Assembly: GCA_002699515.1 (NCBI GenBank)
Contig: PAAW01000052.1
Location: 1 to 41,383 of the forward strand
Direction of reading: 5' to 3'
From: Methanobacteriota archaeon
GTDB lineage: Archaea; Thermoplasmatota; Poseidoniia; Poseidoniales; Poseidoniaceae
Length of the DNA: 41,383 nt
Below the pieces are notes generated by a model. It was not told where the DNA came from. It did no database searches and saw only the letters and a program-made list of their open reading frames with translations. Below, piece by piece: positions 1-41,383 of this stretch. The translations under genes were made by a program, and so were the position numbers. Each line of letters begins with the position of its first letter. Within the stretch, counting starts at the first letter, position 1.

Positions 1-124
1 AATTAATCACCCCGATACAGATACCGCACCCATCTAATCCCACTATAACCTTTAGTTGAAATTTAATCAATTGGCCCTTGATTCTCTATTTTCAAGAACC
101 ACGGGACTCAAAAAGACAATCATT

Positions 125-3100
125 TCACCAAAGGTCATCCTCCTGTTCTTGTCTTTCACGGTATATCCTTCTTTCTTCAGCTGTAACAAAACCATCACCA
201 TCTAAGTCTGCTGGATGGAGGGATGGACGTCTTGGGCCACCAGATTCTTTAATCTTATATCCAGAATCATTTGAACCTCTGCGTGGAGGGCCTTTACGAC
301 CTTTACGAGGTGGTCCTTTTCTACGCATTTGTGAAAGTTCGTCTTGTAGTCCTGCTACTGCTTCTCTAGTTCCTTCCATTTCTTCTAACATTCTCTCATG
401 TGATTCTCTCATTGATTCTTCTTCTGCAGCAACTTCTCTAACATGGCTAGCCATATCCATTTCACCAAGTTCTATGGCCCTTGTTTCGATTAATTCCATT
501 AAATCTCCAAATCCGCCAGGTGGCAAAAGTTTCTTTTCATTATCTTTAGTAATTCTTCTTTCAAGGTTTTCTAATTCTCTACGGCTTCTTGCTAACCTTA
601 TTTCTGACGTATATTTTTCAACACGGCGTGATTTACCTGCTAAGGTTCTCCGTCCTACAAATCTAAGTACACCAAACATCATACCTAATGCTGCAAACAT
701 TATTTCCAATGTACCGTCTGGAAGCCCAAGAAGTGAATCAATATTCAATATGAAATCTAATGCAGCTGCTAATTGTGGAGGAAGTGCAGATAATGCTGAA
801 CATCCAACTTCATTCACTTCTAATCCTTCTTCTGTATCTGGACACTCATCTAAGACATTTCCATCTGAATCAAAATCGTTAACTCCATCTCCATCGGTAT
901 CAACTGCAGTTTCATTTGCAGTTTCATTTATAGTATCATTTAAGGTGCCATTATCTGTTCCATTTAATGGGTCATCTGGGAAACTAATAGTACAACCATT
1001 AGAATCTACAAAATCTCCAGAAGGAGTTTCTGGACATGTATCAGCATTATTTCCAACACCATCTCCATCTTCATCAAATTGTTCTGAGGAATCTTCAGGG
1101 AATGCATCTTCTTGATCAGGAACTCCATCTCCGTCCATGTCATTGTAAATCGGACAACCATTGAACGAATCTACTTCTGTGCCATTTGGAGTTTCGGAAC
1201 ACTGATCATAAGAATCTGCTACCCCATCTCCATCTCCATCATCGAATGAAACTTCACACCCTGAAGCATCTATTCCTGCACCAAGTCTTGTATTCTTACA
1301 CTGATCTAATAAATCAAGCATTCCATCTGCATCATCATCATCATCTTCAGTCTCATCATAACAACCATCATGATCATAATCTGCACCTTCATCCCAAGAA
1401 TTCCAATTATACTGTCCTTGAGGGCAATTATCTTGTTCATCGTTTATACCATCATTATCATCATCCCAATCTTCTGTATCATCCCTACATCCATCATTAT
1501 CATGGTCTGTACTAGGTTGAGAAGTCCAATCTCCTATAAATCCTCCAATATAACAGGCATCTTCACCATTATTTTTGCCGTCTTGATCAAAATCAAAATC
1601 ATACCAATTTGATTTTGCTGCAAATATTTCAATTTCACTAATTTTTAATACTGAATCCCCAAAATTAACACATTTAAACATTATTTTTTGGCCATTTATC
1701 GGATAAAAATGGAGGAAATTTGAGTCTTCATCTACTTGATAATCAAGATTCATTACTTGATTCCAACCATCTTGTTCATTCCATACTTTAATTTCCCCCT
1801 GAAATAAATTCGCGCTTGAAGGATATGTTGTAGCCCAATCGATTTTCATTGCGCCAATAAAATGCTCTTCTCCTAAATCAATCATTAAATCTAGAGGGCA
1901 CGCACTAGGTTCCCAATATGTCGCGTAACTATCATCAATTGCATCAGATGGGTCTCCATCTAGAGAAGTGGAACCTATTTGTTGTGCACCTTCAGTTAAA
2001 TCATCTAAATAGTAAGCATCCATAATTCCATCAATTGGGCCTCCTTGATTATTTTGCCAAGAATGTACTTGAACTTCACTAAGTTGAATATTTGACTCTG
2101 AATCTGTACAGGTTATCCTAATTTTACTTGCTTCAATTTTATGAAATAAATGATGAAGCATATGGGAGTCTTCAGGATCTGTAAGAACAGCCATATCTAT
2201 GGTAGCTAACTCTTTCCAAATAGAATTTGAATCTAATGCAAATATATTGTATTTATGCGGAGCTTCTTCTCCCCATTTTAAAGAAACTCCTGAAATTAAT
2301 TGATATTCTTGTATTGGGGAATTATGAAGTTCTATAATTATCTCTTGATCTTCATCAACACAATTATCTCCAGATCTCCAATGAGTATCAAAATCATCAT
2401 CAATAGCCTTAGTTCCATCATTATCATCATCCACACTAGTAACTGATGTTGAACCTCCATTTACATCTGATTCCCAATCAACAGATTGAGAACCTACTAC
2501 CTGATCAGAAATTAACATACATCCTGTTGAACGTTCTAAAATTTCGCCTCCAACATCTACAAGAGCAAATTCAAAGCAATATGTATGATCTCGTTCAAAA
2601 CCACTGAAATCAACATTATAATTTACTTCTCCATTAGAATCTAAGTTCATTATTCCTGTTGAATGTGAATATTCATACTGGTAATTGTCAATATCATCTA
2701 CACTTGTAAAATCATAATATACAATTACTTGAGTTATTGAATCTTCATCAACAGATACATGTAAATCTAAATACATAGTATCTTCATTCGGATTCCAAAC
2801 TATATCTGGTTCAAGTTGTGGAGATTGACTTGTTGAGCTTCCTTCATGGTAAGTGATATGACCATAATTAGAATCATATCCATCTGGCTTACAATTATCA
2901 TCACCCCATGGTTCATTGAGATGATCTACTTCAGATTCTAAATCTTGGGGTGGATTAGTTCCTTGTAAAGCCACCCATTTTTCTTCACCATCCAAAAGAT
3001 GGGCAAGATAAAAAGCCCAACCAAAACCTTCTGAACCATCTAAGTTCTCACCTTTATGCCAATAAACCCCATCTCCTTCAATTATCTTGGTCATATCATT

Positions 3101-6100
3101 TGGATCCGCTTCATAACCTACGCTAGGGAAATAACGTCCATTCATTGATGATTCAATAGAATTTTGAACAATTAAATAATCTCCAAATCCAAAACAAATA
3201 TCATCAGATGATGAATCGGCTTCTTCTACATTCATATTTTCACAGATTCCATCTAAACTGACAGTATCTGTTGAAGCTTGACCAGAAATCTCTACATGAA
3301 TACAATAATCAAGATCACCATTTGGAAAGTTATGTTCAATGAATTCACCTATGCCAACAGTATCCGATTCCAAATCAATCATTGTACTAAAAGTATGAGT
3401 CAATAGAAGTTGATTATTTTCAGGATTAGTAACTTGTAGAATATAATTAAATTCATGTAATCCAGTAAATGAAGTATCTCCATTAGCATTCGTTGGAAAT
3501 TCGACGAAAATTTCTAAATTTACTCCGTCAATTCCATCATTATTGTAATCTCCCCATTCCCAATCTAATGAAATATCTAAATTTTTCAATTCATCTGTTG
3601 ACCACATGAATCCTGCTTCAGTACAAGTTATTTCTGTTGCATAAGAATCTTCAATATCGTTATTCTGAGAGTCATAACAGAATTCAATTTCGTTATCATC
3701 TGTTTGTTCTGACCCTGTGTATTCAACAATATCAGATTCTAAAGGTATCCTAAAACTTGTACCAGGATAATCTTGCCATTGGGAAATACCAGTTAACGGT
3801 GCATAATCATCCGATTGAAGCCATGAGAATGTTTTTCCATCAAGCAGATCGAAATCTGAATCATCTAGCGCATTAATTACTTCTTCAGTATTATAGAATG
3901 AGTCGTCTAAATCATTCAAATGATAAACCATCCAATAACCATTAGTACTATCCCATGCTACCAAATAATTTTCACCCGAATCAGATTCTCTCCAATATGT
4001 GTAATAATCTCCTCCAAGTTGTATAGTTCTAGAATATCCAGAACCTTCTACGTAAAATGCTGAACCGCTCATGATTTGATATTCTGTATTGAATTTTTCA
4101 TCATCAATTCCAGACAATGTGAGTTCATCTTGGACATAACCTCCACCTACACAGATTCCCTGTTCATCAATTTCCCATGCATTTGGATCTAATGGAGCGC
4201 AATCATCAGGATCGTTAACTCCATCGTTATCGTCATCAGAATCTACATTATCTCCAAAGCCATCATTATCGGCATCACTCCATTCAAACTGATCAAGTGG
4301 GAATGAATCTTCCGAATCTACAACTCCATCGTTATCATCATCAGGATCTCCATTATCTCCCAATCCATCTCCATCATTGTCTGCCCATTCTGATGAATCA
4401 GTTGGGAATGCATCATAATCATCATCAACGCCATCTCCATCTGCATCTGCATCAGATGTAGAAAAACCAGTAGAAGGTAAAGCAATAAATCCAGAAGGTA
4501 TTGTATACTCAAGTGATCCCGAAGTTACCATATTAAAAGTATGTCCACGGTCGTTTATTGTATCTGAAACAGCAGGATAAACTGTAGTATTTGCCAAACC
4601 ATTCACTCCATTTGCATCATCCCAAGATGCCAAATTCCCACCTGAATCTTCACCAAAAATAGGAATTGCTCCTGAATCAGGATAGTATGGATTACCACTA
4701 CTTCCAGAAGGTTTAAGCCATTCACCATCAATGGAGTACCATAAATTTCCTGCTTCATTATCAAGTGCTATTCCAATATTATAAAATTCATTATCAGACC
4801 AATTTGAAACTCCACTTGTTAATTCAGGATTATCGTTATGATATGCAAATCCAGCAGAATCAAATCCCCATCCTTGTCCTGCTGAGTCTGTACCTATTCC
4901 CTCATTTTGAATAGTAAAATCTACTCCTGTGTGGACTCCAATAATCGCCCACATCTCATTACCTCCTTCTAGAGATATTTCATATTCCCAATACCATTTT
5001 CCTGGAGGTATAGGAATATTAGCAATAGCATTTCCTGACCCTGAACCAGTCGTAATATGAGGTGGATCATAATAAGACACTACTTTTCCATCTTGACTAA
5101 AACTAAATCCTTGACCGTGAGATAATTCCTCATCCCAACACCATTCATTATTACTACATCCATTAAATCCGTTATATGCACTGAAAATAACATCCTCAAT
5201 TAGAGTGACATTACTGTCTTGAGCGGCTTCTGAAAATTCAAGTCTATAGCAATAATTTTCAGATACAGAAAGAGGGTAGGGATAAGCATTTGAATCATTA
5301 CTACCAATTGCAAAATCTTGTAATGTTATGGAGCCTCCATTATATGCTCCACCAATATAATGACTAGCATCTTCATGCAATAAGTATCCTCCAGAAGTAT
5401 CACATACTGCAGTGGCACCTTGATTATATGAAGGGTATAGATATTGATCGTAAATATAGGCTGTATTCGCTGTTAAATTACTTACTTCTGAATAGCCAAC
5501 ATGTAATCCTTTTTCATTCGGAGCATTAACTTCGTGATTAGAAATTTCTAAGTTTGGAGGATTATTTCCTCCAGAATTTCCACTTTGCGTTCCAGTACAA
5601 GAAGTAGTGAAAGATTCTAACAGGTTTTGACCTTGATCTAATTGGACATACAACTTATAATTGGCAGATGTAGAAGTTAGTGTAGGGTAATAACCATCTA
5701 GTGGTATTGTTGATGACTGCCCGTCAAGGGGAACTGACTGGGTTTCAATTACTGAACCTGAGTTACAATCTAAAATATCCCAATGCATAACATATGAAGT
5801 ACCTGAAGTTGTATAATCTATATTAATATCAACTACAGGAAACGTGAAAGTATTCACAGTTAAATTCGCTGGTGCACACCAATGAGAAAAAGCATTTGAT
5901 GCAGTGTTATAATAATCTGTAGAGGGGTATGGTCCAAATGGTGATGTTGAAGTTTGGAATAAACAAAAATTACTAGAATTAAAACCGGGATTACTATTAT
6001 TGAATACTTGAGAAACTTCTTCATTGTAATCTTCCACATCATGTAAGGTAATTGCCCAATTATCTGTAGTATTTGTCATATTATTGGCAACATTCATCCA

Positions 6101-6400
6101 CATCAATGAATTCCCATTAACCTCATCTGTGAAAGAAGCTTTTTGAAGTGTAATATCCATGAAATCATTCACAAAATCATAATGCCAATTAAATTCATTT
6201 CTAAGATAATTGCCTGATACATTTATCATATAATTAGGACTTTGATCATCAATTGTAACGGAACCTGCACCTGTTTGCCATGAAATAAAAGCGGTAACAG
6301 TTTCAGCCCTTCCGTTTGTTGCGTTTGCCATTGGCAATAATGGGGTTGTTAACATTAAAAATATTACAAAAATTAGCGTCGAAAGTCGTTTACGTGTCAT
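125..6400 (-). CDS. Giant secreted, membrane-anchored surface protein (2091 aa) with SPRY-like, tandem F5/8C (discoidin)-like and TSP3/DxDxDG repeats; C-terminal TM plus cytosolic tail with EF-hand
   Basis: N-terminal signal peptide (MTRKRLSTLIFVIFLMLTTPLLPMANA); SPRY-like GKWYWEYEI...NIGIALDNEAGNLWYSIDGEWL; repeated DxDxDGxxD...D; hydrophobic LEIMFAALGMMFGVLRFVG followed by basic/coiled tail and DLDGDGFVTAEE. Confidence 0.9.
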   Translation of the reverse strand: MTRKRLSTLIFVIFLMLTTPLLPMANATNGRAETVTAFISWQTGAGSVTIDDQSPNYMINVSGNYLRNEFNWHYDFVNDFMDITLQKASFTDEVNGNSLMWMNVANNMTNTTDNWAITLHDVEDYNEEVSQVFNNSNPGFNSSNFCLFQTSTSPFGPYPSTDYYNTASNAFSHWCAPANLTVNTFTFPVVDINIDYTTSGTSYVMHWDILDCNSGSVIETQSVPLDGQSSTIPLDGYYPTLTSTSANYKLYVQLDQGQNLLESFTTSCTGTQSGNSGGNNPPNLEISNHEVNAPNEKGLHVGYSEVSNLTANTAYIYDQYLYPSYNQGATAVCDTSGGYLLHEDASHYIGGAYNGGSITLQDFAIGSNDSNAYPYPLSVSENYCYRLEFSEAAQDSNVTLIEDVIFSAYNGFNGCSNNEWCWDEELSHGQGFSFSQDGKVVSYYDPPHITTGSGSGNAIANIPIPPGKWYWEYEISLEGGNEMWAIIGVHTGVDFTIQNEGIGTDSAGQGWGFDSAGFAYHNDNPELTSGVSNWSDNEFYNIGIALDNEAGNLWYSIDGEWLKPSGSSGNPYYPDSGAIPIFGEDSGGNLASWDDANGVNGLANTTVYPAVSDTINDRGHTFNMVTSGSLEYTIPSGFIALPSTGFSTSDADADGDGVDDDYDAFPTDSSEWADNDGDGLGDNGDPDDDNDGVVDSEDSFPLDQFEWSDADNDGFGDNVDSDDDNDGVNDPDDCAPLDPNAWEIDEQGICVGGGYVQDELTLSGIDDEKFNTEYQIMSGSAFYVEGSGYSRTIQLGGDYYTYWRESDSGENYLVAWDSTNGYWMVYHLNDLDDSFYNTEEVINALDDSDFDLLDGKTFSWLQSDDYAPLTGISQWQDYPGTSFRIPLESDIVEYTGSEQTDDNEIEFCYDSQNNDIEDSYATEITCTEAGFMWSTDELKNLDISLDWEWGDYNNDGIDGVNLEIFVEFPTNANGDTSFTGLHEFNYILQVTNPENNQLLLTHTFSTMIDLESDTVGIGEFIEHNFPNGDLDYCIHVEISGQASTDTVSLDGICENMNVEEADSSSDDICFGFGDYLIVQNSIESSMNGRYFPSVGYEADPNDMTKIIEGDGVYWHKGENLDGSEGFGWAFYLAHLLDGEEKWVALQGTNPPQDLESEVDHLNEPWGDDNCKPDGYDSNYGHITYHEGSSTSQSPQLEPDIVWNPNEDTMYLDLHVSVDEDSITQVIVYYDFTSVDDIDNYQYEYSHSTGIMNLDSNGEVNYNVDFSGFERDHTYCFEFALVDVGGEILERSTGCMLISDQVVGSQSVDWESDVNGGSTSVTSVDDDNDGTKAIDDDFDTHWRSGDNCVDEDQEIIIELHNSPIQEYQLISGVSLKWGEEAPHKYNIFALDSNSIWKELATIDMAVLTDPEDSHMLHHLFHKIEASKIRITCTDSESNIQLSEVQVHSWQNNQGGPIDGIMDAYYLDDLTEGAQQIGSTSLDGDPSDAIDDSYATYWEPSACPLDLMIDLGEEHFIGAMKIDWATTYPSSANLFQGEIKVWNEQDGWNQVMNLDYQVDEDSNFLHFYPINGQKIMFKCVNFGDSVLKISEIEIFAAKSNWYDFDFDQDGKNNGEDACYIGGFIGDWTSQPSTDHDNDGCRDDTEDWDDDNDGINDEQDNCPQGQYNWNSWDEGADYDHDGCYDETEDDDDDADGMLDLLDQCKNTRLGAGIDASGCEVSFDDGDGDGVADSYDQCSETPNGTEVDSFNGCPIYNDMDGDGVPDQEDAFPEDSSEQFDEDGDGVGNNADTCPETPSGDFVDSNGCTISFPDDPLNGTDNGTLNDTINETANETAVDTDGDGVNDFDSDGNVLDECPDTEEGLEVNEVGCSALSALPPQLAAALDFILNIDSLLGLPDGTLEIMFAALGMMFGVLRFVGRRTLAGKSRRVEKYTSEIRLARSRRELENLERRITKDNEKKLLPPGGFGDLMELIETRAIELGEMDMASHVREVAAEEESMRESHERMLEEMEGTREAVAGLQDELSQMRRKGPPRKGRKGPPRRGSNDSGYKIKESGGPRRPSLHPADLDGDGFVTAEERRIYRERQEQEDDLW

Positions 6401-6474
6401 AATAACTGCACCTGCTGTTTAGGGATGAGGGATTGTCCCTACTATAACCTTCTATTACTAAGTTTATATCAAAA

Positions 6475-7071
6475 TTAGGATTTAGCCGAAGTCAACCAAT
6501 TATTAAATTCTGTTTTTAATTGTTCTAATGTAGAATTATTTTCTATTTTATATTCAGCATTCTCAATTAATTCTCCCAATCCCCATTTTCTTTCCCTAGT
6601 ATTTCTTGTTGCAAAATCTTGTCTGTCTCCATCTTCTCCCCTACCTCTAAGCAATATTCTTTGCCACCTTGTATCTTCATCGGAAAGTATGGCTAAAAGT
6701 GAAAATCCTTCACCCCAATGTTGTTTGAAAACCTCAGCTTCTGCTGTACCTCTAATTCCTTCTATCATGATTATTGGTGATGATGTATGAGATAATGCAT
6801 CAACAGAAGGAACTAGTCTCTCTGCTAATATTTGTTCACCAAATTGGCTACGTAAAGAGACTACTACGAGACCTATATTTCCTGGTGTTTCTTCTAAGCC
6901 CCTACGTTCTGCTTCTGCTCTTATCATATCACCCATACTTAATACGGGGATTCCATTTAGATTAGCAAGTTTGCTTATCTCTCCTTTACCTGAACCAGGC
7001 ATTCCGCAAATTGCTATTATTTTTGCACACATAGGCACCTCACCCTTTGATTGGAATTCAATCAAGACCAT
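6475..7071 (-). CDS. UPF0200-family archaeal nucleotide kinase-like P-loop protein (adenylate/dephospho-CoA kinase-like)
   Basis: P-loop ICGMPGSGKGE followed by GIPVLSMGDMIRAEAERRGLEETPGNIG, typical of archaeal UPF0200/AAA_18 proteins. The ORF start may include extra upstream residues before MCAKIIAICGMPGSGKG. Confidence 0.85.
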   Translation of the reverse strand: MVLIEFQSKGEVPMCAKIIAICGMPGSGKGEISKLANLNGIPVLSMGDMIRAEAERRGLEETPGNIGLVVVSLRSQFGEQILAERLVPSVDALSHTSSPIIMIEGIRGTAEAEVFKQHWGEGFSLLAILSDEDTRWQRILLRGRGEDGDRQDFATRNTRERKWGLGELIENAEYKIENNSTLEQLKTEFNNWLTSAKS

Positions 7072-8780
7072 TAACTTTCAAAATTTTCTTTACCCCATTT
7101 GAAATCGATTAGTCTGAGTAAACCAGCGCCTAATAATGTAATTCCTGCTGAAATTGCAAAAATTGCTCCGAATCCCGCACGTGTTTCAACTGATACATCA
7201 AGAGGACCTGTACTATTTGCATTAATCCCTTCTGCTCTTATCGTTTCTGCCCAATTTTGGATTAAGGCTGTATCTCCCTGTGTAAATGACAATACAAATA
7301 ATAGTAACAATGGAATTACAGTACCAACCCAAAACCAAACCATGATCGAGGCATCAAATATTGCTTTATTTGGCCTAAGGCCCATTAAAAATGCAGTTAA
7401 AGACACTATGTAAATACTATTTGCAATCATCACAACAAATGCCCCAGGAAGAGTCCACCATGCATCTAAATTCCAAGCCATCAATACAAGGAAAATTACT
7501 GAGATCCAAGTAGTTGAAAGGAAATAAACAGTAACTTTGGCACGAATAACTTCAGGAACGCTTACAGGCAAACCATCGTAATGTGCAGGAGAATCTATCG
7601 CTGTTAACCAGGAATAATAATTAAATCCAAAAAATCCTAAAAATGGTGCATAAGAAAGCAAATTTACAGGAATTGGTGCTTCTGCAAAATCAACAGCCCA
7701 AGCCATTAACAATAGTACTGCCAATGGAATTGAATATGATACTATCATTTTTTTAACGGTTCCACTACGAATTAATTCTACTATTTCTTTAGTAACTAAT
7801 AATCTTAATTTTGTATTTTTCTTGCCACTTTTCAAGGCTCCTAATGTCAACCAACCCATTGGCCCCCAATCTAAAAATCCAAGGCGCTTATGAACTGGTA
7901 AAAATAATTCATCCCGCTCAATTATTTGGTGTTCGAAATCATCAGAAACAAGGAATGAGCCGATTAAAGCTAGTGAAATACTTGCAATTATTCCTAAAGG
8001 AATCCATTTTAAATCATGTGTGTATTGCCATTTTAAACCGATTATCAATGACTCAAAGGGTAAATAATTTAAAGCAAAAACTAATGTTGATAAAAAGGCA
8101 ATTAAAGGAACTAATTTTGAAAAATAACCTCCTCTAGTCCAAACTGCAGAACCTAAAAATGAAATGGCAAGTCCTTGTGATAAAGTCAAAATCATTCCAA
8201 TAAATGTAATGTACAACGAATGCGGTTTAATAGGGAATAATCCTGTTTGAGTTGTAGAAAAAACAGCAATCGCCATTCCAGTAACCACTGGAATTAATAT
8301 TAATAAAATATAAAATGTAACTTCTTTAAGATAGTATGAAAAATAAGTTACAGATAATTTTAGTGGTTGTAATGCAGGAGCTGCCAATAAATAATTTAAT
8401 CCACCTGCCCGTTGAGACACCATTACTCTACCAACAAATGCGAAAGTTCCTAATCCTAAACTTCCCATGAATAATAGAACATGCAATGCCTGTTTCATCT
8501 CGTCCCAACTAAATGCTCGATTTTCCTTTACTGGGTTTATTGAATCTGGAACTCCTTCCCCTACTAAAAATGGGAATCCAAGAGTAATTAGCATTGAAAA
8601 TAATGCAAGTAATGCTGGAAATAAGAGTACGTGCCTTTTCTTTGCAAAATCTATGTTCTGACGCCATTCTTCTCTAAACATCATGTTGAATGTGATTCCA
8701 ACGGAACCAAATAACCCAGGTTCAATATATTTAGAAAAATTTGATTCTTTATCTTCATTAAATGATTGAGGCAAACTCAC
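7071..8780 (-). CDS. ABC transporter permease (multi-TM, 569 aa)
   Basis: About 12 hydrophobic segments; overlaps the start of the downstream gene and the end of the ABC ATPase gene (translational coupling). Confidence 0.8.
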   Translation of the reverse strand: MSLPQSFNEDKESNFSKYIEPGLFGSVGITFNMMFREEWRQNIDFAKKRHVLLFPALLALFSMLITLGFPFLVGEGVPDSINPVKENRAFSWDEMKQALHVLLFMGSLGLGTFAFVGRVMVSQRAGGLNYLLAAPALQPLKLSVTYFSYYLKEVTFYILLILIPVVTGMAIAVFSTTQTGLFPIKPHSLYITFIGMILTLSQGLAISFLGSAVWTRGGYFSKLVPLIAFLSTLVFALNYLPFESLIIGLKWQYTHDLKWIPLGIIASISLALIGSFLVSDDFEHQIIERDELFLPVHKRLGFLDWGPMGWLTLGALKSGKKNTKLRLLVTKEIVELIRSGTVKKMIVSYSIPLAVLLLMAWAVDFAEAPIPVNLLSYAPFLGFFGFNYYSWLTAIDSPAHYDGLPVSVPEVIRAKVTVYFLSTTWISVIFLVLMAWNLDAWWTLPGAFVVMIANSIYIVSLTAFLMGLRPNKAIFDASIMVWFWVGTVIPLLLLFVLSFTQGDTALIQNWAETIRAEGINANSTGPLDVSVETRAGFGAIFAISAGITLLGAGLLRLIDFKWGKENFES

Positions 8781-9529
8781 TCCTCCTCATTCACAGATTG
8801 ACCTACTAATCGAATAAATACATCTTCTAATGTTTCTGAATCTGACTCCTTAATATCTGAAATATTTCCACTTACCAATACTTTACCATGATCAATTATT
8901 GCTAACCTTGTGCATAATCTTTCGGCTACTTCGAGAACATGGCTGCACATAAAAATCGTACCACCTTTTGCAACATGGTCTAATAACCAAGTTCTACATT
9001 TTCTTTGATAAATTGGATCTAAGTTTGCAAATGGCTCATCTAAAAATAAAAGTCTCGGTTCATGAATAAATGCACATGCCAACATAACTTTTTGACGTTG
9101 TCCTTTAGACAAATCTTTACACATAGTATCTCTTTTATCTGTCATACCAAACCAATCTAACCAATGAAGTACTTTATTCGATAAATCATCTAATCTTCTT
9201 AACCTACCAATGAAATAGATATATTCATAAGGGGTTAAATAAGAAGGTGGAGATTCGGATTCTGGAACAATTCCAATGTTCGCTTTGAGTCTTTGAGGCA
9301 TTTTTTTAACATCAATTCCTAATACTTCTGCAGTTCCCAAACTACTTTGTAATTGTCCAGTTAATAATCTTATAAATGTCGATTTACCTGCTCCATTAGG
9401 GCCAAAAACACCAAAGAATTCTCCTGAGAAAACCTTTACATTTAATGGATGTAAAGCAATAAAATCACCAAACATCTTACTAAGATCTTCTGTAATTACC
9501 AATGGCTCTTTAGAATTAATTATCATCAC
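8777..9529 (-). CDS. ABC transporter ATP-binding protein
   Basis: Walker A GPNGAGKST, signature LSKGQRQKV, Walker B RLLFLDEPFANLDP, H-loop CSHVLE. Confidence 0.96.
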   Translation of the reverse strand: MMIINSKEPLVITEDLSKMFGDFIALHPLNVKVFSGEFFGVFGPNGAGKSTFIRLLTGQLQSSLGTAEVLGIDVKKMPQRLKANIGIVPESESPPSYLTPYEYIYFIGRLRRLDDLSNKVLHWLDWFGMTDKRDTMCKDLSKGQRQKVMLACAFIHEPRLLFLDEPFANLDPIYQRKCRTWLLDHVAKGGTIFMCSHVLEVAERLCTRLAIIDHGKVLVSGNISDIKESDSETLEDVFIRLVGQSVNEEE

Positions 9530-9535
9530 CTCAAA

Positions 9536-10411
9536 TTATCTTCCTTTCCATTCAGGATTTTTCTTTTCTAGAAATGCTGTAACTCCAATTTCCTTATCTT
9601 CAGAGTCAAATAAGTCAGAAAAAACTCTTAATTCTTTTTTAATTCCTTCATCAATAGGTGAGTTTAAAGCCATTCTAACTGCTTTTTTGGCAATTTTTAG
9701 TGTATGACTTGATTTTGAACCAATTGTAGTAGCTAATTCAAGTGTCATATTTCTAAGTTCATCAGGAGCACAAACATGATTGACTAATCCAAATGAATAT
9801 GCTTGTTCAGCATCAATAAATTTTCCTGACAAGATTAATTCCAAAGATTTCCCATAACCAACTAAATGGGTCAATCTTTGAGTTCCACCTCCTCCTGGTA
9901 TTAACCCTAAATTTATCTCTGGCTGGCCAAAAACAGATCTGTTTGTTGCAATCCTAATATCACAAGACATTGCTAATTCACATCCACCTCCTAAAGCAAA
10001 ACCGTCAATCATTGCAATTGTAGGTTTTTCAATTTTCCAAACTGCTTCCCAACAATTATCTGAAAATATCTCAAAAATTTCTTCTGATTTTTTACCTTTG
10101 AAATCTGTGATATCTGCTCCTGCAACAAATGAATTTGGTTTGCTTCTTTTCCCTTCTAGGGGAGGATTTGGAACTGCCCCTGCAAAAATAACTACACGAA
10201 TTGTTTCATCTTCCATTACTCTTTTTGAGGCTTTTTTAATAGCTGAGGTTACTGATTTATTTAATGCATTTAATTTGTCTGGGCGATTGATTGTTAAAAT
10301 TACAATTCTCCCTTTTTTCTCATCATTAGAATCAATAAATATCGATTCCTCTAATAGAACATCCTGCTCTTGGTCTGCATCCATATACAAGCGGAACTGG
10401 TGGGGTTTCAA
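9536..10411 (-). CDS. Enoyl-CoA hydratase/isomerase family protein
   Basis: Crotonase fold motifs: FVAGADITDFKG, IAMIDGFALGGGCELAMSCDIRIA, FGQPEINLGLIPGGGGTQRL. Confidence 0.95.
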   Translation of the reverse strand: MKPHQFRLYMDADQEQDVLLEESIFIDSNDEKKGRIVILTINRPDKLNALNKSVTSAIKKASKRVMEDETIRVVIFAGAVPNPPLEGKRSKPNSFVAGADITDFKGKKSEEIFEIFSDNCWEAVWKIEKPTIAMIDGFALGGGCELAMSCDIRIATNRSVFGQPEINLGLIPGGGGTQRLTHLVGYGKSLELILSGKFIDAEQAYSFGLVNHVCAPDELRNMTLELATTIGSKSSHTLKIAKKAVRMALNSPIDEGIKKELRVFSDLFDSEDKEIGVTAFLEKKNPEWKGR

Positions 10412-10439
10412 TATAATTGCCTTGCTTAGATTATTATTT

Positions 10440-11381
10440 TTATTTCAAAGGCGGCAATGGGGGCAAGCCTTCAAGAGGCGGTAAATCTGCTAAATCAAGA
10501 GGTGGTAAGCCTTCAAGGGGTGGTAATTGTCCATCAATTAGAGGCAATGGTGGTAAATCTGGCAATTCAAGTTTCTCTTGAACTTTCGAATCTACTTTTC
10601 TAAATCCTTCATCTAATGGAAATCTAAATTTTAACACTTTATTTTCATCAATTCTTACGTAAGTAGCTCCGTATGGCCTACCAGGAGTTACTTTTTCTGG
10701 CTCTGAGAGAACCATTAAGCCATGATCATTACGGGATAAAATAACTGTTAAATCTTCACGTTTATCTTTTTCATTCCACATTCTAGCTTTAGATGCTCTT
10801 ATCTCTGCCATTTGATTACGTCTACGTGCCTCAATTCTTTTACGTATTCTATCATGTACGCTACGTCTTTCTCCAACAGCGTTTACAATTTCAATATCTT
10901 CAATAGAATCTGCATTTACATCAACAACATATTCAGTAGCAACATGATATTCGTCCACTTCTTCTACTATTTCTACGACCTCTATCTCTTCCTCTAAAAC
11001 CAATTCATCATCGGCTTCAGTGCCTATTTCTGCTTGTGCTAAAGCATTTTTGTTTGCAATTTTAGCTAATTTAAGTTCTCTTAACGTAGTAGCATCTTGA
11101 TTTTTCGCTGTGACTGGTTCTGGTAACTCATCATCGTAATCATCATCTAATTCAATATCACTTAAATCCTCGTCAATTAATGTATCTGTAGAAATTTGAG
11201 TTGTTTTTCTACGAATTTGTTTTTGTGGTTTTCCACTAGGAGCAAAGAAAAATAATCCTGCGCAAAGTACTATCCATCCTGCAAATAAATATTTGACATC
11301 ATCCTTCCAGTTTTCTTTGTTTACTAAGAAAAATACCATTGAAAAAATTAATAGAAAAAATAAGAATATTTTCCTTCGCAC
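10440..11381 (-). CDS. Hypothetical membrane protein: N-terminal TM pair, acidic linker, Pro/Leu-rich C-terminal repeat tail
   Basis: IFLFFLLIFSMVFFLV and YLFAGWIVLCAGLFFFA; C-terminus LPPLPLIDGQLPPLEGLPPLDLADLPPLEGLPPLPPLK. Confidence 0.75.
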   Translation of the reverse strand: MRRKIFLFFLLIFSMVFFLVNKENWKDDVKYLFAGWIVLCAGLFFFAPSGKPQKQIRRKTTQISTDTLIDEDLSDIELDDDYDDELPEPVTAKNQDATTLRELKLAKIANKNALAQAEIGTEADDELVLEEEIEVVEIVEEVDEYHVATEYVVDVNADSIEDIEIVNAVGERRSVHDRIRKRIEARRRNQMAEIRASKARMWNEKDKREDLTVILSRNDHGLMVLSEPEKVTPGRPYGATYVRIDENKVLKFRFPLDEGFRKVDSKVQEKLELPDLPPLPLIDGQLPPLEGLPPLDLADLPPLEGLPPLPPLK

Positions 11382-11434
11382 TGCATCGCCCCCTGCTAGG
11401 CCCTATTCACTCAAGGTTTTGACTTTGACGCAAG

Positions 11435-12043
11435 TTAGTTAGTTGTATTATTAAGACTTAATAATACTTCATCCAATGCCTTTTTTCTATGAGAAAAATT
11501 TTCTTTGATACCAATTTCGACTTCGCCAAACGTTAAACCATTAATTGAATTATTTAAATAATCAAATGGAGTAAATATTGGATCATATCCAAATCCATTT
11601 ACCCCTCTGATACTATCAACTAGTTTTCCTGGACAAATTCCACTTCCTCTATGGATTATATTTCCATCCCAAAGACAAGCAGATGCACGAAATGATGCAT
11701 TAAGGGATTCTAAAGAATTAATTAATTTCAATACCCCTTCACAACCTATTTTTTCAAGAACATATGCACTATATACTCCAGGAAACCCTCCCAAAGCATC
11801 GATGAAAAAACCTGAATCTTCAACTAATAGTGCATCACTTTCTTTACCAATACTTTTCAATAACTCAATTCCCTGAGTGATTTTTGCATCTGCAACTTCC
11901 TCTAAAGTGTCACATTGAGGCTCAATAATTTCAGGTATAGTTCCATTAATTACAAACTGTTCGACATTAAAACCTAATGGTGAAAATGCATGTTTTGCTT
12001 CCAATAATTTCCCTTTGTTGCCTGTCATAAACCATAGTTGCAT
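11435..12043 (-). CDS. rdgB: XTP/dITP pyrophosphatase (HAM1/RdgB family)
   Basis: FMTGNKGKLLEAK start, LLVEDSGFFIDALGGFPGVYSAYV, GFGYDPIFTP, SHRKKAL. Confidence 0.95.
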   Translation of the reverse strand: MQLWFMTGNKGKLLEAKHAFSPLGFNVEQFVINGTIPEIIEPQCDTLEEVADAKITQGIELLKSIGKESDALLVEDSGFFIDALGGFPGVYSAYVLEKIGCEGVLKLINSLESLNASFRASACLWDGNIIHRGSGICPGKLVDSIRGVNGFGYDPIFTPFDYLNNSINGLTFGEVEIGIKENFSHRKKALDEVLLSLNNTTN

Positions 12044-12084
12044 TATTAGATGCTAGACAATTAGGCTGATGAATCAACCGATTC

Positions 12085-12507
12085 ATGGAAGAGATTATTG
12101 ATTATCTTATCAAACGCCATATTATGGACCCAAAAGACTTGTTGTTAGTAGCAATCGGAGGTGCTTTAGGTGCATCTCTAAGATATCTTGTGATTCTCTG
12201 GGTTCCAACAGACGGATTCCCATGGTCTACCCTTAGTGTAAATCTAATTGGTTCATTCATTTTAGGAATAGTAATTGGCCTTGGTGCAAATCACTTACTT
12301 GATGAAAAAACAACATTAATGATTGCTACAGGAATTCTTGGATCATTTACTACGATGTCCACATATAGTATAGACACAATTACCTTATGGGAAAATGAAA
12401 AAATACTAGCAATTCTCTATATCTTTACTACTGCAATAATAGGCCCTATTCTTGCATTAATTGGTATGGAAACTGTAAATTCTGGATTAATTTTCAACAA
12501 AAATTAG
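12085..12507 (+). CDS. crcB: Fluoride ion exporter CrcB/FEX family
   Basis: GGALGASLRYL, TLSVNLIGSFILGI, GILGSFTTMSTYS; four TM segments. The start is more likely the internal ATG at 12124 (MDPKDLLLVAIGGALG). Confidence 0.92.
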   Translation: MEEIIDYLIKRHIMDPKDLLLVAIGGALGASLRYLVILWVPTDGFPWSTLSVNLIGSFILGIVIGLGANHLLDEKTTLMIATGILGSFTTMSTYSIDTITLWENEKILAILYIFTTAIIGPILALIGMETVNSGLIFNKN

Positions 12508-13181
12508 TCATGATACCTTACTCTTCCTTTAATTTGTTCAAATCGAGTTATGACTTCTTTAGAAGTCGGTATTGTGCCTCCTGCAAACTCATTAATATCT
12601 GGTTCATCTAAATTCAAATATGATTCTATTATTTGTTCCATAGCATTGGGAAACATTGGATGTGTTGCTTGTAAGCATTCATGTAATACATGAAAATCTA
12701 ATCCATATGGTTCTACTTCGAATGTAGATTGAGATAATCCATAATCAATTAAAGTGATTTTTCCTAATGAATTTAAAATTATATTTGTAGTTGTCAAATC
12801 TCCATGAGTAATGCCACAAAGATGTAATTTTCTCAATAATTTTCCTAAATCAATAAATATTTTTTTGGAATTTTCTAATCTCATTTCAGAATTTAAATTC
12901 TTAACGAGTGGATTACCCTCAACTCTTTCCATATACAAAATACCATCATTTAAGTTTAAATGATAAATTGAAGGGCATGAAAAATTCAATTGTTGTAATT
13001 TTAATAATGTTCTCGCTTCACTTATCAATCTTGATTTAGTTAATCTCAAATCTAATTCTGGATGGCGCCAAGTTCTGGGCCTTCTATGTTTTTTAACTGC
13101 AGACTTCCCCATCCAATAACCACTTGTCACAATTGCTTCTGCACCTTCATGTAATTTTTCTTCTTCAATCCAGACTTGCAA
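12504..13181 (-). CDS. bud32: Bud32/PRPK-type Kae1-associated atypical kinase (stand-alone, not fused to Kae1)
   Basis: EGAEAIVTSGYW, VKKHRRPRTWRHPELDLRLTKSRLISEARTLLK, THGDLTTTNIILN, LIDYGLS; C-terminal R..IKGRVRY. Confidence 0.93.
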   Translation of the reverse strand: MQVWIEEEKLHEGAEAIVTSGYWMGKSAVKKHRRPRTWRHPELDLRLTKSRLISEARTLLKLQQLNFSCPSIYHLNLNDGILYMERVEGNPLVKNLNSEMRLENSKKIFIDLGKLLRKLHLCGITHGDLTTTNIILNSLGKITLIDYGLSQSTFEVEPYGLDFHVLHECLQATHPMFPNAMEQIIESYLNLDEPDINEFAGGTIPTSKEVITRFEQIKGRVRYHD

Positions 13182-13244
13182 ACGGCTTCACCTTGTACAC
13201 CCCTAGAAGCGATGTGTTCAAAGCAATGATGCTTTAGGGTATCA

Positions 13245-14414
13245 TTGAGGATGCATATGGCAATCAGTCTTCCTGTATGTGAAATTGATCCTTTAGAACG
13301 GAGTAGAGGATTAACGAATAGTGAAATTGATGAAAGAATTTCCTCAGTAAAAAAAAGGTTAGGAGAAAAACTATTAATTTTAGGACACCATTATCAAAGA
13401 GACTCTATTATTCAACATACTGATTTAATTGGGGATTCTTTTTTATTATCTAAAATGGCTGCGGATTCAGATAGTGAATTTATTGTTTTTTGTGGAGTAC
13501 ATTTTATGGCAGAAAGTGCTGATATATTGACTAATGACGCTCAAAAGGTGATTTTACCAAATCTTAGAGCTGGTTGCTCTATGGCAGACATGGCAAATTT
13601 GAAAGACGTTACGGAATGTTGGAATTCATTAATTGAGAAATTTGACCTTCTTGACCCAATTGATAGAAAGGATCCTAATTTACCAGCAGCTGAAAATGAA
13701 AATTATTTGATTCCTATTACTTACATGAATTCCAGTGCTTCATTAAAGGCATTTGTTGGTTCTCATGGAGGTGTTGTATGTACATCATCCAATGCAGAAG
13801 GAGTATTAAAATGGGCATTTAAACGGGCAGGTGAAAATGGAAAAGTTCTATTCTTTCCTGACCAGCATTTGGGAAGAAATACGGGATTAGCAATGGGTTT
13901 ATCTCTTGAAGAGATGGCAACATGGACTCCAAATGATGAGCCTGAATGGAATGCTTTGGATAAATCAAAAATCATACTTTGGCATGGTTATTGTTCAGTA
14001 CATAGAAGATTTTCAACTACTCAAATTACAGAATTTCGGGAACAGTTTCCTGATGGTCTTGTTGTAGTACATCCCGAATGTAAAACGGATGTAGTAAATG
14101 CGGCTGATGCAACAGGAAGTACTGAATTCATACGAAATTATGTAAAAAATGCACCAGAGGGCGCAAATATAGGTGTGGGTACCGAAATAAATATGGTTCA
14201 AAGATTAAATGAAGAATATAAAAATAAAGAGATTTCCTGTCTTGATCCGTCAATATGCCCATGCTCGACAATGTATATGATTCACCCAATTTATCTCTTG
14301 GATGTGTTAGAAAGGATAGAATCAGAAGAAATTCCAAATCAAATTATTGTTCCTGATGATGAAAAAATATCTGCATCTATTGCACTTAATAGAATGTTGA
14401 GTATTCTGAAATAA
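13245..14414 (+). CDS. nadA: Quinolinate synthase
   Basis: ILGHHYQRDSI, VFCGVHFMAESADIL, AGCSMADM, HGYCSVHRRF, PEC, CPCSTMYMIHP. The start may be a few residues downstream. Confidence 0.95.
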   Translation: MRMHMAISLPVCEIDPLERSRGLTNSEIDERISSVKKRLGEKLLILGHHYQRDSIIQHTDLIGDSFLLSKMAADSDSEFIVFCGVHFMAESADILTNDAQKVILPNLRAGCSMADMANLKDVTECWNSLIEKFDLLDPIDRKDPNLPAAENENYLIPITYMNSSASLKAFVGSHGGVVCTSSNAEGVLKWAFKRAGENGKVLFFPDQHLGRNTGLAMGLSLEEMATWTPNDEPEWNALDKSKIILWHGYCSVHRRFSTTQITEFREQFPDGLVVVHPECKTDVVNAADATGSTEFIRNYVKNAPEGANIGVGTEINMVQRLNEEYKNKEISCLDPSICPCSTMYMIHPIYLLDVLERIESEEIPNQIIVPDDEKISASIALNRMLSILK

Positions 14415-14416
14415 TT

Positions 14417-14776
14417 TTACCAAGCACCATGAACATATGGCTTACCATCATCAGGATTCTCGTTTTTACAAAGCCTATACAATCGTTCAAATGTAAATAT
14501 TCCACTATTACATCCTTGGGGAAATTCGAACTTTAATGCATAACTACCAACTTTACTTACTTGTGGTTTTTCAAATGAAATTACTTCTATCTTTGAAGTT
14601 AATTCTGAAGCTGTATTTTCATCATCTCGTGATGGAGAACATTTTGCACATGGACACCAATATAAAAGCGTCTTATAGCTAAGTTCAAACTCATGATTAT
14701 CAGACCAAGTCAACAACATACTTTCTGCCTTTCTTTCTAAACGATTTAACTTTGGTATTTCAACAATTTTAGACAT
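14417..14776 (-). CDS. DUF971 (GBBH-like N-terminal domain) protein
   Basis: LLTWSDNHEFELSYKTLLYWCPCAKC...YALKFEFPQGCNSGIFTFERLYRLC matches the DUF971 layout; adjacent to the Mrp/NBP35 gene. Confidence 0.85.
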   Translation of the reverse strand: MSKIVEIPKLNRLERKAESMLLTWSDNHEFELSYKTLLYWCPCAKCSPSRDDENTASELTSKIEVISFEKPQVSKVGSYALKFEFPQGCNSGIFTFERLYRLCKNENPDDGKPYVHGAW

Positions 14777-14786
14777 GAAAACACTC

Positions 14787-15824
14787 TCAAATAATTTCTA
14801 ATTCTGTATCAGAATCTCCAGAAGTTAAAATTTCCCTAAGTTTTTTTACCACTCCATCAAAAGCAATTGCAGAAATTCCCTCAGGTTCTGAAACAATTCT
14901 GTGTACTCCATCATCTCCACTTCTTACAATTCCAGGATCAAAGGGTATTTTTCCTAAAAATGGTACTGAATAATCCTGAGATGCCTTTTTCCCACCACCG
15001 ATTTTGAAGATATCCAAGGAGACGCCCCAATTCCCATTATCATCTGTAATTACCTCGTGAACCTTTCCACCAGGACCATTTACCTTCAAAGTCGTATTTT
15101 TCAACATATTTCCATCAGCATCTGATACTGTTCCGTTTACTGTATATCCACTCATATTTTCTACAATCCCAAGTACATTCATTTTCAATGATTTGGCAAA
15201 ATTTATTGATTTTCTAGAATCTAATAATGCAATTTCTTGTGGTGTGGTGACGATTACAATCCCATCAATATTTTGTAATGATTGAGCAACCGTTAATGGT
15301 TCATCTGAAGTTCCTGGTGGAAAATCAATTATTAAATAATCTAAATTACCCCATTCTACATCACCAATAAACTGTTGTATTGCTCCTAATTTGATTGGAC
15401 CTCTCCATACAACGGGTGTATCTTCCGCTTCTAATAAAAAGGCCATGGAAATTACTTTGATACCTTCTGGACCAACTGCTGGATGTATTCTTCCTTCATC
15501 TACATGTAATCTATGATTTTCTAAACCAAGCATTTTAGGTACATTTGGTCCAGTAATATCAATATCCATAATCCCTACTTTATTTCCATCTTTAGCTAAT
15601 GATAATGCAAGTCCAGTAGATACTGTAGATTTACCAACTCCTCCTTTTCCAGACATCACCATTATTTTATGCTTGATTGATGAAGACAACTTCTCCATAG
15701 CCATTCTTCTTTTCATTTGACTATATGCTGCTTCCATTTGTTTTTGTTGTTCAGCAGTAGGGTTGTTATCGTTTGAATCTCTATCGGAATCTGAAGGATT
15801 GTGTATTGATAATGGATTCGACAT
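14787..15824 (-). CDS. Mrp/NBP35/ApbC-family P-loop ATPase, cysteine-free, with internal insertion
   Basis: [83 protein letters not shown]. Confidence 0.95.
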
Positions 15825-15849
15825 AATAACTCCTAAAAGTCATATATTT

Positions 15850-16215
15850 TCAATTATCTGCAATAATTACTCTATATGATAAGAAAGAAATGAATAATGG
15901 TACTAATCCAGTAAGAAATAACCAGATTTCAAAATTCATATCATTTACTGCATACCAATAACCAATTGAATAAATTATTGAAAAAAATGTTGATATTTTA
16001 ATGAGATTTAATTTTGTTAAAACCTCGTCTAAATTTGAAAAGTATAATGTCATTAATGTATGAAAATGGCTAAAGAAAAAGATAGCAATAGCGACTAAAT
16101 TGAATAAATTCCAGAAATTTAATGCAGCAAAAACAATGTGTAATAAAAAGAATAACCAGAACATAATTGAGGCAATTATTAATCCTCGGAACTTTGCAAA
16201 TATTGAATCGCTCAC
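15850..16215 (-). CDS. Small integral membrane protein (about 4 TM), unknown function
   Basis: Four hydrophobic segments; intact ORF in the intergenic space between the Mrp and MscS genes, same strand. Confidence 0.7.
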   Translation of the reverse strand: MSDSIFAKFRGLIIASIMFWLFFLLHIVFAALNFWNLFNLVAIAIFFFSHFHTLMTLYFSNLDEVLTKLNLIKISTFFSIIYSIGYWYAVNDMNFEIWLFLTGLVPLFISFLSYRVIIADN

Positions 16216-16250
16216 AATTGATGCTATGTCTAATTTTATTTCAAATTAGG

Positions 16251-17576
16251 TCAATCGTCATCATAATCAAATACTGAAAGTAAATTGTCTAATTCACGTG
16301 CATCGCTCTCTAAAGCTTTACGATCTTTTCCAGTTAATTCTGGATCTTTTAATCTATTTTTGATTAATTCTAATTCTGCCTTAGCATTCTCTCTCTCTTC
16401 ACGTAATTTCTTTTCTTCTTTACCCATTTGTATTCTAGAGATTCTTTGTCGTGATGCTTTTCTCATAGCCTTTTGTTCCTTAGCACGTGGACTTTTCTCT
16501 TCTTCTACAAATGATGGTGCACTCTGTAATTCAATTGCTGTAGGGTAAGGGATTATGATTCCTTCATCTTCAAACCTTTCATCTATACTCTTTAACAACC
16601 AATCTTTAGCAATAAATTCGTCTGTATAATCATCAATCCAAACAAATACTCTGAATGTTTTTGCATAATCTCCAAGTTCAAGTAATAATACCCTCGGAGG
16701 TGGATGTTGCAATGCTTGTGGGCAGTGTCTTGCAATATCTAACAAAGTATATTTTACATGATCAATACTTTCATTATAATCTACTCCAATATCTAAAATT
16801 ATTGATAGACGTCTAGCAATGCCATCTCCTCCCCCTCTTGCATGATTAATGACTGTGGTTTGTACCAAGGTATTATTTGGAATTACAACTAATTTCTCTT
16901 CCCTAGTTAATATTTTAGTTGAAAGAATTCCTACAGATGCTACAGAACCTAACATACCGTCTACTTCAATACGGTCTCCCACTTCAAATGGCCGGTCAAT
17001 TGCAAGCATGAATGAATTAACAATATTACCTAATGTTTGTTGAACTGCTAAACCAATAATTAATGAGAATACTGCTAATGAGGCCAATAATCCCATCAAT
17101 TCAATTCCTATCTCTGATAATGCCAAATATATTGCACCAAACCAAATTACTGCTCTAAATACAAAAGTTAACAGAGGGTTACTACCAGAAACAGTTACAT
17201 TAGATTTATCTGTAAATCTATCCATGACAACAGGGACAAGATGTGCAATTGTTACACTCGCAATACTAGCTGAAATAATGATATATATTGCTGAGAAAAA
17301 AGGCATTAATGTCTCTAAAACACTATTTTGAGTATCTATCCAAACAACTGATAAATTAGTTCCACCGACTAAAACAAAGGAATATAACCTATTTGATATA
17401 GGAACAACAAGCATATCGTCCCATTCATTTTTTGTTTTCTTAACTAACTTAAACCATGGGCGAATTACAGCATATTTTGAAAAGAAAATCGAGAATGTAA
17501 CCAATACTATACAAATACCTATTTTGGGAAATACTCCTAAATCTTCCAATTGGCTCAGCATACTTTCTACTTCCAC
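16251..17576 (-). CDS. MscS-family mechanosensitive ion channel with charged C-terminal extension
   Basis: LGNIVNSFMLAIDRPFEVGDRIEVDGMLGSVASVGILSTKILTREEKLVVIPNNTLVQTTVINHARG; upstream TMs. Confidence 0.95.
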   Translation of the reverse strand: MEVESMLSQLEDLGVFPKIGICIVLVTFSIFFSKYAVIRPWFKLVKKTKNEWDDMLVVPISNRLYSFVLVGGTNLSVVWIDTQNSVLETLMPFFSAIYIIISASIASVTIAHLVPVVMDRFTDKSNVTVSGSNPLLTFVFRAVIWFGAIYLALSEIGIELMGLLASLAVFSLIIGLAVQQTLGNIVNSFMLAIDRPFEVGDRIEVDGMLGSVASVGILSTKILTREEKLVVIPNNTLVQTTVINHARGGGDGIARRLSIILDIGVDYNESIDHVKYTLLDIARHCPQALQHPPPRVLLLELGDYAKTFRVFVWIDDYTDEFIAKDWLLKSIDERFEDEGIIIPYPTAIELQSAPSFVEEEKSPRAKEQKAMRKASRQRISRIQMGKEEKKLREERENAKAELELIKNRLKDPELTGKDRKALESDARELDNLLSVFDYDDD

Positions 17577-17634
17577 TAATTCACCCCCCTAGCATTAACA
17601 ATTAATAATTATCTGAACTTAGTGTATTCTTAGA

Positions 17635-20600
17635 TTATAAATTATTGTCTTCTTCAATAAACATTTTTGCTTGGTTTACCCATTGATCTCTTTTCACTCT
17701 ACCTGGGAAAAATTCAATCGCAACATTGACTTGATCTTCTAATTCTGTATCCATATTAGATACTTGCGAAAATGTATAAATTCCTAAAGCATTTAATTTC
17801 TCTTCTATAAATGGACCTATTCCTTTAGTTCTCTGTAAATCATCTTTATTGAAAATTATAGAACCTGCAGAAATTAATCTTTTTACTCCTGATACTCCTG
17901 TCAAGATATTTCCATCTTTAGCTTTCCACTTAATTGAAATATTTTCACCTGATGAATCATTAATGTAACCTAAACCTTGTTCTGGGAATTTTGATGCATC
18001 TTTTAAGGTGATTGTTTTTGCACCTTTCTCAATTTCGTCAGGAATTTCAGTAGATTCAGAAACACCAAGTTTATCAAAATCAATAAACTCTGCTTTTGCT
18101 TCAACTCTAGCTAATGATGCTTCTTTTTTAGATAATCCTTGTAACTTTTCTTCCATTTCAGCCATCTTTGCAGCCATTTGTGCTTCCATCTCGGCTAATT
18201 TTGATTCTGCATCGGATTCTACCTTCTCTTTTGCTTCCTGTTCTGCTTTCTTAATTCTCTCTTCTATTGCGGCTTTCTCTTCGGCTTCTTTCTTGACTTC
18301 TTCCTTTGCCTTTTCACGTGCCTCATCTTCGGCTTTCTTGATTCTCTCTTCAGTCTCAACTTTTTCTCTTGCTTCACGTTCTACTTTTTCACGCGCTTCG
18401 TCTTCAGCTTTCTTAATTCTAGCTTCTTCCGCAGCTGCTTTTTCCGCAGCTTTTTCCGCAGCTTTTTCAGTTTCGTCTTCGGCATCTGATTCATTGTCTT
18501 CTATTTCTTTTTCAGCCTGTTCAATTGCTTCAGGACTTCCAACAACAGTTACACTCCATGTAACATATACAGATGCATTTCCAATTCTGATATTACCAAT
18601 AAATTCACCATATGGTGTTTGAGTTCCAAATGCTGCTTTGTTATCATTGAATTGTAATCTAAAGACTATGGAACCAAATCCTTCTTCTTCATCATCATCA
18701 TCTTGAACTTCAATAAGATCCATACTAAATCTGTTTTCATTTTCTACAGAATCTAAATCTTCAACTCTTATTTCTGTTCCTAATTGAAGTTTAGTAATTG
18801 TAATTGTTTCTTTGCTTTCAACACTATCTCCCATATTAACCCCTTTAATTGGAGAAAGTACAAACGGTTCTCTTCGTGTTCCTTTTCCAACAGCAACCGC
18901 TGGCTCAAAAGTAGTATTTCCAGGCTGAGGGCCAACATTTACTCCTAAAGCCATTAATACATTATTTCCTTTTTCTCCAGCAAGGAAAACTAAAGGAATT
19001 AATAAGGCTAATAAAAGGAATAATAATGCACAGCACCACCAATAAGTCATAAATTCAAATGTAGATTCTGATTCAACACTGATACAAGTTAATCCTTCTG
19101 GAGGAGTGCTTGCATTACTAAGTGGGTTCGAACCACATGCAATTTCATCTTTATCTAGCCATGTATCATTATCATCATCTAAATCTTCAACTAGTGGAGG
19201 AATAGAGGTTGATGTACCAATTAAAGTATCTGGATCTCCATCGCCATCAGTATCTTTCGATGCTGAGGGATCATTAGGGAATGCATCATTTGCATCAACA
19301 ACCCCATCATCATCACTATCTTGATCTAAAACATCACAAAAGCCATCACCGTCTAAATCTAATGGTGTACTCGTATTATCTAATGGATCTGTACTACAAA
19401 CATCTTCCCATGAATCAATCCATTCATCATTATCATCGTCAGTATCTTCATTATTACCAATTCCGTCATTATCTGTATCAATCCATTCAGTAATATCATA
19501 CGGGAATGCATCTAAATCATCAACCCAACCATCATTATCATCATCTTCATCAAGTGAATCGCATAATCCATCTACATCTTGGTCAGCTGGTTTATCTGCT
19601 GAATTATTACTTGATGTCCCACAAGCATTTTCCATTCCATCAGACCAACCATCTTGATCTGAATCTTGCAATAATGCATCACAAACATCTGGTTCATCGG
19701 GTGAAGAAAATATCGGAATTGATGATTCATTTAATGGATCTGATGAACATAATAATTCTTCTGAATCAATCCATTCATCATTATCATCATCATCATCAAT
19801 TTCATCACAGATAGTGTCTCCATCTGTGTCTGTTGGTTTAATACTACTATTCAATGAATTAGAATTACACAGTGTTTCCATTTCATCTGTCCAACCATCA
19901 CCATCATCGTCATCGTCATAAATATCTGGCACGGTATCCAAATTAGTATCTAGCAATACAGAAATTGTAATCTCAAAGCTTGCTGTGGTCATTGAATTTT
20001 GTGATGTGATTGTGAAAACAGTTGGAGGTAATAATTCAGTAGGCGTACCTGAGATCATGCCCTCAAAATCATTAGAACGTGCAAGATTTATGGCAACTCC
20101 ACTATATTCATTAAATACCAAACCTTCTGGTAATTCTGGGCTAATTTCCCAAGTTAAAATCCCTCCACCTTCTAAAATTGGTTTTTGTGCAGGCATTGGC
20201 ATATTCAATGAAAGTTCCAAATTAATATTTGGATATGCCATAATAATTGGCGCATCATCGAAATCGTCTAGCAAGTCACAAATTCCATCTAAATCTATAT
20301 CCGAAGGATAATCATTAGAATCTAACGGATTATATTGTCCTGGAACTGAACTACATGCAATTTCTTCGGCATCTGTCCAATTATCATTATCATCATCAAT
20401 GTCCATCCAATATTCTGTATTTGTTTCATCTCCATCTGGCTTACCATCTGCATCATAATCTGTTAATACTGCTAAAGATATTGTAAATGAGTCAATTAAT
20501 GATGGATCAATTCCTACTGCTGTAATTGTATACTCAAGTTCAGGTCTAAGTTCTAAAGGAACTCCCCAAATTGCGCCTTCTGATTCACTAAAATACAAAC

Positions 20601-23600
20601 CATCTGGTAAATCTGGGCTTATATCCCAAGTTGCAACTGCAACTCCTTGAGACGATGGCACGAATTCATTTTGTATTGGATAGTTTATTGCCAAATTAAA
20701 TTCATCATACGGGTAAAATATGTATAATCCAGTACCATTTACAGCCATTTCGAAATAAGTTGTACTGCTACCTCCTGAATTATACGCTGTAATTGTATAA
20801 TTATAATTGGTATTCTGTACTGGAATTCCACTAATTCTTCCATTAGAATCTATTGTAATTCCTGTAGGCAATGATGGTGAAACTTCAAAGTATTCTATAG
20901 GTCCGCCAGTATTTGTTACAATAATAGGGATAATAGGGGCGTCTTTCTTTACTTCGTAGAAATATTCAGGATAAGTAATATTAGGTGCTGGTTCAACAAT
21001 AGTAAACATAATTATTTGTCCTGAATCACATACATCCCAACTATTACATGATTTAATTTTGAATAATTGAGATGTTAAATTTTGAGTAGGGGTTCCTGAA
21101 ATGACTCCAGTACTTGTATCAAGAGTTATTCCTGAAGGTAATTCATTTGGCTCTACCATAAAATAACTGAGATACTCAGGTGTTTGAATATCTGGAGTTA
21201 AAGTATCCATTGGTTCTCCTTTAACAAGATTATACTCTAGAATGTCGATATTTGTCCAGTTAGCAACATCAAATTCAACTATAGGAATCTCTGGCGCTAT
21301 TCCAAATGTTATATTCACAGAAATTGTTCTTAGAACTGGTGTTGAAATTGTAGCATTAAGCATGTAAGTAAAATTTGTATTTGTAAAATTAACTGGAGTT
21401 CCATAAATACGTCCATAATTAGCATCAAAATTTAATCCCTCAGGCAGATCTGGATAAATTGACCAAGTTACAAATTCTTCATAAGATGAATCATAATTAT
21501 ATGTACTTCCCATTGCTAAAATATCACTATAAGTGTTATTTGCAGGAGCCATATAAGAAATTGTATGATCTATTTCTCCAAAGACCCTATACATTCTTGC
21601 AGAACCACTAGAAGAAAATGATTGCCCATTTGAATATTCAGTAGCCGCTGTAGTACCTCCCCATTGTTGAGAATTCATTTCAGCAATAAAATATGGTAAC
21701 TCAAATTGATCTAAACCGAAATCATAAATCCAATTACTACTACTTCCTCCATTTGTACCACTGAAATAAGTTTGGAAACCATCTGAGTTAATTCCCAATA
21801 AATGGAAATATGAGCCGACATTAGAATTTTCTGCATCTATCAAAATATGTACTTCATCGTTACTATCAATTACAGACCTTAATTGTCCAGCATTACTTTT
21901 AGATCCATAATTATTACAACTGTTCCAAATTAAATCTCCAGTTGTACTCATTCTAGCTGCACAAAGCCAACCTTTTTCTGAGGTTGAAAATGTAGTAATA
22001 TTTCCTGCAAAATTTAAATCTCCAGCATCATTGTCAAACGAAGAATATACTATAGAGATACTACCATCACTATATTCCTCAATTGACGGTAAAACTTCAT
22101 TCATGCCTCCAGTATATGTGATATTCTCAGCCCATTGCCATGTTCCTGAAGAATCTAAATGAGCAATAAATGTACTATAGAATGTTGCAGCCGCAGGATC
22201 AAGAACAGTACTTCCAAAACCTAATGCCACTTTTCTAAATTTACCAATCATTGTTGCCGAGCCATCAGAATGTGAGATTACATCTGTATATGCATAACTA
22301 GAGACATCATTACAAGTGTAAGATGAAGAAACAGAAGATTCTAGGTGAGTGGGTGACGAAATCCATGAAATGGAACCTAATGAATCTAATCTTGAAACAT
22401 ATGGAGTGTAATAACCGATACAAGATAATCCATAATCAACTGCTACCCCACCAAAAGTAATTGTTTGTGATGATTGTGTTTTTGCACTAAAAGAAACTGT
22501 TACTTCTCCATTACTTTCTACTGATATTCCTGAATCTGGGGTTACATCAAAGATTCTCAGGCCATTGGGTGATTGGGGTGAATCTGAGTTAGTAACCCAT
22601 AACAAATTACCATTTTCATCATATTTAGCTACAAAAATATCTCTCTCATTAGTTGACTCGAAATCGAAACTTGGCGATTCTGAGAATCTAACATCACAAC
22701 TTGAACTAGTTAATCCTTGATATTCAACAAGTACATATAAATTATTAGAATCATCAATTTCTAAATCTTTAACATCTCCAGAACATAATTTAATTGTTCT
22801 AACCCAATCCCATTTCTTATCTATTCCTCTTTTCGCAACAAATATATCATCACTATCATGTGCAGGTAATACTGGAACTCCTTCAAAATATTCACCTGTA
22901 CCTGTATTAGAATAATAAGAACTAGAGAAAAACATTGACCCTTCATTTCCAAATCTTACTTGATTGCCCTTATGTCCGTTTACATCTCCAGAGTTAGAAT
23001 TCTGTTGTGTAACTGGCAATACTTCATATCCAGATAATAATGGTGATTGATCCCATATCTTAATTGTGAGATTTAGTGAAAAAGGATCATTAGAAGAAGT
23101 AGTAGTAATTTCATAAATAGTACCAACCAAATCCATTTCCAAGGGTATTCCAGTAATATCTCCAGTAGTTGAATCAAAGTTTAATCCCTCTGGTAATTGA
23201 GGAGAAATTGAAATTGATGTTGGTTTCAAACCAGTAAATGTTGTAAGATATCCTTCATTCTCAGTATTAACTTCGAATACAAGTTCTGTTGTTTCATATT
23301 CTAGAGTAGCTTGATCTAATGCGTCACAAGTTCCATCTCCATCTGCATCACCAGGGAAATCATTTACATCAATAGACTGAGAATATTTACCCAAATAATT
23401 TATTTGACTATAAGCAGCATTTGTGCCAGAGCCAACTGAACTGAAAATATAGGGGTCATCATAATCATCAACTATAATTGAAACAGATTTAATGTAATTT
23501 ACATTCCACGACATAAAAACTCTGACAATTTGAGATTCCCAGACACTAGTTAATTCATTAAATGTTGTGTAATATGTACTACCATTACTATGATCAACCC

Positions 23601-26600
23601 AAGTTAAATGTGGTTTATTGGCACTATCAAGAACAAAATCTAATCCATGATTATTCGTTTGGCTAGGAATTGTTGTATTAAATTGAGATTCCCAACCATT
23701 TGATTTTTCTTCAAGATAATATAAGGCACCGTCATTCATGTAAACTAGGTGTGGAGCACCGTTTGAATCTATTAATAACTCTGAACTTAAAGAAGAAATA
23801 ACTGAATTTGAATTTACGGATCCATCGATTAGAACGCCATTTGACCAATTTGAATTAAAAGACTTGTTCCAACTTCTTAATCCTCCTGCGAGGCCTTCAG
23901 CAATAAAATATAATTCTCCATATTCATCGAAAGCAATTTGTGCGAATCCATCTTTTGCGTCGTCAGGATATGCTAAAGACTCTGTAAATGTTTCATTAGT
24001 AATGTCATACACTTGTAATTCTGTATTTGAAGTAAGATAGATGTTCCCATTAGGTGAAATCGCCATATCTGTGTAATCATAACTCTTACCTGTAATTGAT
24101 CCAAGGTTTTCAATATTTTGATCAAGAGTTGCAAAGTTTGTGTTTCCACTTAAAACATCTAATTTATACAAATAGCCTGCTGATGCAATATATGTAATAT
24201 CATCATAATGTGAAAATTCTGAAAAATATCTATATTGTTTATATGAATTCGAATTCGAATTTATATTCATAAATGTTTCTCCTTGTGCTGACGTTGAAGT
24301 ATCATCACCATATCTGTAAATTGATGGATAACCGTTTCTACTATTTCCAAATGTATTTAATATTCCATTTTCATCAAAGAACATATTTCCTTTAGAGTAG
24401 TACATATTCATTCTATAACCACTATTCATTGTTAAAAATTCGTGTCTTGGTTCGCATATACTTTCTTGGATGTCTGTCCATCCATCATCATCATCATCAG
24501 TATCGAATTTGTTACACAAATAATCTCCATCTGTGTCCAAAGGTATTGAAGAAGAATCTATTGGATCTGTATCACATGCTGTTTCATTCAAATCAGTCCA
24601 TGTATCGTCATCATCATCAAGATCTTCTACTAAATTAGTAATACAATCTACGACAATTGAATCTGGTTTCCCGTCATTGTCAGTATCTAAATATGCACAT
24701 GGATCTAATACGAATTTATCATCAACATCTAATGATCCATCATTATCATCATCTGTATCCCATAGATCAATCGTTCCATCATCATCAGTATCTTTAGGTT
24801 TTAACCAAATATCTGAAGCGGGTAAATTATTACCCATTGAATCTGCTTGAGTTCCTACAGCATTGGTATTTTCATGAGCTAATTGACCGAATCCATTATT
24901 CCCCCAACACCTTACTTGCCCATCTTCTCTAATAGCACAAGTTGAAAGATAACCTAACGCTAATGATTCAGCATTTCCTCCAATATCTGTAATTATGAAA
25001 TTATCACCAATATCTGAAATAGAATCTCCAATAGTGCTTGTTGTTTCAGTTCCTAGTTGTCCATTTGAACCTATACCCCAGCATCTTACATTTCCATCGG
25101 AATTTATAGCACAAGAATGAGGAGTTCCCGTAGAGTAATAATTTAAATTCAATTCTCCTTTTGAAATATATAATTGTTGGGTTTTTATATCAGTTCCAAA
25201 ATCTACAGCAACTAAATTATCACCCATTTCTGATTCGGAATCTCCCACATTTGAAGATGGATTACTTCCAGTACCTAATCTTCCGTAGCTATTAGCACCC
25301 CAACAATACACTTCTCCATCTGTTGCTAATGCACAGGAAATTGCTTGACCTGTGGAAATTTTGAAAACACCTCTATCAGAACCTAAGTCTATAAATCTAA
25401 AATCTGAATTTGAACCTAAAGCCGAGTTTCCAAGAGTACTAGTTGTTTTACCAATTCCTAATTCACCAGCCTTATTATCTCCCCAACATTTCATTAATCC
25501 ATTTTCTAATATTGCACAAGAGTGGTCATAACCCAGGGAAATATCTAACGCCTTCATTTCATTACCAAAGTCTACAGCATCATCTGCTATACCTGTATTC
25601 CAAGTATTACCTACTCCAAGTTGACCTACACCATTTGCACCCCAACATTTTACATCACCATCTTCAAACAATGCGCAGTTATGATAACTTCCTGCACTTA
25701 ATTTCACAATATTAGAATTTGTTGTACCGAAATTAATTGGAGTTAATGAATCCCCCATCTCATTAGGATTATCTCCAAAATTATAGCTATTTGATGCACT
25801 ACTGACTTGATTGTACTGATTATCTCCCCAACATACTACCTCCTCAGTATTTAGTAATGCACATACATGAGTTGCTCCTGCAACTATTTGTTTGGCTGTT
25901 CTATTAGTTCCTAAATTTACGAACTGAAGGAATTTTCCAGTTTCATTTACGTTATCACCATATTGAGTATTGTTTCCAATTCCTAATTGACCTTCATGAT
26001 TTCTACCCCAACATTTTACTAATCCTTGAATTGATCTTGCACAATAAAAATCTGTTCCTGCTGCAATTTCCTCAACTCTGTAAAATGTTTTTGAAATATC
26101 TGGTGTTTTGAATGATGTTATCAAATCATCACCAAAACCAATATCTCCATCTTGCACCCAATCTGACGGTTCAGTAAACCCACTAAAGTGAACCCATCCT
26201 AATCCCATTTGGCCATACGTATCCTCTCCCCAACACATTATTCTGTAATCGGAAGAAACAGTATCTGAATTAAATAAAGCACACGAATGATGCCCATTTA
26301 CTGAAACTTCAACTGGAGTATAACCTGTAGGCAAAGATGTCACTGTAACTGGAAGGTTAGATGAAGACATACCTGAATTTCCGTCCCCTAATTCACCAAT
26401 TGATTCTTCTCCCCAACATTTTATTGAGACTTCAACAATTGCACAAACATGTCTTTGTCCAACAGAAATTGAAGTAATTAAATCGGAAGGATCGTCCTTA
26501 AGATCACCTACTTCAGTTCCATTAATACTTGGAGATCCACTTCCTAACATTACAGTACCATCAACACCTAATCCCCAACATCTTGTTTCATCTAATGCTC

Positions 26601-29600
26601 CTCCTAAGGAACAAGTAACATCTTGACCTGCGCTCAATGCCTTGAATAAATAATCTGGTTTAACAAGACCAATTCCTCCAACTCCTTCATGGTCAACTCT
26701 TACCAATGAACTACTATCTGTAGATACTGTTGAACTATTTCCAAGTGTCATGGTGTTTGAACCTCCATTGTATCCCCAACAGTAGGCGTTATCTTCAGAA
26801 TTTGTTACACAATTATGTCTTTTACCTGCGGTAATTGAATCAATAAAGCCAACATCTGATTCAATTATAATCTTTTTAGGTATACTAGAATCTTGTCCAG
26901 AAATTAATGCTTTACTTGTTTGGATTTCGATATCATCAATCCATACAGTATCTAATCCTAAAATATTATTTGCATCTTTATCATATTCCCATGTAAATGT
27001 ATGAATCCCAGTTCCAAATGAGGAAGTATTTTGGGTCCAAGTATTAGATACACCACTCCATTCGCCCATTAGTAACCCATCAATGTAAAATTTTAATTTG
27101 TCAGAAGTATCTGTAGAGGTCTTATATGAAAAAGTTATGTTTCCACCATAAGTATCAACTGTTGTTGAAAAAGAAGATGTAGAACTTGGACTCATAATAT
27201 CTGGAGATTTCCAAGAATATGTTGAACCATCAATATCTGTAGTACCGTCTTGAACCCAAGAATTCGTAATATCTTGGTCCCAATCTAAGTTTAAATCAAC
27301 AAGTCCATCGACTCCTGTATCTGCGAATGTTTCAGCCACAACTACATTACTATCAAATTCATAATATTCTCCAAGTTGTTTATCACTACCACTACCCCAA
27401 CAATATACTTCTCCATTACTTGTAGTTGCACATGTATGTTCATCTCCAGCAGAAACTGATAGAATTGTAACATCCTCATCAAAAGAAACAAACGTTGGTA
27501 ATTCTTCAGCTGATGTATTGCCTAATCCCAATTGTCCTTTATCATTAGCACCCCAACACATTACACTTCCATTATTACTTACAGCACAAGTATGGCTTGT
27601 TCCAGAATCCATAGAAATTACTGTGAAATCTTCAGGTAAATCTACTTCAAGCATATAATCTACTACATTCGAAGGTTCAGCATTTGCTGTAATGCTACCT
27701 AATTGTCCTTGATCATTATGGCCCCAGCACGCTACTTTTCTACTATCTAAAGTTGCACAACTGAAATCATCACCAGTTGAAATTACACTTGATTCGCCAA
27801 TTGCAGGACTGTCATCTTTAGTATCAAATCTATCACAAATTCCATCTTTATCAAAATCAGCTGGAATACTTGTTTCATCGAATCTGTCGGTTAAACATCT
27901 AATTTCATCTAAACCGTTCCATCCATCTCCATCAGAATCAACGTACAATCCTGTTCCAGAGTACCCAATATTGCTCACTACCCAAATATCGCCATAATCT
28001 GCAGTATAATCTGCAATCCATAATCTTCCAGAATGATCGATTAAAATTGAAAGTGATGTTGGTTGTAAAGTAAATACTAATTCTGGGGTTGTCCAAACAC
28101 CCTCTGACCTATGGATAATTTGTAATTGTCCTGAATTATTGAATGCTAAGTAAGGTTCGTGATCAGCATCAATTGCTAAATCAAAAATTCCAGTATCATA
28201 AGGTAATGTTTCATTTTGCCAATTATTAATTGAATCACAACTTCCTGAACAAGAAGAATAAATTAATCCTAAATCATATGTTTCGTGAACAACATGTACT
28301 GAATCATCTGGAGAGATACTAATTGCAATAGAAGAGTTTTCATCATTTCCATAGGCTGATGAATTTAATGAAAAGTTTGTAGAAGTACCATCTGAAAGTA
28401 AATGATAATATGTTAATGAGTCATTGTTAAGATCTCCGTCTCCATCATCAAAAATACCTACAATATGTATTGTATTCTCTGAATCAATTGCAGCATCAAA
28501 ATTATCTGTTACTCCAAGTTCATCATGTTGACTAGCGGTCCAAGATGGTCCTGAACTACATGAAGAAGAACATTTATGAGACCACAAAGTTCCACCTCCA
28601 AGTATTGATACTATCTCTAAAGTGTCATCTGTGTGTAAAACTAATTCTAAATTTGTTGCAACTCCACTTAATGCAAGTGTAACCCATCTTCCATTTTCTT
28701 TTGTAGTATAATGAATCTCATCAGCTGAATCTCCAACTTCTGAATGAACTATATGAGGGACGTCATTAGAATCTACTACAATATCTAAATCTGTTATTCC
28801 TCCAGTACTTTCTCCTAATAGTTCAATCGTCCAAAGACCATTGACATATGTTGCAAATCTCAACCTATCATCATTACCACTGGTATATACTAACGCAGGA
28901 CATCCATCGGAACGTAAAGTCATTGAATTGAATTTACCAATCTCTGCAGTAGAAGCATCAAGTTGGTGAAGTTCCATACTGGGGTTAGTTGCAGTGAATA
29001 ATTCATTACAATCATCACCTTCAAAAGTATCATCTAATTTTAATTCAACATCATCTGTTGGCATATCTAAATTATCATCACCTTTGAAAGCTAAATCCTC
29101 ATATCCTAGTCTACCATTACTTGCAGTACCCCAACATTTGATTCCATTAGTTGTTAAAATTACACAAGCGAATTTATCTCCAACTTCTATACGGTCTGCA
29201 GAACCTCCAACATTAACAGGCTGTAATGAATTACCCATTTCGTTAAAACCGTCTCCACGATCTAATGTATCTCCAAGTCCTAATTGTCCTACATCATTTT
29301 GCCCCCAACATTTTACTTGTGCATTATCTAATATTGCACAAACACTTGTTGTACCTGCATCAATTTCTACAGCATATCTAGAAGTTCCTAAATCAACAAC
29401 TCCTAATGAATTGCCCATTTCTCCACCTTGATCACCTATATCATTAGTATTCTCAATACCTAATTGACCAAATTGGTTATCTCCCCAACATACTGTATCT
29501 GAATTATTTAATATTGCACAAGTGAATCCATCTCCCGCAGTAATATTTACAGCAGTGTTACCGTTTGGAAATGATACAAATCCAAGGTTTGAACCCATTT

Positions 29601-30429
29601 CACTGCCTTGATCTCCAATATCGTCTGTATTTTCAATACCTAATTCTCCATTATCATTGCTACCCCAACAAGAAACTGCCCCATCATCCCATATCGCACA
29701 AGTATGTGTTTTGCCTAATGCTAATTGTGAAACATTTCTACCTGGAGGTAGTTCTACAGTTGCAAAATTATCTCCAACTTCATCTAAATCGTCACCTAAA
29801 TATGATGAGTTGCCCATTCCTAATTGTCCATAATCATTTGCACCCCAACAGATTAAATCATCATTATCTAATTCCACACAAGTATGTCCTGCCCCAGCTT
29901 CCATCATTACGGCATTACGACCTGATGGCAATGATAGAGAAGGAAGCATGTCTCCAGTTTCTAAATATCCGTCACCAAAACCATCTTCGCTTGCTGACAT
30001 ACCTAAACCTAAAGCAGCAACATTACCCCAACATTTTATTGAGTTATCATCCAATAATACACAACTATGTTCATCTCCAAGAGCAAGTGAAATTGGAATA
30101 AGTCCTGTTCCTAAATCTAAAAATGGTAAATTCATGCCCATTTCTCCTGTTTCATCACCTAAATCAAGAACATTTCCAATTCCGAGTTGGCCATCAGAAC
30201 CTTGTCCCCAGCATTTTACAGCTCCTGTAGCACTAATTGCACAAGAATGGGCATCTCCAAGTTCAATTTGAACTGCTGTTCCAGTCGCACCTGAAAATTT
30301 ATTTTCTTGCTCAAATATTTCTTCATTGTGTTCAATTTGATCTGTATTATTGAAATAATATGCTTGTGTCATTAATACCATAAGTAAGGCGTATAATATT
30401 GCTGTGCGGAATCTAGAGTTGTTGCGCAT
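17635..30429 (-). CDS. Giant (4264 aa) secreted membrane-anchored multidomain protein: RCC1 repeats, beta-propeller-like blocks, putative Ig (He_PIG-like), TSP3-like repeats, single TM, cytosolic coiled coil and HhH domain
   Basis: N-terminal hydrophobic signal; many HSCAIxxxGxVxCWGxNxxGQLG repeats; LPEGLxFDxxTGxIxGTP repeats; DxDxDGxxD repeats; WWCCALLFLLLALLIPLVFLAG TM; KAEDEAREK coiled coil; LQRTKGIGPFIEEKLNALGIYTFSQV at the C-terminus. Confidence 0.93.
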   Translation of the reverse strand: MRNNSRFRTAILYALLMVLMTQAYYFNNTDQIEHNEEIFEQENKFSGATGTAVQIELGDAHSCAISATGAVKCWGQGSDGQLGIGNVLDLGDETGEMGMNLPFLDLGTGLIPISLALGDEHSCVLLDDNSIKCWGNVAALGLGMSASEDGFGDGYLETGDMLPSLSLPSGRNAVMMEAGAGHTCVELDNDDLICWGANDYGQLGMGNSSYLGDDLDEVGDNFATVELPPGRNVSQLALGKTHTCAIWDDGAVSCWGSNDNGELGIENTDDIGDQGSEMGSNLGFVSFPNGNTAVNITAGDGFTCAILNNSDTVCWGDNQFGQLGIENTNDIGDQGGEMGNSLGVVDLGTSRYAVEIDAGTTSVCAILDNAQVKCWGQNDVGQLGLGDTLDRGDGFNEMGNSLQPVNVGGSADRIEVGDKFACVILTTNGIKCWGTASNGRLGYEDLAFKGDDNLDMPTDDVELKLDDTFEGDDCNELFTATNPSMELHQLDASTAEIGKFNSMTLRSDGCPALVYTSGNDDRLRFATYVNGLWTIELLGESTGGITDLDIVVDSNDVPHIVHSEVGDSADEIHYTTKENGRWVTLALSGVATNLELVLHTDDTLEIVSILGGGTLWSHKCSSSCSSGPSWTASQHDELGVTDNFDAAIDSENTIHIVGIFDDGDGDLNNDSLTYYHLLSDGTSTNFSLNSSAYGNDENSSIAISISPDDSVHVVHETYDLGLIYSSCSGSCDSINNWQNETLPYDTGIFDLAIDADHEPYLAFNNSGQLQIIHRSEGVWTTPELVFTLQPTSLSILIDHSGRLWIADYTADYGDIWVVSNIGYSGTGLYVDSDGDGWNGLDEIRCLTDRFDETSIPADFDKDGICDRFDTKDDSPAIGESSVISTGDDFSCATLDSRKVACWGHNDQGQLGSITANAEPSNVVDYMLEVDLPEDFTVISMDSGTSHTCAVSNNGSVMCWGANDKGQLGLGNTSAEELPTFVSFDEDVTILSVSAGDEHTCATTSNGEVYCWGSGSDKQLGEYYEFDSNVVVAETFADTGVDGLVDLNLDWDQDITNSWVQDGTTDIDGSTYSWKSPDIMSPSSTSSFSTTVDTYGGNITFSYKTSTDTSDKLKFYIDGLLMGEWSGVSNTWTQNTSSFGTGIHTFTWEYDKDANNILGLDTVWIDDIEIQTSKALISGQDSSIPKKIIIESDVGFIDSITAGKRHNCVTNSEDNAYCWGYNGGSNTMTLGNSSTVSTDSSSLVRVDHEGVGGIGLVKPDYLFKALSAGQDVTCSLGGALDETRCWGLGVDGTVMLGSGSPSINGTEVGDLKDDPSDLITSISVGQRHVCAIVEVSIKCWGEESIGELGDGNSGMSSSNLPVTVTSLPTGYTPVEVSVNGHHSCALFNSDTVSSDYRIMCWGEDTYGQMGLGWVHFSGFTEPSDWVQDGDIGFGDDLITSFKTPDISKTFYRVEEIAAGTDFYCARSIQGLVKCWGRNHEGQLGIGNNTQYGDNVNETGKFLQFVNLGTNRTAKQIVAGATHVCALLNTEEVVCWGDNQYNQVSSASNSYNFGDNPNEMGDSLTPINFGTTNSNIVKLSAGSYHNCALFEDGDVKCWGANGVGQLGVGNTWNTGIADDAVDFGNEMKALDISLGYDHSCAILENGLMKCWGDNKAGELGIGKTTSTLGNSALGSNSDFRFIDLGSDRGVFKISTGQAISCALATDGEVYCWGANSYGRLGTGSNPSSNVGDSESEMGDNLVAVDFGTDIKTQQLYISKGELNLNYYSTGTPHSCAINSDGNVRCWGIGSNGQLGTETTSTIGDSISDIGDNFIITDIGGNAESLALGYLSTCAIREDGQVRCWGNNGFGQLAHENTNAVGTQADSMGNNLPASDIWLKPKDTDDDGTIDLWDTDDDNDGSLDVDDKFVLDPCAYLDTDNDGKPDSIVVDCITNLVEDLDDDDDTWTDLNETACDTDPIDSSSIPLDTDGDYLCNKFDTDDDDDGWTDIQESICEPRHEFLTMNSGYRMNMYYSKGNMFFDENGILNTFGNSRNGYPSIYRYGDDTSTSAQGETFMNINSNSNSYKQYRYFSEFSHYDDITYIASAGYLYKLDVLSGNTNFATLDQNIENLGSITGKSYDYTDMAISPNGNIYLTSNTELQVYDITNETFTESLAYPDDAKDGFAQIAFDEYGELYFIAEGLAGGLRSWNKSFNSNWSNGVLIDGSVNSNSVISSLSSELLIDSNGAPHLVYMNDGALYYLEEKSNGWESQFNTTIPSQTNNHGLDFVLDSANKPHLTWVDHSNGSTYYTTFNELTSVWESQIVRVFMSWNVNYIKSVSIIVDDYDDPYIFSSVGSGTNAAYSQINYLGKYSQSIDVNDFPGDADGDGTCDALDQATLEYETTELVFEVNTENEGYLTTFTGLKPTSISISPQLPEGLNFDSTTGDITGIPLEMDLVGTIYEITTTSSNDPFSLNLTIKIWDQSPLLSGYEVLPVTQQNSNSGDVNGHKGNQVRFGNEGSMFFSSSYYSNTGTGEYFEGVPVLPAHDSDDIFVAKRGIDKKWDWVRTIKLCSGDVKDLEIDDSNNLYVLVEYQGLTSSSCDVRFSESPSFDFESTNERDIFVAKYDENGNLLWVTNSDSPQSPNGLRIFDVTPDSGISVESNGEVTVSFSAKTQSSQTITFGGVAVDYGLSCIGYYTPYVSRLDSLGSISWISSPTHLESSVSSSYTCNDVSSYAYTDVISHSDGSATMIGKFRKVALGFGSTVLDPAAATFYSTFIAHLDSSGTWQWAENITYTGGMNEVLPSIEEYSDGSISIVYSSFDNDAGDLNFAGNITTFSTSEKGWLCAARMSTTGDLIWNSCNNYGSKSNAGQLRSVIDSNDEVHILIDAENSNVGSYFHLLGINSDGFQTYFSGTNGGSSSNWIYDFGLDQFELPYFIAEMNSQQWGGTTAATEYSNGQSFSSSGSARMYRVFGEIDHTISYMAPANNTYSDILAMGSTYNYDSSYEEFVTWSIYPDLPEGLNFDANYGRIYGTPVNFTNTNFTYMLNATISTPVLRTISVNITFGIAPEIPIVEFDVANWTNIDILEYNLVKGEPMDTLTPDIQTPEYLSYFMVEPNELPSGITLDTSTGVISGTPTQNLTSQLFKIKSCNSWDVCDSGQIIMFTIVEPAPNITYPEYFYEVKKDAPIIPIIVTNTGGPIEYFEVSPSLPTGITIDSNGRISGIPVQNTNYNYTITAYNSGGSSTTYFEMAVNGTGLYIFYPYDEFNLAINYPIQNEFVPSSQGVAVATWDISPDLPDGLYFSESEGAIWGVPLELRPELEYTITAVGIDPSLIDSFTISLAVLTDYDADGKPDGDETNTEYWMDIDDDNDNWTDAEEIACSSVPGQYNPLDSNDYPSDIDLDGICDLLDDFDDAPIIMAYPNINLELSLNMPMPAQKPILEGGGILTWEISPELPEGLVFNEYSGVAINLARSNDFEGMISGTPTELLPPTVFTITSQNSMTTASFEITISVLLDTNLDTVPDIYDDDDDGDGWTDEMETLCNSNSLNSSIKPTDTDGDTICDEIDDDDDNDEWIDSEELLCSSDPLNESSIPIFSSPDEPDVCDALLQDSDQDGWSDGMENACGTSSNNSADKPADQDVDGLCDSLDEDDDNDGWVDDLDAFPYDITEWIDTDNDGIGNNEDTDDDNDEWIDSWEDVCSTDPLDNTSTPLDLDGDGFCDVLDQDSDDDGVVDANDAFPNDPSASKDTDGDGDPDTLIGTSTSIPPLVEDLDDDNDTWLDKDEIACGSNPLSNASTPPEGLTCISVESESTFEFMTYWWCCALLFLLLALLIPLVFLAGEKGNNVLMALGVNVGPQPGNTTFEPAVAVGKGTRREPFVLSPIKGVNMGDSVESKETITITKLQLGTEIRVEDLDSVENENRFSMDLIEVQDDDDEEEGFGSIVFRLQFNDNKAAFGTQTPYGEFIGNIRIGNASVYVTWSVTVVGSPEAIEQAEKEIEDNESDAEDETEKAAEKAAEKAAAEEARIKKAEDEAREKVEREAREKVETEERIKKAEDEAREKAKEEVKKEAEEKAAIEERIKKAEQEAKEKVESDAESKLAEMEAQMAAKMAEMEEKLQGLSKKEASLARVEAKAEFIDFDKLGVSESTEIPDEIEKGAKTITLKDASKFPEQGLGYINDSSGENISIKWKAKDGNILTGVSGVKRLISAGSIIFNKDDLQRTKGIGPFIEEKLNALGIYTFSQVSNMDTELEDQVNVAIEFFPGRVKRDQWVNQAKMFIEEDNNL

Positions 30430-30506
30430 AATTATTGGCCAGTAAAATATACTAATAAGTATACTTCAAATATCTCTTGATTTTTTAATTCTTTTTAGAT
30501 TAAAAG

Positions 30507-30578
30507 TGCGAGCGCCGGGATTTGAACCCGGGTTCCGGCGTTGGCAACGCCGGGTGATAACCGCTACACTACGCTCGC
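30507..30578 (-). tRNA. tRNA-Gly (anticodon GCC)
   Basis: Minus strand GCGAGCG TA GTGTAGCGGTTATCAC C CGGCG TTGCCAA CGCCG GAAC CCGGG TTCAAAT CCCGG CGCTCGC A: 7-bp acceptor, 5-bp anticodon and 5-bp T stems all pair; no encoded CCA, no intron. Confidence 0.96.
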
Positions 30579-30775
30579 AGTAATTTGCCGAAAAGTTCTG
30601 CGTATAAACGATTGTCGGAATTTTTTAAAAATTAAAAAAATAAAAACAATAATTCAATAATATTGCTTAATTATGTTCATAATGACAATAAATATCCAAG
30701 TTAGTGCACAATATGCTTATAATAGTAGATTAATTTTGAGCGTATGTTTAATATACCGTCTCGGGAGCGAAGGTA

Positions 30776-31795
30776 ATGAGAACAATGATAGATAAAGCAA
30801 AACTCGAATATATTTGGTTAGATGGATATGAACCAACACAAAACATGAGGAGTAAAACATTAGTTAAAGATGACTTTACAGGAGAATTAGAAGATTGCCC
30901 CATGTGGTGTTTTGATGGTTCTTCTACACGTCAAGCTGATGGAGGTGCTTCTGATTGTTTACTTAAACCAGTAGCAATCTTTCCAGATCCACAAAGAATA
31001 AATGGTTACCTTGTAATGTGTGAAGTTATGAGTCCTGATGGATCACCACATCCAACAAATGGTAGAGCAACCATAGATGATGATGATGAAGATTTCTGGT
31101 TTGGTTTTGAACAAGAATATTTCATTATGGATGTTGAGACTCAATTACCTCTTGGGTTCCCGGTTGGCGGATATCCAGGACCTCAAGGATTGTATTATTG
31201 CTCAGTAGGTGGAAAAAACACGCATGGGCGTTCATTAGTTGAAGAACATGCTGATTTATGCATTGATGCTGGTATAAATTTTGAGGGTATTAATCAAGAA
31301 GTTGCTTGTGGACAATGGGAATTTCAGATTTTTGCAAAAGGAGCAAAACGTGCTGGAGACGAATTATGGGTTGCTAGATATCTTCTAGATCGACTTACTG
31401 AAAGTTATGGATATTATATCGAATATCATCCAAAGCCAATCAAAGGAGATTGGAATGGATCTGGAATGCATGCCAATTTTAGTGATGGGAATATGAGAGA
31501 CACTGGTGGTGAAGAACTATTTTCTAAAATTTGTGAGGCATTTGGGAAAAATGTCAAAAAACATATGGATGTATATGGAGCTCATAACGAACAAAGGTTG
31601 ACTGGTTTGCATGAAACTCAATCAATAGATCAATTTTCATATGGTATTTCCGACAGAGGCGCATCAATAAGAATTCCAATTGGAACTATTGAAGATGGGT
31701 GGAAAGGTAGACTAGAAGATAGACGTCCTGCATCAAATGGCGACCCATACAAAATTGGTGCTGTAATCATTTCAACTACAAAATCAGCCTATTAA
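30776..31795 (+). CDS. glnA: Glutamine synthetase, type II (GSII, eukaryote-like short form)
   Basis: LEYIWLDGYEPTQNMRSKT, CPMWCFDGSSTRQADG, FGFEQEYF, GPQGLYYCSVG, GINFEGINQEVACGQWEFQI, WNGSGMHANFS, EQRLTGLHET, DRGASIRIP, EDRRPASNGDPY. Confidence 0.96.
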   Translation: MRTMIDKAKLEYIWLDGYEPTQNMRSKTLVKDDFTGELEDCPMWCFDGSSTRQADGGASDCLLKPVAIFPDPQRINGYLVMCEVMSPDGSPHPTNGRATIDDDDEDFWFGFEQEYFIMDVETQLPLGFPVGGYPGPQGLYYCSVGGKNTHGRSLVEEHADLCIDAGINFEGINQEVACGQWEFQIFAKGAKRAGDELWVARYLLDRLTESYGYYIEYHPKPIKGDWNGSGMHANFSDGNMRDTGGEELFSKICEAFGKNVKKHMDVYGAHNEQRLTGLHETQSIDQFSYGISDRGASIRIPIGTIEDGWKGRLEDRRPASNGDPYKIGAVIISTTKSAY

Positions 31796-31805
31796 GTAGA
31801 AAGGG

Positions 31806-34800
31806 TTAGTCTTCACCAAAGTTACCTAAATTAATACCATTTTTACGTAAGATTATTACTACAACAACTACAATACTTACTAAACCAAATAATAATGAGA
31901 AAATCACTGCGGGTTTGCTTAACAATTGGATTATCCCCTGAGATGGATCTGTACCAAGATTTGTATCTTCATCTTCAATAATTACATTGTGTTTAACGAT
32001 TGTACTTTGGCCATAAATGTCTAAACCTCTTAATTCAATTTCAACAAATCCTGCAGGCAGATGGCGTGCTTGAAATGAAATTGAATATACGCCATCACCT
32101 GCTGTTAAATCACCATTTGAGCCATCATCATACATTAATTTCCAAGATTCTCCTTGGTCTCCAGCTAACAACTCATGTAATTTTACTTGTACTGCACTTA
32201 ATCCATCTGAATCCTGCACATCAACACTAACAACATATGTCTCCTCAGACATTTGCCCTATCTCTGGAGTAATTATCTTTTCAGGAGTGATTTTTGAATT
32301 TGTCATAATAGGGCCTTCATTTGTAATTAAGATATTGGGGCCATCAACAACAACATGTGCTCCATCTAAATCTTCTAATGACAAAGGTATTACAAAATTA
32401 CCAGGAATTAAGGTATTTGGAATCATAAATTCTCCTCTCCAATATTCAGAATCAGAATCTTTTGTTAATTCATATAATTCGCCACCATAAGATCTTAAAT
32501 CTACGGAAATTGATCTTACCCCATTAGCATCGATTGCTTTAGCACTAATTTCCACGCTAGATAATCTTGCTGATTGAGTCACTTCAATAGATGATTCTAT
32601 TAATTCTGGAGGACGATTTGAAATGTTCAAATTCCAGATTTCTATGATTTGTCCAAATAAATCACTAACTTCTACGTTTACAACTAATTCCCCATGTGTT
32701 GATGAATCCCAAGTGATTGGAATTGTCCAAATATCATCTTGAATTGCTAAGTCCCCATCCAAACCACGATCATTTAATTCCAAATCATCAAGCACATCCT
32801 CACCAAGAGACATACTTGCCCTTACATATTGAATGTTCCAATCTAAATCTTTAACCTCTACTTCTAAATGTGCCATATTTCCTGCATCATTTAACAATGT
32901 AACCTCCCTAAATGAAACATCAATAATCTCAGGGAGATTGTTTTCTTCTTCTGTAACAATGCTAGGAGAAAGGATTCTTTCTAATGTTTGATATTCTGTA
33001 AAAATCGCACTTCCTAAATCAGTATCTATCACTAATTCTCTATTTACTTCAGCTAAAAGTCCTGCTAAAATTCCATTATTTATTACTGAACCAAAAGCAC
33101 TACCCTCAGAACTAGGATTGTTTATACTTGACCAATAAGTTACTGGCATTATATGCCCATCTCTTGTAATTTGGCCAAAATGTGTTGCTTCAACATCTAA
33201 ACTAAATATATCTCCATGATCTAATCTTACAATATCTCCTGGCAGTAAATATTCAGGAGCAAATCCAGACTCTCGACCTATTGTAATATTTCCTAATTCT
33301 GATTCTGCAGTTGGCGCCTTAGGTTCATTTTGAATTGGTGAATTTTCAGGGTATTCTTCTCCTTCATCTGCAGTAGCTCCAGTGGTCCTCCATGCATAAC
33401 GAATAGTTCTGTTTTCCCAATCAATAGGTGTTGTTTGATAATCCCATGTTTGATTATGATATGCACCTACACCAATTTCGTCAGCAAAGAAGCCTGCTGC
33501 ACCTGTAATATTATACCATACTTGGTTATGAATCACGTTTACAGTAAAAATATCGCCTGAATCATTTCCGCTAGGTCCAACATCCTCAATTTCCCTTAAT
33601 AGGCCCCAAGTTCCTTCAGTATCTCCACTAATCGTTCCGTAAACATGCATATAATCTTCTACAGTATATCCATCAATGCTTTCAGTTTCAAAATGTACTA
33701 TTGTCCCATTAATTATAGTTCCTTCACTACTTTCTTGCTCCTCTTCTGTTTCATTAGTATCATCATCTTTACTTTTTTCATCATCTGAAATATCAAAAGT
33801 TCCTTGTGCACTAATTAAATTATGTTCTCCTATTCTTTCTCCATCTAACCAACTTTCAAAAAAACGTAATTCGGTTACTTCAAGATAAATATGATTGTCT
33901 CCATCGTGTTGTTCCATCTCTGCTGTTGCTACAATGTCATTGTAATTTTTTATTCGTACCCCATTTACATCATAATATTCTAATTTGAAATAAGAAATTG
34001 CACCTTCCATATCGGTTGATGAATCTTCATCTTCTTGATGCATATTTAATTGTCCAAAACCTTCTATCAAAAATTCTTCAGACACTATTTCGGAATTCAT
34101 TGAACGGTTAATTAATGCATCTAAAACTGTAATGTTGACATACATATCTCCTTCTGTATTGTCAAAAACACTAACACTACCATTCCCCCTCATTTCAAAT
34201 TCGCTATCTGTTAATAATCCATCAATAGTTGTCTCATTCCTCCAAACAGAATCTAAATTTAAATCAAAAAGTATGTTTCCTTCATCTGTAGATTCACTTA
34301 AAAAAAATGTACCGTTTCCCAATTCATTAGATTCCAATATAGAGGATGTTCTTTTTTGCCATCCTTGTCCGTTAAAAATTAACAAATAATTATCTTCTCC
34401 TTGCGTGGTCTCTTCTGTTTGATTTAATTCCCAATGTGTTGACAAAGTTACTTCATGATCCGCCAAAGGTTGTGTCCATATCACAGGATTAAATGTCCTA
34501 GAGGCTATTATTGTGCCATTAACAAATACCTCAATATCAATTTGATCACCGTATGAGATTCGATTTGGCAAAGTTATTGAATATTCATTTATTTCAATAA
34601 TGCCTAAGCCATTACCCCAAGTGAAATTTGTTTGATTGCTACTTTCTTGTTCAGAAATTTGATGAGAAGAACTTATTACAATTCCACCTAATTCTTCAGC
34701 AGTTGGTGCCCTATTGAATTTAATGAGGTATCCATGATTCTCATCTCCAAGCCAATTTGAATGTATGGTAGAGATTAGAGTATCTTCTTGGTCTGCATTC

Positions 34801-34895
34801 ACTATTGTAGATAAAGAAGTAATCAAAAAACAAAATACTATGAAAATAGCAACTTTAGGCTGATTTTGCCTTTCCATATTATACCCATGAATCAT
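31806..34895 (-). CDS. Secreted, C-terminally membrane-anchored surface protein (1029 aa) with Ig-like/chaperone-like beta domains
   Basis: N-terminal signal VAIFIVFCFLITSLSTIVNA, long Thr/Ser/Asp-rich ectodomain, C-terminal TM PAVIFSLLFGLVSIVVVVVIILRKNG. Confidence 0.85.
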   Translation of the reverse strand: MIHGYNMERQNQPKVAIFIVFCFLITSLSTIVNADQEDTLISTIHSNWLGDENHGYLIKFNRAPTAEELGGIVISSSHQISEQESSNQTNFTWGNGLGIIEINEYSITLPNRISYGDQIDIEVFVNGTIIASRTFNPVIWTQPLADHEVTLSTHWELNQTEETTQGEDNYLLIFNGQGWQKRTSSILESNELGNGTFFLSESTDEGNILFDLNLDSVWRNETTIDGLLTDSEFEMRGNGSVSVFDNTEGDMYVNITVLDALINRSMNSEIVSEEFLIEGFGQLNMHQEDEDSSTDMEGAISYFKLEYYDVNGVRIKNYNDIVATAEMEQHDGDNHIYLEVTELRFFESWLDGERIGEHNLISAQGTFDISDDEKSKDDDTNETEEEQESSEGTIINGTIVHFETESIDGYTVEDYMHVYGTISGDTEGTWGLLREIEDVGPSGNDSGDIFTVNVIHNQVWYNITGAAGFFADEIGVGAYHNQTWDYQTTPIDWENRTIRYAWRTTGATADEGEEYPENSPIQNEPKAPTAESELGNITIGRESGFAPEYLLPGDIVRLDHGDIFSLDVEATHFGQITRDGHIMPVTYWSSINNPSSEGSAFGSVINNGILAGLLAEVNRELVIDTDLGSAIFTEYQTLERILSPSIVTEEENNLPEIIDVSFREVTLLNDAGNMAHLEVEVKDLDWNIQYVRASMSLGEDVLDDLELNDRGLDGDLAIQDDIWTIPITWDSSTHGELVVNVEVSDLFGQIIEIWNLNISNRPPELIESSIEVTQSARLSSVEISAKAIDANGVRSISVDLRSYGGELYELTKDSDSEYWRGEFMIPNTLIPGNFVIPLSLEDLDGAHVVVDGPNILITNEGPIMTNSKITPEKIITPEIGQMSEETYVVSVDVQDSDGLSAVQVKLHELLAGDQGESWKLMYDDGSNGDLTAGDGVYSISFQARHLPAGFVEIELRGLDIYGQSTIVKHNVIIEDEDTNLGTDPSQGIIQLLSKPAVIFSLLFGLVSIVVVVVIILRKNGINLGNFGED

Positions 34896-34930
34896 GAACT
34901 ATACAATGCCTACGGCTTAATGTACATTAA

Positions 34931-35350
34931 TCAGATAATTTTTGAAAATGCACCTTTAGGTGCAGAATTATCTTCACCGTGTCTCCAAATCCTATCACTA
35001 ATATCTGTGTATAAATCAGCATAAGGATCAGTTTCTTCTTCTTCTTCTGATTCATTCATTTTAGCAAGTACTTTTTCACGAAGCCCTTCTTTGAATTTCC
35101 AATAATGAATTCTCCATTCTCTACCATCCCACAACGTTGTTTCTTCGGATTCCGTAGTTAATAATTCATAATCTTGAAACATATAAAATAAATTTCTATC
35201 TGTAGGCTCTAATGCATTATCAATAATCCTATCATAATATCCAAAAAATCCCAAAGCGTGTTCTGCCATTTGTTCTGCCACAAGTGATTCCATATTTTCA
35301 TCAATATTTTGGCGTATAGCTTCTGTTAATTCATTAATAGAAAGTCCCAT
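34931..35350 (-). CDS. Hypothetical acidic protein (139 aa), possibly a DUF6015-like archaeal family
   Basis: ALGFFGYYDRIIDNAL..DRNLFYMFQDYELLTTESEETTLWDGREWRIHYW; family assignment is from memory only. Confidence 0.65.
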   Translation of the reverse strand: MGLSINELTEAIRQNIDENMESLVAEQMAEHALGFFGYYDRIIDNALEPTDRNLFYMFQDYELLTTESEETTLWDGREWRIHYWKFKEGLREKVLAKMNESEEEEETDPYADLYTDISDRIWRHGEDNSAPKGAFSKII

Positions 35351-35491
35351 CTTAATACCTCATAACGGCGAATTTTAATCGTCCGACAGTATAGTATGTG
35401 ACGGCCCTGATTTATCAACAATTGTATTATTTCTATCAAAATATGCTCAATATTGCAAACCGAGAGTATTATTTTGTCAACTTTACCAAGT

Positions 35492-36400
35492 ATGTTTGAG
35501 CGTATGGATGAGGATGCAATTCTCGGAAATTTTTTGGGCCTCCCAGAAAACGAAAATGAACCCGATATTATCATTGCATCAATACCTTATGAATTGACTA
35601 CCTCTTATGGCCAAGGCACGGAAAATGGCCCTGCTGCATGTATTGAAGCAAGTACTCAAGTTGAATTATATGACGATCTACTAAATGATAATTTACCAGC
35701 AGGTGCAAACTTACGGACTGTTGAACCTTGGGATGGTGTAGGTAATTCATTAAGTGAACAATTAGAGGGCATTAAAAAATACGCTAAAGTGCAATATTCT
35801 ACAAATGCATTTCCGATATTTCTTGGAGGAGAACATGGAATACTTCCACCAATTATCGAGGCAATTGAGTCTCCTGTTACGATAGTACAAATTGATGCTC
35901 ATGCTGACTTAAGAGATGAATTAGATGGTGAACCTTTCTCACATGCTTGTGCTGCTGCAAGGGCATTAGATGCTGGAGCAATTCAACTATATCAAATAGG
36001 AATTAGGGCATATTCTAAGGAAGAATTAGAAAAAATAAATTCTGACAGTAGAATTAATACATGGTTCAGTAGAGATATTATGAGCCCTTGTACTGGTGAA
36101 AAATATTGGAATGAATGGATTTCTGAAATATCAAAAATCAAGGGCCCTATTCACTTAACAATAGATATTGACGGATTAGATGGATTATTAGTACCTTCTA
36201 CGGGGACTCCTGTACCTGGAGGCTTGTCATATTGGCATGCAATCCAAACTATTGAAACATTAATTATGAACTGTAACGTAATTAGCGCTGATGTAAACGA
36301 AATTGTACCTCAAAAGGAAACAAAACTTACTGAATTTACTGCTGCAATGTTAGTAACAAAAATTATTGCCACAAAAATAAATAGAATGACACAAGGGTGA
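35492..36400 (+). CDS. speB: Agmatinase/arginase (ureohydrolase) family protein
   Basis: FLGGEHGI, VQIDAHADLRDE, FSHACAAA, HLTIDIDGLDG, STGTPVPGGLSYWHAI. ATG at 35492 is preferred over the TTG at 35453. Confidence 0.93.
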   Translation: MFERMDEDAILGNFLGLPENENEPDIIIASIPYELTTSYGQGTENGPAACIEASTQVELYDDLLNDNLPAGANLRTVEPWDGVGNSLSEQLEGIKKYAKVQYSTNAFPIFLGGEHGILPPIIEAIESPVTIVQIDAHADLRDELDGEPFSHACAAARALDAGAIQLYQIGIRAYSKEELEKINSDSRINTWFSRDIMSPCTGEKYWNEWISEISKIKGPIHLTIDIDGLDGLLVPSTGTPVPGGLSYWHAIQTIETLIMNCNVISADVNEIVPQKETKLTEFTAAMLVTKIIATKINRMTQG

Positions 36401-36404
36401 AAAT

Positions 36405-37709
36405 ATGGACTCATTACCACGAGGGAAACACGTCATAATTGATTGTAGTGGGGCATTTAATGCAAGTGGAGATATAGTACTCAAAATATTAGAAGATACA
36501 GTAGATGATTCAAATGCTAGAAGAGTTCATTCACACGTAGAAAATTTTGATGGGACGGTTTCACCTTTGGGGTTTGCTGCTGTAGTTTTAATTGATGAAA
36601 GCCACGTTACTGCACATTGCTATTCAGAGATTGGATTATTGGCAATTGACATATTTACCTGTGGAAATACTAATCCTGATTTATTAGCGGATGAAATAGA
36701 AATTAAATTGATGGAGGTTTTACCAGAACTTGTAATCAATAATCGTGAATCTGTACCTCGATTTACTATAACAAAACAAAATATTAATCTCCAAAATTTT
36801 GTTAATACTCACTTTAACCACTTTAATGCAGGTGAACTTCGTAAATGTGCCATTAGTCTCAAACAATTTTTAAATTCCAATGGGAGATTAATGGTGACTT
36901 TAAGTGGTGCTATGAGTACTGCAGAAATTGGTAAATCTTTAGCACCATTAATTAGGTCTGGTAAAGTTCATGCAATTACTTGTACAGGTGCAAATCTGGA
37001 AGAAGATTTATTCAATCTTGTAGCACAAAAATCTTACAAAAAAATCTCGAATTGGAGAAATTTATCTCTAGAAGACGAAAAAGAATTACACGAACAAGGA
37101 TATAATCGTATTACAGACGTATGCATTCCTGAAGATGAGGCTATAAGACATATAGAATCAAAAATATTAGAAGAATGGAGATCTAAATCAGCCTTTCCAC
37201 ATGAACATATTTTTGCAATTATGGAAGATTTAAATTATGATATTTCAACTGAAGATTCATGGTTATTAGCAGCAAAAAATGCAAATATACCAATCTATGT
37301 ACCTGGATGGGAAGATTCAACTCTTGGAAATATTTTTGCAGCACATTGCCTATCTAATAATTGTAAGATAGGTGCGATAAAAGGAGGTACTGAATATATG
37401 TTACACTTAGCAAATTGGTATAAAGAATCTAATTATCCAGTGGGTTTTCTACAAATTGGAGGAGGTATAGCAGGAGACTTTCCAATTTGTGTAGTTCCAA
37501 TGTTAAGACAAGATTTAGGAGAAAATGTCCCATTATGGGGTTGGTTTGCTCAAATTAGTGAATCGAGTGCATCTTATGGAGGATATTCAGGAGCTGTACC
37601 GAGTGAAAAGATTACTTGGGGGAAACTCTCTACTGAAACTCCTATGTTTATTATTGAAAGTGATGCTACAATTGTCGCACCAATTCTATTTTCATATATT
37701 TTAGATTAA
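36405..37709 (+). CDS. Fusion protein: N-terminal SpeD (AdoMetDC)-like pyruvoyl decarboxylase domain + C-terminal deoxyhypusine synthase-like (homospermidine synthase-like) domain
   Basis: N-term GKHVIIDCSGAF...LIDESHVTAHCYSEIGLLAIDIFTCG; C-term ITCTGANLEEDLFNLVA, NIPIYVPGWEDSTLGNIFAAH, FLQIGGGIAGDFPICVVPML, EKITWGKLSTETPMFIIESDATIVAPIL. Confidence 0.92.
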   Translation: MDSLPRGKHVIIDCSGAFNASGDIVLKILEDTVDDSNARRVHSHVENFDGTVSPLGFAAVVLIDESHVTAHCYSEIGLLAIDIFTCGNTNPDLLADEIEIKLMEVLPELVINNRESVPRFTITKQNINLQNFVNTHFNHFNAGELRKCAISLKQFLNSNGRLMVTLSGAMSTAEIGKSLAPLIRSGKVHAITCTGANLEEDLFNLVAQKSYKKISNWRNLSLEDEKELHEQGYNRITDVCIPEDEAIRHIESKILEEWRSKSAFPHEHIFAIMEDLNYDISTEDSWLLAAKNANIPIYVPGWEDSTLGNIFAAHCLSNNCKIGAIKGGTEYMLHLANWYKESNYPVGFLQIGGGIAGDFPICVVPMLRQDLGENVPLWGWFAQISESSASYGGYSGAVPSEKITWGKLSTETPMFIIESDATIVAPILFSYILD

Positions 37710-37759
37710 ATCAGAATTATATACCAAAGATTCAATTGTAATGCCAAGCATCTCTTGTT

Positions 37760-38620
37760 ATGGTCTGGTGGCATTGGTTTCTCATTATTTTAGGATTTTT
37801 AATAATAAGTTTACCAATTTCAATGTGGTATATCAAAGTAGCACCGAGAAAACCAACAAATGAAGGTGATTGGGTATCAGATAATGCAAAAACAGCATCT
37901 GTTACAGTAGAAGGGAGAGTTCTAACAATTAAAAATGTGAGAGATTTTACTTGGAGAACTTCTAAAGATCATGATGTAAAATGGAAAGAGGAAACTTACA
38001 ACCTTGATGATTTAATTGGTCTTTATTACATTGTTGAGCATATTTACAAATTCCGTGCCCTTGCACATACAATGGTTACTTTTGAATTCAAAAATAATAG
38101 ATTTCTAACCTGCTCCTTTGAAGTTCGAAGAAAAAAAGGTCAAAGGTTTCATCCATGGACGGGATTATGGAGAAGTTTTACTTTGATTCAAATTTGGGCG
38201 ACAGAACATGATTTGTTATGGCTCAGAACTAACCTCCGGAAAAATGAAACATATCTTTTCCCTTGTGCCACTTTACCTGAAAAAAGAGAAGAAATGTTAT
38301 TACAATTATGCAAAAGAACAAATCAATTGTCAGAAAAACCAGAATTTTATCATACTTTAGCAAAATCTTGCACAACTTCATTGATTAGAGAAGCAAATAT
38401 TGTAACTCCCGGAAAAATTCCATTTAGCATGGGGGAAATAATGCCAGGATATAGTGTCAAACCTGCAATTAAATTTGGAGTAGTACAAGATTTAGGAGGA
38501 TATAAGAAAACAAAGGAATTGGCAAGAATTGATAAAATTGCCTCGGAATTAAATTCTCAAGACGGTTATTCAATATCCATAAGAAAGAATTTAGAAGGAA
38601 AATTTACACATCCTAAATAA
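37760..38620 (+). CDS. DUF4105-family membrane-anchored protein
   Basis: N-terminal TM; TIKNVRDFTWRTSKDHDVKWKEETYNLDDLIGLYYIVEHI, AHTMVTFEFKNNRFLTCSFEVRRKKGQRF, FYHTLAKSCTTSL match the DUF4105 pattern. Confidence 0.82.
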   Translation: MVWWHWFLIILGFLIISLPISMWYIKVAPRKPTNEGDWVSDNAKTASVTVEGRVLTIKNVRDFTWRTSKDHDVKWKEETYNLDDLIGLYYIVEHIYKFRALAHTMVTFEFKNNRFLTCSFEVRRKKGQRFHPWTGLWRSFTLIQIWATEHDLLWLRTNLRKNETYLFPCATLPEKREEMLLQLCKRTNQLSEKPEFYHTLAKSCTTSLIREANIVTPGKIPFSMGEIMPGYSVKPAIKFGVVQDLGGYKKTKELARIDKIASELNSQDGYSISIRKNLEGKFTHPK

Positions 38621-38626
38621 TTAAAA

Positions 38627-39901
38627 TCATTCATATTTATGCATATAATTGAATACTTGTGATTCTTCTTTTGAAAGGCCAGGGTATTTTTTCATATTTT
38701 TCACAGAATTCCAGCGGTCCATAAAAACTTGATTCTCCCAATCTGTCATCACCATTGGACGAATATATGACGAGCGGCAAACTGCCCTGGTGTTTCCTAG
38801 ATCACCTGCCACGGTATCAATTACTGCCAGCATTGATGCTAAACGTTCTTTTTCATCTGAACCTGGAATTTTATTGTTTTTAGCTAACTTTGAAAGGCCA
38901 TCTACACGTTTTAAATTAACACCTTTCCAATTTATCATGGGGTATTCTTCAAAAGCTGTCCCTTCTACTTCTTTTTTAGATTGTTCAAATAAATCAGGGA
39001 TTTTATTTATCTCTTCTTCCGTTGCTTCAGAAATTAAAGCTAAACGGTGTGCTGTTTTCCATGATGCTGCCCATGTACGAAAATCTTTAGCCGTATATTT
39101 TGTTTCTTCACCAGTACAAGAATCAAGATATTCATTGATATGTTCTGCTTTAAGATCTCTAGGATTTCCATTATCATCAACATACATGAATAAATCCTGT
39201 TCATCATCATCTCCACCAATTTTTTTAGATTCTTCAATCATTGAAACGATATCATCATCGATAATAAGTAATCTCCACCTTTTACCTGATTTGCCAGTAA
39301 AATCAAAAATTGCATCAATTTTTCCTTCAATGGCTTTTTTACCTTTTAACAACTCAAGATGCCCTTCTTTAATTGTTGTTAATCCGTAAGAAGCGTTCTC
39401 TTTTGCATATTGATCGGAACCTACACGAATATGATATAAATCCATTAATTTTATGACTAAAGCAGCAGATTTGAATTTAGGCATCCCTTTTACAAGTAAA
39501 TCATCTTTGACTCTAGCCCTTATTTCAACTAACCCTACCACAGCAAATTCATCAATTCCTGAGAACTTAATATCTGCTTTTACTGCATTCCATTCTGGAT
39601 GATAACGATACTGAAGCCTTCCTTTAGCATCTTTCCCTGTTGCTTGAATATGCCCTCTATCATTTGGATTAAACCAAACATCAACCCATGCAGGAGGAAC
39701 TACTAATGTATTAAAATCATTTATTCTCTCATCATCTTCTATTTTTTTACCAGAGGGTGAAAAATAATCCCAATACATTTTTTCTTTTTCACCTTCTTCT
39801 TTTGGAGGGACTACCACTTTTTTACGAGTAATTCCCTTTACTGTTCTATCACTAATGACTAGTCCGGCTAATTTGGCCGCCATGTTCGAATCGGTCTTCA
39901 C
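38627..39901 (-). CDS. DNA topoisomerase IB (poxvirus/bacterial-type)
   Basis: INDFNTLVVPPAWVDVWFNPNDRGHIQATGKDAKGRLQYRYHPEW; ALVIKLMDLYHIRVGSDQYAKENASYGLTTI; TAKDFRTWAAS; catalytic Tyr context CRSSYIRPMV. Confidence 0.95.
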   Translation of the reverse strand: MKTDSNMAAKLAGLVISDRTVKGITRKKVVVPPKEEGEKEKMYWDYFSPSGKKIEDDERINDFNTLVVPPAWVDVWFNPNDRGHIQATGKDAKGRLQYRYHPEWNAVKADIKFSGIDEFAVVGLVEIRARVKDDLLVKGMPKFKSAALVIKLMDLYHIRVGSDQYAKENASYGLTTIKEGHLELLKGKKAIEGKIDAIFDFTGKSGKRWRLLIIDDDIVSMIEESKKIGGDDDEQDLFMYVDDNGNPRDLKAEHINEYLDSCTGEETKYTAKDFRTWAASWKTAHRLALISEATEEEINKIPDLFEQSKKEVEGTAFEEYPMINWKGVNLKRVDGLSKLAKNNKIPGSDEKERLASMLAVIDTVAGDLGNTRAVCRSSYIRPMVMTDWENQVFMDRWNSVKNMKKYPGLSKEESQVFNYMHKYE

Positions 39902-39932
39902 AAAAACTCGTTCTGTAACTAGGTTGAAATAA

Positions 39933-40475
39933 TTAGTTATCGATATGACAACTCTGGCTAGCCCATGAATATTTATCTAAATATGAAATTAATTCCGAGA
40001 ACCTTTCAAAATTAACACCTAAATCTCCCATTCCTAACCTACTTTGACTTTGCAATGTAACATCTGTAAGATTACTTCCTTCTAAACAGGCAGCGGTTAC
40101 ATAAATATCATCTGGGAAAAATAGAAATTCTGAATTATCTTTAAAATGTAAAAAATAATTATTTTGATTTTCATCAAACTCACTAAACAATATCTTAGCT
40201 CCTTTCTCATTTATTAACCAATTAGAAATCACTTCTTTAACTTCTAATGAGGAGGCTTGAATTTGAGGCGCTTCTAAATTATTATACCTATATGATGTGC
40301 CAACAGAATCAACTCTCACACAATTTCCACTGTTTAATGGGCAATTTTCAGGCATAACCTCTACTACAGGGTTAGGTGCCGCTATTTGAATCAAGAATAT
40401 TGTTACAACCCATAAAGCAAATGCTCTTAGAGCTATTTTGGTTATCCTTTTTTTGATAAATTTCATTCCAACCAT
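39933..40475 (-). CDS. Hypothetical secreted or membrane-anchored protein
   Basis: N-terminal hydrophobic segment ALRAFALWVVTIFLIQIAA; extracytoplasmic Cys residues. Confidence 0.65.
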   Translation of the reverse strand: MVGMKFIKKRITKIALRAFALWVVTIFLIQIAAPNPVVEVMPENCPLNSGNCVRVDSVGTSYRYNNLEAPQIQASSLEVKEVISNWLINEKGAKILFSEFDENQNNYFLHFKDNSEFLFFPDDIYVTAACLEGSNLTDVTLQSQSRLGMGDLGVNFERFSELISYLDKYSWASQSCHIDN

Positions 40476-40491
40476 TAAAGCACCAAGTGTT

Positions 40492-41383
40492 TTATGATTC
40501 TAATTCCTCAGGTCTAATCCTTAACCACGTTTGTGCTAAGAATATCAATAAATAAATTGATCCAAGCCATAATGCAGGTTTGACAATTACATCCAAGCCA
40601 TAAGAATCTAAACCTAATGGAAGGTAACTTAGTGCTTCTTCCATTGTAGTTACAGTAGATGCTGTTGTTATTATCACTATAGTCATAAAAAATAGTAAAC
40701 TAAAGAAGTCTAAAACCCAACGTAACCCTTCCATAACAGAATGACTTGTAGCTTTCATCTGATTAATTTCTGAACCAGTAACTACACTTGTTAATCCACT
40801 TACGCTTGACTGCATTAAGGTTAACAGGTCACGACCACCTTTCCATTCCATCTTACCTAATCTAAATCTATTCACAAATTCAATCACAACAAACAATAAT
40901 ACCCAAATTACTACCATTTCAAGTAGTGATTCTGCTCCTCTTAAATCTGGACCATTGTCTCCTGAAGCCCAAATAAATAATCCTACTAACCATCCAGTCA
41001 TGAAATATTGTGTCCAACGTGAAAAACGTGATAGTTTTTGTTTTAATTCACGATCATGCCCTAAAAATGCTTCAAGGATTACAACCAATAATACAGCAAT
41101 TCCTAAAACTAATGCAATTAAGACCCACCAACCATTATTTGCTGGTTCATTATCTTTCCAACCAAGCAACAATGATATCATTGTCCAGGCTATGACTACT
41201 GTAGATGTTAAATTTGTAATTGCTTGCATAACATACAATGGGTCATGACTATCGCGAAGGACGGATAAACCACCTACTAACCTAACTTCAAATGCTTCTT
41301 CCGCAGGTTCTTCTGCTTCTTCCGCAGGTTCTTCTGCTTCTTCCGCAGGTTCTTCTGCTTCTTCCGCGGGTTCTTCTGCTTCT
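40492..41383 (-). CDS. Multi-TM membrane protein with N-terminal Glu/Ala/Pro repeat extension (5' end beyond window)
   Basis: The supplied ORF starts at a TTG, but the frame stays open to the window edge: ...EAEEPAEEAEEPAEEAEEPAEEAFEVRLVGGLSVLRDSHDPLYVMQAITNL..., then about five TMs. Confidence 0.8.
   Translation of the reverse strand, partial: EAEEPAEEAEEPAEEAEEPAEEAEEPAEEAFEVRLVGGLSVLRDSHDPLYVMQAITNLTSTVVIAWTMISLLLGWKDNEPANNGWWVLIALVLGIAVLLVVILEAFLGHDRELKQKLSRFSRWTQYFMTGWLVGLFIWASGDNGPDLRGAESLLEMVVIWVLLFVVIEFVNRFRLGKMEWKGGRDLLTLMQSSVSGLTSVVTGSEINQMKATSHSVMEGLRWVLDFFSLLFFMTIVIITTASTVTTMEEALSYLPLGLDSYGLDVIVKPALWLGSIYLLIFLAQTWLRIRPEELES
41294..41383. repeat. 21-bp in-frame tandem repeat (gcttcttccgcaggttcttct), 4 full copies plus 6 nt, running off the window
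   Basis: Copies at 41294-41314, 41315-41335, 41336-41356 are identical; 41357-41377 differs at one base (gca to gcg); 41378-41383 begins a fifth. Encodes a 7-aa E/A/P unit on the minus strand. Confidence 0.95.

What the first reader, a model, noticed from the sequence alone, without database searches (positions are those of the whole stretch)
35492..37709. Agmatinase plus SpeD-like/DHS-like fusion: possible two-gene arginine-to-homospermidine pathway
Seen: an agmatinase ORF followed 4 bp later by a single ORF joining a SpeD-type pyruvoyl decarboxylase domain (ESH cleavage motif, downstream His and FTCG Cys retained) to a deoxyhypusine-synthase-like domain with the WGK catalytic-lysine motif. 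Known: DHS-like proteins in bacteria include homospermidine synthases, and SpeD homologues have been neofunctionalised as arginine or ornithine decarboxylases. Inference: the canonical HTWPEYG context is replaced by AHCYSEIG, so the SpeD domain may decarboxylate arginine rather than AdoMet. Arginine to agmatine (SpeD-like), to putrescine (agmatinase), to homospermidine (DHS-like) would then be encoded in two adjacent genes, with no need for decarboxylated AdoMet or a separate spermidine synthase.
Basis: partly seen in the sequence, partly recalled or inferred. Interest (0 to 1): 0.85.

Follow-up and report, generated by a model that had tools for sequence, protein, structure and literature searches.

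The report
Fused arginine decarboxylase–homospermidine synthase enzyme
A marine archaeon carries one gene that joins an arginine-decarboxylase-type domain to a homospermidine-synthase-type domain, next to an agmatinase gene; this is an apparently unreported fusion of two enzymes from a polyamine pathway that was already published for this group of archaea.

Summary
Window 35492-36400 encodes an agmatinase. Four bases later, 36405-37709 encodes a 434-aa protein with an N-terminal class-1b SpeD domain (Ser66, His71, Cys86 kept; the AdoMetDC proline is Ser74) and a C-terminal deoxyhypusine-synthase-fold domain (Lys407). Both folds are supported by Pfam, AlphaFold and Foldseek.

The proposed pathway, Arg to agmatine to putrescine to homospermidine, is well supported but not new. 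Li et al. 2023 (PMC10407285) described speDA-speB-speY clusters in marine group II archaea and showed that two such SpeDs decarboxylate arginine only.

What looks new is the fusion. It occurs in all 19 sampled genomes of five genera in one family of the order; the other loci examined have two adjacent genes. One or two fusion events explain this.

The genome keeps a separate canonical DHS. Spermidine synthase was found in none of 38 genomes, and other arginine or ornithine decarboxylases are almost entirely missing. The DHS-like domain forms a clade with bacterial proteins, distinct from canonical DHS, the NCBI 'homospermidine biosynthesis protein' family and caldomycin synthase. Its exact substrate is the main open point: the fused domains are steps 1 and 3, so direct use of agmatine (caldomycin-synthase-like) is a live but less likely rival.

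The parts
35492..36400 (+). Agmatinase (SpeB/AUH, ureohydrolase family), 302 aa from the first ATG; the ORF is open from TTG 35453
   Evidence: PF00491 E=3.3e-51; TIGR01230 182 bits > 174.3; closest solved structure is 3pzl, agmatine ureohydrolase
36405..37709 (+). SpeDA-SpeY-like fusion, 434 aa, one ORF
   Evidence: PF02675 plus PF01916 in one frame; AlphaFold mean pLDDT 89.7; the same fusion in 19 genomes
36405..36773 (+). SpeD-type pyruvoyl decarboxylase domain; predicted self-cleavage before Ser66 (nt 36600)
   Evidence: PF02675 aa 9-99; alignment to 2iii and 1tlu; Ser/His/Cys kept in all 19 fusions
36600..36662 (+). Self-processing and substrate motif SHVTAHCYSEIG...FTC: Ser66, His71, Ser74 (Pro in AdoMetDC), Cys86
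   Evidence: residue roles from PMC10407285
36762..36788 (+). Inter-domain linker (about aa 120-128), low model confidence; unfused relatives have a stop and a new start codon here
   Evidence: pLDDT 67 for block 121-130; junction sequences
36822..37697 (+). Deoxyhypusine-synthase-fold domain (SpeY-like), catalytic Lys407 (W405-G406-K407), Glu401
   Evidence: PF01916; Foldseek to DHS structures, best E=6.6e-15, TM by target about 0.7

Best explanation
The two genes encode a complete, AdoMet-free route from arginine to homospermidine. The SpeD domain self-cleaves between Glu65 and Ser66, giving a 7.0-kDa beta chain and a 41.1-kDa chain that carries the N-terminal pyruvoyl group and the whole DHS-like domain. 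It decarboxylates arginine to agmatine. The adjacent agmatinase hydrolyses agmatine to putrescine and urea. The DHS-like domain, using NAD and an enzyme-imine on Lys407, joins two putrescines into homospermidine. The separate canonical DHS in the genome is then free to modify aIF5A, probably with homospermidine as aminobutyl donor. The fusion arose once or twice when adjacent speDA and speY genes of an ancestral operon lost the stop and start codons between them. Shown: gene content, domains, catalytic residues, distribution, separate DHS, lack of SpeE. Inferred: both activities, cleavage, direction of flux, substrate of the DHS-like domain.
For: SpeD residues for processing are kept and the AdoMetDC proline is lost in all 19 fusions, the marker that Li et al. 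give for SpeDA. SpeDs from Ca. Poseidoniales and marine group II/III, encoded next to speB and speY, were assayed as arginine-only decarboxylases and failed to restore spermidine synthesis. No spermidine synthase in 38 genomes; pyruvoyl ArgDC in 1 of 38; PLP Orn/Arg decarboxylase family in 1 of 38; no OKR decarboxylase over cut-off. All 19 fused loci have agmatinase directly upstream, and a genome without linked agmatinase has it elsewhere. A separate canonical DHS is present (369 bits > 350). The DHS-like domain scores best against the homospermidine-biosynthesis model, shares with that family the loss of the DHS His and Asp, and falls outside the DHS clade with full support.
Against: The DHS-like domain passes no NCBIfam cut-off (128 of 450 bits for the homospermidine model) and sits on a very long branch away from that family. 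None of the papers read reports an assay shown to be of this clade. The fused domains catalyse non-consecutive steps, with agmatinase between them. Published kcat/Km for the SpeDs of this group is low (64-180 per M per s). The genome is only 72% complete.
Confidence: 0.74

Rival explanations
1. Caldomycin-type route: the DHS-like domain couples two agmatines, made by the SpeD domain on the same chain, into bis-guanidino-homospermidine, and the agmatinase then removes both guanidino groups to give homospermidine. The fused domains would then be consecutive steps.
For: This chemistry is proven for a DHS homologue of Thermus with a ureohydrolase. It explains why steps 1 and 3 rather than 1 and 2 are fused. 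Glu136 and Glu293 of caldomycin synthase have Glu counterparts in the window protein.
Against: The domain scores only 86 of 500 bits against the caldomycin-synthase model and falls in a different clade. Guanidine-binding Ser67 is Ala and Phe204 is Asn. Li et al. report speDA with speY in genomes that use agmatine deiminase instead of agmatinase, which fits putrescine as the substrate if those SpeYs are of this clade. One planctomycete member sits beside PLP arginine decarboxylase and an agmatinase-like gene, which fits either model.
Confidence: 0.14
2. The DHS-like domain is a second deoxyhypusine synthase that moves an aminobutyl or agmatinyl group to aIF5A, with agmatinase finishing the modification, as proposed for Haloferax.
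For: Agmatinase, DHS and aIF5A genes cluster in Euryarchaeota and a direct agmatine model is favoured in Haloferax. DHS fold and catalytic Lys are kept.
Against: A separate canonical DHS is in the genome. The His and Asp that all seven DHS rows keep are Asp and Tyr here. The domain lies outside the DHS clade and has close relatives in bacteria.
Confidence: 0.05
3. The SpeD domain is a true AdoMet decarboxylase and the protein feeds an aminopropyl transfer pathway.
For: AdoMet_dc family membership; sequence alone separates SpeDA from SpeD poorly.
Against: No spermidine synthase in 38 genomes; AdoMetDC proline lost; assayed SpeDs from the same group lacked AdoMetDC activity.
Confidence: 0.04
4. 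One domain has lost activity and the fusion is mainly structural or regulatory.
For: Fusions with a dead second SpeD domain exist in bacteria.
Against: Self-processing residues of SpeD and the Glu/Trp/Lys of the DHS-like domain are kept in all 19 fusions.
Confidence: 0.03

Closest known systems
speDA-speB-speY clusters of Ca. Poseidoniales and marine group II/III (Li et al. 2023, PMC10407285)
   Same: Same three functions, same group of archaea; SpeDAs assayed as arginine decarboxylases with no AdoMetDC activity
   Different: Described as clustered genes, with no mention of a SpeDA-SpeY fusion; here speDA and speY are one ORF. The fusions that paper describes are SpeD-SpeD, in bacteria
SpeY, DHS-like homospermidine synthase (NCBIfam NF001980 / PRK00770)
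   Same: DHS fold, catalytic Lys, aromatic residue where DHS has Asp, DHS His lost
   Different: 128 of 450 bits; separate clade on a long branch; bacterial relatives at 50-59% identity lie in the window protein's clade
Caldomycin synthase CdmS (NCBIfam NF002699; Kobayashi et al. 2024, PMC10981699)
   Same: DHS fold and Lys; works with a ureohydrolase towards homospermidine
   Different: 86 of 500 bits; Ser67 and Phe204 not kept; separate clade
Canonical archaeal deoxyhypusine synthase (PRK01221)
   Same: Fold, GGG motif, Lys
   Different: A separate canonical copy is in this genome; DHS His and Asp replaced; outside the DHS clade
Bacterial SpeD-SpeDC fusions (PMC10407285)
   Same: Two polyamine enzymes on one self-cleaving pyruvoyl polypeptide
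   Different: There both domains are SpeD homologues (AdoMetDC plus ODC); here the partner is a DHS-like enzyme of another fold

Membership tests
SpeDA (AdoMetDC-derived arginine decarboxylase) | Class-1b AdoMet_dc domain | tested here: met
   PF02675 E=8.7e-15; aligned to 2iii and 1tlu
SpeDA (AdoMetDC-derived arginine decarboxylase) | Ser, His and Cys of self-processing | tested here: met
   Ser66, His71, Cys86; kept in 19 of 19 fusions
SpeDA (AdoMetDC-derived arginine decarboxylase) | Loss of the proline conserved in true AdoMetDC | tested here: met
   Ser74; Ser or Ala in all 19 fusions; marker
SpeDA (AdoMetDC-derived arginine decarboxylase) | SpeD present without spermidine synthase | tested here: met
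   PF01564 in 0 of 38 genomes
SpeDA (AdoMetDC-derived arginine decarboxylase) | Clade with assayed SpeDA proteins | not tested
   Sequences AIF02979 and DAC51064 were not in hand; 45-56% identity to unfused SpeDs of the same order
SpeDA (AdoMetDC-derived arginine decarboxylase) | Arginine decarboxylation, no AdoMetDC activity | not testable with these tools
   Needs an assay
SpeY (DHS-like homospermidine synthase) | DHS fold and catalytic Lys | tested here: met
   PF01916, Foldseek, Lys407
SpeY (DHS-like homospermidine synthase) | Distinct from the genome's DHS | tested here: met
   Separate DHS at C22, 369 > 350 bits; clade test
SpeY (DHS-like homospermidine synthase) | NCBIfam NF001980 equivalog cut-off | tested here: not met
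   128.5 of 450 bits; so not a member of that model, although Li et al. use the name speY for the gene in this position
SpeY (DHS-like homospermidine synthase) | Homospermidine from putrescine | not testable with these tools
   Needs an assay
Caldomycin synthase CdmS | NCBIfam NF002699 cut-off and clade | tested here: not met
   86 of 500 bits; separate clade
Caldomycin synthase CdmS | Residues Ser67, Phe204, Leu286, Glu293, Glu136, Asp143 of the agmatine model | tested here: inconclusive
   Ala, Asn, Tyr, Glu, Glu, Glu; agmatine use itself untested
Canonical deoxyhypusine synthase | DHS-clade placement and DHS His/Asp | tested here: not met
   Outside the DHS clade, 100/99 support for DHS; His to Asp, Asp to Tyr
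Agmatinase | NCBIfam TIGR01230 cut-off | tested here: met
   182 > 174.3 bits
True AdoMet decarboxylase | Conserved proline and a SpeE partner | tested here: not met
   Ser74; no SpeE

The most novel reading that the evidence does not exclude
The fused enzyme hands agmatine directly from its pyruvoyl domain to its DHS-like domain, which couples two agmatines; the adjacent agmatinase acts last. This would be a second, independently evolved caldomycin-type route, from a clade of DHS homologues not known to do it.
Probability: 0.12. Interest if true: 0.65.

Novelty: new variant of a known kind. Interest (0 to 1): 0.4.

Why it matters
Marine group II archaea are abundant in the ocean. A fused, PLP-free and AdoMet-free homospermidine enzyme makes their polyamine chemistry testable with two genes. 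The protein would be a self-cleaving pyruvoyl enzyme whose mature chain carries a second enzyme of unrelated fold. It also points to an untested, widespread clade of DHS homologues (Chloroflexota, Deinococcota, Gemmatimonadota, Elusimicrobiota, Bdellovibrionota, archaea) whose substrate, putrescine or agmatine, is undecided.

Tried and rejected
Stop-codon read-through in relatives with one in-frame stop between the domains: rejected; a start codon follows the stop within about 20 bases and stop identity varies. Assembly artefact: rejected; 19 genomes share the fusion. A disrupted fusion in G118, which shows a TAG: the stop lies at the very start of the SpeD frame, and in the similar record L086 the stop sits just before the ATG, so it was counted as fused. 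A single origin of the fusion: not rejected (concatenated tree needs 2 changes, AU p=0.289; the SpeY-only tree needs 3). Lack of agmatinase in the second family: rejected for one genome, where agmatinase lies on another contig. Gene neighbours of the bacterial relatives to learn the substrate: mostly uninformative. Fusion or SpeY in phages: no match among annotated phages; the viral-contig search gave no answer three times. aIF5A with PF01287: no hit in G000, but the Haloferax control also missed, so uninformative.

Full report
Observation. Pfam finds AdoMet_dc at residues 9-99 and deoxyhypusine synthase at 140-431 in one frame. The agmatinase passes the NCBI agmatinase cut-off. AlphaFold, from an alignment of 35 sequences, gives two well-folded domains (mean pLDDT 89.7) joined by a weak linker near residue 121-130. 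Foldseek matches the C-terminal part to DHS structures and the N-terminal part to viral SpeD models.

Catalytic residues. Ser66, His71 and Cys86 match the T. maritima processing residues, and the proline that marks true AdoMetDC is Ser74. Lys407 and Glu401 match the DHS Lys and Glu. All of these are kept in all 19 fusions, except that the Ser74 position is Ala in one. Eight of 32 unfused homologues read WEK instead of WGK; the Lys stays.

Distribution. In 146 genomes of the order, 140 have the gene pair or part of it. A single unbroken ORF is found in five genera of the window's own family: all 6 genomes of the own genus, 8 of g10, 1 of g8, 2 of g2 and 2 of g5. The 32 other loci examined have two adjacent genes with a short junction. 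A tree of the SpeY part needs three changes of the fused state. The concatenated tree needs two, and a single fused clade is not rejected (AU p=0.289). So the fusion most likely arose once or twice; gain and loss cannot be told apart from the counts. Bacterial relatives of the DHS-like domain are not fused and have no SpeD beside them.

Genome context. A canonical DHS lies elsewhere in the same genome. Spermidine synthase is absent from 38 of 38 genomes, including 20 that are at least 90% complete. Pyruvoyl ArgDC occurs in one, the PLP Orn/Arg decarboxylase family in one, and no OKR decarboxylase is over cut-off. The SpeD domain is therefore the only likely source of agmatine in nearly all of these genomes. 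Agmatinase is directly upstream in all 19 fused loci. Seventeen of 32 unfused loci, all in the second family, have no agmatinase upstream; those examined have an aminotransferase-like ORF there instead. One such genome (G034; about 1.24 Mb read as stretches) carries agmatinase on another contig, 51% identical.

What the DHS-like domain is. Its nearest relatives outside the order are bacterial, at 50-59% identity, from Chloroflexus, Meiothermus, Gemmatimonadaceae, Elusimicrobia, Bdellovibrionales and others. Archaeal DHS is about 30% identical. In a tree with DHS, the NCBI homospermidine-biosynthesis family and caldomycin synthase, each group is a clade, and the window protein's clade stands alone with full support on a long branch. 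It passes no NCBI equivalog cut-off; the best is the homospermidine model at 128 of 450 bits. It shares with the homospermidine family the loss of the DHS His (KHH motif) and an aromatic residue where DHS and caldomycin synthase have Asp. Of the residues proposed for agmatine binding in Thermus caldomycin synthase, Ser67 and Phe204 are Ala and Asn here, while Glu293 and Glu136 have Glu counterparts. The mapping rests on a constant offset of -4 between the Thermus numbering and the Trichormus homologue L075. Sequence therefore leans to a putrescine-type homospermidine synthase but does not settle it.

Literature. Li et al. 2023 (PMC10407285) found speDA clustered with speB and speY in a marine group II/III clone and a Ca. 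Poseidoniales genome, and showed that both SpeDs decarboxylate arginine only and do not restore spermidine. The fusions they describe are SpeD-SpeD in bacteria. Five searches of the held library for a SpeDA-SpeY fusion or for marine group II polyamine work found no report of it; papers outside that library were not seen. Kobayashi et al. 2024 (PMC10981699) show that a DHS homologue can couple agmatine, with a ureohydrolase finishing homospermidine. That is the strongest rival, because it would make the fused steps consecutive. The virosphere paper (PMC9992855) notes that homospermidine can serve as aminobutyl donor for hypusination, so lack of spermidine need not block the canonical DHS.

Mechanism. 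Cleavage before Ser66 would leave a 65-residue beta chain (7.0 kDa) and a 369-residue chain (41.1 kDa) with pyruvoyl at its N-terminus and the DHS-like domain behind it (masses). Equal amounts of the first and last enzymes would follow automatically; channelling is possible but untested.

Organism. The record titles of the nearest loci name Euryarchaeota, Candidatus Poseidoniaceae and Candidatus Thalassarchaeaceae archaea, so the window most likely comes from a marine group II archaeon (Poseidoniales). That is an inference; the genome itself is unnamed.

Verdict. Real, well-formed and conserved; the pathway is known, the fusion appears new, and the DHS-like clade's substrate is open. The window genome is 72% complete, so absences rest on its relatives.

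Noticed in passing
L015, L017, L020, L021, L026, L028, L046, L047, L051, L052, L055, L056 (second family of the order): In 17 of 32 unfused loci the gene upstream of speD-speY is not agmatinase; in the 12 examined it is an aminotransferase-like ORF of about 390 aa, with an enolase-like ORF on the opposite strand downstream. In one genome of this kind agmatinase is unlinked (L157:6929-7822).
   Followed up: partly
L090, L094-L136 (excluding the archaeal L130): A widespread bacterial clade of DHS homologues, 50-59% identical to the fusion's C-terminal domain; those scanned pass no NCBI family cut-off and most have no polyamine gene beside them, so the enzyme's substrate is unassigned.
   Followed up: partly
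L063, L064, L065 (same class, other family): Relatives in the same class carry caldomycin-synthase-like DHS homologues (L063: 373 of 500 bits) instead of the SpeY-like clade; two of the three genomes also show a canonical DHS (L067, L069).
   Followed up: partly
L075 (Trichormus variabilis plasmid A, 2914-3957): A plasmid gene annotated deoxyhypusine synthase passes the NCBI caldomycin-synthase cut-off (592 > 500 bits).
   Followed up: no
window 17635-30429 (-): A 4264-aa predicted surface-type protein with many RCC1-like repeats, Asp-rich repeats and a long charged C-terminal stretch (read by eye from the translation).
   Followed up: no
window 38627-39901 (-): Topoisomerase IB (Topoisom_I plus Top1B_N_bact domains).
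   Followed up: no
L091, contig CALDQY010000162.1: A contig binned as Rhodobiaceae carries a speB-speD-speY operon of the Poseidoniales type, probably a binning error.
   Followed up: no
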